A stretch of DNA of 64,000 nucleotides from Liquorilactobacillus nagelii DSM 13675. GTDB taxonomy: Bacteria > Bacillota > Bacilli > Lactobacillales > Lactobacillaceae. A model generated the notes under the pieces. That model did no database searches. It was not told where the DNA came from and worked only from the letters and a program-made list of their open reading frames with translations. The DNA lies in assembly GCF_019444005.1 (NCBI RefSeq), contig NZ_CP049304.1, forward strand, positions 310,001 to 374,000, read 5' to 3'. This document shows, piece by piece, positions 1 to 64,000 of the stretch. Within the stretch, counting starts at the first letter, position 1, and each line of letters begins with the position of its first letter. The position numbers and the translations under genes were made by a program.

Positions 1-86
1 AGCTTAACCCAGAATCTTTTTATTAAATCGGTTTTAAATTTCAAAAGGCTGTCTTATTTTGGAATATACGAAAATTATGATTTATT

Positions 87-932
87 TTAGGAATTAACAA
101 CTTTTTGCATAAATTGGGGCAAAGCAGCAATAATGGAAGTTGGTAAGACAACATAATTATTCTCAGCAAGTTGTTGTGCAACTGCACTATGGCAATAAAC
201 GGCAGCTTCAATAACTAGCTTAGTAGGAGAATTTTTAAATTGGCCTAAAAAGGCAGCTATTATTCCGGCAAGTGTATCGCCCATTCCCCCAGTTGCCATA
301 TAAGGGCCGCCAATTGTTAATTTAGCAGTGGTTTGATCTGGATGATAAATTACTGTACCATTTTTTTTAAGTACAATGGTAGCTCCGGTTTGTTGTTGGA
401 CATGCAAATTTTGCTCAAGATCGTTTTGGTCTGCTATCCTAATGCCACTTAATCGTTGCCATTCCATCTGGTGTGGAGTCAGAATTGTTTGTTGGGGTAA
501 CAATTTAGGCCAATTTTCTTGTTGGCTTAAAATAGTTAATGCTGAACCATCAATGATTAGTTGTTGTTTGCCAGTAATTTGGCTTAAAACTTGTAATAAT
601 AAATCGCTAGCTAAGGAATCATTACCTAAACCAGGACCAATTACAATTACATCAGCCGACTGAACGGCGTTTAATAAGCTTGGGCGATTTTTGTAGTCGA
701 GAAACATTGCTTCTGGAACAATTGTATGTAAAGCAGTCAAATTGGCCGAATTACAGGCACAGGTTACTAAACCAGCTCCGGCATGAACGGCAGCGCTTGT
801 AGTCATAATAATTGCCCCACCATAATTTAGATTACCACCGATTGTCACAATGCGACCAAAAGTACCTTTATAGCTATTTGCTGGACGCACTTTAACTACT
901 TGTTTTAGGATATCAGGTTTAATCAATTTCAT
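87..932 (-). CDS. nnrD: ADP-dependent NAD(P)H-hydrate dehydratase
   Basis: This 281-residue protein belongs to the YjeF C-terminal / ribokinase-like family. It dehydrates S-NAD(P)HX back to NAD(P)H using ADP, which repairs damaged nicotinamide cofactors in the cytoplasm. Visible motifs are GPGLG at residues 99-103, LTPHQMEW at 151-158 and ATGGMGDTLAG at 213-223, where the Asp of GMGD is the expected catalytic base. There is no N-terminal epimerase (NnrE) domain, so this is the stand-alone dehydratase common in lactobacilli. The ATG at 932 follows a good GGAGGA site. It is transcribed away from its neighbours and appears monocistronic. Confidence 0.93.
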   Translation of the reverse strand: MKLIKPDILKQVVKVRPANSYKGTFGRIVTIGGNLNYGGAIIMTTSAAVHAGAGLVTCACNSANLTALHTIVPEAMFLDYKNRPSLLNAVQSADVIVIGPGLGNDSLASDLLLQVLSQITGKQQLIIDGSALTILSQQENWPKLLPQQTILTPHQMEWQRLSGIRIADQNDLEQNLHVQQQTGATIVLKKNGTVIYHPDQTTAKLTIGGPYMATGGMGDTLAGIIAAFLGQFKNSPTKLVIEAAVYCHSAVAQQLAENNYVVLPTSIIAALPQFMQKVVNS

Positions 933-1130
933 TTTTATCCTCCAAAAACAATATTTAAATCAAATACCATTTTAACCCTCTTTGCCTTGAAAAAGATACT
1001 TTATAAAAATTTTCCGATGGAAATATATGAATTATTCAAAAATGCGAACACTTTTAGTTGGGTAGTTTTGAATTTTTGTGTTTTTAGGGGTAAAATTAAT
1101 ATGATAAATAAAAGATAGGAGGTTAAAAGC

Positions 1131-1376
1131 ATGCAGAAAAGTTTTATTCAAGAACTTGAAGCTAATGTATTGGCAGAAGACGAAACTTCAAAGACTTATT
1201 TGGTGCCAAGTAAAAAGGAACGTTTAGCAGTCAAAATTGATAAGGAAGTTTTAAAAAGGCTATCTGATAATCAAAAACTTGAACGCATGTTGAAAAACTT
1301 ATTAAAGATGAACTCTAAAAGTACTACTCAAGAGCTCATAAATATAAACAAACGTAATTATCGTATTTTTGTCTAA
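1131..1376 (+). CDS. Small hypothetical protein (81 aa)
   Basis: I do not recognise this family. It is an 81-residue, lysine- and glutamate-rich soluble protein with no membrane segment, cysteine pair or signal peptide. The central part (residues about 28-62) is probably helical. A strong AGGAGG site at about 1117-1122 precedes the ATG, which supports real translation. It lies just upstream of the small YbjQ-like protein and near two stress proteins, so a stress-linked role is possible but only by position. Confidence 0.6.
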   Translation: MQKSFIQELEANVLAEDETSKTYLVPSKKERLAVKIDKEVLKRLSDNQKLERMLKNLLKMNSKSTTQELININKRNYRIFV

Positions 1377-1425
1377 TCATTTTAATTTGGGTAATTAGTC
1401 CTGCTGAAACAAAGGGGGAAAAGTA

Positions 1426-1710
1426 GTGTTTTTGACAACAGGTGATGTAAATCGCTCATATGTAATTTTAGGGATCGTAAATGCAACAGTCAAACGAACG
1501 TTGCTAGCTGATGAAATTGATGAGCTTGCTGAGTATGATGAGTTATATAACGAAGTGAAGACAAAAATGGTTGATCGTGCCGTGACTAAAAACGGCGATG
1601 GCCTTTTACAAGTGCGATTTGTTCCACAAATTGTCCAAGTTGGCCCTGGACCTAAGTATATGCTTTTGCATGGTTATGGAACTGCTGTCAGATTCCCTAG
1701 CAAAAAGTAA
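1426..1710 (+). CDS. YbjQ/DUF74-like putative heavy-metal-binding-domain protein
   Basis: A 94-residue protein starting with GTG after an AAAGGGGG site. The N-terminus (LTTGDVNRSYVILGIVNATV) and the closing strand (LLHGYGTAVRF) resemble the short YbjQ/DUF74 family, which is annotated as heavy-metal-binding-like and thought to form oligomeric rings. The usual glycine-rich centre is only loosely matched, so the assignment is tentative. No metal-binding Cys or His cluster is visible. A second possible start is the TTG two codons later. It ends next to the convergent usp gene with no gap and no obvious terminator. Confidence 0.6.
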   Translation: MFLTTGDVNRSYVILGIVNATVKRTLLADEIDELAEYDELYNEVKTKMVDRAVTKNGDGLLQVRFVPQIVQVGPGPKYMLLHGYGTAVRFPSKK

Positions 1711-2160
1711 TCAATGCATGACGACAACATCGGCTTGGGCATTTTTAATTACATAACTGGAAACTGATCCGGTAAAAAAACGCTGCAGATGATTTTTTCG
1801 AGAACTACTTAATACAATTAAGTCATTTTGGTATTCAGTGGGAAATTCCTGAGCAACAATGATTCTGGGATCACCAATTCGCAAATGAACATGAACTTGA
1901 TATATTGACGAACCTGAAATAATTAAACGCCGCTTGATTATTTCTAATTGGCCGATAGACTTTTCTTCCAAATGATATAAGCTTTCGCTTGAAAGCTCAA
2001 TCTGAGTATTACCAAAACCGGCAATTGCAGGATCGAGCACATATAAGATATCTAATTGGATATTGTTTTTATTGGCATATTCAGCGGTGCGCTCTAAAGC
2101 TGTGATATTATTTTCTGATTGATCAGTTGCAAATAAAATTCTTTGATAGGGTTGGGTCAT
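1711..2160 (-). CDS. Universal stress protein, UspA family (ATP motif altered)
   Basis: A 149-residue single-domain Usp. The N-terminal strand (RILFATDQSENN) has the conserved Asp of the family and the C-terminus (TGSVSSYVIKNAQADVVVMH) matches the last helix and strand. The ATP-binding loop G-x2-G-x9-G-S is not intact: the first two glycines are replaced by Ser and Arg in SSSRKNHLQRFFTGS. It may therefore not bind ATP, unlike the Usp at 3391-3843. It is read from an AGGAAG site before the ATG and is separated from other minus-strand genes, so it probably has its own promoter. Confidence 0.9.
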   Translation of the reverse strand: MTQPYQRILFATDQSENNITALERTAEYANKNNIQLDILYVLDPAIAGFGNTQIELSSESLYHLEEKSIGQLEIIKRRLIISGSSIYQVHVHLRIGDPRIIVAQEFPTEYQNDLIVLSSSRKNHLQRFFTGSVSSYVIKNAQADVVVMH

Positions 2161-2696
2161 GTAAACACTTCCTACTTATAATTAACTAAGGAATTTATTA
2201 GTGAAACATTTTTATTATTATAGGGCAAAAAAAGCTATCCTGCAATCTTTAAAAAAATTCAGGTGGCTTTTTATTATTATTTGGATATGATTTTTGAATC
2301 TCCAAGCTTGAGATATTGACTTTAATATTTTATGATTTCCTATTTTTCAATGATAGGCAACATCTATCAATCAATAAACAGATTTTGGTACTGAGAAAAA
2401 GCATATTGAAAAATACCGTCTCAGCTATTAGTTTTGAACCCTTAAGAATTGCTTCGGTAACGATAAAATAAATAGCTTGAAGCAGCTGTGAGTTAAAGTT
2501 TAGATTCTTTGACCTGTTCGAATATGGTGAGTATCAGGAAGCTCATTGACGAGTAGGCTTATTTTTATTTTTCGGGAAAGGCTTTTTGGAAAAACACGAA
2601 ATGTTTAAAAAAATATTTATAATATTAAAATGCTTGGGGAAATTATTGACTGCAACAAAACAAACTAAACAATGCTAAGCTATACTAATTTAAGAA
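2161..2696. other. Gene-free AT-rich stretch
   Basis: About 540 nt with no supportable coding sequence. Frames are short and broken by stops, and no transposase or phage motif could be read with confidence. One weak hairpin lies at about 2231-2276 (AGCTATC pairing with GGTGGCT using G-U pairs, then TTTTTA). This may be a decayed gene or hold an uncharacterised RNA. Confidence 0.4.
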
Positions 2697-2731
2697 ATAA
2701 AAAAAGCCTTCAAATCAATGATTTAAAGACT
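2697..2731 (-). terminator. Rho-independent terminator of tRNA-Leu
   Basis: Read on the minus strand, AGTCTTTAAATCA pairs with TGATTTGAAGGCT (two G-U pairs), followed directly by a run of T. It lies just downstream of the minus-strand tRNA. Confidence 0.75.
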
Positions 2732-2758
2732 TTGAAATGATTCATTTTTAGTTAAGTA

Positions 2759-2842
2759 TGCCCTCGGCAGGAGTCGAACCTGTACTTGGAAACCCAAACA
2801 GCGACCTGAACGCTGCGCGTCTGCCAATTCCGCCACGAGGGC
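2759..2842 (-). tRNA. tRNA-Leu (anticodon CAG)
   Basis: The minus strand folds as a long-variable-arm (class II) tRNA. The acceptor GCCCTCG pairs with CGAGGGC, followed by discriminator A. The anticodon stem CAGCG/CGCTG encloses the loop TTCAGGT, giving anticodon CAG. The T-arm contains GGTTCGACTCC. No CCA is encoded, so the 3' end must be matured. It is a single-gene unit with its own promoter and terminator. Confidence 0.95.
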
Positions 2843-2860
2843 AAAACAATAACAAAGATA

Positions 2861-2889
2861 ATTATATTATATTGGTAACAATATGACAA
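2861..2889 (-). promoter_or_regulatory. Promoter of tRNA-Leu
   Basis: On the minus strand, TTGTCA (-35) and TATAAT (-10) are separated by 17 nt, about 20 nt before the tRNA 5' end. Confidence 0.75.
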
Positions 2890-3013
2890 GTTATTTTTAA
2901 AAATTTGACGTACCCTCAAATTAATTAGATGTTAGTCGTAGTTTGAGTTGCAATTCTGTGAAAATAATTCTAAAATTGTTATTAAATGTAAGCGCAAACA
3001 TGGAGGAGAGATT

Positions 3014-3292
3014 ATGGACAAAAATACTTATCAGTTAGATCGAGCAAAAATTTATTTATCGGAAACTCAGAAAGCAATTGAGTTTTTAGCTAATAACGAT
3101 CGCTTATTGGCTGATTTGGTAATCAGAAATTTGCAAAGATCTTGTTCTTCAGAGTTGAAGAGTCAACGGATGAACGATACTAATTACCGAATTTTATTAG
3201 AAAAAATTTCGCAAATTTTTAGCCAAGGAATTGATCAGACTAAAGAATTAGAACAGATTCGCACAGCCTGTCATCGATTCATATTAAAATAA
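3014..3292 (+). CDS. Small hypothetical protein (92 aa)
   Basis: I do not recognise this family. The ATG at 3014 is chosen because a GGAGGAG site sits at 3002-3008; an upstream in-frame ATG at 2948 has no such site. The product is soluble, mostly helical and rich in Asp, Glu, Lys and Arg (MDKNTYQLDRAKIYLSE...), with two cysteines but no CxxC pair. It lies about 100 nt before a usp gene that has its own promoter. Confidence 0.6.
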   Translation: MDKNTYQLDRAKIYLSETQKAIEFLANNDRLLADLVIRNLQRSCSSELKSQRMNDTNYRILLEKISQIFSQGIDQTKELEQIRTACHRFILK

Positions 3293-3350
3293 TATTTTGC
3301 GATATTTAGCTGGTGTTGCCAGTTTATAGCGGACAGACCTGAACTGAGAA

Positions 3351-3359
3351 TGGTATAAT
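3351..3359 (+). promoter_or_regulatory. Extended -10 promoter of usp
   Basis: TGGTATAAT is a perfect TGn-extended -10 element 32 nt before the usp ATG. No good -35 is seen at 17 nt, which is acceptable for extended -10 promoters. Confidence 0.55.
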
Positions 3360-3390
3360 AGACTTAGCAAAGAGAAAGAAGTGACTGACA

Positions 3391-3843
3391 ATGCAGCAAA
3401 CTTATCGTGATATTTTGGTACCAGTTGATGGTTCAAAGAACTCTGAGCATGCTTTAGAGCAGGCAGTTGAAATCGCCAAAAGAAATCAAGGAAAAATTGA
3501 AATTTTAAATGTAATTGATATTAGAAATTTTAGTAATGCTTTTGGAAGTATGATGGATGCTAGTGGGGATGTGGTTTATTCATCATTCAACTCAGTTGAA
3601 GAATATTTAAATATGTTGAAAGAAAAAATTATTAAAAAGTATGATTTTAATCGGGTGAGAGTACATGCGCGATTTGGCTCACCACGCGTAGTTATTGCAA
3701 ATGATTTTTTACGTGATTACCCAATTGACTTGATTGTAATGGGCAAAACAGGCTCAAATCCAGTTGAGCGCTTTTTGATTGGTTCAGTAACAGATTTTGT
3801 AACTCGTTCAGCCAGTTGCGACGTAATCATCATTCATCAATAA
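3391..3843 (+). CDS. Universal stress protein, UspA family (ATP-binding type)
   Basis: A 150-residue single-domain Usp. The N-terminal ILVPVDGSKNSEHALEQA carries the conserved Asp. Near the C-terminus, GKTGSNPVERFLIGS fits the ATP-binding consensus G-x2-G-x9-G-S exactly, so this member should bind ATP, unlike the paralogue at 1711-2160. A membrane protein gene follows after 23 nt and is probably co-transcribed. Confidence 0.93.
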   Translation: MQQTYRDILVPVDGSKNSEHALEQAVEIAKRNQGKIEILNVIDIRNFSNAFGSMMDASGDVVYSSFNSVEEYLNMLKEKIIKKYDFNRVRVHARFGSPRVVIANDFLRDYPIDLIVMGKTGSNPVERFLIGSVTDFVTRSASCDVIIIHQ

Positions 3844-3866
3844 AAATCCTGACAGGAGGAAGATAG

Positions 3867-4202
3867 ATGTCTAAACCTGAGTTAGTCGGTATGGTAATTC
3901 TAATTGTTTTGATTTCTTATAATTTTAAATTGAGCCTTTCTGTCAAACGTTTACGTAATCAAATTGGTAAAAAAAAGCTCAATGAATTATACCAAACTAA
4001 AAGTCAGCAATTGATTGATGTCATTCGTGAGAAAAGAAAATGGACTATTTTGAGTCAAATATTAATTTTTGCTAGTTTTATTGTTGCTTTAACAGGTGTA
4101 AAACTAGTGGTCTTGCTATACTTTTTGATTCTTTATACTTTCACGACAATTTATATCAATATTCTAACTAAACGAGTTTTTAAGAATTATGTTCAGCATT
4201 AA
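3867..4202 (+). CDS. Small membrane protein of unknown function (111 aa)
   Basis: I do not recognise the family. A hydrophobic N-terminal segment (residues about 6-25) is followed by a basic loop (about 28-60) and one or two more hydrophobic segments (about 64-102). The loop contains LNELYQTKSQQLIDVIREKRK and is likely cytosolic. An AGGAGGAAG site precedes the ATG. It lies 23 nt after usp and before a terminator, so the two form a small unit. A link to stress signalling at the membrane is inferred only from position. Confidence 0.7.
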   Translation: MSKPELVGMVILIVLISYNFKLSLSVKRLRNQIGKKKLNELYQTKSQQLIDVIREKRKWTILSQILIFASFIVALTGVKLVVLLYFLILYTFTTIYINILTKRVFKNYVQH

Positions 4203-4228
4203 TTGGGATTGCAAGGTTGTTTAAAAAG

Positions 4229-4265
4229 ACTGATTTACCTTAAAAAAAGGCAGATCAGTTTTTTT
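4229..4265 (+). terminator. Rho-independent terminator after the usp unit
   Basis: ACTGATTTACC pairs with GGCAGATCAGT (two G-U pairs), followed by seven T. Confidence 0.8.
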
Positions 4266-4390
4266 AGTATCGTAATAATCTTTGTAAAAACGGCTACAAC
4301 ATACTAATGGAAGATAGCTTGGAAAAATAAAGTAAAAGGTAGTTTTTTTTCTGAAAGATTAAGTTATCATAGGAATTTGTTAAAAATAAA

Positions 4391-4418
4391 TTGACATTTC
4401 TAATATATTTGTTATAAT
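4391..4418 (+). promoter_or_regulatory. Consensus promoter of the permease-epimerase unit
   Basis: A perfect TTGACA at 4391-4396 and a perfect TATAAT at 4413-4418 are spaced by 16 nt. The GGAGGG site and ATG follow about 30 nt later. This looks like a strong sigma-A promoter. Confidence 0.8.
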
Positions 4419-4455
4419 TCCTTTAATTGTTGTAACTTTTCATGGAGGGATTTTT

Positions 4456-5913
4456 ATGGGTAAATTGTTTAGCAGGTTAACTTTAAAAGAGAATCCGAAT
4501 GTTTATCAAGATAAGGATTCGCATTTGAAACAGGTTCTGACAGTCAAAGACTTTTTGGCTTTAGGGGTCGGAACGATTGTTTCAACGTCGATTTTTACAT
4601 TACCAGGGGTGGTTGCTGCTCAGCATGCTGGTCCAGCGGTCGCACTGTCATTTTTGGTTGCTGCTATTGTAGCCGGTTTGGTTGCATTTGCCTATGCTGA
4701 AATGGCATCAGCAATGCCTTTTGCTGGTTCAGCATATTCTTGGATTAATGTTATTTTTGGAGAGTTTTTTGGTTGGGTTGCTGGCTGGGCTTTGCTGGCT
4801 GAATATTTTATTGCGGTTGCCTTTGTAGCTTCCGGACTTTCAGCTAATCTTCAAGGATTATTGCAACCGCTGGGCTTTACAATGCCCAAGCAGTTAGCTA
4901 GTGCCTTTGGAACAAATGGCGGTATGGTTGACGTAATTGCAGTTATTGTTGTTGTTCTGGTAGCTCTGTTATTATCGCATGGTGCTTCGGAAGCAGCGCG
5001 CGTTGAAAACTTGTTAGTTGTGCTGAAAGTTTTAGCAATTTTATTGTTCGTTTTTGTTGGAATGACTGCGCTAAAAGCTGCAAACTATGTTCCATTTATT
5101 CCTGCTTATCATCAAAACGCTGATGGTTCAGCTTTTGGTGGCTGGCAAGGAATCTATGCTGGTGTATCGTCGATCTTCTTATCTTATATTGGATTTGATT
5201 CGATCGCAGCAAACTCAGCTGAAGCTAAAAATCCACAAAAAACGATGCCACGCGGAATTTTGGGTTCATTAGCAATTGCAGTTGTTTTATTTGTCAGCGT
5301 TTCTTTAGTTTTAGTTGGTATGTTCAAATATACGGCATATGCTAATAATGCTGAACCAGTTGGTTGGGCTTTACGTGAGAGTGGCCATGGAACAATTGCG
5401 ACCGTTGTTCAATCAGTTGCAGTTGTGGGAATGTTTACCGCTCTGATTGGCATGATGCTGGCAGGTTCTCGTTTACTTTATTCATTTGGGCGTGATGGTA
5501 TGTTGCCAAAATGGTTAGGAAAATTAAATGATAATGATTTGCCGAATCATGCACTACTGGTGTTATCAATTGTTGGAATTATTTTGGGAGCCGTGTTTCC
5601 ATTTGCTTTTTTGGCACAATTAGTTTCAGCTGGGACGTTGATTGCCTTTATGTTTGTTTCGTTGGGAGTTTATGCATTGCGTCCACGCGAAGGCAAAGAT
5701 TTGCCGGTACCTAGCTTTAAAATGCCATTGTACCCAGTTTTGCCGACGATTGCTTTCCTAGGAGCCTTTTTGGTTTTCTGGGGCTTAGATAAAGATGCTA
5801 AGCTATATGCGCTTTTCTGGTTTATTTTTGGAATGATTCTGTATTTTTCATATGGTATTCGACATTCTTATTTAGCAAAAAGTCAAAGAAGTGATAATCG
5901 TGACGACAAATAA
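4456..5913 (+). CDS. APC-superfamily amino acid permease
   Basis: A 485-residue integral membrane protein with about 12 hydrophobic segments, the size usual for APC (YfnA / cationic-amino-acid-transporter-like) permeases. The early helix GVGTIVSTSIFTLPGVVAAQ matches the substrate-binding G-rich TM1 of the family, and TM6 contains SSIFLSYIGFDSIAANSAEAKNPQKTMPRGI, a highly conserved APC signature. It imports or exchanges an amino acid in symport with protons (family knowledge). The last 14 nt overlap the start of an isoleucine 2-epimerase-like gene, so a branched-chain or hydrophobic amino acid is a reasonable but unproven substrate. Confidence 0.92.
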   Translation: MGKLFSRLTLKENPNVYQDKDSHLKQVLTVKDFLALGVGTIVSTSIFTLPGVVAAQHAGPAVALSFLVAAIVAGLVAFAYAEMASAMPFAGSAYSWINVIFGEFFGWVAGWALLAEYFIAVAFVASGLSANLQGLLQPLGFTMPKQLASAFGTNGGMVDVIAVIVVVLVALLLSHGASEAARVENLLVVLKVLAILLFVFVGMTALKAANYVPFIPAYHQNADGSAFGGWQGIYAGVSSIFLSYIGFDSIAANSAEAKNPQKTMPRGILGSLAIAVVLFVSVSLVLVGMFKYTAYANNAEPVGWALRESGHGTIATVVQSVAVVGMFTALIGMMLAGSRLLYSFGRDGMLPKWLGKLNDNDLPNHALLVLSIVGIILGAVFPFAFLAQLVSAGTLIAFMFVSLGVYALRPREGKDLPVPSFKMPLYPVLPTIAFLGAFLVFWGLDKDAKLYALFWFIFGMILYFSYGIRHSYLAKSQRSDNRDDK

Positions 5914-7237
5914 AGAACTTTTAGCTGCTGAAGCGGGAGCCTTAGCTAAAACGGCCCGAATTAAATATTTTGATATCGTGATTGATTCGGGTAAGGGTGC
6001 ATTGTTAAAAGATGTGGAAGGTCATACGTATCTTGACTTGTTAGCTAGTGCGTCCTCAACAAACACTGGTCATGCTCATCCTAAAGTTGTTGCAGCCATT
6101 CAACAGCAGGCAGCAAAAATTATTCAATATACGCCGGCTTATTTTGCTAATTCTCCTGCAGCTGAGTTAGCGCAAAAGCTAGCTGATATTGCACCGATTA
6201 GTGGACCAGTAAAGGTTGCCTGGGGAAATTCAGGTTCAGATGCTAATGATGGAATTATCAAATTTGCACGGGCTTTTACTGGTCGCCAGTATCTGGTCAG
6301 TTTCATGGGGGCCTATCATGGGTCAACTTATGGTTCTTTATCAACTTCAGCTGTTAGTTTAAATATGGCTCGTAAAATTGGCCCGTTACTTCCTGGAGTT
6401 GTAAAGGTACCTTATCCTGACCCTTGGCATCGGTTGCCAGATGAAAGTGAGACAGCATTTGTTGATCGAATGTTTGCTGCATTCCTTGAACCTTTCAAAA
6501 CATATCTACCGGCTGAGGAAACGGCAGTAATAATGATGGAACCAATTCAAGGTGATGGTGGCATTGCTAAGGCACCAACCGAATTCGTCAAACGGGTGGC
6601 TGATTTTGCTCATCAGCATGGAATTTTATTTGCAGTTGATGAAGTTAATCAAGGATTGGGTCGAACTGGTAAAATGTGGTCAATTCAACATTTTGGAATT
6701 GAACCAGATTTAATGTCAGTTGGAAAATCAATTGCTTCTGGCCTACCTCTAAGTGCAGTTGTTGGACGGGCTGAAGTTATGGATTCACTCCCAGCGCCGG
6801 GACATTTATTTACTACTTCTGGCAATCCAGTGACAACTGCGGCCGCTTTGGCAACTCTCGATGTAATTCAGGAAGAAAACTTGCCAGAACGTTCAGCTCG
6901 TTTAGGCAAGTTAGCGGCAGATTTTTTTGCAGAACAAGCTGAAAAGCATGCTTTTATTGGAAATTGGCGGATGTATGGTCTTGATGGTGGAATTGACATT
7001 GTTGATCCACAGACGAAAGCAGCTGATCCGGTTGCAACGACAAAGTTAATTTATCGGATTTTTCAATTAGGTGCAATCATGATTAGCTTGAAGGAAAATA
7101 TTTTGCGTTTTCAACCGCCGTTAGTAATTACAGAAAAACAGTTGCAGCAAGCTTTTGCGATTTTGGCACAAGCTTTTGCCGAACTTGAGATGGGAAAACT
7201 GGTTTTACCAGAAAATGCAGCACAGATTGGCTGGTAA
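5900..7237 (+). CDS. Class III PLP enzyme, isoleucine 2-epimerase (BCAA racemase)-like
   Basis: A 445-residue fold-type I, class III aminotransferase-family protein. It resembles the isoleucine 2-epimerase described from Lactobacillus buchneri/otakiensis along its length, from memory of that sequence: LLASASS near the start, GNSGSDANDGIIKFARA, FMGAYHGSTYGS, EPIQGDGGI, DEVNQGLGRTGKMW, the PLP lysine in MSVGKSIASGLPLSAV, NILRFQPPLVI and the final IGW. Such enzymes interconvert L-isoleucine and D-allo-isoleucine and racemise other branched-chain amino acids. Start GTG 5900 has AAAGAAG eight bases upstream; GTG 5891 is an alternative. It overlaps the permease gene. A GABA or diaminobutyrate aminotransferase is the less likely alternative. 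Confidence 0.85.
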   Translation: MTTNKELLAAEAGALAKTARIKYFDIVIDSGKGALLKDVEGHTYLDLLASASSTNTGHAHPKVVAAIQQQAAKIIQYTPAYFANSPAAELAQKLADIAPISGPVKVAWGNSGSDANDGIIKFARAFTGRQYLVSFMGAYHGSTYGSLSTSAVSLNMARKIGPLLPGVVKVPYPDPWHRLPDESETAFVDRMFAAFLEPFKTYLPAEETAVIMMEPIQGDGGIAKAPTEFVKRVADFAHQHGILFAVDEVNQGLGRTGKMWSIQHFGIEPDLMSVGKSIASGLPLSAVVGRAEVMDSLPAPGHLFTTSGNPVTTAAALATLDVIQEENLPERSARLGKLAADFFAEQAEKHAFIGNWRMYGLDGGIDIVDPQTKAADPVATTKLIYRIFQLGAIMISLKENILRFQPPLVITEKQLQQAFAILAQAFAELEMGKLVLPENAAQIGW

Positions 7238-7252
7238 AAAATTTAATTTTTA

Positions 7253-7302
7253 ATAGCGCCCTCTAGAAATTAGTCTAACGACTAGCTTCTGGAGGGCGCT
7301 AT
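7253..7302. terminator. Large hairpin, probable bidirectional terminator
   Basis: ATAGCGCCCTC and GAGGGCGCTAT form a perfect outer stem with an imperfect inner part. It lies between the convergent epimerase and DUF925 genes and T-rich DNA follows on both strands. Confidence 0.75.
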
Positions 7303-7317
7303 ATTTTGGCGGTATTA

Positions 7318-7878
7318 TTATTTTGAATAAGTTTTTAAGTTTGGCCAACGATCAAGCCAGTTTTTCCAATTAAGGCGTCGTTGATAGGCTGCCATCTTAG
7401 CTTTATTATTTAACCAAGTTGGATTTGGATGAATCTCAAAATTGAACAAGTCGTCAAGTCCGAATGGAGCAAGAATTTCAAATTCTCCTTGTTTAGAAAT
7501 ACTTACTCCAACTGCACTGCAGGTTTCAGGAATTGTCATTAGGGCATTTTCAACAGAATTACCAAAAGGTTGGTGACTAGTCGAATTATTTTGCCGAACA
7601 TTTTGAATATTCCAAAGATATTTTGAATATTTCTGATTAATAATGGCCTTTTTAGTCAATAGTTTTTCGTAAGACAAACCTTGATCTGCAAAAAGAATGT
7701 CAATGTTTTCTTGCAGAATGTTGTACTTTTGCTGAGTAAGCTTATCCCAAACTAAATTACGGACTGCGCCTGCGGTCAAAACCGCTTCATTTATTTGTTG
7801 CTGTTTTAGAATTGTAAAAATTTCTTGAATTTCTGTTTGAGTTGATAGAAACTCAATTAGTTGTTGTTTATTGTTCAA
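7318..7878 (-). CDS. DUF925 nucleotidyltransferase-fold protein
   Basis: A protein of about 186 residues matching the DUF925 (COG3575) family of predicted nucleotidyltransferases with no established function. Family hallmarks seen are AGAVRNLVWDKLTQ, an Asp-containing segment (ENIDILF), the middle IPETCSAVGV, then LAPFGLDDLFNFEIHPNP, and the C-terminal RRLNWKNWLDRWPNLKTY. An ATG at 7893 is in frame, but it overlaps the only good site (GGAGGG). The TTG at 7878, seven bases after that site, is therefore the likelier start. The gene stands alone and is convergent with the epimerase gene. Confidence 0.82.
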   Translation of the reverse strand: MNNKQQLIEFLSTQTEIQEIFTILKQQQINEAVLTAGAVRNLVWDKLTQQKYNILQENIDILFADQGLSYEKLLTKKAIINQKYSKYLWNIQNVRQNNSTSHQPFGNSVENALMTIPETCSAVGVSISKQGEFEILAPFGLDDLFNFEIHPNPTWLNNKAKMAAYQRRLNWKNWLDRWPNLKTYSK

Positions 7879-8037
7879 CTTTACTCCCTCCATAGTAATT
7901 CATTGTAGTTTTTTTTGGCAAGAAATAAAAGTTATTTTTAAATTTTAGAGATTATATCTGGATTATCGTGAAAAAAACCAAAAAATTTGTTATATTGTAC
8001 ATATGGAAGCGTTTAAATGTTGTTTGGAGGGATAGCA

Positions 8038-9258
8038 ATGGCAAAAATTTTGGCAATTAATGCTGGTAGTTCTAGTTTGAAATTTAAACTATTTGAAATG
8101 CCTGCGGAGAAGGTTTTAGCAAGTGGGGTCTTTGAGAGAATCGGTTTGGCGCAAGGAAAAATTAAGATTAAGTCAACAACTGGTGTTTACACAAGTGAAG
8201 AGCCGTTAACGGATCATTCATACGCTGTTAAGCGCTTACTTGAATTGATGAGAGAACTTAAAATAATTATTGATTTTAATGAAATTATTGGAGTTGGACA
8301 CCGCGTAGTTGCTGGTGGAGAATATTTTAAAAAATCAGTTATTGTTAATGGACAAGTTATTCGGCGGATCAATGATTTGGCAGAATATGCTCCTATTCAT
8401 AATCCGGCTAATCTGATGGGAATTAAGGCTTTTCGTAAATTGTTACCTAAGGCTGTTTCAGTTGCAGTTTTTGATACTTCTTTTCATCAGACAATTCCCA
8501 AGACAAATTATTTATATAGTGTACCGTATGACTGGTATCACAAATATGGTGTCCGACGTTATGGGGCGCATGGTACTAGCCATCGATACGTTGCTAGTCT
8601 GGCAGCTAAATTAATGCAGCGGCCATTAAATGAATTAAAATTAATTAGTTGCCACCTAGGAGCTGGTGCTTCTTTATGTGCAATCAAAAACGGCAAGTCT
8701 TTTGATACTTCGATGGGCTTTACTCCATTAACCGGAATTACGATGGCTACTCGTTCTGGAGATACTGATGTAGCAATGATTTCATTTATGATGCAAAAAT
8801 TAAATATGCATTCAATGCCTGAAGTAATTTATGATTTGAATAAAAAATCTGGTTTGCTGGGAATTTCTGGTGTCTCCTCTGACATGAGGGATATTTTGGC
8901 GGCTGCAGAACAAAAGAATGAACGGGCTCAGCTAGCTATTGATATATTTGTCAAAGATATTGTCAAATATATTGGAGCATACACAGCTGAAATGGGTGGT
9001 TTGGACGGTTTGATCTTTACAGCTGGTATTGGAGAAAATTCACCGGAAATCAGAGAATTAGTAACTCAGAGAATAGCCTATCTAGGAATTGATCTTGATC
9101 AAAAGCTTAATCAGGTGCGCGGCAAACCAGTCATTATTTCACAGCCAGCTTCAAAAGTGGAGGTAATGACAATCCCCACTAATGAAGAATTGATGATTGC
9201 GCGCGATGTTGAAGAATTGATTAAAGAATCAAGCGTAAAAAAAGCAGCAAATTTCTAA
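8038..9258 (+). CDS. ackA: Acetate kinase
   Basis: A 406-residue acetate kinase that makes ATP from acetyl phosphate and ADP in fermentation. The family signatures are complete: LAINAGSSSLKFKLF at the N-terminus, VGHRVVAGG, the catalytic-region VFDTSFHQTIP, HGTSHRYV, CHLGAGAS, GFTPLTGITMATRSGDTD, FTAGIGENS and the metal-binding PTNEELMIARD. The ATG at 8038 is preferred because GGAGGG precedes it; the ATG at 8017 lies upstream of that site. No pta gene is adjacent. A small unknown gene follows after 109 nt, with a terminator behind it. Confidence 0.97.
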   Translation: MAKILAINAGSSSLKFKLFEMPAEKVLASGVFERIGLAQGKIKIKSTTGVYTSEEPLTDHSYAVKRLLELMRELKIIIDFNEIIGVGHRVVAGGEYFKKSVIVNGQVIRRINDLAEYAPIHNPANLMGIKAFRKLLPKAVSVAVFDTSFHQTIPKTNYLYSVPYDWYHKYGVRRYGAHGTSHRYVASLAAKLMQRPLNELKLISCHLGAGASLCAIKNGKSFDTSMGFTPLTGITMATRSGDTDVAMISFMMQKLNMHSMPEVIYDLNKKSGLLGISGVSSDMRDILAAAEQKNERAQLAIDIFVKDIVKYIGAYTAEMGGLDGLIFTAGIGENSPEIRELVTQRIAYLGIDLDQKLNQVRGKPVIISQPASKVEVMTIPTNEELMIARDVEELIKESSVKKAANF

Positions 9259-9367
9259 TTTGACTTTTTATTTTAAGAAAAGAAGCGAAAAAGGTTCACA
9301 AACGAAAGAAAAAGTGTTAGATTATTCAAGTCGACATAGTCAGATTCTTTTTTTAGGGGGTTTTGTC

Positions 9368-9571
9368 ATGAGCAACAAGTTTGATATCATCCATGAGTAT
9401 CAAGTAGTTGAAGCGAAATTGGCTGAACTGGATCAAGTTTGTGAAAGAATCAGTGAAACCAATCGTGGAAGGCACTTGCTTGAGGCTTACGATGAAAAAC
9501 GGCAGCAATTATCTGCCGAAAAAGATCGTTTGGGTGCTATTTTGGAAGCAATGTCAGCTGCGGAAGATTAA
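9368..9571 (+). CDS. Small helical hypothetical protein (67 aa)
   Basis: I do not recognise this protein. It is 67 residues long, charged and likely almost entirely alpha-helical or coiled-coil (EYQVVEAKLAELDQVCERI, then KRQQLSAEKDRLGAILEAM). The ATG at 9368 has a strong AGGGGG site at 9354-9359; an in-frame extension back to 9260 lacks such a site. It sits between ackA and a clear terminator, so it may be read through from ackA. Confidence 0.6.
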   Translation: MSNKFDIIHEYQVVEAKLAELDQVCERISETNRGRHLLEAYDEKRQQLSAEKDRLGAILEAMSAAED

Positions 9572-9604
9572 AGCTGATAATCGTTTAGTAAGTTTGAAAA
9601 TAAT

Positions 9605-9644
9605 AGCTGTTATTCGGATTTGAATCTGAATAACAGCTTTTTTT
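9605..9644 (+). terminator. Rho-independent terminator
   Basis: AGCTGTTATTCGGATT pairs with AATCTGAATAACAGCT around a two-base loop (one G-U pair), followed by a T run. It ends the ackA region. Confidence 0.88.
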
Positions 9645-9721
9645 ACAATATACGGCTAATTTTAGCAAGTTATTCGGGAAATCTATAGCTGTATACGTAT
9701 AAAAATAAAATAATGCTAAAT

Positions 9722-9734
9722 AAAGTTCGATATT
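9722..9734 (-). promoter_or_regulatory. PurBox-like site (putative PurR operator) of purEKB
   Basis: The minus strand reads AATATCGAACTTT, which matches 12 of 13 positions of the PurR box consensus AWWWCCGAACWWT known from Bacillus and Lactococcus. It sits four bases upstream of the -35. The purC promoter has the same arrangement. Confidence 0.5.
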
Positions 9735-9737
9735 TCT

Positions 9738-9766
9738 TTGACAATACCAGCTTGATTTGCTAAGCT
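9738..9766 (+). promoter_or_regulatory. Promoter of purEKB
   Basis: A perfect TTGACA at 9738-9743 is followed after 17 nt by TAAGCT, a weak -10. A weak -10 with an adjacent PurBox fits a regulated promoter. Confidence 0.5.
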
Positions 9767-9788
9767 TATGGCAAATGGAGGGATCAAA

Positions 9789-10277
9789 TTGAATCAACAA
9801 GTCAGTGTAGTTATGGGGAGTATCTCAGATTGGGAAACAATGAAACCAGCCGCAACAATTTTAGCTGATTTCGGAATAAAATTTGAAAAAAAAGTTATCT
9901 CAGCTCATCGAATGCCAGCGGAGATGTTTTCTTTTGCCCAACAAGCAGCAGACCGTGGAATAAAAGTAATTATTGCTGGAGCAGGTGGAGCAGCTCACTT
10001 ACCAGGAATGCTTGCTGCTAATACGACTTTGCCGGTGATTGGTGTACCGGTTAAAACTCATGCACTTAATGGAATGGATTCACTTTTGTCAATTGTCCAG
10101 ATGCCAGCAGGAGTGCCAGTTGCTACGACGGCCATTGGCGTTGCGGGGGCTAAGAATGCGGCTTTATTGGCAATTGAAATCTTAGGAATTGAAAATGCAT
10201 CATTGATTGCTAAGTTAGTTGAATTTCGTCAAAGCCAACATGATGCAGCTTTAGAAAGTGGTGAAAAACTTGACTGA
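9789..10277 (+). CDS. purE: N5-carboxyaminoimidazole ribonucleotide mutase
   Basis: A 162-residue class I PurE that converts N5-CAIR to CAIR in de novo purine synthesis. Seen are [10 protein letters not shown] at the N-terminus, the catalytic-histidine [21 protein letters not shown], and [19 protein letters not shown]. The start is set at the TTG at 9789, six bases after GGAGGG; the ATG at 9768 lies before that site and would add residues not usual for PurE. It is the first gene of the purEKB unit and its 3' end overlaps purK by 20 nt. Confidence 0.96.
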
Positions 10278-11391
10278 AATGTTTAGACCAGGAAAAACAA
10301 TTGGAATTATTGGCGGTGGTCAGCTAGGACAAATGTTAACTTTTTCCGCAAAAAAGGCCGGTTTTAGGGTGATAATTCTTGATCCCAATCCTGATTGTTC
10401 AGCTGGACAAGCTGCCGATGACCAGATTGTGGCTGAATATGCTGATCGGCAGGCTATTGAAAAATTAGCAAAAAAAGCAGATGTCTTAACCTATGAATTT
10501 GAAAATGTTGATTTGAAAGCACTTGAGGCGGTTCAGACAGAAGTCTCAATCCCACAAGGTACTCAGTTACTGTCAATTACTAAAAATCGCTTGCGAGAAA
10601 AGACCTTTTTGCGCGATAATGGACTACAAGTGGCACCATTTGCAGCTGTTAAAAGTCAAGCAGATTTAACAGCTGCTTTAGCTAAGATTGGATTTCCAGC
10701 TGTTTTGAAAACTTGCGAAGGTGGTTATGATGGTAAAGCACAAATTGTTTTACAAAGTCAAGCTGACCAAGCAGCGGCAAGTGATCTTTTAGCTTATGGT
10801 GAATGTATTTTGGAAGGCTGGGTTGATTTTTCGCATGAATGCTCAGTAATGGTTGGACGTAACTTGGCAGGGAAAATTTCACTTTTCCCAGTTAGCGAGA
10901 ATATTCATCATCATCAAATTCTGCATGAAAGCATCGTACCAGCCAGAATTACACTGGCAGCTCAACAAGCAGCTCAGGAGATGGCTGAAAAAATTGCGAC
11001 AGCAATTAATTTATGCGGTATTTTAGGTGTTGAGTTTTTCCTAGGAAAAGATGGTCAGCTGTATGTTAATGAGTTGGCCCCACGTCCGCATAATTCTGGT
11101 CATTATTCAATTGAAGCCTGTGATTTTTCACAGTTTGACGTACATAATCGGGCTATTTGTAATTGGCCGCTACCCAAAATTCACTTATTGAAATCGGTTG
11201 TTATGGTTAATGTTCTTGGTCAGCATGTTGCTGGAGTTGAACAATTGATTGCTCGGAAACCTCAATGGCAATTTCATGACTATGGCAAAGGAGAAATTCG
11301 CCAGGATCGGAAAATGGGACATATAACGATTTTAACCGATGATATTAAGGCTACTTTGACAGAGATTCAAGCAACAAAAATCTGGGATTAG
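10258..11391 (+). CDS. purK: N5-carboxyaminoimidazole ribonucleotide synthase
   Basis: A protein of about 377 residues of the ATP-grasp superfamily. It makes N5-CAIR from AIR, bicarbonate and ATP, the step before Pur[12 protein letters not shown] near the N-terminus, [24 protein letters not shown] and [18 protein letters not shown] are typical. The start is uncertain: GTG at 10258 and 10261, TTG at 10270 and ATG at 10279 are in frame, none with a strong site, which suggests translational coupling to purE. Confidence 0.95.
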
Positions 11392-11407
11392 CATAAAGGA
11401 GAAAATT

Positions 11408-12709
11408 ATGATTTCAAGATATACCCGTCCAGAAATGGCAGCAATTTGGAATGATGAAAAAAAGTATCAGTGTTGGTTGGAAGTTGAGTTAGCTGCAGAC
11501 GAAGCTTGGTCAAAGTTAGGTCATATTCCAGCTACCGATGTTGAAAAATTACAGCAACACGCTAAGTTTAATGTTGAACGGATTCAAGAAATTGAAGCTG
11601 TTACCCATCATGATGTAATTGCCTTTACCCGTTGTTTGTCTGAATCACTAGGGCCTGAAAAAAAGTGGGTTCATTATGGGTTGACTAGCACCGATGTGGT
11701 TGATACAGCTTATGGTTATCAATTGAAACAAGTTAATGAGATTTTGCGACAGGATTTGGCTGATTTTAAAGCGATTGTTGCCAAACAAGCATTGAAGTAC
11801 AAAGATACGGTCATGATGGGACGCACTCATGGAGTACATGCAGAACCAACCACCTTTGGTTTGAAGCTAGCACGTTGGTATTCAGAAATTAAACGTGATA
11901 TTGAACGTTTTGAACACGCAGCTGCCGGAGTTGAGGCAGGAAAAATCAGTGGAGCAGTTGGGACTTTCGCTAACATTGACCCATTTGTTGAAAAATATGT
12001 TTGTCAGAAATTAGGAATTCGCGCTCAAGAAATCTCCAGTCAGGTTTTGCCACGTGATTTACATGCTGAATATTTAGCAACTTTAGCTTTGATTGCAACA
12101 AGTCTAGAAGAATTTGCAACTGAAATTCGTGGCTTGCAAAAATCAGAAACGCGTGAAGTCGAAGAACATTTCGCAAAGGGACAAAAGGGTTCGTCGGCAA
12201 TGCCGCATAAACGCAATCCAATTGGCTCAGAAAATATTTGTGGTTTAGCACGAGTAATTCGTGGTCATATGGTAACAGCTTACGAAGATGTTTCTTTATG
12301 GCATGAAAGAGATATTTCACACTCTTCAGCTGAAAGAATTATTTTGCCAGATACAACGATTTTGCTTGATTATATGCTGCATCGTTTTGGTAAGATTTTG
12401 GAAAGTTTGACTGTTTTCCCTGAAAATATGAAACGCAATATGGGACGAACTTTTGGTTTGATTTATAGTGGTCGTGTTTTGCTGAAATTAATTGACAAAG
12501 GCATGAGTCGTGAAGCTGCCTATGATTTAATTCAACCTAAAACGGCTCAATCATGGGATCAGCAAGTACAATTTCGACCATTGTTGGAAAAAGATCCCGA
12601 GATTACTTCGCGTTTGTCTACGGACGATTTGGATGATGCTTTTGATTATCATTGGCACTTGCGTCGAGTAGATGAAATTTTTCAACGTGTTGGTTTAGAA
12701 GAAAAGTAA
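11408..12709 (+). CDS. purB: Adenylosuccinate lyase
   Basis: A 433-residue fumarase/aspartase-superfamily enzyme. It acts twice in purine synthesis: SAICAR to AICAR, and adenylosuccinate to AMP. The superfamily signature [19 protein letters not shown] is intact, as are [22 protein letters not shown] and the general-acid region [14 protein letters not shown]. An AAGGAG site precedes the ATG, 16 nt after purK. It is the last gene of purEKB and a terminator follows. Confidence 0.97.
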
Positions 12710-12935
12710 TTAATTTAAATCGTATTTAAAAAATAAATAACTGCTGAGATTGACCAGATATTTTGGTCAATTTTTTTGTCTTGATAGAACTTGAACAAAC
12801 ATTATTTTTAAAGCACAATATTATTTTGGCTTTTAGAAGAGCAATATTCTTATATATGACAGATATGAGAGGATCTTAGCGGATTCCAATCTTTTATACC
12901 GAATAAAAATTAACAAATACACTAAAAAACATTTA
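12710..12935 (+). terminator. Terminator and gene-free spacer after purB
   Basis: TTGACCA (12750-12756) pairs with TGGTCAA (12764-12770) and seven T follow, closing the purEKB transcript. From 12778 to 12935 I see only AT-rich DNA with no coding or structured element, before the purC regulatory region. Confidence 0.75.
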
Positions 12936-12936
12936 A

Positions 12937-12949
12937 AAGTTCGTGTTTT
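12937..12949 (-). promoter_or_regulatory. PurBox-like site upstream of purC
   Basis: The minus strand reads AAAACACGAACTT, sharing the CGAAC core with the PurBox at purE and ending five bases before the -35. A second TTCGTGTTTT copy lies at 13028-13037, downstream of the promoter. Confidence 0.4.
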
Positions 12950-12954
12950 GTCTA

Positions 12955-12983
12955 TTGACTAAACGGCGTAAAATTGTTAATCT
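12955..12983 (+). promoter_or_regulatory. Promoter of the purC-purD operon
   Basis: TTGACT at 12955-12960, a 17-nt spacer and TAATCT at 12978-12983, the latter preceded by TGT as a TGn extension. The leader is about 70 nt long. Confidence 0.5.
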
Positions 12984-13058
12984 TTATGGTAAATAGCGAT
13001 TGTTAATTACTTAACTTGCTATAAATATTCGTGTTTTATGAAAGGGTGGCAGTTTCTA

Positions 13059-13772
13059 ATGGCAAAAATGATTTATGCCGGAAAAGCAAAGCAACTTTGG
13101 ACAACTGATGATGAGCAATTACTTCGCGTAGTTTATACAAATCAGGCAACCGCACTTAATGGAAAACGCAAGGATCAGATTAGTGGAAAAGGTGAATTGA
13201 ATAATCAAATTTCAACGCTGATTTTTGAATACTTGTCAGCACACGGTATTCCAACTCATTTTGTCAAGAAACTGTCAGCTACTGAAGAAATAGTTAAACG
13301 AGTTAAAATTATTCCTTTAGAAGTTGTTACCCGTAATCTTGGAGCTGGTCATTTTGCTTCTCGCTTTGGTGTTAAAGAAGGCTTGAAATTCAGCCAACCT
13401 GTTGAAGAACTTTATTATAAGAGTGATGAGTTAGCAGATCCTTTTATGAATGAATCACAAGCAGCTGCTTTAGGAATTGCAAATGCCGAAGAAATTAAGC
13501 AAATTTGGGAAATATCTCGTCAAGTTAATCAGCTTTTAAGTTCGTTATTTGCTGAAGTTGGGCTGGATTTAGTTGATTTTAAATTAGAGTTTGGCAAAAC
13601 GGCGACCGGAGAAATTATTTTAGCCGATGAATTTTCGCCAGATAATTGTCGCTTGTGGGATCAAAAAACTAAACAACATATGGATAAAGATGTTTTTCGC
13701 CGTGATCTGGGTGATTTAGCTCCGATTTATCAAGAAGTTTTACGTCGCTTGACAACCAAATTGGGAGCGTGA
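13059..13772 (+). CDS. purC: SAICAR synthase
   Basis: A 237-residue phosphoribosylaminoimidazole-succinocarboxamide synthase, which joins aspartate to CAIR using ATP. MIYAGKAKQLW at the N-terminus, PLEVVTRNLGAGHFASRFG, LVDFKLEFG and LADEFSPDNCRLWD are characteristic. The ATG at 13059 gives the usual family length and follows AAAGGGTGG; the upstream ATG at 13038 lacks a site. It is the first gene of the nine-gene purC-purD unit, whose members overlap or nearly touch. Confidence 0.97.
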   Translation: MAKMIYAGKAKQLWTTDDEQLLRVVYTNQATALNGKRKDQISGKGELNNQISTLIFEYLSAHGIPTHFVKKLSATEEIVKRVKIIPLEVVTRNLGAGHFASRFGVKEGLKFSQPVEELYYKSDELADPFMNESQAAALGIANAEEIKQIWEISRQVNQLLSSLFAEVGLDLVDFKLEFGKTATGEIILADEFSPDNCRLWDQKTKQHMDKDVFRRDLGDLAPIYQEVLRRLTTKLGA

Positions 13773-13777
13773 AGAAA

Positions 13778-14026
13778 ATGAAAAAAGTTAGAATTTTTGT
13801 CACCTACAAGGAATCAGTATTTGATCCACAAGGTGAAACAATTACTGCGGCTGTTAAAAGTTTAGGCTTCCCAGAAGTTAAAAAAATTGGTGTTGGTAAA
13901 TTTTTCGATATTACATTATCAGATGAAGCTGACCTTGATCAAACAATTCCAGCAATCTCTGAAAAACTATTAGTGAATTTTAACTTAGAAACTTATCGCT
14001 ATCAAGTATTGGAGGAGCAAAAATGA
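13778..14026 (+). CDS. purS: Phosphoribosylformylglycinamidine synthase subunit PurS
   Basis: An 82-residue protein, the small structural subunit of the PurSQL complex that turns FGAR into FGAM. The N-terminus [19 protein letters not shown] and the C-terminal [11 protein letters not shown] are family features. The ATG at 13778 has GGGAG ten bases upstream; a GTG at 13769 overlapping the purC stop would add three residues. The gene overlaps purQ by four bases. Confidence 0.94.
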
Positions 14027-14706
14027 AAGTTGCAGTGGTCGTTTTTCCTGGGTCAAATTGTGACATTGATTTATATGAAGCTTTGACATCAGTTTGTCAA
14101 GTTGAAGCGGAATATGTATCATATCAGCAAAATACTTTGACCGGGTTTGATGCTGTTATGCTGCCAGGCGGCTTTTCTTATGGAGATTATTTACGTTGTG
14201 GAGCAATTGCACGTTTTAGCAACATTATGCCAGCAATTCAAGCATTTGCCGCTCAAGGAAAACCGGTTTTTGGAACTTGTAATGGATTTCAAATCTTGAC
14301 TGAAGCAGGTTTATTGCCAGGTGCTCTGAAACAAAATGATTCATTAAAATTTGTCTGCAAAACAGTTGCTTTGAAAGTAGAAAATAACCAAACCATTTTC
14401 ACTAATCAGTATCACACTGGAGAAGTAATTCAGCTACCAATTGCGCATGCTGATGGTAGCTATTACGCTGATCCACAAACTTTAGCTGCTTTGGAAGCTA
14501 ATCACCAAATTGTTTTCCGCTATGCTGCTGAAAATCCCAATGGTAGTTTAAATAATATTGCTGGAATTACTAATCGCCGAGGAAATGTGTTAGGAATGAT
14601 GCCACATCCAGAACGGGCAGTTGAATCAATTTTAGGCAATACTGATGGTTTGCGGCTTTTTAAATCATTATTGGATAGCCAATCAGTTAAGGAGGCAGTA
14701 CATTAA
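14023..14706 (+). CDS. purQ: Phosphoribosylformylglycinamidine synthase, glutaminase subunit PurQ
   Basis: A 227-residue class I glutamine amidotransferase supplying ammonia to PurL. The nucleophile motif GTCNGFQIL is present, with the catalytic His-Glu in [10 protein letters not shown] near the C-terminus, and the N-terminal [12 protein letters not shown] is typical. The start overlaps purS (ATGA) and has GGAGGAG upstream. Confidence 0.97.
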
Positions 14707-16931
14707 TGGTAAAAGAATTAACGCCAACACAAATTCAGCAGCAAAAGCCTTATCTTGCTTGGGGCTTAAGCGAAAAAGAATATGATTATATCAGCAAACA
14801 GCTAATTAAACGATTGCCCAATTATACTGAAACGGGGCTGTTTGCAGTTATGTGGAGTGAACACTGCTCTTACAAAATGTCCAAACCAGTTTTGCGTGAG
14901 TTCCCCAATACTGGGAAGCGTGTTTTGCAAGGCCCTGGCGAAGGAGCTGGTATTCTAGATATCGGGGATAATCAGGCGGTTGTTTTTAAAGCGGAAAGTC
15001 ATAATCATCCTTCCGCGGTTGAACCCTATGAAGGGGCAGCTACAGGAGTTGGCGGTATTATTCGTGATATTTTCAGTATGGGAGCACGACCAATTGCGAT
15101 GCTTGATTCACTGCATTTTGGCGAAATTAACCATCCACGAACAAAATATTTAATCAATGAAATTGTTGCTGGAATTGGCGGATATGGTAACTGTATGGGA
15201 ATTCCAACAGTTGGTGGTGAAACGACTTTTGATCCTTGTTATGCTGGTAATCCCTTAGTTAATGCGATGTGTGTCGGAGTTATGGATCAATCTGACATGC
15301 AAAAGGGGCGGGCTACGGGAGTTGGTAATGCAGTCATGTATGTCGGTGCCAAAACTGGTCGTGACGGTATTCATGGAGCAACCTTTGCTTCTGCCGATTT
15401 TGCTGATGATAAGGAAACTCAGCGCTCAGCGGTTCAAGTTGGAGATCCCTTTATGGAAAAACTATTATTGGAGGCTTGTTTGGAATTAACTCACAAGCAT
15501 CATGATTGGTTGGTAGGAATTCAAGACATGGGAGCTGCCGGGTTAGTTTCTTCAAGTTGTGAAATGGCTTCTAAGGCTGATAGTGGGATGGAACTGGATT
15601 TGGATTTAGTTCCACAGCGTGAACCGGCGATGTCAGCTTACGAAATTATGTTGAGTGAATCACAGGAGCGAATGTTACTGTGTATCAGAAAGGGTTTTGA
15701 AAAACCAGTTCAGGATTTATTCAAGGGTTATGGTCTTGAAGCAGTAGTAATTGGGCGAGTAACTAAGGGTCATCAGTATATCTTGAATCATCAAGGAAAA
15801 CAGGTAACGGATATTCCAGTTAGCTCGCTAACAGATGATGTTTTAGAAGAACAAGGTGCTGAAAAAATGCCGCAGCGCTTGCAAGATATGCAATTCTCAC
15901 ATCAGTGGCAACCCACAGCTTTAAATGTTACAACTGCTTTTTATCAAATGCTGCAACAACCAACGATTGCTGCTAAGACTTCGATTACCCAGACTTATGA
16001 TTCACAAGTGCGGACTAATACAGTCGTTGGTCCTGGCAGTGATGCAGCTGTGTTGAGAATTAGGCGAACAAAAAAAGGTTTAGCAATGACAACGGATGGT
16101 AATGGGCGCTTTGTTTATCTAAATCCAGAAGTTGGCGGTAAATTAGCTGTTTTAGAAGCAGCTGCAAATTTAGTTGCTAGTGGAGCGGAGCCGCTAGGAA
16201 TTACTGATTGTTTGAATTATGGTGATCCACATGATCCTGAAGTTTATTGGGAACTGCATCAATCAGTCAAAGGAATGGCTGCCGCTTGCCGGGCGTTAGA
16301 AATACCAGTTATCTCAGGTAATGTATCGCTATATAATGAAACCAATCAACAAGCAATTTATCCGACACCGATGATTGGCATGGTTGGACTGGTTAAAAAC
16401 ATTCAGCAACATGCAACATTGAACCTAAAAACTTCGGGTGATCAATTGTTCTTAGTCGGAGATACCAGAGATGATTATGCAGGTAGTGAATTGCAAAAGA
16501 TGTTACAGCATAAAATTGATGGTGAACTGAATGATATCGATTTGGCACAAAATATTGCTCAGTTGCGATTAGTTTTACAAAGTGTTCAAAGTGGGTTAAC
16601 CAAGAGTGTTCATGATTTAAGCGAAGGTGGCTTGGCAATTGCTCTGGCTGAAAGTGCTTTTGGAACAGGACTTGGAATGAAAATTGACGTCAAATTAACT
16701 GATGCTCAGTTGTTCAGTGAAACACCTGGCCGCTTCTTAGTTTCAGTTGTTCCAGAAAAAGCAGCAGAATTCCGTCAATTAATGCGAGATCATGCTGTCT
16801 TAATTGGAAAAACAATTTCGCGGCCGGTACTGGAATTGACGACACTGACAGCTGCCTACCAATTAGATTTATTAAAGGCAGAGAAATTATGGGAGGACGC
16901 AATACCATGTCTGATGAAATCAAAGGCTTAA
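14706..16931 (+). CDS. purL: Phosphoribosylformylglycinamidine synthase, large subunit PurL
   Basis: A 741-residue small-type PurL that works with PurS and PurQ. Motifs include WSEHCSYKMSKPVLREFP, VVFKAESHNHPSAVEPYEGAATGVGGIIRDIFSMGARPIA, and the second-half repeat GNVSLYNETN and SVHDLSEGGLAIALAE, reflecting the internally duplicated AIR-synthetase-like fold. The ATG shares one base with the purQ stop codon (TAATG). Its 3' end overlaps purF by 25 nt. Confidence 0.97.
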   Translation: MVKELTPTQIQQQKPYLAWGLSEKEYDYISKQLIKRLPNYTETGLFAVMWSEHCSYKMSKPVLREFPNTGKRVLQGPGEGAGILDIGDNQAVVFKAESHNHPSAVEPYEGAATGVGGIIRDIFSMGARPIAMLDSLHFGEINHPRTKYLINEIVAGIGGYGNCMGIPTVGGETTFDPCYAGNPLVNAMCVGVMDQSDMQKGRATGVGNAVMYVGAKTGRDGIHGATFASADFADDKETQRSAVQVGDPFMEKLLLEACLELTHKHHDWLVGIQDMGAAGLVSSSCEMASKADSGMELDLDLVPQREPAMSAYEIMLSESQERMLLCIRKGFEKPVQDLFKGYGLEAVVIGRVTKGHQYILNHQGKQVTDIPVSSLTDDVLEEQGAEKMPQRLQDMQFSHQWQPTALNVTTAFYQMLQQPTIAAKTSITQTYDSQVRTNTVVGPGSDAAVLRIRRTKKGLAMTTDGNGRFVYLNPEVGGKLAVLEAAANLVASGAEPLGITDCLNYGDPHDPEVYWELHQSVKGMAAACRALEIPVISGNVSLYNETNQQAIYPTPMIGMVGLVKNIQQHATLNLKTSGDQLFLVGDTRDDYAGSELQKMLQHKIDGELNDIDLAQNIAQLRLVLQSVQSGLTKSVHDLSEGGLAIALAESAFGTGLGMKIDVKLTDAQLFSETPGRFLVSVVPEKAAEFRQLMRDHAVLIGKTISRPVLELTTLTAAYQLDLLKAEKLWEDAIPCLMKSKA

Positions 16932-18361
16932 ATGAAGAATGCGGTGTTTTTGGAGTTTTTGATGCCACAGATGCCAGCCGACTAACTTATTTTGCTTTAC
17001 ACAGTTTACAGCATCGTGGTCAAGAAGGCGCTGGCATTGTTAGTAGTGATGGTCAACAGCTGTATCAGTTTCGTAATCGTGGCTTGTTATCAGAGGTTTT
17101 TGCGGATAAAAAGGATTTAGCGGGATTGATTGGTCGTTCGGCAATTGGGCATGTTCGTTATGGAACGAGTGGTAATAATGTGTTAGCAAATGTACAGCCG
17201 TTTTTATTTCATTTTCATGATGGTGATGTTGCACTGGCACATAATGGCAACTTAACTAACGCACAGACACTTAAATCCCATTTAGAAGATGATGGGGCAA
17301 TTTTTCAGTCAAGCTCAGATACAGAAATTTTAATTCATTTAATTCGTAAGAATCAGCATCTAAGTTTCATAGATGCATTGAAAAAAAGTTTAAATCAAGT
17401 TCGTGGAGGTTTTGCTTTTTTATTATTGCGTAAAGATTGTTTAGTCGCAGCTTTGGATCCGAATGGCTTTCGGCCACTATCAATTGGTCAGTTAGCTAAC
17501 GGAGCTTATGTTGTTGCAAGTGAAACTTGTGCATTTGATATGATTGGAGCTAAATTTGTGCGGGATGTCTTGCCAGGTGAATTGATTGTAATTGATCAAG
17601 ATGGACTACATGTTGATCATTATACAACTGACACCCAACTGGCAATTTGTTCAATGGAATATATTTATTTTTCGCGACCAGATTCAATTATTCATGGAGT
17701 AACAGTTCATAATGCTCGTAAGATGATGGGACGACTATTGGCACAGCAATCACCAGCTGACGTTGATATGGTAATTGGCGTGCCCAATTCATCATTGTCA
17801 GCGGCTAGTGGATATGCTGAAGAAAGTAATTTGCCATATGAAATGGGCTTAATTAAAAATCAGTATATTGCACGAACCTTCATTCAACCTACTCAAGAAT
17901 TACGTGAACGTGGTGTTAAAATGAAATTATCAGCAGTTCGTGGGGTAGTTGAGGGAAAAAGGGTCGCAATTATTGATGATTCAATTGTTCGTGGAACAAC
18001 TAGCAAGCAGATTGTACATTTGCTGCGCGAAGCTGGTGCTAAAGAAGTGCACATGCGAATTGCTTCCCCACCACTTCGTTTTCCGTGCTTTTATGGAATT
18101 GATATTTCAACTCGGTCAGAGTTAATGGCAGCAAACTATTCAGTTACTGAAATGTGTGAACAAATTGGAGCAGATTCACTGGAATTTTTGACGATTCCTA
18201 ATTTAATTAAAGCAATTTCAGTCCCTGACGGCAAAAATACTCCCCATGGTGGTTTATGTGTAGCATATTTTGATGGAGATTATCCAACGCCACTTTATGA
18301 TTATGAAGCTGGGTACTTAGCATCTTTGAAAAAACAACAAGCACGTGAGGTGATACAATAA
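16907..18361 (+). CDS. purF: Amidophosphoribosyltransferase (one Fe-S cysteine missing)
   Basis: A 484-residue enzyme for the first committed purine step, PRPP plus glutamine to phosphoribosylamine. It starts [12 protein letters not shown], so the Ntn nucleophile is Cys12 after an 11-residue propeptide, as in Bacillus subtilis. Also seen are [13 protein letters not shown] and the PRPP loop [16 protein letters not shown]. Three of the four cysteines that bind the [4Fe-4S] cluster in the B. subtilis enzyme appear kept ([22 protein letters not shown]451), but the last is Tyr454 (LCVAYF instead of LCLACF). The ATG at 16907 follows GGGAGGA. Confidence 0.96.
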
Positions 18362-19398
18362 TGAATCGTTACCAACAAGCAGGTGTAGATGTTACTGCTG
18401 GCTATGAAATGGTTCAACGAATCAAAAAAAACGTTGCAGCTACGAAAAGAACCGGAGTAATGGGAGGATTTGGCAGTTTTGGCGGATTGTTTGATTTAGG
18501 TGCTTTAAACTTAAAACAGCCAGTATTAGTTTCTGGAACTGATGGTGTTGGGACTAAATTGCTAATCGCTCAAACAGCTAACCAACATCAAACAATTGGG
18601 ATTGATTGTGTTGCAATGTGTGTTAATGATGTTTTAGCTCAAGGAGCAGAACCCTTATTTTTTCTCGATTATATTGCTGTTGGGCAGAACCGACCGGCTA
18701 AAATGGCACAGATTGTTAGTGGAGTTGCTGCGGGCTGCCAACAGGCTAAAATGGCTTTAATTGGTGGTGAAACGGCTGAAATGCCAGACATGTATGCTAA
18801 AGAGGAATATGACTTAGCTGGTTTTGCAGTTGGAGCGGCCGAAAAAGAGCAGTTGTTAACAGCAGAGTCTCCCCAAGCCGGAGATGTTTTGATTGGATTG
18901 CCGGCTTCGGGTTTGCATTCCAATGGCTTTTCACTTGTCAGACAAATTTTGTTTAAGGATCATCACCTGCAATTGGATTACAAACCAGTTGAATTAGGAG
19001 GTCGGAGTTTAGCGGAAGAACTATTAGTTCCAACCAAAATTTATGTTGCGGCAGTTTTACCGTTAGTCAAAGCCGGATTGCTGAACGGAATTAGTCATAT
19101 TACTGGGGGAGGTCTTTATGAAAACCTACCACGGATGTTTGCCGACTCTTTGCAGGCAGTTTTGCAAGCTGATAGTTGGCCGAAATTACCGATTTTTAAT
19201 TATTTGAAGAAACTTGGAGATTTATCGACAGCGGATTGTTTCCATACCTTTAATATGGGAATCGGTCTTGTTCTGGCTGTTGAACCTACAAAGGTAAAGC
19301 AGGTGCAGCAGCAATTACAAATTTCCGGTCAACCAAACTTTATTGTTGGCAAATTACAATCAAGACCAGCTAACCAAGCTAAGATTATGATTAAGTGA
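18361..19398 (+). CDS. purM: Phosphoribosylformylglycinamidine cyclo-ligase
   Basis: A 345-residue AIR synthetase that closes the imidazole ring using [56 protein letters not shown] and [11 protein letters not shown] are diagnostic, and [16 protein letters not shown] lies in the C-terminal half. The start shares one base with the purF stop codon. It is a middle gene of the pur operon. Confidence 0.97.
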
Positions 19399-19407
19399 GG
19401 CGCAATA

Positions 19408-19992
19408 ATGAGAGTGGCAATTTTTGCTTCAGGTAACGGAACTAATTTTGAAATTTTAGCTCAGCAATTCTTAAATCAGCAAATTCCTGGTCAGTTATCA
19501 CTGCTTTTTTGTGACCACCCACAAGCACCGGTAATTAAACGAGCTGAACGTTTAGGAATTGCCTGGGAGACTTTTACTGTCAAAGAGTGTGGCAATAAAG
19601 TTGCTTATGAACAGCGATTGGTACAGTTGCTAAAAGATTATAAAATTGATTTTATAATCTTGGCCGGTTATTTACGGGTGATTGGTAGTCCAATTTTAGA
19701 TTATTATCCAAAACGGATTATTAATTTACATCCAGCTTATTTACCAGAATATCCAGGTTTGCATTCGATTGAACGTGCTTTAGCTGATAAAAAAACGCAA
19801 ACGGGGGTTACGATTCATTATATCGATGCTGGCTTAGACTCGGGGCCAATTATTACGCAAAAACGGGTGCCAATTTTACCTAATGATACCTTGACAACTC
19901 TTGAAGCACGGGTTCATGCTTGTGAACACCAATTATATCCGCAAGTTGTTAAACAATTAATGACCGCATTTGAAAAAAAGGAGCAAATTTAA
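19408..19992 (+). CDS. purN: Phosphoribosylglycinamide formyltransferase
   Basis: A 194-residue GAR transformylase using 10-formyl-tetrahydrofolate. The N-terminal [13 protein letters not shown] is the phosphate-binding loop. [12 protein letters not shown] and the catalytic Asn and His in [14 protein letters not shown] are intact, as is the Asp of [18 protein letters not shown] site precedes the ATG. The gene overlaps purH by one base. Confidence 0.97.
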
Positions 19993-21533
19993 TGAGAAGA
20001 GCTTTACTGAGTGTTTCTGATAAATCTAACTTGATTCCGTTTGCTAAAAAACTGATTGAACATCAATTTGAAATTATTTCGACTGGTGGGACTCGCCAGG
20101 TTTTAAATGATGCGGGTGTAAAAACTATTTCGGTTGAAGATGTAACTGGTTTTCCCGAAATTTTAGATGGTCGCGTTAAGACCTTGAACCCATTTATTCA
20201 TGGCGGTTTGCTTGGTCGACGTGAATTGCCAGAACATCGTCGAGTAATGAAAAAATTAGGGATTCACCCAATTGATCTGGTTTGCGTGAATTTATATCCA
20301 TTTAAGCAAACAATTCTCAAACCAGGCGTTAAATTAGCAGACGCAATCGAAAATATTGATATTGGCGGTCCGAGCATGCTCCGGAGTGCTGCCAAAAATT
20401 ATCGCGATGTAACCGTAGTTGTTGATAGTACAGATTATCAACTGATTAGTGAACAACTGGATCAACAAGATGAAGTTGATTTAACAACGCGTGCTCAGTT
20501 GGCTGCTAAAGCTTTTCGTCATACAGCTGCTTATGATGCTTTAATAGCTAATTATCTTTCAGAACAAGTTAAGGTAGTTGCTCCTGAAAAATTAACTTTG
20601 ACCTACGAATTGGAAGAAACGATGCGTTATGGTGAAAACAGTCATCAAAAAGCTTGGTTTTATCGGGATGCTTTACCAAATAAAAAATATTCAATTACTA
20701 ACGCTCAGCAATTGCACGGGAAAAAACTTTCTTATAACAATATCAAAGATGCCGATGCAGCAATTCGGATTGCTCGTGAATTTTCCAAGCCAACTGTTGT
20801 TGCTTTAAAACATATGAATCCTTGTGGTATCGGTCAAGCAGATAAGTTAGAAACTGCTTGGGATCGGGCATATGCGGCGGATTCAATTTCGATTTTTGGT
20901 GGAGTAATTGTTTTAAATCGGAAAGTTGATTTGGCAACGGCAACTAAAATGCATAAATTATTCTTAGAAATTATTATTGCACCTGAATTTGACCCAGCGG
21001 CTTATGATATGTTAGCCAAAAAGAAAAACTTGCGCATTTTGCAGCTAGACTTCACCGCCAAAGATGAACCAGCAAAAAAAGAAACAGTTTCTATTATGGG
21101 TGGCTTATTAATGCAAGAACAAGATGTTTTAGCTGAGGATCCACATAGTTGGAAAGTCGTCACTAAAACAACGCCAACAGACCAACAGCTTGCTAACTTA
21201 CTTTTTGCTTGGAAAACGGTTAAGCACACTAAAAGTAATGCAATTGTGGTAGCTAACGGACAGCAGACACTAGGAATTGGCGCTGGTCAGCCGAATCGAA
21301 TTGATTCAACCAAAATTGCAATTAAAAATGCTGGCGAACAAATTGATGAGCAGACGGTGCTAGCTAGTGATGCTTTCTTTCCAATGGATGACTGTGTTCA
21401 ATATGCCGCTGAGCACGGAATTAAAGCGATTGTCCAACCAGGTGGTAGTATTCGTGATCAAGATTCGATTGCAATGGCGGATAAATACGGCATTGCGATG
21501 GTAACTACTGGAATCAGACATTTTCGCCATTAA
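19992..21533 (+). CDS. purH: Bifunctional AICAR transformylase / IMP cyclohydrolase
   Basis: A 513-residue bifunctional enzyme for the last two steps to IMP. The N-terminal MGS-like cyclohydrolase domain ([41 protein letters not shown]) is followed by the transformylase domain ([13 protein letters not shown] motif at [46 protein letters not shown]). AAGGAG precedes the ATG. purD follows 12 nt downstream. Confidence 0.97.
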
Positions 21534-21548
21534 TAGGAGGCTGACTTG

Positions 21549-22823
21549 ATGGGTAAGACGGGGTTAAAAATCTTAGTGGTCGGTTCTGGAGGAAGAGAAC
21601 ACGCGATTTGTCGTAAATTTCTAGCTAGTCCACTGGTTGATGAAGTCTATTGTGCGCCGGGAAATCCGGGAATGTCGTTTTCTGGGGTTAAAACGGTGGC
21701 TATTAATGAACTTGAGTTTTCAAAATTACGTAAATTTGTTGAAGAAAAACAAATTACTTGGACTTTTGTGGGACCTGAAGATGCTTTAGTTGCAGGTATT
21801 GTAGATGACTTTCAAACGGCTGGTCTCAAAATTTTTGGGCCGACTGCGCGAGCCGCTCAATTGGAAGGCTCAAAAAAATTTGCTTTAGAATTTATGCAAC
21901 GTTATCAGGTTCCAACTGCTACTTATCAAGCTTTCCAAGAGCCTACAGCTGCTTTGAAAGCTTTACCAGCGTTTAAGTTGCCAGTAGTTGTGAAAGCAGA
22001 CGGCTTAGCAGCTGGCAAGGGAGTTACTGTGGCAACCACCCAAGCAGCTGCCGTCGCAGCGATTAAGCAATTATTTAACGAGGGTCAGCAAGAAGTTGTT
22101 CTTGAAGAATACTTAAGTGGCGCTGAATATTCACTTTTTGCTGTAATCGGTAAAAATAATTATCAACTATTGCCAATGGCACAGGATCATAAACGAGTCT
22201 ATGATAACGATCTTGGTCCGAATACGGGTGGCATGGGGGCCTATAGTCCGTTGCCCCAACTTTCAAAACAACTTTATCAAAAAATTGTGACCGAAGTTGT
22301 TGAACCGAGTGTTCAGGGATTACGGCAAGAAAAATTTAATTATCACGGGATTTTGTATATTGGGTTGATAGCAACTGAGAGCGGTCCAAAGGTCATTGAA
22401 TACAACGTTCGTTTAGGCGATCCAGAAACACAAGTTGTATTGCCACGCGTTAAAAGTGATTTTGCTGAATTGATTTCTGATTGTTTAGCAGATAAAAGGT
22501 TGGCACCAATCAAGACTAGTGAGCGAGCTTGTTTAGCAGTAGTTATTGCTGCACAAGGATACCCGCAAAACCCCCAATCAGGTCAACTATTACCAGAACT
22601 AAATGAAAAATCGGAAGTTACAGTTGATTTCGCTAATGTTGCGGTTGCTTCAGCAACGACTTTAAAAGCTGCTGGTGGTCGGTTAGCTGCTGTTGTAGCA
22701 GAAGCTGATTCTTTAATCCAAGCTCAAACAAAGGCATATCAATATTTATCTGAAAAGCAATTTGATAACTGCTTTTACCGCCATGATATTGGCATGAAAG
22801 CAACGCATAAATCCTATAAATAG
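21549..22823 (+). CDS. purD: Phosphoribosylamine-glycine ligase
   Basis: A 424-residue ATP-grasp GAR synthetase, the second pathway step although the last gene of the operon. VVGSGGREHAICRK at the N-terminus, GSKKFALEFMQRYQVPTA, VVKADGLAAGKGVTVA, NTGGMGAYSPLP and EYNVRLGDPETQVVLPR are conserved. The ATG at 21549 is chosen over the TTG immediately before it, as the AGGAGG site at 21536-21541 gives optimal spacing. A terminator follows at once. Confidence 0.97.
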   Translation: MGKTGLKILVVGSGGREHAICRKFLASPLVDEVYCAPGNPGMSFSGVKTVAINELEFSKLRKFVEEKQITWTFVGPEDALVAGIVDDFQTAGLKIFGPTARAAQLEGSKKFALEFMQRYQVPTATYQAFQEPTAALKALPAFKLPVVVKADGLAAGKGVTVATTQAAAVAAIKQLFNEGQQEVVLEEYLSGAEYSLFAVIGKNNYQLLPMAQDHKRVYDNDLGPNTGGMGAYSPLPQLSKQLYQKIVTEVVEPSVQGLRQEKFNYHGILYIGLIATESGPKVIEYNVRLGDPETQVVLPRVKSDFAELISDCLADKRLAPIKTSERACLAVVIAAQGYPQNPQSGQLLPELNEKSEVTVDFANVAVASATTLKAAGGRLAAVVAEADSLIQAQTKAYQYLSEKQFDNCFYRHDIGMKATHKSYK

Positions 22824-22828
22824 CTTGC

Positions 22829-22873
22829 AAATAGGCCGAATAACTATCTGGATAATAGCTGTTCGGCCTATTT
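22829..22873. terminator. Terminator between purD and the convergent aminotransferase
   Basis: AAATAGGCCGAA pairs with TTCGGCCTATTT around a partly paired interior. T-rich DNA follows, and the symmetry allows use from both strands. Confidence 0.8.
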
Positions 22874-22922
22874 GTTATACAATCTTTTCTATTGCTAAAT
22901 AAAATGTTAAGATAGTGATAAT

Positions 22923-24107
22923 TTATTTTGGGGTTGTAACTAGTGCTGTTTTCATTAAATTTCCCAGCTCCTGACAGCCACGTTGGATTTCTTCCAATGT
23001 TGTTCCAGTAAAGTTCAAACGTAAATGATTAATTGGATGTGAATTAACAAACATATCTTTGCCAGGCAAAAAAGTAACTTGTTGGCTTAAATGGAGTAAC
23101 TTACTTGCATCCAAGTCTTGAGGGAGCGTTACCCAAACAAAGAAACCTCCTTGGGGCTTGGAAAAATGACATTCATTTGGCAAGTATTGTTGTAAGCAGT
23201 TCAACATGACAGCCAATTTTTGACGATAACTATTGCGTAACTTCTGAATATGGTCACTCAGACAATTATCTGTTAGATACTGATCAATCGCTTCAAGAAC
23301 AACATTTGGTGACTGGCAATCAAACGCTAAGCGCAAATTTGCTAAGTCGCTAATGATTGAGTGAGCAGCAATGACCCAGCCGGTTCTTAAAGCAGGCGAT
23401 AAAATTTTGGAAAAGCTGCCAATTAGAGCAACATTCCCTGTTTGGTCAAAGGCTTTGATCGGTGGTAAAGACTCACCAGCATAACGTAATTCGCGATAAG
23501 GATCATCTTCAATTATCAAGGCATCGTATGTAGCAGCTAATTTAGCGAGGCGTTTTCGTTTGGGAATACTCATACAATAACCAGTTGGATTTTGAAAATT
23601 GGGGATCGTGTAAATTAATTTTATTTGATGGTGTTGTAATTTTTCTTCAAGAACATCAAGATCCATGCCATCGCTTTCCATTGGAATCTCATAATAAGTA
23701 GGTTGATATTCATTAAAGGCTTCAACTGCTCCAATATAGGTTGGACCTTCAACTGCAAGGCCATCTCCAGAATTCAAGAATAAGCTAGCTAAGAGTTTAA
23801 TTGCTTGCTGACCACCTTGAGTGAACATAATGTTTTCAACGGAGCACTCAACATTTAGTTGGTGAATATAATTAGTTAGTTTTTTTCGTAAGTTAAGATC
23901 ACCCAAAACAGATCGATATTGAAATAAGTCAGGGGCAGCAGTTGCCAAACGTTGTTGAAAGGCTTGTTGCAGTTTCTCTTGTGGAAAAAGGGCAGCATCA
24001 GGATAACCACCGGAAAACGAAATGGCATTTGTTTGGTCGCTGAGTGAAAATAAATCAGCTAAGCTAGATGATCCTTGAAAATTACGGACTGCATTTTTTG
24101 GCAACAT
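22923..24107 (-). CDS. PLP-dependent aminotransferase, class I/II
   Basis: A 394-residue fold-type I aminotransferase of the group that includes 2-aminoadipate (LysN-like) and aromatic aminotransferases, and the catalytic half of MocR regulators; no N-terminal GntR domain is present. Seen are SFSGGYPDAALFP, FTQGGQQAIKLLA, IYTIPNFQNPTG, the IIEDDPYRELRY motif and the PLP lysine in GSFSKILSPALRTGW. The substrate cannot be told from sequence. It starts at an ATG after AAGGAGGAG and is divergent from a LysR gene, which may control it. Confidence 0.92.
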   Translation of the reverse strand: MLPKNAVRNFQGSSSLADLFSLSDQTNAISFSGGYPDAALFPQEKLQQAFQQRLATAAPDLFQYRSVLGDLNLRKKLTNYIHQLNVECSVENIMFTQGGQQAIKLLASLFLNSGDGLAVEGPTYIGAVEAFNEYQPTYYEIPMESDGMDLDVLEEKLQHHQIKLIYTIPNFQNPTGYCMSIPKRKRLAKLAATYDALIIEDDPYRELRYAGESLPPIKAFDQTGNVALIGSFSKILSPALRTGWVIAAHSIISDLANLRLAFDCQSPNVVLEAIDQYLTDNCLSDHIQKLRNSYRQKLAVMLNCLQQYLPNECHFSKPQGGFFVWVTLPQDLDASKLLHLSQQVTFLPGKDMFVNSHPINHLRLNFTGTTLEEIQRGCQELGNLMKTALVTTPK

Positions 24108-24133
24108 ATTAAGCTCCTCCTTGTTTTTTATGC

Positions 24134-24162
24134 TTGTTATTAGTGTAGTCTAGTTTTATAAT
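24134..24162 (+). promoter_or_regulatory. Promoter of the lysR gene
   Basis: TTGTTA (24134-24139), 17 nt, then a perfect TATAAT (24157-24162). The expected transcript start lies about 20 nt before the palindrome. Confidence 0.6.
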
Positions 24163-24187
24163 TAAGTAAAATTCATTTTATTCATGA

Positions 24188-24210
24188 TAAAGTGAAACTG
24201 ATTCACTTTA
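24188..24210. promoter_or_regulatory. Palindrome, candidate operator between lysR and aminotransferase
   Basis: TAAAGTGAA and TTCACTTTA form a perfect 9-bp inverted repeat around ACTGA in the 120-bp divergent intergenic region. It lies upstream of the aminotransferase and in the 5' leader of lysR, where a regulator could control both. Confidence 0.55.
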
Positions 24211-24227
24211 TGAAAGGGGGAGTTTTA

Positions 24228-25115
24228 ATGTCAACATTTGCATATGAGGTTTTTAGTGAAGTAGCCAAACAAAAAACTTTTTTTGCTGCGGCTAATCAAT
24301 TGAATGTCACACCATCAGCGATTAGTCATTCAATTTCAAATTTAGAAAAAGATTTGGGCTTTTCTTTGTTTATTCGTAATCGGACAGGAGTCAAATTAAC
24401 ACCAGATGGTGAAAAAATTTTGCCAGTTATCCAGGACATCTTAAATGCAGAAGCCAAATTGGCTGAGGAATCAGCACGGATTAATGGGTTGAATCAAGGA
24501 AGAATTCGAATCGGTGCTTTTAGTAGTGTTTGCATCAATTGGTTACCGGATATTATTCGTGAGTTTAAAAAAAGTTATCCCGAAATTGAACTTTCAGTTT
24601 CACAAGGTAATTTTAATGCAGTAGCAGAACAAGTTCGGCTTGGAACCTTGGATATTGGCTTTAGTGCTTTGCCAATTAAAGAAAAACTTGAGGTAATTCC
24701 TTTACATCGTGATCCGATTTACTGTGTAGCTCCAGAAAAATTTAAACCAGCGGAAAGTCGGATTGTGACAGCTGATGATATACGTGGCAAAAATTTTATT
24801 TTACAACAAATTGATTATGACCGGGATACTAAAAAGGCCCTGGACACTTATGATGTATCCTTAAACTCAATTGATTATAGTATTGATGATGCTTCAATAA
24901 TTGCGATGGTTGAAAGTGGACTAGGATTAGGAATTTTGCCAGAACTAGCTTTACAGAAATTGTCAGGCAATGTAACGTTCTATCCATTTAAGGAGCATTT
25001 TTATCGGACTATTTGTTTAGTGACTCATACTGAAGCAAAACAAACTCCATCAACTAAAGCATTTATTAAAGCTATTCAAGATTATTTACAAAGTCGATAT
25101 GGACAAGAATGGTGA
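24228..25115 (+). CDS. LysR-family transcriptional regulator
   Basis: A 295-residue LysR regulator. The N-terminal winged helix-turn-helix reads FSEVAKQKTFFAAANQLNVTPSAISHSISNLEKDLG with the typical LF.R....LT..G after it. The effector domain (residues about 90-290) has the usual two-lobed fold, with IRIGAFSSVCINWLP at its start. The ATG at 24228 follows AAAGGGGGAG; an upstream ATG at 24192 falls inside the palindrome and lacks a site. The target is probably the divergent aminotransferase and itself; the ligand is unknown. Confidence 0.92.
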   Translation: MSTFAYEVFSEVAKQKTFFAAANQLNVTPSAISHSISNLEKDLGFSLFIRNRTGVKLTPDGEKILPVIQDILNAEAKLAEESARINGLNQGRIRIGAFSSVCINWLPDIIREFKKSYPEIELSVSQGNFNAVAEQVRLGTLDIGFSALPIKEKLEVIPLHRDPIYCVAPEKFKPAESRIVTADDIRGKNFILQQIDYDRDTKKALDTYDVSLNSIDYSIDDASIIAMVESGLGLGILPELALQKLSGNVTFYPFKEHFYRTICLVTHTEAKQTPSTKAFIKAIQDYLQSRYGQEW

Positions 25116-25161
25116 AAAACAAATAAATTTCTCTTAAATAAAAAAAGATTATAAAAGGGTA

Positions 25162-25189
25162 TTGCAATTCACAAATTATGTGCTATGAT
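25162..25189 (+). promoter_or_regulatory. Promoter of the MATE exporter
   Basis: TTGCAA, a 16-nt spacer, then TATGAT preceded by TGC (TGn extension). Confidence 0.55.
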
Positions 25190-25245
25190 TTAAAAACATG
25201 ATTTTTGCAAGCCTTTTTCTTTGTCAAATTTTGAGGAGGATCACA

Positions 25246-26631
25246 GTGAAAGAACTGACCAAAGGAAGTCCGATTAGATTAATTTTAATGTTTACTTTTC
25301 CATTGTTAATTGGAAATTTATTTCAGCAATTTTATAGCATATCAGATACGTTGATTGTCGGACAAACGTTAGGGGTCAAGGCTTTAGCCGCTGTTGGTTC
25401 AACTGGCAGTATTCAATTTTTAATTATCGGATTTGCTCAAGGATTGACGGCTGGGCTTTCAATTTTAACGGCGCAATATTTTGGGGCACATGATTATAAA
25501 AAAGTAAAACAAAGCTTCGCAGTTAATATTATTATTTGTCTGGTAATGACAATTATTTTAACGGCACTGAGCTTGTTCTTTGTAGAAGATATTTTAGAAT
25601 TGATGAAAACTCCGGCAGCCATTGAAGCGAATGCCAGAACTTTTATTTCAATTATTTTTGCGGGAATTTTTGCATCGATGGCATTTAACTTACTTTCGAA
25701 TATTATTCGTGCGCTAGGTGATAGCAGGACGCCCTTGTATTTTTTGATAATTGCCGCTTTATTAAATATTGTTTTAGAATTAGTTTTCATTTTAGTTTTT
25801 AAGCTAGGGGTAGCTGGAGCAGGCTATGCAACTGTTATTGCCCAGATCTTTTCGGTCGTTTTATGTATCTGGTATATTATCCGACGAATACCATTACTCC
25901 AAGTTACTAAGCGGGATTTCCAAGCAATTAGCTGGGTCGAAATTGGGCACCACTTGTATATCGGACTGCCAATGGCCTTTCAGACTTCAATTATTGCTAT
26001 TGGATCGATTATGATCCAGTCAGCTTTAAATAGTCTTGGAACAACTGCAGTTGCCGCAACGACTGCTGCTAGCAAAATTGATCAATTAGCGATTCAGCCA
26101 ATGATGTCTTTTGGGATTGGCATGGCAACATTTACAGCACAAAATTATGGAGCGCGGCTGTATGATCGTATTTTACAAGGGGTTAAACAATGTTTAGCAG
26201 TTTCAATCTTATTTAGTTTAGCAGCTGGTTTTTCAGTTATTTTCTTTGGCAAAGCAATGGTTTCCCTGTTTGTTGGTAATTCAGCAACTGAGGTTTTGCA
26301 GTTAGCTCAAGTTTATTTCAATGTCAATGGCTCATTTTATTTTGTACTAGCAACCTTGTTTGTTTTACGCTATACTTTGCAAGGACTTGGACAAAGTATT
26401 GTTCCAACTCTAGCTGGAATAGCAGAATTAACAATGAGAAGCTTAGCAGCATTGTTGTTAGCAACTTCTTGGGGGTATATTGGGACTTGTTTTGCTAATC
26501 CTTTGGCTTGGTTTGGTTCTTGTTCAGTGCTGTTGTTTTCTTATTTTAAGGCAATTAAGATGCTGCGTTCGCAAAGTAGGCAGTTACAAGCAAAGGAAGA
26601 TTCAAAAAAGATTCCTTGTTTGGAAGAATAG
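25246..26631 (+). CDS. MATE-family multidrug/metabolite exporter
   Basis: A 461-residue, 12-helix MATE (multi-antimicrobial extrusion, MatE) transporter, expected to expel cationic drugs or metabolites in exchange for H+ or Na+. The two homologous halves start FPLLIGNLFQQFYSISDTLIVGQTLG and LPMAFQTSIIAIGSIMIQSALNSLG; SAGLTAG-like AQGLTAGLSILTAQYFGAHD is typical. The start is the GTG at 25246, seven bases after GAGGAGG; the in-frame ATG at 25198 lies upstream of that site. Substrate unknown. Confidence 0.92.
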   Translation: MKELTKGSPIRLILMFTFPLLIGNLFQQFYSISDTLIVGQTLGVKALAAVGSTGSIQFLIIGFAQGLTAGLSILTAQYFGAHDYKKVKQSFAVNIIICLVMTIILTALSLFFVEDILELMKTPAAIEANARTFISIIFAGIFASMAFNLLSNIIRALGDSRTPLYFLIIAALLNIVLELVFILVFKLGVAGAGYATVIAQIFSVVLCIWYIIRRIPLLQVTKRDFQAISWVEIGHHLYIGLPMAFQTSIIAIGSIMIQSALNSLGTTAVAATTAASKIDQLAIQPMMSFGIGMATFTAQNYGARLYDRILQGVKQCLAVSILFSLAAGFSVIFFGKAMVSLFVGNSATEVLQLAQVYFNVNGSFYFVLATLFVLRYTLQGLGQSIVPTLAGIAELTMRSLAALLLATSWGYIGTCFANPLAWFGSCSVLLFSYFKAIKMLRSQSRQLQAKEDSKKIPCLEE

Positions 26632-26644
26632 TGAGCTGTTTTAA

Positions 26645-26673
26645 TTGAGAAGATGTTTTTTAAGGTGTAGAAT
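26645..26673 (+). promoter_or_regulatory. Promoter of the DUF2187 gene
   Basis: TTGAGA, 17 nt, TAGAAT, ending about 30 nt before the ATG. Confidence 0.5.
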
Positions 26674-26704
26674 CAAAAGATAATTAATTAAAGGTGGTTT
26701 TTTT

Positions 26705-26911
26705 ATGAGTAATGAATTTAAAATCGGTGAAAAAGTAAAATGCAAAAAATTCGGTGCATTGAATCATGATTTTATTGGCAACATTGAGAAAATCTATGAA
26801 AATTCGGCACTTGTTTCAATTCAAGAACATGAAAAAGAAGATGAAGTTGCCGTTAATGATTTCCATAAACGAGTAATTGTTCGACTAACAAATATGAAAA
26901 AAATCAGTTAA
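26705..26911 (+). CDS. DUF2187 (YkvS-like) small protein
   Basis: A 68-residue basic protein resembling the DUF2187/YkvS family of small Firmicutes proteins. It has a KOW/SH3-like pattern: IGEKVKCKKFG, GNIEKIYENSALVSI, VNDFHKRVIV. The biochemical role is not established. An AAAGGTGG site lies before the ATG. It is a single-gene unit ahead of the tRNA-Gly promoter. Confidence 0.7.
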   Translation: MSNEFKIGEKVKCKKFGALNHDFIGNIEKIYENSALVSIQEHEKEDEVAVNDFHKRVIVRLTNMKKIS

Positions 26912-26918
26912 AAATTGG

Positions 26919-26947
26919 CTGACAGCTGGAATATTTTATGCTATACT
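26919..26947 (+). promoter_or_regulatory. Promoter of tRNA-Gly (and probably argS)
   Basis: CTGACA (26919-26924), 17 nt, then TATACT (26942-26947) preceded by TGC (extended -10). It ends 12 nt before the tRNA. No separate promoter fits between the tRNA and the T-box. Confidence 0.6.
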
Positions 26948-26959
26948 ATAATCTGTCTT

Positions 26960-27030
26960 GCGGGTGTAGTTTAGTGGTAAAATTCCAGCTTCCCAAGCTG
27001 ATGTCGCGAGTTCGATTCTCGTCACCCGCT
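26960..27030 (+). tRNA. tRNA-Gly (anticodon CCC)
   Basis: A cloverleaf with acceptor GCGGGTG/CACCCGC and discriminator T, D-arm GTTTAGTGGTAAAAT, anticodon loop TTCCCAA (anticodon CCC) on stem CAGC/GCTG, and T-arm GCGAGTTCGATTCTCGT. No CCA is encoded. Only seven bases separate its 3' end from stem I of the argS T-box. Confidence 0.93.
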
Positions 27031-27037
27031 TAACCGC

Positions 27038-27218
27038 CGCAAAGGAGTAGTAAAATGGTAACTGTTTTCAGCAAGTCCGTGTTGATGTGAGACGGATATA
27101 CAGCCCATTCGAAGCGTGTCTTTGCGATAATTAGATAATTTTTGAGTGGATCTCCGATCAAAAAGAGTGGTACCGCGGGTAATTCTCGTCTCTTACATAT
27201 ATTGTAAGAGGCTTTTTT
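27038..27218 (+). promoter_or_regulatory. T-box riboswitch for arginine, upstream of argS
   Basis: The canonical T-box AGAGTGGTACCGCGGG lies at 27164-27179. The stem I base CGCAAAG (27038-27044) pairs perfectly with CTTTGCG (27120-27126). Within stem I the GAA-N-codon-purine pattern reads GAA-G-CGT-G, giving specifier CGT (Arg) at 27115-27117. The terminator stem (27188-27212, CTCTTACA/TGTAAGAG core) is followed by TTTTTT. Uncharged tRNA-Arg should stabilise the antiterminator and allow argS expression. Confidence 0.92.
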
Positions 27219-27236
27219 ATTATATGGAGGAAAATT

Positions 27237-28940
27237 ATGGATTTTAAAGAGCAAGTAGTTGCAAGTTTAAAGCAAGTATTACCAACCGAATTAACAACTG
27301 AAAAAATAACCGCTTTGTTAGAAGTACCTAAGAATGACAAAATGGGAGATTTAGCTTTTCCAACATTTATTTTGGCAAAATCATTACACCAATCACCAGT
27401 TAAGATAGCAGCCGATTTAGCTGAAAAAATTGACCAAACCAATTTTGAAAAAGTTCAAGCAGTTGGACCTTATGTCAACTTCTTTTTAAACAAACAGAAA
27501 TTGGGAACAGAAATTTTAAGAGCTGTTTTGCAGCAGCAAGCAGAGTATGGGGACCAAGATTTCGGCCATGGTGGGAATGTACCGATTGATATGTCATCAC
27601 CTAACATTGCTAAACCAATGTCAATGGGACATTTACGCTCAACTGTAATTGGTAATTCGTTAGCTTATTTACTGACAAAAGTAAATTATCATCCAATCAA
27701 AATTAATCATTTAGGAGATTGGGGAACTCAATTTGGAAAGTTAATTACAGCTTATAAAAAATGGGGCTCTGAAGCAGAAGTTAAAGCTGATCCAATTAAT
27801 AAGTTGTTGGCTTATTATGTTCGTTTTCACCAAGAGGATGTGGATCATCCAGAATTAGATGATGAAGCTCGAGCTTGGTTTAAACGGCTGGAAGATGGTG
27901 ATCCTGAAGCGATGGAACTTTGGAAATGGTTCCGTGAAGTTTCATTGCAAACCTTTATGAAGGTTTATCAACGACTGCATGTTGAATTTGATTCATATAA
28001 TGGTGAGGCATTTTACAATGATAAAATGGCTGAAATTGTTGAAATTTTGGAGAAAAAGAACTTACTTCAAGAGAGTCAAGGTGCCCAAATTGTTGACTTG
28101 AGCAAATATAATTTGAATCCTGCCTTGATCAAGAAAACAGATGGAGCAACACTTTATATTACGCGTGATTTAGCAGCTGCGCTTTATCGGAAACGGACCT
28201 ATCAGTTTGTTCAATCACTTTATGTTGTGGGTAACGAACAAACTAATCATTTTAAACAATTAAAAGCCGTTTTAAAGGAAATGGGAGAAGACTGGTCTGA
28301 TCAGGTTCATCACATTCCGTTTGGATTGATTACTCAAGGTGGACATAAATTATCAACCCGTGCTGGTCGAGTAATTTTGTTAGAAAAAGTTTTAGATGAT
28401 GCTGTTGAATTGGCTCAAAAGCAAATTGAACAAAAAAACCCTGCTCTTAAAAACAAAGCACAAGTTGCCGAACAAGTTGGCGTTGGAGCGGTTATTTTCC
28501 ATGATTTAAAAAACGAAAGACTGAACAATTTTGATTTTGATTTGGCTGAGGTTGTTCGTTTTGAAGGTGAAACCGGTCCTTATGTCCAATATTCACATGC
28601 ACGAGCTCAAAGTATTTTGCGTAAAGCCAAGAACTTAGGAGTTGAACCTGCCATAGGGGAAGATATCAGTATTGCACCAGACGAGGATACATGGAATGTT
28701 TTGAAACAATTAAATGATTTCCCAGTTGCAATAAAACGGGCTGTTCAAGAATATGAACCTTCAGTTATTGCTAAATATGCATTGCACTTAGCTAAGTCTT
28801 TTAATCAATATTATGCTCATACTAGGGTTTTAGCAGAGGACAACCAGCTAGCTAGTCGTTTGGCTTTGGTTAAGAGTGTAGCCATTGTTTTGCAGGAAGC
28901 GTTGCGTTTATTAGGAGTAGCTGCTCCCAATGAAATGTGA
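27237..28940 (+). CDS. argS: Arginyl-tRNA synthetase
   Basis: A 567-residue class I synthetase. [20 protein letters not shown] is the ArgRS HIGH region (here SMGH, which I recall from other Firmicutes ArgRS), and [12 protein letters not shown] is the counterpart of KMSK. The N-terminal ArgRS-specific additional domain (residues about 1-90) and the C-terminal anticodon-binding DALR domain ([12 protein letters not shown] onward) are both present. GGAGG precedes the ATG. It is controlled by the arginine T-box and followed by a terminator. Confidence 0.97.
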
Positions 28941-28966
28941 TTGATTACTAAAAAATAAAAACATCT

Positions 28967-29000
28967 AAGGCTGAACAATTTATTGTTGCAGTCTTTTTTT
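28967..29000 (+). terminator. Rho-independent terminator of argS
   Basis: AAGGCTG and ACAAT pair with ATTGT and CAGTCTT (G-U included), followed by a T run. Confidence 0.75.
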
Positions 29001-29022
29001 ATTGATAATTAACATAAAAATA

Positions 29023-29036
29023 AAAAAGCGTTTTCA
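29023..29036 (+). promoter_or_regulatory. cre-like site upstream of the Crp/Fnr gene
   Basis: AAAAAGCGTTTTCA matches 12 of 14 positions of the CcpA consensus TGWAANCGNTNWCA (the first two differ). It lies about where the -35 would be for a GATAAT -10 near 29052. Confidence 0.3.
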
Positions 29037-29091
29037 TTTACTGATTTTTTTGATAATATTTTATATGTAAAAGGAAATTGGGGGAAATGCT

Positions 29092-29814
29092 ATGAAAAAA
29101 GTTGATCGAAAAAAAATGATTATTGAGCAAATGGAAATATTTAAATTACTTGATAATCATTCACAGCGATTGTTGAGTCAAGCAGCGCATGTACGTGAGT
29201 TTAAAAAAGGCGAGTGTATTAATAATGGCATCGATCTGGCAAAGTCGGTCATTATTGTCTTAGAAGGAAAATTGTCTTGCGATCGGTTTCATGCTAATGG
29301 GGAGGCTTATTCATTGTTTTTTTTGAAAGAAGAGGAGCACTATCCTTTCATTGATAGGAATTTATCAGAATTCTTAGATTCGCATTTAATTGGAAAAACA
29401 CGTGGAAAAGTTATAATTTTATCAATTAAGATTCTTGATCAGCTTAGATTAAGTAATCCATTAATTGACCAACTGTTATTAAGTAAAACGAATTGGCATT
29501 TTAACTTTGCAATTTCATTACGTTGCGTGTATTCTGCTACCAATGCCAGCGAAAGAGCAAAAAGAATTATTTATTTATTTAATCGAGAATTTGGAGTCAA
29601 GCAACCGGATGGTTCGTTTTATTTTCCGAAATGGATTAAGCATTATGAAATTGCTAATTCAGCTGCAACTACCCGAGAAAAAGTTAGTCAAACAATCAGT
29701 CAATTGCGGCAACAAGGATTAGTTGAAAATCGAGGGCATTTGTTGATTTTAAAACCAGCCTTTTTAGAACAGTTAAAAGCGGTTGTAAATTTAGAACCAC
29801 AACGAATTGCCTAA
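29092..29814 (+). CDS. Crp/Fnr-family transcriptional regulator
   Basis: A 240-residue protein with an N-terminal cyclic-nucleotide-binding-like beta barrel (residues about 15-110, poorly conserved) and a C-terminal winged helix (about 165-225), where HYEIANSAATTREKVSQTISQLRQQGLVE is a clear HTH. A cAMP-binding motif is not recognisable and there is no Fnr-type N-terminal cysteine cluster. It stands between argS and argR, as regulators of arginine catabolism sometimes do, but no arc genes are in the window, so the target is unknown. GGGGGA precedes the ATG. Confidence 0.88.
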   Translation: MKKVDRKKMIIEQMEIFKLLDNHSQRLLSQAAHVREFKKGECINNGIDLAKSVIIVLEGKLSCDRFHANGEAYSLFFLKEEEHYPFIDRNLSEFLDSHLIGKTRGKVIILSIKILDQLRLSNPLIDQLLLSKTNWHFNFAISLRCVYSATNASERAKRIIYLFNREFGVKQPDGSFYFPKWIKHYEIANSAATTREKVSQTISQLRQQGLVENRGHLLILKPAFLEQLKAVVNLEPQRIA

Positions 29815-29842
29815 ATGAAATTTTAAAGATAGGTTTTAATCA

Positions 29843-29882
29843 AAAGCAGTGGTTCGAAAGCTGCTGCTTTTTTTGTTATAAT
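29843..29882 (+). terminator. Terminator followed by the argR promoter
   Basis: AAAGCAG (29843-29849) pairs with CTGCTTT (29864-29870) plus a T run. Right after it, TGTTATAAT at 29874-29882 is a perfect extended -10 for argR, so the two elements are fused. Confidence 0.65.
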
Positions 29883-29906
29883 TAGGAAAAAATACGAGGG
29901 ATAAAA

Positions 29907-30368
29907 ATGAAAAAAGAAATTCGACAAGCAACAATTGAACAGTTGATTTCTCAGACAGAAATCTCCAACCAAGAAGAATTAATGCAGGCTTTACTGAAAA
30001 AGGGAATTAAAGCAACCCAAGCAACGATTTCACGTGATATTCGTGAGTTGCGGATTGTGAAAGAACAAGGAATTAGTGGTAAACTGCATTATGTGATTTT
30101 TAAAGACGATCCAGTCTCAGAAAAAGAACAGCTTTATATGAATATAACTGAAATGGTAATTGAAGCAACTCAAGTCCAGTTCTTAAATGTTGTTAAAACT
30201 TTGCCACATAGTGCGAATGTTTTAACGGCAATCATTGATGATTTGGAATTACCAGAAGTAGTCGGAACAATGGCAGGTTATGATACAATCATTATTATTA
30301 GTCAAAATGAGCAGGCTGCGTCAGTGTTGAATCAAATGTTTTTAAAACATATGCAACAATCTGAGTGA
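29907..30368 (+). CDS. argR: ArgR-family arginine regulator (altered ligand motif)
   Basis: A 153-residue ArgR/AhrC regulator. The N-terminal winged HTH reads KGIKATQATISRDIRELRIVKE. The C-terminal oligomerisation/arginine-binding domain has SANVLTAIIDD and GTMAGYDTIIII. In E. coli ArgR and B. subtilis AhrC the last motif is G-DD-T, whose aspartates contact arginine; here the first is Tyr125. This may change or abolish arginine response, as described for one of the paired ArgR proteins of lactococci. An extended -10 promoter lies just upstream. Confidence 0.92.
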   Translation: MKKEIRQATIEQLISQTEISNQEELMQALLKKGIKATQATISRDIRELRIVKEQGISGKLHYVIFKDDPVSEKEQLYMNITEMVIEATQVQFLNVVKTLPHSANVLTAIIDDLELPEVVGTMAGYDTIIIISQNEQAASVLNQMFLKHMQQSE

Positions 30369-30413
30369 TAATTTTATACCTGCTGCTTTTAAGTGAGGAT
30401 TGATATAAGAGAA

Positions 30414-32543
30414 ATGAAAGAGGATTCAATAGCAAAGAAAAGTTGGCAAGCAGTAAAACATTGGTTGCATCCAATATGGTTGTGGTTGCGTAAGCAATGG
30501 AAAAGATTTTGTGTTGGTCGAATAATTTTAATCGGCCTACTCAGTTTATTTCTAATTGCTAGTTGTTACTTAGTCTATGTCGCTAAGACGGCTAAAGTTG
30601 GTAATTTAAAAGCTGAATTAGAGCAGTCAACTGAAATTTATGATTATCAAGGTAAAAAAGCTGGGTACCTATATTCACAAAAGGGAACATGGAAAAATCT
30701 TAACCAGATTTCCCCAAATATGCAAAATGCAGTGTTATCAACTGAAGATCGTAATTTTTATCATGAGTATGGTTTTTCATTTAAAGGAATTGCACGAGCG
30801 GGACTTTTATATCTTCGTAATAAGTTATTAGGGAAAAACTATATCAGCGGTGGGGGAAGTACCTTAACGCAACAATTGGTAAAAAATGCTTTTTTATCGC
30901 AGGAGCAAACTTTTTCGCGGAAGGCCAAAGAAATCTTCATTGCGATGCAGGTTGAAAATGAATATAGTAAAAAAGAAATTTTAACGATGTATCTCAACAA
31001 TGCTTATTTTGGCAATGGTGTGTGGGGAGTTGAAGATGCTTCTTTGAAGTATTTTGGCGTTCATGCAAGTCAACTGAGTGTACCTCAAGCCGCTACACTA
31101 GCAGGTATGCTGACAGATCCAGGAGGCTATAATCCAATCGATCATCCTCAAGCGTCTAAGCAAAGAAGAAATGTAGTTTTACAGTTGATGGTTGAAAATC
31201 AGAAGTTAACGGCTGCCGAAGCGAAAAACTATCAACAAACAGCAATGACAACCGATGACCAATATCAATATCAGTCTGGATACAAATATCCATATTATTT
31301 TGATGCGGTAATTAGTGAAGCTATTAAGAAATATGGCTTAAGTGAAACTGAAATTATGAACGGTGGCTACAAAATTTATACTTCTCTAAATCAAAATTAT
31401 CAAAAAGAATTGCAAGATGATTTTGCAGATAATCAGTTGTTTCCTTATAATGCCACTGATGGAACAAAAGCTCAGGGTGCCTCGGTAGCAGTTAATCCCA
31501 AAACTGGAGGAGTAGCAGCTTTAGTTGGTGGGAGATCGGGTTCTCATGTTTTTCGTGGGTATAACCGAGCCACTCAGCTAATTCGTTCTCCTGGGTCAGC
31601 AATTAAACCAATTGCAGTTTATGCAGCGGCCCTTTCTGCAGGTTATCACTACGATTCGTATTTGCAAGATAAACTTCGGTCTTATGGAACTAATAAATAT
31701 ACACCGCATAATTATGATAATCAATATGCGGGGAAAATAATGATGTATAAAGCATTGGCCGAAAGTAAAAATGCAGCAACGGTCTGGTTGTTAAATAAGA
31801 TTGGCGTTCAGCGCGGGTATAATTTAGCCAAAAAATTCGGTTTAAATGTTACAAGTAGTGATGATAATTTAAGCTTGGCTCTTGGTGGAATGAAAAAGGG
31901 TGAATCGCCTTATCAGATGGCAAGTGCTTACGCAGCTTTTGCAGCAAATGGAGAACTGCATTCACCATATTTAATTACTAAAATTGTTGATGCTTCTGGT
32001 AAAGTGATAGTTAATAACCCGCAAACTTCGAGCAAACGTGTTTTGAGTAAGAAAAATGCCCAGGAAATGACTAGTATGATGATGGATGTTTATAATGACG
32101 GGACGGGAATTAATGCTAAACCAAGTGGCTATACAATTGCTGGTAAAACTGGAACCACTCAATATACTTCTGGATCAACTGCTGATAGCGATCATTGGTA
32201 TATTGGTTACACACCAGATGTTGTTGTTGCTACTTGGGTTGGATTTGACTCGAATAAATATTCATTAATTGATGAAGGAACTCGAGGGGGCTCAGCCTTA
32301 TTTAAAACTGAGATGGAGGGGATTTTACCAAATACAGCGGGGACAAGCTTTAAGATTAAAAGTGCCGGTTCTCGTGTGGCAGCAACTGAGTCTGATAGTA
32401 GTGATAATCTTTGGAGTGGAGTGGCTAATGCAGGTAAAAAAATTAAAGATAATGTTTCGCAATCTGCAAATCAGGCCCAACAAAAAGCAGCTGAATTGTT
32501 TAGTGAGGGCAAACAAAAACTTGAAAGTATTTTCGGCAGATAA
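30414..32543 (+). CDS. Bifunctional class A penicillin-binding protein (PBP1A/2A type)
   Basis: A protein of about 709 residues that polymerises and cross-links peptidoglycan. A short cytosolic segment and one membrane helix (residues about 34-56) precede the glycosyltransferase domain (catalytic Glu111 in STEDRNFYHEYG, then GGSTLTQQLVKN and NAYFGNGVWGVEDA). The transpeptidase domain has SxxK in PGSAIKP (Ser about 395), SxN in ESKNAAT and KTGTT (about 578). The tail is Ser/Ala/Gln-rich. The start is uncertain: GTG 30393 is in frame, and neither start has an ideal site. Confidence 0.95.
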   Translation: MKEDSIAKKSWQAVKHWLHPIWLWLRKQWKRFCVGRIILIGLLSLFLIASCYLVYVAKTAKVGNLKAELEQSTEIYDYQGKKAGYLYSQKGTWKNLNQISPNMQNAVLSTEDRNFYHEYGFSFKGIARAGLLYLRNKLLGKNYISGGGSTLTQQLVKNAFLSQEQTFSRKAKEIFIAMQVENEYSKKEILTMYLNNAYFGNGVWGVEDASLKYFGVHASQLSVPQAATLAGMLTDPGGYNPIDHPQASKQRRNVVLQLMVENQKLTAAEAKNYQQTAMTTDDQYQYQSGYKYPYYFDAVISEAIKKYGLSETEIMNGGYKIYTSLNQNYQKELQDDFADNQLFPYNATDGTKAQGASVAVNPKTGGVAALVGGRSGSHVFRGYNRATQLIRSPGSAIKPIAVYAAALSAGYHYDSYLQDKLRSYGTNKYTPHNYDNQYAGKIMMYKALAESKNAATVWLLNKIGVQRGYNLAKKFGLNVTSSDDNLSLALGGMKKGESPYQMASAYAAFAANGELHSPYLITKIVDASGKVIVNNPQTSSKRVLSKKNAQEMTSMMMDVYNDGTGINAKPSGYTIAGKTGTTQYTSGSTADSDHWYIGYTPDVVVATWVGFDSNKYSLIDEGTRGGSALFKTEMEGILPNTAGTSFKIKSAGSRVAATESDSSDNLWSGVANAGKKIKDNVSQSANQAQQKAAELFSEGKQKLESIFGR

Positions 32544-32624
32544 TTAACAATGCTTTTTAATTAAAAAGTGTTAAACTTATGAAAGACAGGATTCAACCCA
32601 AAATTTTTTATTGGAGGAAAAGTA

Positions 32625-32972
32625 ATGGTCAACATTTATGATACAGCTAATCAGATGGAAGAAGATTTAAGACAAACAAACGAGTTTATTGCTTTGAAAG
32701 GGGCTTATGCTCGTTTAAAACAAGATCCATTAGCTTTTACGATGTTTAAGAAATTTCAACAACATCAGATCGAATTTCAAAAAAAACAAACTGATGGCAG
32801 CTTAAAAGACAGTGATTTAGAAGAACTAAAAAAATTGGGCGAACAAATTGAAAAAAATCCAGCTATTATGGAGTTAATGACGAAAGAACAACAACTTGCA
32901 AAATTAATGGATGAAGTAAATCAAATTATGTTTAAACCAATTAACGAACTTTATCAAGATCAACAGAATTAG
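32625..32972 (+). CDS. YlbF/YmcA-family protein
   Basis: A 115-residue, all-helical protein of the Com_YlbF family. In Bacillus, YlbF, YmcA and YaaT form a complex that tunes RNase Y mRNA processing. The sequence YDTANQMEEDLRQTNEFIALKGAYARL and the C-terminal MTKEQQLAKLMDEVNQIMFKPI match the family. No cysteine pair for the Fe-S cluster of the Bacillus complex is visible. GGAGGAAA precedes the ATG. The RNA exonuclease gene yhaM follows 43 nt downstream, consistent with an RNA-decay role. Confidence 0.88.
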   Translation: MVNIYDTANQMEEDLRQTNEFIALKGAYARLKQDPLAFTMFKKFQQHQIEFQKKQTDGSLKDSDLEELKKLGEQIEKNPAIMELMTKEQQLAKLMDEVNQIMFKPINELYQDQQN

Positions 32973-33015
32973 AAATTGTCAAAGATCCCAATCGAATTAA
33001 GCAAGGGGGATTTAG

Positions 33016-33984
33016 ATGAGTATCAAAAAAATTTTTGATTATCAAATTGACGAAAAGTTAGAATTATTTGTTTTAATTAAAAGTGCTAATGTCCGGATTG
33101 CTAAGAACGGAAAAAAATTCATTGCTTTTGTACTGGCTGATGCATCCGGCGAAATTAGTGCGAAGTTTTGGGATGCAACTGACGATGAAATAGCTAGGTT
33201 TCAGCCGGGCAAGGTTGCGTTAATTAAAGGGAAACGTGAAGTATATCAAGGAAATCCACAAATCAAACTTTTTCATGTCCGTTTAGCTGTTGAGGATGAG
33301 CCGCAAGACCCACGGCTGTTTGTTAAACGTGCTCCACTAAAAGCTGAACAGATGGCTGACGAGATCAATCAAGTGGTTTTTGCAATCACAAATCCTGATT
33401 GGAATCGAATTGTAAGATTTTTATTAAAAAAATTTCAAAAGCAATTTTTTACTTATCCAGCTGCCAAAAAAAATCACCATGCTTTTGCCGGTGGATTAGC
33501 ATATCACAGCTTATCAATGTTGCGTTTAGCTCAGGCGGTCGCTAAGCAATACCCGATAATTAACGCACCGCTGTTATATGCAGGAGTGATTTTGCATGAT
33601 ATGGGAAAGACGCTTGAACTTTCAGGAGCAGTTGCAACAAGTTATACAGTAACGGGAAATTTGATTGGTCATATAGTTTTAATTGATGAACAAATTGTGT
33701 TGGCTTGCCATGAACTGAAAATTGATGAGAACAAAGAAAATGTTGTTTTATTAAGACATTTAATTTTATCTCATCATGGCTTACTAGAGTATGGTTCACC
33801 TGTTAGACCACACCTTCTTGAAGCAGAAGTTTTACATCAGATTGATCAATTGGATGCATCGATTCAAATGCTTTCAGGTGTTCTAGAACATACTGCTCCA
33901 GGGGAGTTTTCAGAGAAAATTTTTGGGATGGATGGTCGTAACTTTTACCGTCCTGAAATTGCAGATTTCTCAACTAAAAATTAA
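33016..33984 (+). CDS. yhaM: 3'-5' exoribonuclease YhaM
   Basis: A 322-residue nuclease with an N-terminal OB-fold (residues about 10-95, VLADASGEISAKFWDATDDEI) and a C-terminal HD domain. Metal-binding residues are seen in HHAFAGGLAYHSLSML, the HD pair of GVILHDMGKT, and ILSHHGLLEYGSPVRP. YhaM degrades RNA from the 3' end and also acts on DNA in vitro (family knowledge). AAGGGGG precedes the ATG. It follows ylbF on the same strand. Confidence 0.94.
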   Translation: MSIKKIFDYQIDEKLELFVLIKSANVRIAKNGKKFIAFVLADASGEISAKFWDATDDEIARFQPGKVALIKGKREVYQGNPQIKLFHVRLAVEDEPQDPRLFVKRAPLKAEQMADEINQVVFAITNPDWNRIVRFLLKKFQKQFFTYPAAKKNHHAFAGGLAYHSLSMLRLAQAVAKQYPIINAPLLYAGVILHDMGKTLELSGAVATSYTVTGNLIGHIVLIDEQIVLACHELKIDENKENVVLLRHLILSHHGLLEYGSPVRPHLLEAEVLHQIDQLDASIQMLSGVLEHTAPGEFSEKIFGMDGRNFYRPEIADFSTKN

Positions 33985-34029
33985 TTTCATTATTTACGAC
34001 TGCAAGTTAATACTAGGATGCGGTAAAAA

Positions 34030-34078
34030 AACCGACCCCCAAAAGTTAGATTTTTGGTCTAACTTTTGGGGGTCGGTT
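34030..34078. repeat. 49-bp perfect inverted repeat (terminator or mobile-element remnant)
   Basis: Two perfect 21-base arms surround a 7-base loop. The arm runs AACCGACCCCCAAAAG then TTAGA. Read on the minus strand, a T run follows, and the plus strand continues CATTTT. It can end yhaM transcription, but the arm also resembles termini of IS3-family elements seen in lactobacilli, so it may be a MITE-like relic. Confidence 0.6.
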
Positions 34079-34191
34079 CATTTTGCCTGTCTTTTTTATT
34101 AACTGTATTAGTAGAAATCATTTTACAGTGACGATCAATCAGATAAATTATCCAGCGAAGGCTAACAAAGTAATTTACAATTGAATCGATA

Positions 34192-34231
34192 CAAAAAACC
34201 TGCTTCATCAAGATACTTAATGAAACAGGTT
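34192..34231 (-). terminator. Rho-independent terminator of prsA
   Basis: On the minus strand, AACCTGTTTCAT pairs with ATGAAGCAGGTT (one mismatch), followed by TTTTTT. Confidence 0.85.
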
Positions 34232-34265
34232 AAAATTATCTGAACTATTTTGAATGGAGAAACCT

Positions 34266-35159
34266 TTAATTACTTGAGCTAGAACTTGAGCTTGAAAGGT
34301 AATTAGATAAAATATCCTTCAAGTCATTGTCTTTGATTGATACGTTACCTTTCTTAAGTACTTTAGCTACGACACTTTGTAAGACGGTTGAATCATTCAT
34401 GTCGTTATCAATAATTTGTGTTTTGAGTTCAGCAGTATGGTCAGACATTTTGCCCTTAGCTGGACGATTAATTGATTTGATAATATGGTAGCCATAGCTG
34501 GTCTTAACTGGTGTCTTGGTATATTCACCCTGTTTTAAAGCAAAAGCAGCTTTTTTGAACGTTGAGTCCAATGAAGAATCAGTATTGTCAAAAGCTGATA
34601 ATTTTCCACCTTTATTTTTGGTTGAAGAATCAGTTGAATACTTTTTAGCTAATTGGCTGAAGTTTTTACCTTGATCGCTATTCAACTGAGTAATAATTTT
34701 TTCTGCGGTTGATTTTTTAGCAACTAAGATATGAGCAACGGTTGTTTTAGGCTGATAACTCTTCCACTGTTTAACTAACTGTTTGTGTGTAATCTTTTCG
34801 TTGGCTTTAACAGCTTCCTTTAGCAAAAGGTTTGAACGAATTGATTTTTTGAAACTTGATGCAGTCATGCTATTTTGTGATAAGACAGAAGAAAAAGATG
34901 AACCATACTGTTTCTTGTATGCATTATATTGAGTATTAACTTCTTTTTGCGAAACTTTATCACCATATTGTTTCTCAAGAACCTTATCTAAAATCATCTG
35001 TTCCAAGATTTGTTTTCCAGATGAGGTCTTCTTCATACTGTCATAATATTCACTTTCAGTGATTTTGCCACCTGAAGTGGTAGCAACTGTTTTTGAGCAG
35101 GCACTCAAAGTTGTTACGGTTAATAAAAGCCCCGCGGCTGCTAGTAGCCATTTTTTCAT
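34266..35159 (-). CDS. prsA: PrsA-type foldase lipoprotein (parvulin PPIase)
   Basis: A 297-residue secreted lipoprotein that helps fold exported proteins at the outer face of the membrane. The signal peptide [21 protein letters not shown] ends in a lipobox (LSAC) with the lipidated Cys at about residue 21. The parvulin domain (residues about 130-230) contains [32 protein letters not shown] and GYHIIK. The C-terminus is a Ser run. The ATG at 35159 starts a normal signal peptide; the TTG four codons earlier is possible. Confidence 0.94.
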
Positions 35160-35303
35160 TACGATCAACACATCCTATTCTGATTATTTAAAACATAAAG
35201 AAAACTAACGGTTATAACTATAACACACTGATACAACTTGGATAGTAAAAAAAGCAAAATTTACCAAAAATTTCACTCTTTATTCAATTTTAAAAAAATT
35301 TTC

Positions 35304-35603
35304 CTATTGAATTTTTTTGCTCAGTTTTTGAATCCGCTTCAAAATTGGTTCGATTTGAAATTGATAATCGGTTAAAGAATTAGCTAATTGTTCTGAAAAT
35401 TTTTCATTGTTTAACTGGTTTGTTAATTGCTGGGTTTGTGTTTTGATTTTTTGAATAGCAGTTTGAACATGTTCGATTTTTCCAGCCAGTTCCTCGACTT
35501 CGTTAGCAGTAATTTTTGAAACCTGATTTTTCTGATGCTTATATAGCCAAAAAGTACCTAAAATGGCAGTTGTTGAAAGAAACAGTACTTTTTTATATTT
35601 CAT
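35304..35603 (-). CDS. Small membrane-anchored coiled-coil protein
   Basis: A 99-residue protein with one N-terminal hydrophobic segment (residues about 5-21, VLFLSTTAILGTFWLY) followed by a highly charged helical stretch rich in Gln and Lys that looks like a coiled coil. I do not recognise a named family; it recalls YtxH-like small proteins. It starts 3 nt after hit with GGAGG inside the hit stop region, so the two are one minus-strand unit upstream of prsA. Confidence 0.7.
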   Translation of the reverse strand: MKYKKVLFLSTTAILGTFWLYKHQKNQVSKITANEVEELAGKIEHVQTAIQKIKTQTQQLTNQLNNEKFSEQLANSLTDYQFQIEPILKRIQKLSKKIQ

Positions 35604-35606
35604 AAA

Positions 35607-36035
35607 CTAAACCTCCAACTGATTTTTAATGGTTTGAGCAATTGCTTGGAGTTGCTCAGTTGAATAGTTAGCGGAGTTATCTTTGAAAACCATTTGAAAG
35701 TCATCATTTTCACTATAACGTGGGATTAAGTGTATATGTGAATGAAATACTGATTGGTAGGCAATTTCACCATTATTATTAACGATGTTCATTCCTTTAA
35801 TCGCAGGATTACTCTTTTTGATTGCTCGAGCTAACTTGGGTAACCGGGCAAAGACTGTTTCAGCTAGTTGCTGATCGTAAGCAAAAATATCAGGAACATG
35901 TTTTTTCGGTACTAATAAAGTATGACCAGGAGTTCCTTGAGAAATATCTAAAAAAGCTTTAACTTGTTTATCTTCATAAACGGTAATACTTGGGATCTCG
36001 CCGTTGATTATTTTACAAAAAATGCAATCGTCCAT
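35607..36035 (-). CDS. hit: HIT-family nucleotide hydrolase
   Basis: A 142-residue histidine-triad protein. The catalytic motif HSHIHLIPR (H-x-H-x-H) lies at about residues 98-106. The N-terminal CIFCKIINGEIPS with a CxxC pair is typical of the Hit/HinT branch that hydrolyses dinucleoside polyphosphates or AMP conjugates. AAGAAGG precedes the ATG. It is divergent from ecsA, an arrangement widely kept in Firmicutes (hit-ecsA-ecsB). Confidence 0.95.
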   Translation of the reverse strand: MDDCIFCKIINGEIPSITVYEDKQVKAFLDISQGTPGHTLLVPKKHVPDIFAYDQQLAETVFARLPKLARAIKKSNPAIKGMNIVNNNGEIAYQSVFHSHIHLIPRYSENDDFQMVFKDNSANYSTEQLQAIAQTIKNQLEV

Positions 36036-36140
36036 AAAATTTGACCTTCTTTCTAATTCTTATAATTTAGTATACACTATCAATTAGATAGATGTCTCTT
36101 AGCAGGCAGATAAATCCAATTCTCAGAAGGGATTAACATT

Positions 36141-36881
36141 ATGTCACTTGAAGTTGAAAATTTAGTTGGTGGTTATTCACAAATCCCGGTTTTAAAGAAT
36201 ATTTCTTTTAAAGTTAAGCCAGGTCAAATTGTTGGTTTGATTGGCTTGAATGGGGCGGGAAAGTCGACAACAATTAATCATATTATTGGTTTATTGCGAC
36301 CACAACAAGGAAAAATAACAATTGATCAAATTAGTTTACAACAAGATCCGCAAGCGTATAAACAAAATTTATCATACATTCCAGAAATGCCCGTTTTATA
36401 TACTGAATTAACTTTACGGGAACATTTAGATCTGACAATAATGGCTTATAATTTAAATCGTGAACAAGCGTGGAAAAAAGCCGATCGGCTATTAAGAATA
36501 TTTCGATTGGACAATAAATTAGACTGGTTTCCAGCTAAGTTTTCTAAGGGAATGCGACAAAAGGTCATGATTGTTTGTGCTTTTTTGGCAGATAGCAGTT
36601 ATTACATCATCGATGAACCCTTTTTAGGTTTAGATCCTTTAGCAACTAGAGACTTATTGCGTTTAATTGCTGCGGAGAAACAGCGTGGAGCAGGTATTTT
36701 AATGTCAACTCACGTTTTAAGTACGGCTCAGACTGAATGTGATTACTTTGTTTTATTGCATGCTGGTAAAATCAAAGCGCAAGGGAATTTGGCTGAGTTG
36801 CGTGAACAAGCTGGAATTGCTAGCGACCAATTAGACGAAGTTTATTTCGCGCTAACAGAGGAAGATCGCTATGATGAATGA
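36141..36881 (+). CDS. ecsA: ABC transporter ATP-binding protein EcsA
   Basis: A 246-residue ABC ATPase. The Walker A motif is GLNGAGKST at about residue 37. The signature is degenerate (FSKGMRQKV), as usual for EcsA. Walker B is YIIDEPFLGLD and the switch His lies in STHVLS. Ecs affects protein secretion and intramembrane proteolysis (RasP) in Bacillus; the exported substrate is not known. It overlaps ecsB by 11 nt and is divergent from hit. Confidence 0.94.
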   Translation: MSLEVENLVGGYSQIPVLKNISFKVKPGQIVGLIGLNGAGKSTTINHIIGLLRPQQGKITIDQISLQQDPQAYKQNLSYIPEMPVLYTELTLREHLDLTIMAYNLNREQAWKKADRLLRIFRLDNKLDWFPAKFSKGMRQKVMIVCAFLADSSYYIIDEPFLGLDPLATRDLLRLIAAEKQRGAGILMSTHVLSTAQTECDYFVLLHAGKIKAQGNLAELREQAGIASDQLDEVYFALTEEDRYDE

Positions 36882-38088
36882 CTTATGGAAAAAGCGTCAG
36901 CAAAACTACCAAAGCTTTCTTTTGAAGTATTCGAAATATGTTTTAAACGATCATTTTATCATTGCTTTATTATTTTTTGCGGGTGGGTTAGCATTAGCAT
37001 ATTCGCATTTAGTTAAAAATTTACCAAATCAGCCGTTTTGGTGGGAAATACCAGTAGTAATACTCGCGTTATTGTTTTTACTGCAATTTGGCCGATCGGT
37101 TACGCTATTGCAGGCAGCTGATATTGTTTTTTTATCACCACTTGAATATCAGCTCCCGCTCTATTTAAAAAAAGCCTTTAGATATTCTTTTGCCAGAAGT
37201 GGGTTTATTCAAATTTTAGGTTGGATTGTGATTTTACCATTAATCGTGCAGGGTTTGCATTGGAGTAACTGGTTGATACTGCTATTGCTAGGACAACAGT
37301 TATTGCTGAAATATTGTTGGCAACAACTAGATTTTGCTAAGGCTTACCAACCAGCTTTTGCAAAAGTGGCATGGCAAATTGGAATTCACTGGTTGCTGCC
37401 ATTGGGGTGCTTGACACTTTTAATTTGGGGACGATTGCCAATCAGTCTATTAATTGTTATTGCGGGTATTTTTTATTTAAATCATCAAATAAAGCTGCAA
37501 CAACAAGCTGCAGTCTTTAGCTGGAAATTAATGATAAATCTTGAAGAGCAGCGGTTACAAGGAGTTTATCGCTTAATTAATTTGTTTATTGATGTACCAC
37601 AGATTAAGGGGAAAGTTCGGCGGCTGCATTGGTTTGATCGTTGGTTGCCATCAGCCCAAAAGACGACTAATGGGTTTGAATTTCTTTTTAGCCGTAGTTT
37701 TTTACGCCGCAGCGAATATAGTGGATTGTATCTGCGCTTAATTTTATTAATGATATTTTTAAATGTCATTTTTCAAAATAATTGGCTGCAGCTGGCGGTT
37801 ATTTTGATTGGAATTTATTTAATTGGTTTTCAATTATTTCCATTATTTAGTACTTTTGAAGAAAATGTTTTTGTTCACCTGTATCCGATATCAGCTCAAC
37901 AACAAACAGATGCTTTCAGCAAATTATTGCAACGAGTTTTAGTGATCGCGTTACTGATTGGAATTTGCAGCGGTCAGCTTGCTAAGATTTCAATTGAAAA
38001 CTTAATTTGGCAGCTTTTGCTAGGTTTGGTTGAAATCTGGATAATAAGTAAACCTTTTTGGCAGGCGCATCTTAGAAAAAATGCTTGA
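36871..38088 (+). CDS. ecsB: ABC transporter permease EcsB
   Basis: A 405-residue membrane protein with about eight hydrophobic segments, the expected permease partner of EcsA. The N-terminal part (NDLWKKRQQNYQSFLLKYSKYVLNDHF) and the ADIVFLSPLEYQLPLY region match the EcsB family. GAGG inside ecsA precedes the ATG pair at 36871. The product anchors the Ecs complex in the cytoplasmic membrane. Confidence 0.92.
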   Translation: MMNDLWKKRQQNYQSFLLKYSKYVLNDHFIIALLFFAGGLALAYSHLVKNLPNQPFWWEIPVVILALLFLLQFGRSVTLLQAADIVFLSPLEYQLPLYLKKAFRYSFARSGFIQILGWIVILPLIVQGLHWSNWLILLLLGQQLLLKYCWQQLDFAKAYQPAFAKVAWQIGIHWLLPLGCLTLLIWGRLPISLLIVIAGIFYLNHQIKLQQQAAVFSWKLMINLEEQRLQGVYRLINLFIDVPQIKGKVRRLHWFDRWLPSAQKTTNGFEFLFSRSFLRRSEYSGLYLRLILLMIFLNVIFQNNWLQLAVILIGIYLIGFQLFPLFSTFEENVFVHLYPISAQQQTDAFSKLLQRVLVIALLIGICSGQLAKISIENLIWQLLLGLVEIWIISKPFWQAHLRKNA

Positions 38089-38152
38089 CACTCTGAAAAG
38101 AGATTTGTAGACTAAGAGATAGTTAGGTATTATGCAGAGGAGACTGGCCAGA

Positions 38153-38953
38153 ATGGATCTTAGATTAAATGATGGCTGGCAGATCAGACCAATCGGTGGA
38201 AGTACTGGAATGGCGTATATGGGGGTTAAAGAACAGCAAAAACTGTTCATTAAACGAAATACTTCACCTTTCTTAGCAGCTCTTTCCCTTGAAGAGATTA
38301 CCCCACGGTTGGTGTGGACAAAACATATTTCAACTGGTGACACTTTAACGGCTCAGGAATGGTTAAATGGTCGTTGCTTAGATAAAAGTGAAATGGCTCA
38401 AAAAAGTGTTGCTGGATTATTAGCTAAAGTTCATCGCTCAGCATTATTAAAAAAAATGTTGAAGCAGGTGGGCGGAACTTATGTTTTCCCTAATGATCTG
38501 TTAAGCGAGTATTTTCGCGGACTGAGTAGTGATCTACGACAGCATCCGTTGTTGAAACAAGTTGCCAATCGTCTACGTTCACAGCAGCCAGAATTAAAAT
38601 GGCAAGACTATCGGGTTAGTCATGGTGATTTGAACCATAAGAATTGGTTGTTATCCGATAGCGGGAGATTATATTTAGTTGATTGGGAGTCGGCTTCATT
38701 AGCTGATCCAGCATTGGATTTAAGTATGTTAATGCGTCAATATGTTCCACGTCAGCAATGGCAAGCTTGGTTGCTTCAAAAGTATCAAGTAGAAGTGGTA
38801 CCACAGTTGCGACAGCGGTTAGAATGGTATAGTTTATTGAATTTGTTGCTGGAAATTAAAGAATTTCATCAGCGTGGTCGTTTCTTTGAAATGAACCGAG
38901 ACATATTGGATTTAGCAAAATTGGTTAAACAAGAACATTTTATTGAGTTGTAG
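38153..38953 (+). CDS. YtmP-like phosphotransferase (choline/aminoglycoside kinase fold)
   Basis: A 266-residue kinase-like protein of the APH/choline-kinase superfamily. The catalytic loop reads [13 protein letters not shown] (HGDxxxxN) and the metal motif [20 protein letters not shown] (DW-E plus D-P-x-x-D-L). Substrate unknown. It precedes trmB exactly as ytmP precedes ytmQ/trmB in Bacillus. The ATG at 38153 follows GAGGAG; the ATG at 38132 overlaps that site. Confidence 0.88.
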
Positions 38954-39038
38954 AATTAAAGTGGACATGTTCAAACTGAATATGCGCCACTTTTTATTTG
39001 CAAATCATTTGAACTTTATAGAAAGAAGGAATAAATCG

Positions 39039-39677
39039 ATGCGTCTACGCAACAAACCTTGGGCCAAGCCTTTGATTGCTGCCAATCCAGAATTAATTGT
39101 AACTGATCCCTTACCTTTGAAGGGCAAATGGCAAAGTCGTTTTTCTCAGTCAGCACCACTTTATTTAGAGATTGGGATGGGAAAGGGCAATTTTATTATT
39201 GAGCAAGCTAGAAATCATCCAGAAAATAATTATTTGGGAATGGAAGTACAAACAACCATCGCAGCAATTGTTTTGAAGAAATTGTTGGTGCAGCCTTTAC
39301 CCAACTTGCAACTAATTGTCGCAGATGGCAGACTTTTAACCGAGTTTTTTACAGAAAATGAAGTTACTGGTATTTATCTTAATTTTTCTGATCCGTGGCC
39401 AAAAAAAAAGCAAGCCAAAAGACGGCTTACTTATCATACTTTTTTAGCTCAGTATCGCCAAGTTCTTGTTGAAAATGGGCAAATTGAATTTAAAACTGAT
39501 AATCAAGGACTATTTGAGTTTTCTTTAAAAAGTATGAATAATTTTGGAATGCATTTTGCTGGGGTTTGGTTAGACCTACATCATAGTGAAGAAAACGAAC
39601 ACAATGTTTTAACTGAGTATGAGGCAAAATTCAGTCAAAAGGGACAACCAATTTATAAAGTAACAGCAAATTTTTAA
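39039..39677 (+). CDS. trmB: tRNA (guanine-N7-)-methyltransferase
   Basis: A 212-residue SAM-dependent enzyme that makes m7G46 in tRNA. It has the SAM loop [20 protein letters not shown], and the TrmB signature [16 protein letters not shown]. The C-terminal EYEAKF is also conserved. The ATG at 39039 follows AAGAAGGA. An in-frame extension to 38943 overlaps ytmP but would add 32 atypical residues without a site. Confidence 0.95.
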
Positions 39678-40024
39678 TTATTTAATTGAGCATTGAAATT
39701 ATTGCGTTTCAATTCAAGAATACTGCCGGTATTTGCATCAGCTAAGAAGTCATATTGGATCAGTTGCTGATCTTCCAGTCTTGAAACGCCGCCATGATAG
39801 ACAAAAGTTTTTAGTGCAAATTTTTGAAAAGGTTCAGGACGAGTGTTAATCCAAGAATCTTGAATTGGCGTTTCTTTTTGAAATTCATGACGAACTCTGT
39901 GTAATATTTGTTGAGGAGTTAATCGGCCGGATTTCTGAAACAAACCACTAGCTTGTAAACCGCTAATAAATCCAGCAATAGCTCCCAGCAATAATGGAAA
40001 GAAGCTCCTGCTTTTGACATTCAT
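39674..40024 (-). CDS. Membrane-anchored PepSY-like small protein
   Basis: A 116-residue protein with an N-terminal hydrophobic segment (residues about 9-27, [19 protein letters not shown]) and an extracytoplasmic part ending [18 protein letters not shown], which resembles the PepSY/YPEB strand pattern. The function is unknown. A perfect AAAGGAGG site precedes the ATG. Its last four bases overlap the end of trmB on the other strand. Confidence 0.7.
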
Positions 40025-40180
40025 TTCGGAAGACCTCCTTTGTTAGTTAATTATATGCTGAGTATAGCACAACTAATAGAACAATGAATTAAGAAAGCTT
40101 GAATAATAATTGTTTTAGTTGCTTTTATTTTAGGTGTTGCTTGTTTTATAATGAAATAAATATGGATGGAGGTCACTCTT

Positions 40181-40501
40181 ATGCAAAAACTAGAAAAAAT
40201 TAATTTATCGGCCCTCGAACAAAAATTTAATCAAGGAGATTATGTTTTTTTCTTTGAAGCCGGCTGGTGCCCAGACTGCCAGTTCATTAAGCCTGCTATG
40301 CCAGAAATTGAACAAGATTTCCCCCAGTTTAAATTTATTAAAGTTGATCGTGATGAGAACATTGATTTGTGCCAAGAAATGGGAATTATGGGGATTCCTA
40401 GTTTTGTAGTCTATAAAGATGGCCAAGAAGCAGATCGTTTTGTCAATAAAGATCGAAAAACTAAGGCTGAAGTTGAAAAGTTCTTAAGTAAATCAGTCTA
40501 A
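40181..40501 (+). CDS. Thioredoxin-like protein (YtpP type)
   Basis: A 106-residue thioredoxin-fold protein with redox motif WCPDC (usual thioredoxin WCGPC), preceded by VFFFEAGWC, and a cis-proline loop GIPSFVVY. The place in the order trmB - thioredoxin - ytpR - sftA - murC matches ytpP of Bacillus, a redox protein of unsettled substrate. The ATG at 40181 follows GGAGG at 40168-40172; the ATG at 40166 overlaps the site. Confidence 0.9.
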   Translation: MQKLEKINLSALEQKFNQGDYVFFFEAGWCPDCQFIKPAMPEIEQDFPQFKFIKVDRDENIDLCQEMGIMGIPSFVVYKDGQEADRFVNKDRKTKAEVEKFLSKSV

Positions 40502-40523
40502 TGAGATAAGAGGAGTTTTATTA

Positions 40524-41159
40524 ATGTTGATCACCTGTTATAATCCTGCAGAATTAGGAGACATCTTATTGGTTGTTGTTGCAGCAGATGTTTCCAATCA
40601 GCAGGTTATTCAAAAAGAAGATATCGTCCAATTTTCAGACCCAGTTAGCGGAAAGCCAATCGGTTATAATGTTATGCATGCCTCAAAGTTATTACCCGGT
40701 TTAATCGGAAGTGGTCAAATAGAATTAAAGGTACAACAGTTGCAAATCTTGAATGAGGCATTGCAGCAGGCTGGCTTTTCTTCTGAATTGGTTGCTGATC
40801 GAAAACCTCATTTTGTTGTTGGCTTGGTTAAGCAACTTGAAGTTCATCCTAACTCTGATCATCTTCAGATTGCTCAAGTTCAAGTTGAAAAGCAACGATT
40901 GGTCCAGATTGTTTGCGGGGCACCTAATATTGCTGCTGATCAATTAGTAGTAGTTGCTGAACCTGGTGCAATGATGCCCAGTGGTGAAATAATTTGGCCT
41001 GGTGAATTACGCGGTGTAGCCAGTTCTGGTATGATTTGTTCGGCGCGTGAGCTAGCTTTACCAAATGCACCGCAGAAACGCGGAATTTTAGTCTTGCCAG
41101 CAGCTGATTATCAGCCGGGAATGCCATTTGATTTAGCTAAGCATCAAGCAGGTAAATAA
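40524..41159 (+). CDS. ytpR: YtpR-family tRNA-binding-domain protein
   Basis: A 211-residue protein with an N-terminal DUF4479 domain (residues about 1-90) and a C-terminal tRNA-binding OB-fold like that at the N-terminus of PheRS beta (VGLVKQLEVHPNSDHLQIAQVQV, QIVCGAPNIAADQLVVVAEPGA, GVASSGMICSARELAL). It probably binds tRNA or another RNA; the exact role is not known. It is 22 nt downstream of the thioredoxin gene with an AGAGGAG site. Confidence 0.9.
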   Translation: MLITCYNPAELGDILLVVVAADVSNQQVIQKEDIVQFSDPVSGKPIGYNVMHASKLLPGLIGSGQIELKVQQLQILNEALQQAGFSSELVADRKPHFVVGLVKQLEVHPNSDHLQIAQVQVEKQRLVQIVCGAPNIAADQLVVVAEPGAMMPSGEIIWPGELRGVASSGMICSARELALPNAPQKRGILVLPAADYQPGMPFDLAKHQAGK

Positions 41160-41212
41160 TATTGTAGCTTTAAAGATGATTTTAAAGTAGTTTGTTTGAA
41201 TATAGTGGGTTG

Positions 41213-41246
41213 ATCAGGCTGCGGCAGCTTCTTGTCACAGCCTGAT
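41213..41246 (+). terminator. Hairpin after ytpR, possible weak terminator
   Basis: ATCAGGCTG pairs perfectly with CAGCCTGAT, but only TGATTATT follows, so termination would be weak. Confidence 0.4.
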
Positions 41247-41332
41247 TGATTATTGACAGGCTTTATTACTAGGATACATACCAGAAATGTTATATTTGTG
41301 GCAATAGTCAAAATTATTGGAGGAGTGTATTG

Positions 41333-43696
41333 ATGAGGCATTATGATGGACCGGCTTTTTATCGTTCAAAACAGCAATTGCCATCAAAAAAGCCGCATTT
41401 TATTCAGAATTATCGACTACCAAGTGGTAATTTGAATGAAAAAACGACTAAAAAAATAAGTTCGCATGGTTTTCATCCCAGCTATGTGCCGCCTTCTTTA
41501 CAATCATTAACTGATCGGCGTCAGCAAGAACAGTATCAAATTATAGTGCATGATTTAAAAAAATCACCTTCAAGTTATTTTTTGTTTGCAGAAAATCCGC
41601 AATCAACTGAAGAACTGATTGATTTAGAACATTTGACGACTAACACAATTGATTCAAAAAAGCCGCTAGCTCAATCAACGGCTGAAGCAGATCCAGTAGA
41701 TTCATCAATGGAAATTAAAGCTGATCAGGCAAAAGCCTTTGCTGATTCAACTTATAATGAATCAGTAGATAAACAGCTGGCTAATCAGACTTCAACAGAT
41801 AAAATATTACCAGCTTTAATGAATTTTGATTCAACAAATAGTCCCAAGAATAGTTCCCAAGTTACTCCAGCAATTGAATCAGTTGATCCTCCTTTAACTG
41901 TTGAAAAATCGACCACAGAAGATTTGACTACTGGAAGTGAATCTTCATCAATTATGGCGAATCAAGCCGGTATTAATAAAAACGAGTCAGAGACAGTAGT
42001 TGCTGAATCAGTTCAAACGGTCGAGTCAGCTAGTCAGGAATCAACTGAAGAAGAAAAGGCAAGACCAAATTTAACAGAAGTTGAAAATTCAAATATTTCA
42101 AACAAGGATGAAACAACTACTGTTAATGATGACCAAATTCAACCAGTTGACGAGAAGATAAATGAGAATTTAACTGGACAGTTTAATCCAACAAAAGCAG
42201 TCGTTGAAGAGGCTACAGTTGTTGACAAAGCTGATAAAAACGAAACAATAGCTGAATCACAGCTAAATAATTCGCCCAAACAATCATTAGAATATCAGTT
42301 TCCGCCATTGAGATTGTTGCCAACACCGGTCGATAAAAATGATGAGTCGCTGGATGAGTGGGTTTTAAAAGAAATTGATGTTTTAAATGAAACTTTGAAG
42401 TCTTTTCGTGTTCAAGCAACTGTCAGTGATTGGACGATCGGACCAACGGTTACGCAGTTTGAAGTTAGTTTAGCACGAGGCGTTAAAGTTAGTAAAATTA
42501 CTAACTTAGTTGATGATTTAAAATTGGCATTAGCTGCACGTGATATTAGAATTGAAGCGCCAATACCTGGAAAAAGTACTGTAGGAATTGAAATTCCTAA
42601 CTTACATTCTCGGCCGGTTATGCTAAAAGAAATTTTACAATCTAAAGTTTTTCAGTCAGCTCGATCACCACTAACAGTTGCTTTGGGAGTTGATTTGTTT
42701 GGTCAACCACGAGTAATGGATCTCCGTAAGATGCCCCATGGTTTAATTGCTGGAGCCACCGGTTCGGGTAAGTCCGTTTTTATTAATAGCTTATTGGTTT
42801 CACTGTTATATAAAGCGACACCGAATCAAGTTAAGTTACTATTGATTGATCCTAAAACAGTTGAAATGGCCTCTTATCAAGATTTACCGCATTTGTTAGC
42901 TCCGGTTATTTCTGATCCAGCTGCGGCAGCTGCCGCTTTAAAATGGGTGGTTGAGGAGATGGAACAGCGTTATCAGCGCTTGGCAGCAGCGGGAGTGCGC
43001 AATTTGGAGGGCTATAATCAAAAAGCTGCCGAACACGGTGATTATGGCTTGCAATTACCTTATATAGTTATTGTGATTGATGAATTAGCCGATTTAATGA
43101 TGGTTGCTGCCGCAGATGTCCAAGACTATATTGCAAGAATTACTCAAAAAGCTCGAGCAGCTGGAATTCATTTATTAGTTGCTACACAAAGACCAAGTGT
43201 CGATGTAGTAACTGGTACAATTAAAAATAATATTCCGACTCGGATTGCTTTTATGGTTGCCAGTCAAACTGATTCGCGAACAATTTTAGATACTTCTGGC
43301 GCAGAAAGACTACTTGGAAAAGGGGATTTGCTTTATCTGGGTAATGGTTCAAGTCAACCGTTGCGATTGCAAGGAACATATATTGGTGATGAGATTGATC
43401 AAATTACCGATTATTTGAAGCAACAGCAACAGCCTGATTATTCCTTTGACCCGGCTGGCTTGAAGGCACAGGTTCAAGCACAGGAACGAGAAGATGAATT
43501 ATTTCCACAAGTAAAAGCGTATTTAGTAAATGAAGAAACAACATCGACTTCTAAACTGCAACGTGTATTTTCCATTGGGTATAACAGAGCAGCCGGTTTA
43601 ATTGATGAATTGGAGAGTCGTGGTTACATTTCTGCTGCTCGTGGTTCCAAGCCACGACAAGTCTTTTTAAAAGAATCTGATTTAGAAAATGAATGA
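41333..43696 (+). CDS. sftA: FtsK/SpoIIIE-type DNA translocase lacking membrane segments (SftA-like)
   Basis: A 787-residue protein. The first roughly 320 residues are hydrophilic, rich in Ser, Thr, Glu, Asn and Gln, with no membrane helix. The alpha-beta motor follows: Walker A in GATGSGKSVF (about residue 474) and Walker B in IVIVIDELADLMM. The C-terminal gamma winged helix (LFPQVKAYLV, RVFSIGYNRAAGLIDELESRG) is the part that reads orienting DNA sequences. Lack of membrane helices and the ytpR-x-murC position point to SftA, the soluble translocase that clears DNA from the closing septum. GGAGGAG precedes the ATG. Confidence 0.9.
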   Translation: MRHYDGPAFYRSKQQLPSKKPHFIQNYRLPSGNLNEKTTKKISSHGFHPSYVPPSLQSLTDRRQQEQYQIIVHDLKKSPSSYFLFAENPQSTEELIDLEHLTTNTIDSKKPLAQSTAEADPVDSSMEIKADQAKAFADSTYNESVDKQLANQTSTDKILPALMNFDSTNSPKNSSQVTPAIESVDPPLTVEKSTTEDLTTGSESSSIMANQAGINKNESETVVAESVQTVESASQESTEEEKARPNLTEVENSNISNKDETTTVNDDQIQPVDEKINENLTGQFNPTKAVVEEATVVDKADKNETIAESQLNNSPKQSLEYQFPPLRLLPTPVDKNDESLDEWVLKEIDVLNETLKSFRVQATVSDWTIGPTVTQFEVSLARGVKVSKITNLVDDLKLALAARDIRIEAPIPGKSTVGIEIPNLHSRPVMLKEILQSKVFQSARSPLTVALGVDLFGQPRVMDLRKMPHGLIAGATGSGKSVFINSLLVSLLYKATPNQVKLLLIDPKTVEMASYQDLPHLLAPVISDPAAAAAALKWVVEEMEQRYQRLAAAGVRNLEGYNQKAAEHGDYGLQLPYIVIVIDELADLMMVAAADVQDYIARITQKARAAGIHLLVATQRPSVDVVTGTIKNNIPTRIAFMVASQTDSRTILDTSGAERLLGKGDLLYLGNGSSQPLRLQGTYIGDEIDQITDYLKQQQQPDYSFDPAGLKAQVQAQEREDELFPQVKAYLVNEETTSTSKLQRVFSIGYNRAAGLIDELESRGYISAARGSKPRQVFLKESDLENE

Positions 43697-43780
43697 AAGC
43701 AGGAAAACTTAACACAATTATGTGAAATTTTATGTTAAACTAGGCAATGGTTTAAACATAGGCAAAGGGGATAAATTATC

Positions 43781-45112
43781 ATGGATGCAGACACAACCTA
43801 TTTTTTTGTTGGTATTAAAGGTACAGGAATGAGTTCGCTAGCGCTTCTTCTACACGATAAGGGCCTTAAAGTTAGTGGCTCTGATATTGAAAAGTATACT
43901 TTTACCCAACGCGGCTTGGAACAAGCTGGAATTGAGATCTTGCCTTTTGACGAAAAAAATATTCATGCAGGACTGACAATAGTCGAAGGAAATGCTTTTG
44001 GACCAGATCATCCTGAAATCAAAAAAGCTCATGAATTAGGATTACAAATTTGTAGTTATCCGGCAATGGTTGAAAAAATTATTGCTGAAAATACAAGCAT
44101 TGGGATTGCTGGATCACATGGCAAGACCAGTACAACAGGTTTATTGGCTCACGTTTTAAGCGGAGTTTCTGCTACTAGTTATTTAGTTGGTGATGGCTCA
44201 GGAAAAGGTGTACCTGAATCAAGGTTTTTTGTGTTTGAGGCTGATGAATACCGGCGTCATTTTGTAGCTTATCACCCAGATTATGTTATCATGACGAATA
44301 TTGATTTTGATCATCCCGATTATTTTACCGGCATAGAGGATGTTTTTGATGCCTTTACAACACTGGCAAATCAAACGAAAAAGGGCATTTTTGCTTGGGG
44401 AGAAGATAAATACTTACGCAATTTGAAAACAGCGGTTCCAGTACATTATTATGGAACAAATGAAAATGATGAATTTAGAGCGGTAAATATTAAACGCACT
44501 ACTAAAGGCTCAACTTTTGATGTTTATCGGGAAGATAAGTTTTTAGGGACATATGAAATTCCGCTATTCGGTGAACACAATGTTCTGAATAGTTTGGCTG
44601 TTGTGGCGGTCTCTTACTGTGAAGATGTCCCACAAGAAGAAATTAAACGTGAATTACTCAGCTTTAAAGGTGTAAAGAGACGTTTTACGGAAAAGGTTGT
44701 CGCTGATATGACAATTATTGATGATTATGCTCATCATCCATCAGAAATTAAAGCAACTTTGGATGCTGCACGACAAAAGTATCCCAAAAAGGAAATTATT
44801 GCTGTTTTCCAGCCACATACCTTTAGTCGGACGATTGCTTTGATGGATGACTTTGCTGCTAGTTTGAATTTAGCTGATAAAGTTTTTTTGACAGATATTT
44901 TTAGCTCGATTCGTGAACATAATGGAAATGTTTCAAGTGATGATCTTGGTAGTAAGATTACTAAGGGTGGAGAGGTCTTAAAGTTGGATAATATGTCGCC
45001 ACTACTTGATTTTCATGATGCGGTTGTTGTCTTTATGGGTGCCGGAGATATTCAAAAGTACGAATATGCCTATGAAAGACTATTAAGCAATTTGAGCTTA
45101 AAGAATAATTAA
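43781..45112 (+). CDS. murC: UDP-N-acetylmuramate-L-alanine ligase
   Basis: A 443-residue Mur ligase that adds L-Ala to UDP-MurNAc. The N-terminal Rossmann motif [11 protein letters not shown], the ATP loop [32 protein letters not shown] and [10 protein letters not shown] are all present, with the C-terminal domain after about residue 300. AAAGGGG precedes the ATG. It follows sftA by 84 nt, as in Bacillus. Confidence 0.97.
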
Positions 45113-45122
45113 TAAATTACCG

Positions 45123-45164
45123 ACAAACAAGCTGTTGACCTACTCAGAGCTTGTTTGTTTTTTT
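45123..45164 (+). terminator. Rho-independent terminator of murC
   Basis: ACAAACAAGCT pairs perfectly with AGCTTGTTTGT, followed by a T run. Confidence 0.9.
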
Positions 45165-45302
45165 ATTTTAGGGGGGGTTGATTGAGCTGATTGATTAGAT
45201 ATGTTAGAATACTCTCAAGTATCTTTAATGACGAATGTCTAGGTTGCATAAAAGTTGATAACTTAGGCTTTTTCGAGTAAAATTTTAGTAGAGGTGAAAT
45301 AA

Positions 45303-46010
45303 ATGGATAATAATGGACAAAGAATTGTAATTAATCCGGAGACAGCTGGATTGAGCAACTTTTTGACTAAAATGTACGCGTTCATGGCTGGTGCAGTTGC
45401 AATTTCAGCTATTGTGGCTTATCTAGTTGCTAAGGTTTTTTATGCACAAGTTGTAACAACAATTGCCCAACATAGTTTTTTGATGTGGTTGTTGTTCGGT
45501 GTTCAGTTTCTGATCGTTTTAGGGATGTCTTTTAAAGCTGATCGTTCACCATTAATGACTGCTGCTGGCTTAATATCATTTGCAGTGATTGAAGGTTTGT
45601 TTTTTGGGATAATCGTAACGGCTTATACTGGAGCAGATGTTACAATGGCATTTGTTGGAGCTGCAGCAGTTTTTATCTCAATGACTGCTATTGGGACAGT
45701 TACCAAACGTGATTTGTCAAGAATTGGAACGCAAGCATTAGCTGCTTTGATTGGATTGGTAGTTGTTTCGATTATCAATATTTTCTTGCAAAGTGCGATG
45801 ATTCAATTCGTCTTTTCATTTATTGGTGTAATTATTTTCACAGCTTTAACAGCTTGGGATGCACAAAAGTTCAAGCGACTGTATGTTCAGACAGCTGGTC
45901 AAGTTAATGAAAATAATTTGGCGATGATGGGTGCTTTGCAGTTGTACCTTGATTTCATTAACCTGTTTATCAGTTTATTGAATATTTTCGGTGGTTTTAA
46001 TAAAAATTAA
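45303..46010 (+). CDS. Bax inhibitor-1 / YccA-family membrane protein
   Basis: A 235-residue protein with about seven hydrophobic segments, typical of the Bax1-I (UPF0005, BsYetJ-like) family, some of which leak Ca2+ in a pH-dependent way. The ending ALQLYLDFINLFISLLNIFGGF is the family signature, and YTGADV and AWDAQKFKRLY are also typical. GAGGTG precedes the ATG. It has terminators on both sides, so it is a single-gene unit. Confidence 0.92.
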   Translation: MDNNGQRIVINPETAGLSNFLTKMYAFMAGAVAISAIVAYLVAKVFYAQVVTTIAQHSFLMWLLFGVQFLIVLGMSFKADRSPLMTAAGLISFAVIEGLFFGIIVTAYTGADVTMAFVGAAAVFISMTAIGTVTKRDLSRIGTQALAALIGLVVVSIINIFLQSAMIQFVFSFIGVIIFTALTAWDAQKFKRLYVQTAGQVNENNLAMMGALQLYLDFINLFISLLNIFGGFNKN

Positions 46011-46030
46011 TTAGTTTCTGATAACTAAGT

Positions 46031-46062
46031 AGAGCGGCTTGATCTTGAGCTGCTCTTTTTTT
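46031..46062 (+). terminator. Rho-independent terminator of the Bax1-I gene
   Basis: AGAGCGGCT pairs with AGCTGCTCT (one G-U), followed by TTTTTTT. Confidence 0.85.
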
Positions 46063-46172
46063 GTTTAAACTGAAAATTGTTGTTGGATTTTTGATTGCTT
46101 TTAGCGCGATGCTGTTACTTAAGATATTTCTCTGTTAAAATAAATTTAGTAGATACTGAAGGAGTTAAAAAA

Positions 46173-48833
46173 ATGGATAAAGCGAAGAAATTATTATTGA
46201 TCGACGGCAACAGTGTAGCCTTTAGAGCCTTTTTTGCTTTACATCAGTCCTTGGAGCGTTTTGTCAATCACGACGGGCTTCATACTAATGCAATTTATGG
46301 TTTCAAAAAAATGTTGGACAATATTTTAACCCAGGTACAGCCAACACACATCTTGGTGGCTTTTGATGCCGGTAAGAAAACTTTTCGAACCGAAAAATTT
46401 AGCGATTATAAGGGGGGACGCTCGAAAACCCCAAGTGAATTAAGTGAACAATTTCCTTATCTTAGAAAACTATTAAGTGCATATGGAATCACTAGTTATG
46501 AACTGGCTGATTATGAAGCAGATGATATTATCGGCACTTTAGCGTCTCAAGCTGAAGCTACAGACTTTTCAGTTACCATTGTCACGGGGGATCGAGATTT
46601 AACTCAATTGGCAACTAAAAAAACGACTGTCGCTGTGACGCAAAAAGGTGTTAGCGAAATTGAATTATACACTCCAGCACATGTCCAAGAGAAATATGAA
46701 CTAACTCCGCAACAGATTGTTGATTTGAAGGGACTCGCAGGTGATGCTTCAGATAATTATCCAGGGGTAACTAAAGTGGGTCAAAAAACAGCTTTACGCT
46801 TATTGCATCAATTTGGTTCGGTTGCTGGTATATATGAACACTTAGATGAAATTAAAGCCTCTAAGATGAAAGAGCATCTAATTGAAGATCAAAAGGTTGC
46901 TTTTTTATGTCGAGATTTGGCTCAAATTAGACAGGATGCGCCTGTGGAGGTTCAAATAAATGATTTAAAATGGCAAGGGAAAAATCAGCCTGAGTTAATC
47001 TCTTTTTTTGAAGAAATGGATTTTCGTAGTTTTTTAACTGAAATTCAGCCTGAAAATCAACCTGTTGCAGCAATTGAAAAATTACCAGTTAAAGTGTTAC
47101 AGGAGTCTAATTTAGCAGATTTGCCGACTCAACCAGCTGTGGTTAGTTTTCAATTGGAAATGAACGGAGATAATTACCATACTGCGCCTTTTATTGGCTT
47201 TACTTTGGCGGTCGATCAAGTCTTTTATGCAGCGCGAAATGTTGAACTATTAAAGTCTCCCCCATTAAAAAATTGGTTGGAAAGCTCCCAAGTGAAAATT
47301 GATTTATTTGATGGTAAGCGAACTTTAGTTGGTTTACAACGACTAGGGATTCATCTGTCAGCGGTAGATTTTGATTTGTTGTTGGTTTCGTATTTGTTGG
47401 ATACTAGTGACAATAGCAATGATCTAGGAAAATTGGCACAACAACATGGGTATACAGCTGTTGTTAGTGATGAAGAATTCTACGGACGGGGAGCTAAATA
47501 TCAGATTCCCAGCGATGATCAATTGCTTTTTCAACATTTAGCGCAAAAAGTATTAGCAATTAGTAAATTAAAAGTTCCGTTGTTGAAAAAGCTCCAAGCT
47601 AATCAGCAAGCAGATTTGTATTTAAAAATTGAAAAGCCATTATCGTTAGTTTTAGCAGCAATGGAAATCGCTGGGATTAAAATTGATACACAACGTTTGA
47701 CCGAAATGGATAGTGAATTTAAGGAAAAAATTAGTGAACTCGAAGAACTAATTTACCAAGAAGCCGGGGAAAAGTTTAATTTAAATTCACCTAAGCAATT
47801 AGGCGTAATCTTATTTGAAAAATTAAAATTGCCCGTAATTAAAAAAACTAAAACCGGTTATTCGACAGCGGTTGATGTTTTGGAGAAATTACGTGGAATG
47901 GCACCAATTGTTGATAATATTTTAAATTACCGGCAAATTGCAAAATTGCAGTCGACTTATGTTACCGGTTTGCTAAAAGTTGTTTCAGATCAAGATCAAA
48001 AAGTTCATACGCGTTATACGCAAACTTTAACAGCAACTGGTCGACTATCCTCAGTTGATCCTAATTTGCAGAATATTCCAATCAGATTAGCTGAAGGTCG
48101 CAAAATTCGACAAGCTTTTGTCCCGAGTCAGCCAGGTTGGCAAATATTTTCTTCAGACTATTCTCAAATTGAATTGCGCGTACTAGCCCATGTTTCACAA
48201 GACCAAAACATGCAGCAGTCTTTTAAAGATGGGGTAGATATTCATGCTAATACAGCGATGAAAATATTTGGGTTGCAAGATGCTAATGAAGTAACTCCGA
48301 ATATGCGTCGGCAAGCAAAAGCTGTTAATTTTGGAATTGTTTATGGGATTAGTGATTACGGTTTATCGCAAAATATTGGAATAAGTCGCGCACAGGCCAA
48401 AAAATTTATCGAAAAATACTTTGAAATTTTTCCTGGAGTTCATGATTATATGAAGCAAATTGTGAAAACAGCTAAAGAGCAGGGGTATGTTGAAACGATC
48501 TTTAAGCGTCGTCGTTATTTGCCGCAAATCAAGAGTAGCAACTATAACTTGCGTTCATTTGCTGAACGAACAGCGATGAATACCCCAATTCAAGGTAGTG
48601 CAGCGGACATTATCAAAGTTGCAATGATCAGGATGCAGCGGACCTTAGCTGAAAAGCATTTACAAGCAAAAATGTTACTTCAAGTTCACGATGAATTGAT
48701 TTTTGAAGCTCCTGTTAGCGAGATTCCGATTTTAGAAGAACTTGTGCCTAAAATTATGGATAGTGCTGTTTCGCTAGCTGTTCCGTTAAAGGTTGAGAGT
48801 GCTCACGGGAATACTTGGTTTGATGCTAAATAA
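46173..48833 (+). CDS. polA: DNA polymerase I
   Basis: An 886-residue family A polymerase for gap filling and primer removal. The N-terminal 5' nuclease domain (LLIDGNSVAFRAFFAL, ADYEADDIIGTLA, GLAGDASDNYPGV) is complete. The middle 3'-5' exonuclease-like domain lacks the first acidic motif (VVSFQLEMNGDN in place of D-x-E), so proofreading is probably lost, as in Bacillus. Polymerase motifs A (SSDYSQIELRVLAH), B (RRQAKAVNFGIVYG) and C (LLQVHDELIFE) are intact. The ATG at 46173 follows AAGGAG. It heads polA-mutM-coaE-nrdR-dnaB-dnaI. Confidence 0.97.
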   Translation: MDKAKKLLLIDGNSVAFRAFFALHQSLERFVNHDGLHTNAIYGFKKMLDNILTQVQPTHILVAFDAGKKTFRTEKFSDYKGGRSKTPSELSEQFPYLRKLLSAYGITSYELADYEADDIIGTLASQAEATDFSVTIVTGDRDLTQLATKKTTVAVTQKGVSEIELYTPAHVQEKYELTPQQIVDLKGLAGDASDNYPGVTKVGQKTALRLLHQFGSVAGIYEHLDEIKASKMKEHLIEDQKVAFLCRDLAQIRQDAPVEVQINDLKWQGKNQPELISFFEEMDFRSFLTEIQPENQPVAAIEKLPVKVLQESNLADLPTQPAVVSFQLEMNGDNYHTAPFIGFTLAVDQVFYAARNVELLKSPPLKNWLESSQVKIDLFDGKRTLVGLQRLGIHLSAVDFDLLLVSYLLDTSDNSNDLGKLAQQHGYTAVVSDEEFYGRGAKYQIPSDDQLLFQHLAQKVLAISKLKVPLLKKLQANQQADLYLKIEKPLSLVLAAMEIAGIKIDTQRLTEMDSEFKEKISELEELIYQEAGEKFNLNSPKQLGVILFEKLKLPVIKKTKTGYSTAVDVLEKLRGMAPIVDNILNYRQIAKLQSTYVTGLLKVVSDQDQKVHTRYTQTLTATGRLSSVDPNLQNIPIRLAEGRKIRQAFVPSQPGWQIFSSDYSQIELRVLAHVSQDQNMQQSFKDGVDIHANTAMKIFGLQDANEVTPNMRRQAKAVNFGIVYGISDYGLSQNIGISRAQAKKFIEKYFEIFPGVHDYMKQIVKTAKEQGYVETIFKRRRYLPQIKSSNYNLRSFAERTAMNTPIQGSAADIIKVAMIRMQRTLAEKHLQAKMLLQVHDELIFEAPVSEIPILEELVPKIMDSAVSLAVPLKVESAHGNTWFDAK

Positions 48834-48848
48834 AAGGAGAAATGCCGT

Positions 48849-49679
48849 TTGCCAGAATTACCAGAGGTAGAAACCGTTCGTCGCGGCTTAGTAAAATTAA
48901 TACAGAATAAAACAATTAAAAACGTTAAAGTAATTTATCCTAAGATAATTACTGGAGATGTTGGTCAATTTGAGCAGCAATTGCATGGTAAGTCGATTCA
49001 ATCAATTGGTCGTCGCGGAAAATTCTTATTATTTAATTTTGACCAAGGATTAACAATGATTTCTCATTTACGAATGGAAGGAAAATACTTTGTAAAATCG
49101 AGCCTTGACCCGTTAGAAAAACATACGCATGTTATATTTGAATTTGTGGATGGTTCGCAGCTACGCTATAATGATGTTCGAAAATTTGGCCGAATGCAGT
49201 TGATAAAAACTCAGCAAGTAAAAGAAGTCTCTAACTTAGCTAAACTAGGGCCAGAACCCCTGGATAATCAGTTTCTTCTAGCGGATTTCATTCAAAAATT
49301 AGCAGGTAAGAAAAAAGCAATCAAACCAGTTTTGTTAGATCAAACAGTCGTTGCCGGACTGGGGAATATTTACGCAGATGAGGTGTTGTGGTTGAGTAAA
49401 ATTCACCCCTTAACACCGGCCAATAAATTATCGCCTGCGCAAATTTCACTTTTGCGTCAACAAATAATTAAAGAGTTAACGGCGGCAGTAGCAGCTGGTG
49501 GAACAACGATTCGTAGTTATACTGATGCTTTCGAACACTCTGGCAAGTTTCAATTTGATCTGCATGTCTATGGTCGCCAAGGTCAACCTTGTCAACGATG
49601 TGGCACTGAAATTGTTAAAATCCGTGTTGCACAACGCGGTACACACTTTTGTCCTAATTGTCAGCGGGTGACTAAATGA
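48849..49679 (+). CDS. mutM: Formamidopyrimidine-DNA glycosylase
   Basis: A 276-residue repair enzyme that removes 8-oxoguanine and formamidopyrimidines and nicks the strand. The start is the TTG at 48849, because mature Fpg must begin PELPEVETVRRGL with catalytic Pro2 and Glu3. The C-terminal zinc finger CQRCG...CPNC is intact, as are the H2TH-region residues around GLGNIYADEVLW. AAAGGAG precedes the start. The gene overlaps coaE (ATGA). Confidence 0.97.
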   Translation: MPELPEVETVRRGLVKLIQNKTIKNVKVIYPKIITGDVGQFEQQLHGKSIQSIGRRGKFLLFNFDQGLTMISHLRMEGKYFVKSSLDPLEKHTHVIFEFVDGSQLRYNDVRKFGRMQLIKTQQVKEVSNLAKLGPEPLDNQFLLADFIQKLAGKKKAIKPVLLDQTVVAGLGNIYADEVLWLSKIHPLTPANKLSPAQISLLRQQIIKELTAAVAAGGTTIRSYTDAFEHSGKFQFDLHVYGRQGQPCQRCGTEIVKIRVAQRGTHFCPNCQRVTK

Positions 49680-50275
49680 CATATATTTTAGGATTGACAG
49701 GTGGCATTGCTTCAGGCAAATCAACAGTAGCTAAAATTTTTGCAGATAATGGAGCAAAAGTTATTGATGCCGATCAAGTAGCACGTCAAGTTGTTCAAGT
49801 TGGAACAGTAGGCATCAAAAAAATTCAGCAAACCTTTGGTGGACAAATTTTAGCTGCTGATGGCCAGATAGATCGCAAAAGGTTAGGCCAAATTGTTTTT
49901 TCAGATCCATTGGCCTTAAAAAAATTGACAGCAATCACTGGTCCTTTGATTCGAGAGGAATTACATCGGCAATTGGCTAATTTACAGCATCAACAGGCGA
50001 AATTAGTGATTTTAATGATACCACTGTTGTTTGAAGCGGGTTATCAAAAGTGGTGTAATGAAACAATGAGTGTTACCTTGGCACCCAAAAAGCAATTACA
50101 GCGGTTGCAACAGCGTGATCAATTATCTTTGGTTGAAGCTCAAGCAAGGATTAATGCACAAATGTCAGCAGAAAAGCGCAATCAGTTAGCGAATTATGTA
50201 ATTTCAAATGATGATGGTGTTGGCGCTTTAGAAAAGCAAGTGATAAAATGGCTTCAAGAAAGAAATTTAAGATGA
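49676..50275 (+). CDS. coaE: Dephospho-CoA kinase
   Basis: A 199-residue P-loop kinase for the last step of coenzyme A synthesis. GLTGGIASGKSTVAKIF at the N-terminus is Walker A, and IDADQVARQVV and LVILMIPLLFEAGYQKW are conserved. Overlap with mutM and the polA-mutM-coaE order are common in Firmicutes. Confidence 0.96.
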   Translation: MTYILGLTGGIASGKSTVAKIFADNGAKVIDADQVARQVVQVGTVGIKKIQQTFGGQILAADGQIDRKRLGQIVFSDPLALKKLTAITGPLIREELHRQLANLQHQQAKLVILMIPLLFEAGYQKWCNETMSVTLAPKKQLQRLQQRDQLSLVEAQARINAQMSAEKRNQLANYVISNDDGVGALEKQVIKWLQERNLR

Positions 50276-50295
50276 TGATTAACGGGGTGAAATGA

Positions 50296-50790
50296 ATGAG
50301 GTGTCCACATTGTCAACATAATGGTTCACGTGTTGTGGATAGTCGACCGACCGATGATGGCAAAGTTATTCGTCGACGGCGAGAATGTGAAGCGTGTGGT
50401 TTTCGTTTCACAACATTTGAAAGAATTGAGGAAACTCCGCTATTAGTAATTAAGAAGAATGGTGATCGGGAAGAATTTAGCCGTGAAAAAATCTTACGCG
50501 GGATTATTCGTGCTGCCGAGAAAAGACCAGTAGCCATGGAAGAAATCACTAAAATTGTTGATGAAGTTGAAAGTAAAGTTAGAACGCTTGGTGAAAATGA
50601 AGTTTCAACCCAATTAATTGGGGAATACATCATGGGATTGTTAGCTGATGTTGATGAAATTTCATACATTCGTTTTGCAAGTGTCTACCGCCAATTTAAA
50701 GATATGAGTGTTTTTATGAAAGAGTTAGAGGAAATGATGGCGCGTGACAAAAAAAATCATAAAAAAAGTCAAAACGAAAATGAAAAGTAA
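50296..50790 (+). CDS. nrdR: Transcriptional repressor NrdR
   Basis: A 164-residue repressor of ribonucleotide reductase genes. The N-terminal zinc ribbon ([17 protein letters not shown], then [13 protein letters not shown]) binds DNA, and the ATP-cone domain (residues about 49-139, [20 protein letters not shown]) senses dATP/ATP. GGGGTG precedes the ATG. It is followed 24 nt later by dnaB, an order kept in Firmicutes. Confidence 0.96.
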
Positions 50791-50814
50791 GCTGAAAATG
50801 GTAGGTGTTGGTGA

Positions 50815-52161
50815 ATGAGCAATCAGAGCGTAATATCTCCAACCAACAACTTTGTTGTGACAACACAAGAACGATTATTTAGCAGCGATTTAGAAATAGT
50901 ACTCTGGTTATATCAACCAATGTTAGGTGCTAAAACGGTTGCAGTTTATAATCTACTTCATTCTTTTGCACAGGCAGCAATCGAAAAGCGTCAAATAAAA
51001 AGTCTGCTGGAACAGTTAGCAATTGGCCTGCCGAATTTCATTGATGCAAGAATACAGCTTGAAGCATTAGGACTATTGCGCACTTTCCAAAAGCAAGCTG
51101 CGTTTGATAATTCACTGACTTTTTTGATACAGCGGCCAGTTCAACCAGAAATTTTTTTTAAAGATGATTTATTACGGAGTTTGTTATTGGAAACGGTGGG
51201 TGAACCTTCTTATCGTCGATTGCATCACTACTTTTTTAAACCAGCTCCTAATTCAATTACAATTGGCAATGAAATTTCGAAAACATTTTTGGAAGTCTAT
51301 CAAGTAAATCAAGCAGAATTAACTAACGCTCAGCTGAATAATCTAGCGACCGTAGATGAACCAGCAGCTGAACCAGTAATTAAGGGTTGTTCGCTGGATT
51401 TTGATTTATTGAAAAGTTTGTTGCAGAACTCCTTTTTAGATACTAATCAGGTTTGGCAACATCAGCGCTTTTTAGCAACGGCTAATGTAGTTTATGGACT
51501 AGATGAAATAACATTAATTAAAATGTTAGAAAGTGCAGCTGACGTTCAGACAAATCAGGTTGATTTCAAAATGTTTGCCCAGTTACTGCATCAAACAACT
51601 CACTCGAAAAGTAACCAGCCTTCTTCAACTGTTATCGACTCTAAGACTTCTGCGGCGAATAATAAAACAGTGATTGCTAATTCAGGTGATCAGGCTTTAC
51701 TGGCAGCTTGTCAAGCTTACGCACCGTTAGAATTTTTACAAACTTTAAAAGATGAGGAAGGAAGTTTTGTAACTAATTCTGAACAACATCTAATTGAAAA
51801 CTTTGTGCAATTAAATTATTTTTCTCCTGATGTTGTCAATGTTTTGATCCACTATATGATTGTTGATCGCGGAATGACCAGTTTAAATCGAACATTCTTT
51901 GAAAAAGTTGCGGCTGATTGGAAGAAAAAGAAAATTTCCTCGGCTATTCAGGCGATTCAGCAGGTTAGACAAGTTAATCGACCGCTTAAAACTAGAACAA
52001 CAACTAGTCGCCGATATCCGACTAAAAAAGTTGTTCAAAAAGAGCAACTTCCCGACTGGGCACAAAGTAACTTTAAACCAGCAAAACAACCAAATTATTC
52101 AGCAGAAGAACAGCAAAAGTTGCAGCAAAAGTTGCATGACTTGACTCATAAAAAATCCTGA
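50815..52161 (+). CDS. dnaB: Replication initiation and membrane attachment protein DnaB
   Basis: A 448-residue Bacillus-type DnaB, which with DnaD and DnaI loads the replicative helicase at oriC and restart forks; it is not the helicase. The N-terminal winged-helix region (DLEIVLWLYQPMLGAKTVAVYNLLHS) and the C-terminal DnaB/DnaD helical domain (LIENFVQLNYFSPDVVNVLIHYMI) are recognisable. The tail is basic and Gln/Lys-rich. A GTGTTGGTG stretch precedes the ATG. It is co-transcribed with dnaI. Confidence 0.93.
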   Translation: MSNQSVISPTNNFVVTTQERLFSSDLEIVLWLYQPMLGAKTVAVYNLLHSFAQAAIEKRQIKSLLEQLAIGLPNFIDARIQLEALGLLRTFQKQAAFDNSLTFLIQRPVQPEIFFKDDLLRSLLLETVGEPSYRRLHHYFFKPAPNSITIGNEISKTFLEVYQVNQAELTNAQLNNLATVDEPAAEPVIKGCSLDFDLLKSLLQNSFLDTNQVWQHQRFLATANVVYGLDEITLIKMLESAADVQTNQVDFKMFAQLLHQTTHSKSNQPSSTVIDSKTSAANNKTVIANSGDQALLAACQAYAPLEFLQTLKDEEGSFVTNSEQHLIENFVQLNYFSPDVVNVLIHYMIVDRGMTSLNRTFFEKVAADWKKKKISSAIQAIQQVRQVNRPLKTRTTTSRRYPTKKVVQKEQLPDWAQSNFKPAKQPNYSAEEQQKLQQKLHDLTHKKS

Positions 52162-52184
52162 GATGGCGAAGAAGGTGGCAATTG

Positions 52185-53108
52185 ATGAAAAATATTGGTA
52201 AAGAAATTAGCGATGAGTTAGCCAGTCATCATTGGAATGAAAATTATCGACAGTTAATCAAAGAAGCATTTAACGATCCGGATGTTCAGTCGTTGATTAC
52301 GACCCACCGGGATGAATTGACTAATGAAGATTTGAAACGCAGTGCCAGCAAAGTCTATGAGTTTTTTACAATTAAAAATCAGCTCAAACGTGGTGAAGCA
52401 ACGTTAGCACCAGGATATGAACCAAAACTAAATGTAGTAAACCATACATTGGAAGTAGTTTATATTCCTAGTCAACAATTGATGGCAGAACAAAAGATCG
52501 CTCAGCTCCATGCTCGGGTCAAACTGTTAAATTTACCAAAGTCATTAAGGCAAGCAAGCCTAGCAGACTTTGAGGTAGCAGGGCGTGAAGCAGCAGCTAG
52601 TGCAGCAGCAGATTTTGTCCAGCAGTATTTAGCTGATCCAAAAAAATTTCATCAAGGCCTTTATTTATCGGGTAGTTTTGGTGTAGGTAAAACTTATCTA
52701 TTAGCTGCAATTGCAAATAAATTAGCGGCCGAGAATATTATTTCAATGCTGATCCACTTTCCGTCATTTGCGGTTAAATTAAAAAATTCAATTGGAACCA
52801 GCCAGAACACTCCATTTATTGAAACGGTTAAGAAAGTTCCGATTTTAATGCTTGATGATATTGGAGCGGATCAATTGTCTAGTTGGATTCGTGATGATAT
52901 TCTTGGTGTAATTCTGCAATATCGAATGCAAGAACAATTAGCAACTTTTTTTAGCTCAAATTTTTCACAGCAACAGTTGTTACAGGAATATTTAACAGTG
53001 AATAATCGAGGTGAAGCTGAGCCATTAAAAGCTCAGCGAATTATGGAACGGATTCGTTATCTCAGTCGTGAAACGATAATGATTGGTAAGAATCGGCGCA
53101 ATCAATAA
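52185..53108 (+). CDS. dnaI: Primosomal helicase loader DnaI
   Basis: A 307-residue AAA+ helicase loader. The N-terminal domain (residues about 1-100) contacts the helicase. The ATPase domain has Walker A GSFGVGKTYLLAA (about residue 160), Walker B VPILMLDDIGAD, and the sensor-like FFSSNFS. The Cys-rich zinc motif seen in B. subtilis DnaI is not evident. The ATG at 52185 follows GAAGGTGG; a TTG directly before it is the alternative. It is the last gene of the polA-dnaI cluster. Confidence 0.94.
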   Translation: MKNIGKEISDELASHHWNENYRQLIKEAFNDPDVQSLITTHRDELTNEDLKRSASKVYEFFTIKNQLKRGEATLAPGYEPKLNVVNHTLEVVYIPSQQLMAEQKIAQLHARVKLLNLPKSLRQASLADFEVAGREAAASAAADFVQQYLADPKKFHQGLYLSGSFGVGKTYLLAAIANKLAAENIISMLIHFPSFAVKLKNSIGTSQNTPFIETVKKVPILMLDDIGADQLSSWIRDDILGVILQYRMQEQLATFFSSNFSQQQLLQEYLTVNNRGEAEPLKAQRIMERIRYLSRETIMIGKNRRNQ

Positions 53109-53164
53109 AAATTAACGTTGAGGCTTGTTTTTTGGGTAGTTGAGTGGTTTAATAATAGTTAATT

Positions 53165-53383
53165 GATGTGGAAGACAAAAGGACGATACTTACAGGGATG
53201 GCAGTTATTAACTGAGAAGCTGCTTCTAATCGGCTTACCACTTCCATTTACTGCTCAATTAAAAGTTGAGTCGGGTCGTGTCCGTTAAGCACGAATTCGA
53301 GGAGATCTTTGACTGATCTTGAAATTGGGTGGAACCACGGATAAACGTCCCAGATATGCAAATTTGTATATCTGGTTTTTTTT
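53165..53383 (+). promoter_or_regulatory. T-box riboswitch for threonine, upstream of thrS
   Basis: The T-box core GGGTGGAACCACGG is at 53327-53340. Stem I closes with TGGAAG (53169-53174) and CTTCCA (53241-53246). Next to its 3' arm the sequence ACC-A gives specifier ACC (Thr) at 53237-53239. The terminator CCAGATATGCAAA/TTTGTATATCTGG (53349-53375) is followed by eight T. Low threonyl-tRNA charging should switch thrS on. Confidence 0.9.
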
Positions 53384-53411
53384 ATTCGCTAAAAAATTAG
53401 GAGGCTTTAGT

Positions 53412-55361
53412 ATGTCAAATATAGAAATTGAATTCCCTGATGGGGCAAAAAAGGAATTCGCTACGGCTACAACGGTTAGAGAAGTTGCTGCAACAATCAG
53501 TAATAGTTTAGCCAAAAAGGCGGTGGGAGCGAATTTTGCTGGTAAAGTAGTTGGGTTGAATCATCAGTTGAAATCCGATGGTAAGTTAGCTATCTTAACT
53601 AAAGACCAACCGGAAGCTTTACCAATTTTATGGCAGACTGGAGCAGTTGTCTTGGGAGCCGCTTTACAAGAACTTTATCCAGAAATGTATTTTGGCGAAA
53701 GTGATATTACGGAACATGGATTCTTTTTAGATACAGATAATCAGAGTGGACAAGTTGCAGAAACAGAATTTGAAAAGTTAAATCAGCATTTGCAAAAATT
53801 AGTCAAACAAGCACTTCCTTTGGAAGAAGTTGAACTTGATTTGCAAGCAGCTTTGAAAATCGTTGGCAATGATCCTTATCGCCAGGAATTGATTAACGAG
53901 CAGGCAACTGATGATCAAAAAGTTACAGCAATTAAATTAGGCGATTATTATGACTTTTCAGTTAGAGCAGTTTTAGGTAATACTGCAGCCTTAAAAGTTT
54001 TTAAGCTATTGTCAGTGGCTGGAGCTTATTGGAAAGGTGCTTCTAGCAATCCAATGTTACAACGAATTTATGGGACAGCTTTCTTCAAACAAAAAGATTT
54101 GGATGCTGAGTTAGCGCGGCAAAAAGAAGCTCATGAACGTGATCATCGAGTTATTGGGAATGAATTGGATTTATTCTTCGTTGATCCCAAAGTGGGAGCA
54201 GGGTTACCATATTGGATGCCAAAGGGTGCAACAATTCGACGCACAATTGAACGTTACATTATTGATAAAGAAGTTGCTGATGGATACCAACACGTCTATA
54301 CACCAGTTTTAGCGAACTTGGATTTGTACAAGCAGTCGGGCCATTGGGATCATTATCGAGAAGATATGTTTCCACCAATGGATATGGGAGATGGTGAGAT
54401 GTTGGAATTGCGTCCAATGAACTGCCCATCACATATTCAAATCTATAATCATCATATTCGTTCTTATCGTGAGTTACCATTGAGAATTGCTGAATTAGGG
54501 ATGATGCATCGTTATGAAAAGTCGGGTGCTTTAACTGGTTTATCACGTGTTCGCGAAATGACTTTAAATGATGGTCATACTTTTGTAGCTCTTGACCAAA
54601 TTGAAGCAGAATTCAAAAAGATTTTGCAGTTGATGGTTGGAGTTTATGCAGACTTTGATATTACTGATTATCGTTTCCGCTTAAGTTATCGTGATCCTGC
54701 GAATAAGCGCAAATATTTTGATGATGATGAGATGTGGGAAAAATCTCAAAAAATGTTGAAATCAGCTATGGATGATTTGGGATTAGAGTATTTTGAAGCT
54801 GAAGGTGAAGCTGCTTTCTATGGTCCAAAACTTGATGTTCAAACTAAAACCGCTTTGGGTGGGGAAGAAACTTTGTCAACAATTCAATTAGACTTCTTAT
54901 TGCCTGAAAGATTTGACTTGCATTATATTGGTGCAGATGGACAGGAACATCGTCCAGTTATGATTCATCGTGGAATTGTTTCCACAATGGAACGCTTTAC
55001 GGCTTATCTGACCGAAATTTATAAAGGTGCTTTTCCAACCTGGTTAGCACCACAGCAAGTAGCAATCATTCCGGTAAATAATGATTTACATCTTGATTTC
55101 AGTCAAAAATTACGTGATCAATTGGTCGCAAAGCATGTTCGAGTTCAAATCGATGATCGTAATGAAAAAATGGGGTACAAGATTCGCCAAGCTCAAGTTA
55201 ATAAAATTCCGTATACGTTAGTTGTTGGAGATAAAGAGATTGCAGCTGATCAAGTAACGGTTAGAAAATATGGCGAAGAAGCTACAAATACGATGGCAGT
55301 AACTGATTTTATCAAAGAAATTTCTGCTGATGTTGCCAGCTATAGTCGTGAAAATAATTAA
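53412..55361 (+). CDS. thrS: Threonyl-tRNA synthetase with degenerate editing site
   Basis: A 649-residue class II synthetase: TGS domain (residues 1-62), editing-type N2 domain (about 63-235), catalytic core (about 245-535) and anticodon domain (to the end). Zinc-binding Cys338 (MNCPSH), His389 (NDGHTF) and His519 (MIHRG) are intact, so charging should work. In N2 the family motif HxxxH is replaced by Gln75 and Val79 (WQTGAVV), and the C-x3-H of DLCRGPH by Ser183 and Val187 (DFSVRAV), so hydrolysis of mischarged Ser-tRNA looks lost. The ATG at 53412 follows TTAGGAGG. Controlled by the Thr T-box. Confidence 0.96.
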
Positions 55362-55374
55362 TTTGTTAGATTTC

Positions 55375-55403
55375 TTGACTTCTCATTTAAAAGTTGTTAT
55401 TCT
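55375..55403 (+). promoter_or_regulatory. Promoter of infC-rpmI-rplT
   Basis: TTGACT, 17 nt, then TATTCT preceded by TGT (TGn extended -10). Confidence 0.65.
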
Positions 55404-55413
55404 ATTAGAGTTG

Positions 55414-55524
55414 AGAAAAAAGCAGAAGCACCCGCTTCTCGCCTAGCAGACATGAGCCTGCGGGCCGATGAACGATTTAATTATTCAAATTAAGCGGGGA
55501 GCTTTGAAGAGCTTTCCGCTTTTC
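55414..55524 (+). promoter_or_regulatory. L20 leader (ribosomal protein autoregulation)
   Basis: The structured 5' leader contains GAAGCACCCGCTTCTCGCCT and a GCCTGCGGGC hairpin, as in Firmicutes L20 leaders. It ends in a terminator-like stem AAGCGG (55492-55497) with CCGCTT (55516-55521) and TTTT. Excess L20 is expected to bind here and cause early termination of infC-rpmI-rplT. Confidence 0.75.
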
Positions 55525-55563
55525 TGCTGCATTTCTCTGAAATTTTAATGGAGGTGAAAGACC

Positions 55564-56085
55564 ATAGCAATTGATAAAATGGTTAACGAAGGCATTCGTG
55601 CCCGTGAAGTTCGGCTGATTGCCGGTGATGGTTCACAATTAGGAGTTAAATCCAAACAAGATGCATTGAAGATTGCTGAACAAGACAACTTGGATCTCGT
55701 TTTAGTTGCCCCTAAGGCAAAACCACCAGTTGCCAGAGTCATGGATTATGGGAAGTATCGGTTTGAGTTGCAGAAAAAGCAGCGTGAAGCACGAAAAAAC
55801 CAGAAAATTGTTAATGTTAAAGAGGTCCGCCTGAGTCCTACAATTGATGTTAATGATTTTAATACCAAAATGAAAAATGCTCGTAAATTTATGGCTAAGG
55901 GTGATAAGGTCAAGGTTTCTATTCGTTTTAAGGGTCGGGCAATCACTCATAAAGAAATTGGTTACGAGGTTTTGGATCGCTTCGCTAAAGCAGCAGCAGA
56001 CATTGCTGTTGTTGAATCTAGAGCTAAAATGGACGGCCGGAGTATGTTTATGATGCTTACTCCCAAGACTGAAAACAAGGCTTAA
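55564..56085 (+). CDS. infC: Translation initiation factor IF-3
   Basis: A protein of about 173 residues. Its N-domain starts [24 protein letters not shown]; a Lys-rich linker ([18 protein letters not shown]) follows, then the C-domain ([18 protein letters not shown] and [15 protein letters not shown]). The first ATG (55579) lies 22 nt after the GGAGGTG site (55550-55556). An ATA at 55564, seven bases after that site and in frame, is the best-placed start, giving (M)[10 protein letters not shown]. infC commonly uses rare starts such as AUU, through which IF-3 limits its own synthesis. An ATT at 55570 is the alternative. Confidence 0.93.
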
Positions 56086-56107
56086 TATTTAGGAGGAAGA
56101 AAAAGTT

Positions 56108-56308
56108 ATGCCAAAACAAAAAACACATCGCGCATCAGTTAAACGCTTTAAGCGGACAGGAAATGGTGGTTTGAAGCGTTCGAATGCTTTTACTAGCCAT
56201 CGTTTCCACGGAAAAACTAAGAAACAGCGCCGTCAATTGCGCAAAGCATCAATGGTTTCCAGTTCAGATATGAAGCGAATCAAACAGATGCTGTCACAGG
56301 TTAAATAG
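56108..56308 (+). CDS. rpmI: 50S ribosomal protein L35
   Basis: A 66-residue, highly basic protein. [24 protein letters not shown] and the C-terminal [17 protein letters not shown] match L35. AGGAGGAAG precedes the ATG. It is the second gene of the infC-rpmI-rplT operon. Confidence 0.97.
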
Positions 56309-56382
56309 ATTTATAAATCGGCAGCAGTCGCTGTCTGTAAGTTGCTCGAGTTTGGTCGAGCAAAATTAAGGGAGGAATTATT

Positions 56383-56742
56383 ATGCCACGTGTTAAGGGC
56401 GGTACAGTTACGCGTCAGCGTCGTAAAAAAATTATTAAATTAGCTAAAGGATATCGCGGTTCAAAGCGCGTTCTTTTCAAATCAGCTAAAGAACAAGTAT
56501 TAAAATCATATCAATATGCATTTCGTGATCGTCGTAAGAATAAGACTAACTTCCGCAAATTGTGGATTGCACGGATTAATGCAGCAGCACGAATGAATGA
56601 TATCAGTTACAGCCAATTAATGCATGGTTTGAAATTAGCTGAAATTGAAGTTAACCGTAAAATGCTTGCTGATTTAGCTGTTACTGATGAAACTGGCTTT
56701 ACAGCATTAGTTGCTGAAGCAAAGAAAGCATTAGCTAAGTAA
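56383..56742 (+). CDS. rplT: 50S ribosomal protein L20
   Basis: A 119-residue basic protein that binds 23S rRNA early in assembly and represses its own operon through the leader upstream of inf[28 protein letters not shown] and [25 protein letters not shown] are diagnostic. GGAGG precedes the ATG. A terminator follows. Confidence 0.98.
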
Positions 56743-56764
56743 GCAATTTAATCAAGATATTTTT

Positions 56765-56810
56765 AAAGGCCGGGACAAAACAATGGTTTTGATCCAGGCC
56801 TTTAGTTTTA
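56765..56810 (+). terminator. Rho-independent terminator of rplT
   Basis: AAAGGCC pairs with GGCCTTT, with an inner ACAAAAC/GTTTTG stem, followed by TAGTTTTAATT. Confidence 0.8.
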
Positions 56811-56912
56811 ATTAAAATTAAGACCGAAATTTCTTAATTTTAATTGGGTAGCTGAATGCCCTAAAATATTAAAGATATCATGGAATTATCGCAACTGCCC
56901 ACCGTTAAGTAG

Positions 56913-57005
56913 TGTAATTGGATGTGTCCCCAATGTGATGCTTATCATATTGGCAACTATAATGTAGCTAGGAACATTTTGGTTAAAGTGATAGTTTCGT
57001 GGTAA
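56913..57005 (+). pseudogene. Remnant of an IS200/IS605-type TnpB (zinc-ribbon end)
   Basis: One frame reads CNWMCPQCDAYHIGNYNVAR then NILVKV and a stop. It recalls the C-terminal zinc ribbon of TnpB (WxCPxC, HDRDxNAAxNIL) with HDRD decayed to HIGN. A stop codon lies just before it and no RuvC domain or upstream coding part remains. DNA downstream to about 57165 (ending ...GTCGGGAGTGGTTGAC) looks like an IS605-type right end. The 56811-57192 stretch holds no intact gene. Confidence 0.5.
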
Positions 57006-57192
57006 ATATTCAGTCCGTCGGGTAATCTGCGGACTCTAAAGGCTTTGGTAATTAGCACGTCAGACCTGTTTAGAGGCAATTGCTGTATCTAAGCAAATTG
57101 TGGTCGTTGCACCATTAGATGCAGTTTCCACAAGCTTTTGACTTTAGTCGGGAGTGGTTGACTGGTTATACTAACAATTAAGTTTAACTATT

Positions 57193-57222
57193 TTGCTTAT
57201 TATGATGTTTTCGGCCTATAAT
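57193..57222 (+). promoter_or_regulatory. Promoter of the yqeG-tmcAL cluster
   Basis: TTGCTT, an 18-nt spacer and a perfect TATAAT at 57217-57222. Confidence 0.55.
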
Positions 57223-57252
57223 AAAAGGCAAAAGAAAATAGGAGTGTCATGC

Positions 57253-57789
57253 ATGTTTACATGGTTAAAACCAACCTGGATGTTAGAATCAATTTTTGAT
57301 TTGACACCAGAAGATTTAAAGTCCCAAGGAATTAAAGTTGTTCTGACAGACCTTGACAATACTTTGATTGCTTGGAATCAGCCCTCAGGATCTTCACGAC
57401 TGACAACTTGGCTGAAGCAGATGGAAAGTGCTGCAATTCCGGTAATCATTGTTTCGAATAATAGTCGTGCAAGAATTGAATCGTTTGCAGCACCATTGAA
57501 CTTACCTTTTGTTGCTCGAGCAATGAAGCCATTAGGAGTAGGAGTTAAGCGGGCAATGAAAGTTGCCGGTATTAATAATCAAGAAGTGGCACTGATAGGT
57601 GATCAACTATTAACGGATGTAATGGCTGCTCATAGTGCTGGTATTCGCAGTATTCTTGTTAAACCTTTGGTCGAATCGGATGCTTGGAATACAAAAATTA
57701 ATCGTTTTTTTGAAAAAATATTAAAGCATTATTTACAGAAGAAAAACTTGTTGTCAAAGAATTGGGGGAAGAAGCTTAATGATCGCTGA
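57253..57789 (+). CDS. yqeG: YqeG-family HAD IIIA-type phosphatase
   Basis: A 178-residue HAD-superfamily protein (phosphatidylglycerophosphatase-like YqeG). Motif I reads LTDLDNTLIAW, motif II VSNNSRAR, and GVKRAMKVAG and LIGDQLLTDVMAAHSAG form motifs III-IV. It is the first gene of the conserved yqe cluster. The ATG at 57253 follows AGGAG; an in-frame extension to 57193 includes the promoter and is rejected. It overlaps yqeH by 11 nt. Confidence 0.92.
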   Translation: MFTWLKPTWMLESIFDLTPEDLKSQGIKVVLTDLDNTLIAWNQPSGSSRLTTWLKQMESAAIPVIIVSNNSRARIESFAAPLNLPFVARAMKPLGVGVKRAMKVAGINNQEVALIGDQLLTDVMAAHSAGIRSILVKPLVESDAWNTKINRFFEKILKHYLQKKNLLSKNWGKKLNDR

Positions 57790-58897
57790 AATACCATATT
57801 GCATCGGTTGTGGAGTTAAGCTGCAGACAACAGCCCCGCAGGAGTTGGGGTTTGTTCCAGCAAGTGTTTTAGAAAAAGAAATGAGTTCTCAAAACCATGA
57901 ACTTTACTGCCAAAGATGTTTTCGGCTGCGGCATTATAATGAAATGCTGCCGGTCTCTTTAACTAATGATGATTTTTTACGAATTTTAACAAAGGTTGGT
58001 CAACAAAAATCCCTAGTTGTTAATGTGGTTGATATTTTTGATTTTAATGGTTCAGTCTTAGCATCGTTACCACGTTTTGTGGGAGATAACCCAATTATTT
58101 TAGTGGGAAATAAGGTTGATCTTTTACCGAAGTCGTTAAAAAAAACAAAAATAAAAGAGTGGTTGCGTCAGCGGGCTTATGAAATTGGTTTGCATCCGGT
58201 GGCTGTTGTTTTGATTAGCGCCGCCAAAAATTTAGGAATTGATGATTTGTTGACCGAAATTAGTGATTTTCGCCAGGATAATGATGTGTGTGTTGTTGGA
58301 GTTACTAATGTTGGTAAATCTACGTTAATCAATCGTTTAGTAGCTCGTTCGGGAGGAAATGACAATCTATTAACTGTTTCGCGTTTTCCAGGGACGACAT
58401 TAGATATTATTAAACTTCCGTTAGATGATGGCGGAAATTTGTGGGACACACCAGGCATTGTTCAGGCTAAGCAATTGACCAATAGATTGAGCCCTAAAGA
58501 ATTGAAGTATGTACAGCCAACTCGTGAATTAAAACCTAAAACTTATCAATTAAATACAGAACAGACATTGTTTTTAGGTGGCTTAGCACGATTTGATTAT
58601 TTAAATGGACAAAGCAAATCAATTGTAGTTTATTTAAGCAATCGTTTATTAATTCATCGAACTAAAACAATTAATGCGGATCAATTTTTTAAGCGACATT
58701 TGGGGGAATTATTGCAGCCGCCGTTTAAACAAAATGCAGCCACTTTTGCAGAACCTAAACGTCATGTCTTTAAAACAACTCAAAAGAGTGATGTGGTTTT
58801 AGCAGGTTTAGGATGGATTACGATACCTGCAAATGCAACAGTTGCAGTTTGGACAGCTGCAGGAGTAGGCGTTTCAATTAGGAAGGCAATGATTTAA
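57779..58897 (+). CDS. yqeH: Ribosome-biogenesis GTPase YqeH
   Basis: A 372-residue circularly permuted GTPase that helps 30S subunit maturation. An N-terminal zinc finger (CIGC ... CQRC) precedes G4 (VGNKVDLLP), G5 (LISAAK), G1 (GVTNVGKSTLINRL), G2/G3 (TTLDIIK, LWDTPGI) in the permuted order. The C-terminal domain is RNA-binding-like. The ATG overlaps yqeG, with GGGGGAAGAAG upstream. Confidence 0.95.
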   Translation: MIAEIPYCIGCGVKLQTTAPQELGFVPASVLEKEMSSQNHELYCQRCFRLRHYNEMLPVSLTNDDFLRILTKVGQQKSLVVNVVDIFDFNGSVLASLPRFVGDNPIILVGNKVDLLPKSLKKTKIKEWLRQRAYEIGLHPVAVVLISAAKNLGIDDLLTEISDFRQDNDVCVVGVTNVGKSTLINRLVARSGGNDNLLTVSRFPGTTLDIIKLPLDDGGNLWDTPGIVQAKQLTNRLSPKELKYVQPTRELKPKTYQLNTEQTLFLGGLARFDYLNGQSKSIVVYLSNRLLIHRTKTINADQFFKRHLGELLQPPFKQNAATFAEPKRHVFKTTQKSDVVLAGLGWITIPANATVAVWTAAGVGVSIRKAMI

Positions 58898-58898
58898 A

Positions 58899-59234
58899 AT
58901 GAATTCAGATAAATTAAATAATAAACAAAAAAAGTGGTTAAAATCACAAGCACATTCAATGCGTCCAGTGGTACAAATTGGCAAAGAAGGATTTTCTGCG
59001 CAATGGCTGCAACAATTAGAGTTGGTAATTGAAAAACGTGAATTGTTGAAGATTAACATTTTAGCTAATGCTGCTGTTGATGAGCAAGAAACTAAGGAAT
59101 TTTTGGAAAGCAATTCACATATTCAGGTGATTCAGATTTTGGGCCACGTGCTAACAGTATACTGTCCCGCTAAAAAAATTGTTAATCGCAATTTTTCTTC
59201 CCAGTTAGATCAATTGGTATCAAATAAGGGGTGA
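58899..59234 (+). CDS. yhbY: YhbY-family RNA-binding (CRM domain) protein
   Basis: A 111-residue CRM-domain protein associated with ribosome assembly. LNNKQKKWLKSQAHSMRPVVQIGKEGFSAQWLQQLELVIEKRELLKI shows the family GxxG-like region and basic helices. The gene starts one base after the yqeH stop codon. In Bacillus aroE lies between yqeH and yhbY (yqeI); here it does not. Confidence 0.94.
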   Translation: MNSDKLNNKQKKWLKSQAHSMRPVVQIGKEGFSAQWLQQLELVIEKRELLKINILANAAVDEQETKEFLESNSHIQVIQILGHVLTVYCPAKKIVNRNFSSQLDQLVSNKG

Positions 59235-59239
59235 GATGA

Positions 59240-59881
59240 TTGCCAGTGGTTACTTTTCAGCAACCGATTGTTAAACCGGTTTTGCAAGCTGAGTCAATTA
59301 TTAAGAAAAAAAGAATTGGAATTTTGGGCGGAACTTTTAATCCGCCACATATTGGTCATTTGATTATTGCTGAACAAGTTTATGAGCAACTGGGACTGGA
59401 GAAAATTTTATTTATGCCGGATGCTAATCCGCCACATGTTGATCATAAAGAAGCAATCGCTGCCCAACATCGTCAAAAAATGGTAAAAGCAAGTATTAAG
59501 GATAATCCGCATTTTGAATTAGAAGATTGTGAATTAAAACGTGGTGGAGTTAGTTATACATTTGATACAATCAAACAATTACTGGCAAAGCATCCAGAAT
59601 ATGAGATTTATTTTATTATTGGCGGCGATATGGTAGCGTACTTACCGAAATGGCATCGAATTGATGAATTAGTCAAATTAGTGCATTTTGTTGGAGTTAA
59701 ACGTGTTGGATTTCCATTAGAAAGTAAGTATCCAATTATGTGGGTTGATATTCCTTTGATTCAAATCAGTTCAACTGGTGTTAGGCAAAGGGTAGCTCAT
59801 AATCAATCGATTCGTTACCTAGTACCAAGTGCTGTTCAGCAATATATTCAAAAAGAAGGGCTTTATCGTGAAAAAAATTGA
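59240..59881 (+). CDS. nadD: Nicotinate-nucleotide adenylyltransferase
   Basis: A 213-residue NAD synthesis enzyme. IGILGGTFNPPHIGHLIIAEQV carries the HxGH nucleotidyltransferase motif and QISSTGVRQRV is the C-terminal ISSTxIR counterpart. A roughly 25-residue N-terminal extension is usual in lactobacilli. It starts with TTG after GGGGTGAG. The next gene, yqeK, starts inside its 3' end. Confidence 0.95.
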   Translation: MPVVTFQQPIVKPVLQAESIIKKKRIGILGGTFNPPHIGHLIIAEQVYEQLGLEKILFMPDANPPHVDHKEAIAAQHRQKMVKASIKDNPHFELEDCELKRGGVSYTFDTIKQLLAKHPEYEIYFIIGGDMVAYLPKWHRIDELVKLVHFVGVKRVGFPLESKYPIMWVDIPLIQISSTGVRQRVAHNQSIRYLVPSAVQQYIQKEGLYREKN

Positions 59882-60464
59882 TTATCGCCAGCATTATTTT
59901 CCAGGTTCGCGTCAAGAACTGCTGCAAGCAGTAAAAAAGAGTGTTAAGGCTAAGCGCTATCAACATATTTTAGGAGTAGAGCAGACAGCACTTAAATTAG
60001 CAGCAGTTAATGGTGTTGATCTAGAACAAGCCAGCGTTGCAGCTTTAGTGCATGATTACACTAAAAATCGTTCAGATGATGAATTTAAACAAGCAATAAA
60101 AAAATATCAATTGGATGATGATTTATTAAATTGGAGTAATTTTATTTGGCATGGTGTTGTTGGAGCTGAGATAATTAAAACTGAGCTAAAGATTACTGAT
60201 CAAGTTATTTTAAATGCAGTGCGGAGACACACGGTGGGAGCTAAAATCATGACACCATTGGACAAGGTAATTTATGTGGCAGATTTTATTGAACCCGGGC
60301 GTGATTTCCCTGATGTTGAAGTAGCTCGAGCCGTAGCTAAGGGCAGTTTAGATCAAGCAGTTGCCTTTGAAACCAAACATACATTAACCTATCTAATAAA
60401 CGGCAGCCAAACTATTTATCCAGGAGCTATGGCCGCTTATAATCAATGGGTTGTAAAAAAATAA
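59868..60464 (+). CDS. yqeK: YqeK HD-domain Ap4A hydrolase (symmetrical)
   Basis: A 198-residue HD-superfamily protein. Recent work assigns YqeK as a symmetrical diadenosine-tetraphosphatase. The metal ligands are seen in RYQHILGVEQTA, LVHDYTKNRS (HD), WHGVVGAEII and RRHTVGAKIM, with DKVIYVADFIEPGRDFP after them. The start is the GTG at 59868, eight bases after AGAAGGG and overlapping nadD. Confidence 0.93.
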   Translation: MKKIDYRQHYFPGSRQELLQAVKKSVKAKRYQHILGVEQTALKLAAVNGVDLEQASVAALVHDYTKNRSDDEFKQAIKKYQLDDDLLNWSNFIWHGVVGAEIIKTELKITDQVILNAVRRHTVGAKIMTPLDKVIYVADFIEPGRDFPDVEVARAVAKGSLDQAVAFETKHTLTYLINGSQTIYPGAMAAYNQWVVKK

Positions 60465-60482
60465 AGGAGTTGAATCATAAAT

Positions 60483-60836
60483 TTGGAAAATTTGAAATTA
60501 TTGCAGACAATAGTTGCTGCAGCTGATGATAAACATGCTGAGGATTTAGTGATTTTAGATGTTGAGCAATTGACAACAGTCGCTGATCAATTTGTAATTA
60601 TGCAAGCAGATAGTCAACGACAAATCCAAGCAATTGCTGAGGCGATTGAAGAAAAAGTAACAGCAGCTGATTTTCCGATTAGCCAAATTGACGGGAAAAG
60701 TAGTAAAAGTTGGATTTTGATTGATTTAGGGACAGTTATTGTGCATATTTTTCAGACAGAAACTCGTAAGTTTTATAATCTGGAAAAGCTCTGGTCACAA
60801 GCACCACAAATTGATTTAACACAGTTGACCAAATAG
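60483..60836 (+). CDS. rsfS: Ribosomal silencing factor RsfS
   Basis: A 117-residue Iojap/RsfS protein that binds L14 and blocks subunit joining when nutrients are low. VADQFVIMQADSQRQIQAIAEAIEEKV and IDGKSSKSWILIDLGTVIVHIFQ, then FYNLEKLW, are the conserved parts. It starts with TTG; AAAGGAG lies 11 bases upstream. In Bacillus the methyltransferase yqeM follows; here it is absent. Confidence 0.95.
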   Translation: MENLKLLQTIVAAADDKHAEDLVILDVEQLTTVADQFVIMQADSQRQIQAIAEAIEEKVTAADFPISQIDGKSSKSWILIDLGTVIVHIFQTETRKFYNLEKLWSQAPQIDLTQLTK

Positions 60837-60857
60837 TTTATTAGTGGGTGACAAAAA

Positions 60858-62012
60858 ATGACAGTTGTGGGAATTATAGCTGAATATAATCCTTTTCATA
60901 ATGGTCATCTCTATCAATTACGGGAAATTCGCCGTCACTTTCCGAATGCAGTGATTGTTGTTGTTATGAGTGGCAATTTTCTGGAAAGAGGAGAACCGGC
61001 TTGTGTTGACAAGTGGACTCGAGCAAAACAGGCATTAGTTGCTGGAGTTAACTTGGTAATTGAGTTACCAGTTACCTACTGTGTCCAACCAGCTGATCGT
61101 TTTGCTGAAGGGGCAATTAAACTTTTGCAAGAATTACAAATAGATTACTTGGCTTTTGGTGCTGAACATGCAAGTTACGACTTTTTAGCAATGGCTCGAA
61201 AGGTCCAGCATGTGCATGGGGATTTTAGTCGTTTCAATGAGTCGTATGCTGCTGCATATCAACGAGCAGTTACAGGAAAATTGGGATATTCAGTTGAGCA
61301 ACCAAATGATTTATTAGGCTTAGCATACGCTAAAGCAATCTTAATCAATCATGCATCAATTAAATTGTATCCTCTACAGCGAGTAGGTGCAGCTTACCAT
61401 GAGCAAAATTTGCCGGCTAATCAATTCATTGCTAGTGCTTCTTCGATTAGGCGGGCTTGGAAACAAGACACAAAAAAAGTTTTACCATATTTGCCAATCG
61501 GAAGTCAGGCGGTTATTCAAAGAGATCAACCGGTCAGCTGGGAAGATTTCTGGCCGTTACTACGTTATCAGCTAATTGTTACACCACTGGAACAGTTACG
61601 ACAACTTTATGACGTAACAGCTGGGGTTGAGTATCGCATGCAGCAACAATTAGAGTCTTTAATGGCAGTTTCACCTTTGACTTTTGAAACTTGGCTTCAA
61701 AAAGTGAAAACTAAACGTTATACTTATACGCATCTTAGTCGCCTTGCTGTTGTTGTTTTACTGCAATTAACTAATCAAGAAGTTGAACAGCAGCGGCAAA
61801 ATCCCTATTTGCGAGTACTTGGTTTTGATATTGCGGGTCAGAACTTGTTGCATCAGATTAAAAAAACTAGTCGGTGGCCTTTAATTACCAAAATTTCTCA
61901 AAATGAAAAAAAGGGAATTATTAGCAGTGATTATAAAGCTGGTCGAATATATGCAACTGTTTGGCAGCAAGCACAAGATTTAAAAAGATTGCCGATAATT
62001 TTAAATCGTTAA
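60858..62012 (+). CDS. tmcAL: tRNA(Met) cytidine acetate ligase
   Basis: A 384-residue YlbM/TmcAL enzyme that makes N4-acetylcytidine at the wobble base of elongator tRNA-Met from acetate and ATP. The N-terminal nucleotidyltransferase motif is GIIAEYNPFHNGHLYQL (HxGH type), with VVVMSGNFLERGEPACVDKWTRAKQAL, FAEGAIKLL and SASSIRRAW further on. GGGTGA precedes the ATG. It is the last gene of the yqe cluster. Confidence 0.94.
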   Translation: MTVVGIIAEYNPFHNGHLYQLREIRRHFPNAVIVVVMSGNFLERGEPACVDKWTRAKQALVAGVNLVIELPVTYCVQPADRFAEGAIKLLQELQIDYLAFGAEHASYDFLAMARKVQHVHGDFSRFNESYAAAYQRAVTGKLGYSVEQPNDLLGLAYAKAILINHASIKLYPLQRVGAAYHEQNLPANQFIASASSIRRAWKQDTKKVLPYLPIGSQAVIQRDQPVSWEDFWPLLRYQLIVTPLEQLRQLYDVTAGVEYRMQQQLESLMAVSPLTFETWLQKVKTKRYTYTHLSRLAVVVLLQLTNQEVEQQRQNPYLRVLGFDIAGQNLLHQIKKTSRWPLITKISQNEKKGIISSDYKAGRIYATVWQQAQDLKRLPIILNR

Positions 62013-62033
62013 GTAGCTGTCAAGTAAAAACCA

Positions 62034-62062
62034 TTGACATTGCACACGCTGGCCGGTATAAT
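62034..62062 (+). promoter_or_regulatory. Perfect consensus promoter of yceD-rpmF
   Basis: TTGACA (62034-62039), 17 nt, TATAAT (62057-62062): a match at all 12 positions with ideal spacing. Confidence 0.85.
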
Positions 62063-62089
62063 CAAGCTTGTTGTATTGGAGGAATCTTT

Positions 62090-62623
62090 TTGATCAAATG
62101 GACACTTGATGAATTACGCCGTAATTGTACTGAACCGTTGGCGCTGAATGAAACAGTCGATATTTCATCGTTAATTAAAAGTAAAAATGAGAGTATTATC
62201 TCAGTTTCTCCGGCTAAGATTAACGGTTTTTTTGCATTAAATCAATTAGGAGTCTTAGGAAGCTTTAAAATCGAAATTAAGCTGGTTTTACCATCGACTC
62301 GATCGTTACAACCAGTTGCCACTCAGCTGAACTTTGATATCAACGAGTATTATGTTGATCAGCAGACAGAAAATTTAGCCGCGTTCGGCAAGAATGATGT
62401 TGTGATTTTTTTAGCTGATGGTTTGTTGGATTTAAGTGAAATTATCTGTGATAATGTTTTAGCACGGTTGCCACTGAAAGTTTTGACTCCTGCAGAAAAT
62501 GCTGGAAAGGCTGTCTTACCAACTGGTAAAGATTGGCAAGTAGTTGAGGAAGGTCATGCTGCCAGTAATCAAAAAAGCATTGATCCACGGCTAGCAAAAC
62601 TTAAAAACTTTTTTAAAGATTAA
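62090..62623 (+). CDS. yceD: DUF177 (YceD-like) protein
   Basis: A 177-residue protein of the DUF177/YceD family, nearly always next to rpmF and linked to 23S rRNA or L32 metabolism. Seen are WTLDELRRN at the start, ELVLPSTRSL-like VLPSTRSLQPV, DGLLDLSEIICDNVLARLPLKVL and the C-terminal SIDPRLAKLKNFFKD. The cysteines found in plant and some bacterial members are mostly absent. TTG start at 62090, eight bases after GGAGGA; upstream in-frame sequence overlaps the promoter and is rejected. Confidence 0.92.
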   Translation: MIKWTLDELRRNCTEPLALNETVDISSLIKSKNESIISVSPAKINGFFALNQLGVLGSFKIEIKLVLPSTRSLQPVATQLNFDINEYYVDQQTENLAAFGKNDVVIFLADGLLDLSEIICDNVLARLPLKVLTPAENAGKAVLPTGKDWQVVEEGHAASNQKSIDPRLAKLKNFFKD

Positions 62624-62702
62624 GGCAGTCCTAGTTGCAAAAATGAAAAATAACCGGTACAATTTTGTTTGTTGAATATTTATTTTAAAGGAGGTGGCTT
62701 TA

Positions 62703-62879
62703 ATGGCAGTTCCAGCAAGAAAAACTTCTAAGACACGGAAACGTCTCCGTCGTACCCATTATAAGCTTCAAGTACCTGGCTTGAGTGCTTGCCCAAATTG
62801 TGGTGAATTAAGAAAATCACATCGAGTTTGCCCAAGTTGCGGTTATTATGATGGCAAAGAAGTTGTTAAAGTTAAGTAA
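62703..62879 (+). CDS. rpmF: 50S ribosomal protein L32
   Basis: A 58-residue ribosomal protein of the zinc-binding type: [21 protein letters not shown], then CPNC and CPSC pairs (residues about 30-46). The ATG at 62703 follows AAAGGAGGTGG; an ATG nine bases earlier overlaps the site. It is co-transcribed with yceD. Confidence 0.97.
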
Positions 62880-62906
62880 TTGAATTTATTCAATTTGCAA
62901 TGATGG

Positions 62907-62941
62907 GTGTTCTAAGTAAAAGCTTGGAGCGCTTTTTTTTT
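62907..62941 (+). terminator. Rho-independent terminator of rpmF
   Basis: GTGTTCTAAG pairs with CTTGGAGCGC (three G-U pairs), followed by nine T. Confidence 0.8.
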
Positions 62942-63005
62942 GGCTTAATTACTGAGTAGTCATAAAAATTATGATAGAATTTAACTTTGGAAGGTTGGTG
63001 TAGAA

Positions 63006-63590
63006 ATGAAATCACATCAAATAGAATTAGAAATTAGTGCCGTCCGTCCGACACAGTATCCGACAGATCAATTGCCAGAGATTGCTTTTGTTGGCAGATC
63101 AAATGTCGGAAAGTCTTCACTAGTCAACTCACTGACGGGCAGAAAAAGTTTTGCTCGAACATCGAACCAACCAGGTAAAACACAAACATTAAACTTTTAT
63201 ACAATTGATCAAAATTGGCGGATAGTTGATGTTCCTGGATACGGCTACGCAAAGGTTTCCAAAAAACAACGTGCTGAGTGGGGCAGGATGATCGAAACTT
63301 ATTTGACGCAACGAGAAAATTTACGTGGAGTTGTTTCATTGATTGATGGTCGTCATGCACCAATGAGTTTAGATAAACAAATGGTTGAGTTTTTACATTA
63401 TTATCAGTTGCCGGTCTTAGTTGTTGCTACTAAGACCGACAAAGTTCCACGTAATCAGCGAAACAAAATTAGTTCAACTTTTAAGCAACAATTAAAAATT
63501 GAAAATTCCGACGAATTAGTTCTTTATTCGACGATTGAACACTATGGTCAAGAACAAGTCTGGGGTTGGATTAACCAGTTGATTAAATAA
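63006..63590 (+). CDS. engB: Ribosome-biogenesis GTPase EngB (YsxC)
   Basis: A 194-residue GTPase needed for 50S maturation. G1 is GRSNVGKSSLVNSL, G3 DVPGYGYAKV, G4 ATKTDKVPR and G5 is near LYSTIEHYG. The N-terminal SAVRPTQYPTDQLPEIAFVG is typical. GGAAGG lies before the ATG. In many Firmicutes engB follows clpX; that gene is not here. Confidence 0.96.
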   Translation: MKSHQIELEISAVRPTQYPTDQLPEIAFVGRSNVGKSSLVNSLTGRKSFARTSNQPGKTQTLNFYTIDQNWRIVDVPGYGYAKVSKKQRAEWGRMIETYLTQRENLRGVVSLIDGRHAPMSLDKQMVEFLHYYQLPVLVVATKTDKVPRNQRNKISSTFKQQLKIENSDELVLYSTIEHYGQEQVWGWINQLIK

Positions 63591-63608
63591 AGGTAAGGTG
63601 ATTTGAAA

Positions 63609-63908
63609 ATGGAATTTAATGAATATCAGCAAGCTGCTAATCGGACACTTTATGGTAATGAACAGATTCTAACTAATTGTGCTCTTGGATTAGCAGGAGA
63701 GAGTGGCCAATTAATTGATTTAATTAAAAACTATACTTTCAAAGGTAAAGAATTGGATCGCGAAGAGATGATTAAAGAAATGGGAGATGTTTTATGGTAT
63801 TTATCCCAAATTGCTCAATGGGCAGATGTTCCCTTTGAAGATGTGGCAAAAACAAATATTGCCGCTTTAAATAAACGTTATCCGCATGGTTATTCAGCTG
63901 ACAAATAA
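63609..63908 (+). CDS. MazG-like nucleotide pyrophosphohydrolase
   Basis: A 99-residue protein of the MazG / all-alpha NTP pyrophosphatase superfamily, likely a dimeric house-cleaning enzyme. The metal-binding pattern ExxE...ExxD is partly met: GLAGESGQLIDLIK and EEMIKEMGDVLWYLSQIA (E-x2-E-x2-D-like). C-terminal NKRYPHGYS recalls phage-type MazG proteins. ATG 63609 follows AAGGTG; TTG 63603 is an alternative. It is 18 nt downstream of engB and followed by a terminator. Confidence 0.85.
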   Translation: MEFNEYQQAANRTLYGNEQILTNCALGLAGESGQLIDLIKNYTFKGKELDREEMIKEMGDVLWYLSQIAQWADVPFEDVAKTNIAALNKRYPHGYSADK

Positions 63909-63912
63909 AAAG

Positions 63913-63951
63913 GAGAGCTGGCATTAAAAAACGCCAACTCTCTTTTTTTTT
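63913..63951. terminator. Rho-independent terminator after the MazG gene
   Basis: GAGAGCTGGC pairs with GCCAACTCTC (one mismatch), followed by nine T. It may also serve the minus-strand gene that ends just beyond. Confidence 0.85.
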
Positions 63952-63954
63952 AAA

Positions 63955-64000
63955 CTATTTTTTTTTCTTAGCAGTCTCTTTTTGTTCCTTTTCAGGTTTT
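63955..64000 (-). CDS. 3' end of a minus-strand gene (partial)
   Basis: On the minus strand one frame reads KPEKEQKETAKKKK and then TAG, with the rest outside the window. A Lys/Glu-rich tail next to a terminator suggests the end of a convergent gene, but no family can be named. Confidence 0.35.
   Translation of the reverse strand, partial: KPEKEQKETAKKKK

Follow-up and report, generated by a model that had tools for sequence, protein, structure and literature searches.

Threonyl-tRNA synthetase of Liquorilactobacillus nagelii lacks its four editing residues, a state found across the lactobacilli

The threonyl-tRNA synthetase (ThrRS) of Liquorilactobacillus nagelii DSM 13675 has replaced all four residues of the editing site found in canonical bacterial ThrRS, and the same state runs through the lactobacilli on one side of a single branch. 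The protein is probably a ThrRS of the ordinary kind in which the N2 editing site has been dead since the ancestor of the lactobacilli, with serine excluded by the first sieve only and the remaining threonine-to-serine errors tolerated. The gene lies in a window of 64,000 nucleotides (the whole stretch that was analysed; positions 310,001 to 374,000 of contig NZ_CP049304.1), in which the following features are relevant, all on the plus strand.

53154 to 53355, plus strand: T-box leader (RF00230, 52.5 bits, below the gathering threshold of 93, E 6.8e-11)
53412 to 55358, plus strand: thrS, threonyl-tRNA synthetase, 649 aa (TIGR00418; sole full-length ThrRS match in the genome)
53412 to 53600, plus strand: N1/TGS domain, about residues 1-63 (PF02824 at residues 6-63; fold model)
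53601 to 54083, plus strand: N2 domain, the editing fold minus its catalytic residues, about residues 64-224
53634 to 53648, plus strand: former HxxxH motif, Q75 and V79 (alignments)
53958 to 53972, plus strand: former CxxxH motif, S183 and V187 (alignments)
54423 to 54425, plus strand: zinc ligand C338 (MNCPSH), with the family-wide S340 two residues on (159/159 family rows)
54576 to 54578, plus strand: zinc ligand H389 (159/159 family rows)
54966 to 54968, plus strand: zinc ligand H519 (159/159 family rows)

The identity of the enzyme is clear from the TIGR00418 thrS profile (660.2 bits against a cut-off of 383.65) together with its Cys/His/His zinc ligands. The ORF starts with ATG, with AGGAGG upstream, and Pfam finds the TGS, class II catalytic and anticodon domains in the protein. 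Pfam does not call tRNA_SAD there, and in the genome-wide search for this domain (PF07973) the ThrRS match reaches 22.1 bits, under the cut-off of 24. The T-box that an earlier, sequence-only reading had reported for the gene is recovered, but its bit score is sub-gathering, and it is absent from the Rfam list at the gathering threshold; its specifier codon, read by eye, is ACC at 53237-53239. A sub-threshold ROSE_3 match (window 53350-53417, 28.6 of 43 bits) overlaps the end of the T-box and the ribosome site and is probably due to chance. Downstream, an L20 leader (RF00558, 65.9 bits) at 55414-55533 precedes an infC-like ORF at 55579.

Editing-competent bacterial ThrRS of the N2 type carry HxxxH and CxxxH in an N2 fold. 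In the window protein, Q, V, S and V stand in place of H, H, C and H. Alignments made with phmmer to the S. aureus (1nyq) and E. coli (1qf6) structures, gap-free at both motifs, set Q75, V79, S183 and V187 (codons 53634-53636, 53646-53648, 53958-53960 and 53970-53972) opposite E. coli H73, H77, C182 and H186, and a MAFFT alignment of 200 ThrRS rows places them identically. The sequence-only reading had named just these four replacements, and had also described the zinc residues as intact and the gene as functional rather than decaying; all three statements hold. The zinc ligands are invariant in the family, the gene is full length, and dN/dS in the rows that have lost the editing residues is 0.246 for N2 and 0.096 for the catalytic domain, a degree of purifying selection on an otherwise intact enzyme that argues against decay. 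The window enzyme thus has lost catalytic editing residues and kept its synthetic domain, as in the naturally editing-deficient synthetases of the Mycoplasma kind.

The 200 rows are the window's own ThrRS, the best 80 of the 589 named loci that were confirmed, 37 family and 22 other-family loci, and 60 further stretches (41 from the family, 19 from other families); several share a species (for example L050 and L159), and rows are therefore not independent. Among the 159 rows from Lactobacillaceae, 130 have lost the site, 23 read HHDL at the four positions and 6 retain HHCH; in the lost class, 121 rows have none of the four residues and 9 have His75 alone. Other families of the order (f2-f9) show HHCH in 41/41 rows, which represent 41 of the 70 out-of-family genomes and include one N-terminal piece. 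By genus (40 genera from a search of 201 family genomes, at least one row each), 32 are lost, 7 are HHDL and 1, which includes Periweissella fabalis (L050), is HHCH, with no mixed genera among the rows. The expectation of the sequence-only reading that such a loss would be unusual in a free-living lactobacillus is therefore not borne out. The replacing residues are scattered (eight other types at position 75, nine at 79, seven at 183 and eleven at 187), as expected of a released site. A protein search agrees: the best 120 of 7995 proteins found, which include many near-copies and the window's own protein, comprise 116 with none of the four residues and 4 with one His, and the nearest named relative among the proteins listed is that of Liquorilactobacillus vini (P0013, 82%). 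Across a phylum sample, at least two PF07973 matches were present in 147 of 148 other genomes and one in G380, among the matches listed; this count is a rough proxy, as the second match need not be a ThrRS.

On the Leuconostoc side of the family, ThrRS keeps HxxxH, CxxxH is replaced by a fixed DxxxL, and N2 is constrained as in intact enzymes (HHDL rows L093-L096, L099, L100, L102-L104, L106-L108, L110, L112, L117-L119, L122, L123 and L185-L188). Proteins found with an HHDL query bear the names Leuconostoc, Weissella, Oenococcus and Fructobacillus; 119 of the 120 listed are HHDL, and the remaining one is from P. fabalis. The DxxxL pocket possibly has an altered editing chemistry.

A separate variation concerns the N-terminal domain. 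In genera g3 and g6 (g6 is inferred to be Limosilactobacillus), ThrRS is about 600 aa long and is without both TGS (N1) and the editing residues (L091, L092, L097, L098, L105, L109, L111, L113, L207). Named Paucilactobacillus and Limosilactobacillus proteins (P0121-P0139) are likewise TGS-less, with 119 of 120 listed lacking PF02824 (the exception is P0140). One of these, P0121 from Paucilactobacillus hokkaidonensis, is identical to L091 over the query. Genome G042 has two ThrRS genes, C1:215220-217004 (L091) and C1:1927726-1929507 (L207), both reading QLAV and without TGS.

Trees built from the catalytic and anticodon domains only, leaving out N2 (the trait itself), place all lost rows on one side of a single branch, whether by FastTree (98 lost of 140 rows, support 90) or by IQ-TREE (61 lost of 101 rows, SH-aLRT 89); support for a single loss is thus moderate. 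The HHDL rows and Periweissella form the other group (98 in FastTree), within which Periweissella takes a tentative place. Three states require three changes on each of the two trees. As the trees are drawn, the HHDL label takes two changes, though one may suffice, and Periweissella may have regained an intact gene. In the simplest history suggested by the sequences, the lactobacilli lost the site fully once, in their stem, and a separate C-to-D plus H-to-L change took place on the other side. The editing site of N2 would then have been lost by an ancestor shared by all lactobacilli, that is, Lactobacillaceae minus the Leuconostoc/Weissella/Periweissella side.

N2 has diverged faster where its catalytic residues are gone. 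At equal catalytic distance (0.12-0.16), the mean N2 distance is 0.532 in lost rows, 0.297 in HHDL rows and 0.277 in the outgroup; over the same range the anticodon domain gives 0.434, 0.453 and 0.414, respectively. Intact enzymes have 76 invariant N2 positions, 48 of which fall below 80% in lost rows; the corresponding figure for the catalytic domain is 13/190. The domain has nevertheless been kept. Its end is conserved (GAY..G.SSN.MLQR in at least 95% of lost rows), the tRNA_SAD score in many lost genomes exceeds the cut-off (for example, 45 bits in G038 and G193), and the N1-N2 fold is retained in the predicted structure of the window protein.

Taken together, these observations, in which the residue loss, the single-branch distribution, the faster divergence of N2 and the single ThrRS gene are read from the sequences and the retained fold from a model, are consistent with the following scheme. 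Charging of tRNA(Thr) with threonine would continue via the zinc site, but post-transfer hydrolysis of Ser-tRNA(Thr) would be gone, as judged from E. coli mutants. N2 would be retained since it holds the acceptor arm and the enzyme architecture, serine would be held off only by the first sieve (zinc-site selectivity plus pre-transfer hydrolysis of Ser-AMP), and residual threonine-to-serine errors would be tolerated by the cell. Published mutants of E. coli ThrRS lead to the expectation that the window enzyme cannot clear Ser-tRNA(Thr). Their kcat falls over 500-fold for C182A/S, 7000-fold for H73A and 70-fold for H186A, all four editing residues being termed critical in that work (PMC4041444). 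Yeast mitochondrial ThrRS without an editing domain relies on pre-transfer editing alone and still mischarges serine in vitro (PMC4267643). The E. coli C182A mutant has little growth defect, and a mild one with excess serine (PMC10057733). A review that describes bacterial growth defects caused by ThrRS editing defects (PMC11415595) counts against tolerance. From the mutant, MST1 (the yeast mitochondrial enzyme) and C182A growth data, tolerance with first-site selection is therefore most likely, ahead of trans-editing by an INS protein and of a choosier synthetic site; serine-for-threonine mistranslation in this organism is plausible.

The possibility that the synthetic site grew choosier for threonine, making editing dispensable, is rather doubtful but has a concrete lead. 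Position 340, two residues past zinc ligand C338, is Ser throughout the family and His in 40/40 outgroup rows that cover it, and further near-fixed changes lie close by in sequence (332 V to E, 350 H to R); a Ser beside the zinc Cys might alter selectivity. ProRS without an editing domain and mitochondrial PheRS provide precedents (PMC11415595). However, Periweissella has S340 yet intact editing residues, so S340 is insufficient alone. The position is also Gly in E. coli and His in S. aureus, and the place of S340 in space lies beyond the first structure model, whose catalytic domain is poor (pTM 0.49).

That proofreading has moved in trans, to a free-standing INS-family deacylase (YbaK/EbsC-like or ProXp-x-like) that hydrolyses Ser-tRNA(Thr), is unlikely. 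Potential suppliers of such an activity include ProXp-ST1/ST2, AlaX and archaeal ThrRS-ed, and the sequence-only reading had offered a second ThrRS, a stand-alone editing domain or a trans-editing factor as ways out. The genome searched is rated 100% complete and 3.91% contaminated. Rescue by a second ThrRS is of the thrS/thrZ kind. None was found in this genome, which has one full match and three partial ones at no more than 31.2 bits; the two best partial matches belong to a 586-aa ProRS frame, and a 422-aa frame contains the third. Nor does this genome hold a free-standing PF07973 SAD protein, of which AlaX is an example, PF07973 matching only AlaRS (in an 887-aa frame) and, weakly, ThrRS. 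ThrRS-ed (PF08915) was found in 0/33 genomes, this one included, with positive controls in 3 archaea.

What survives of the trans-editing proposal is the INS family (PF04073), represented in this genome by the ProRS domain and two free-standing proteins. One, at C1:1424362-1424721(-), is YbaK/EbsC-like (126.7 bits, under the equivalog cut-off of 153.25); the other, at C1:2390846-2391196(-), has 1wdv and 2cx5 as its nearest solved relatives, 2cx5 being an example of ProXp-x (PMC11295145). A precedent exists in ProXp-ST1/ST2, whose hydrolysis of Ser- and Thr-tRNAs extends to tRNA(Thr) (PMC11295145). The two L. nagelii proteins are candidates, and among the models and structures compared their nearest are YbaK/EbsC, 1wdv and 2cx5. 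Against the proposal, INS matches do not rise with loss: over 69 genomes the means are 2.17 for lost (n=36), 2.57 for HHDL (n=7) and 2.28 for outgroup genomes (n=25), with 2 in the intact family genome (n=1). Two matches are present in 31/36 lost genomes, one being the ProRS domain where listed. In a congener (G030) the count is one lower than here, which means that one of the two proteins occurs patchily.

Other editing domains in this genome look normal. AlaRS retains HTATH and CGGNH, and the 230.7 bits of PheRS B3/B4 lie inside the span of six outgroup genomes (219.7-240.5). Both results speak against a general decay of editing, and among the editing domains looked at (those of AlaRS, PheRS and ThrRS), ThrRS alone is lost. 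PheRS B3/B4 reaches 148 bits in G001 and 186.4 in G003, less than in the other genomes compared. Frames of ProRS size have low INS-domain scores in G035 (C4:52252-52596, 70.7 bits) and G036 (C2:916108-916404, 57.8 bits), the others listed being at about 84-107; ProRS editing is possibly decaying in some lactobacilli. Among 44 family genomes searched, one lactobacillus has a free-standing 181-aa SAD protein (G040 C19:261486-261614) and G035 has a 372-aa frame with a SAD match. A 417-aa frame with a SAD match in the HHDL genome G007 is possibly a piece of AlaRS.

It is very improbable that N2 has kept or rebuilt an editing site using other residues. The modelled fold and the dN/dS value are compatible with such a site, and the constrained N2 of the HHDL enzymes suggests that a changed site may work in that sister group; the retained constraint and the above-cut-off SAD scores leave slight room for an activity of an unrecognised kind. 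However, N2 of the window protein contains only two His (His102 and His126) and no Cys, with neither His conserved among lost rows. Across those rows, column 93 (His, 35%) is alone in N2 in reaching 30% His or Cys, and it is also His in most outgroup rows. An artefact of alignment, assembly or a pseudogene can practically be dismissed, since many genera show this state in independent named genomes, the motifs align without gaps and the gene is under purifying selection.

The preferred reading, an ordinary ThrRS with a dead N2 site, can be set beside known systems. Canonical bacterial ThrRS (S. aureus 1nyq, E. coli 1qf6/1tje) has the same domain order, zinc ligands and, by the model, N1-N2 fold, whereas here all four editing residues are replaced and N2 has diverged about twice as far for a given catalytic divergence. 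Mycoplasma synthetases with degenerate editing sites, ThrRS included, likewise combine natural editing loss with a working synthetic domain (PMC7373986, PMC10057733), the loss here being known from the genes. Those organisms are host-restricted with reduced genomes, whereas the present family is large and its genomes measure about 1.2-3.5 Mb, and in L. nagelii the AlaRS and PheRS editing domains look normal. MST1 is also a ThrRS without post-transfer editing, but it is without the domain, while lactobacillus ThrRS keeps the domain as a shell. The mitoribosomal protein in 7o9k/3j7y chain 7, which we take to be mL39, is part of a ribosome and no synthetase.

Naturally editing-deficient synthetases are already known, and reviews place them mainly in host-restricted organisms (PMC10057733, PMC7373986, PMC11415595). 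For ThrRS editing loss in lactobacilli, no report was found among titles and abstract openings of the open-licence literature on synthetase editing in lactic acid or free-living bacteria. Editing domains are reportedly intact in free-living species (Melnikov, in 2018). Loss throughout a clade of culturable food and gut bacteria would, if true, be a clear exception. We tentatively suggest, at somewhat short of even confidence, that lactobacilli have been without ThrRS post-transfer proofreading since their origin and live with a standing threonine-to-serine ambiguity, that the sister branch (Leuconostoc, Weissella, Oenococcus) has an HxxxH/DxxxL pocket of different chemistry or job, and that Limosilactobacillus and Paucilactobacillus later dropped TGS. 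A single family here offers an intact site in Periweissella, an altered one on the Leuconostoc side and a lost one in the lactobacilli, and laboratory strains are available. In this natural experiment it becomes testable whether the cell tolerates threonine-to-serine errors, whether the synthetic site avoids them or whether they are removed in trans. Free-living lactobacilli may tolerate serine-for-threonine errors or control them otherwise. The finding also bears on lactobacilli as protein producers.
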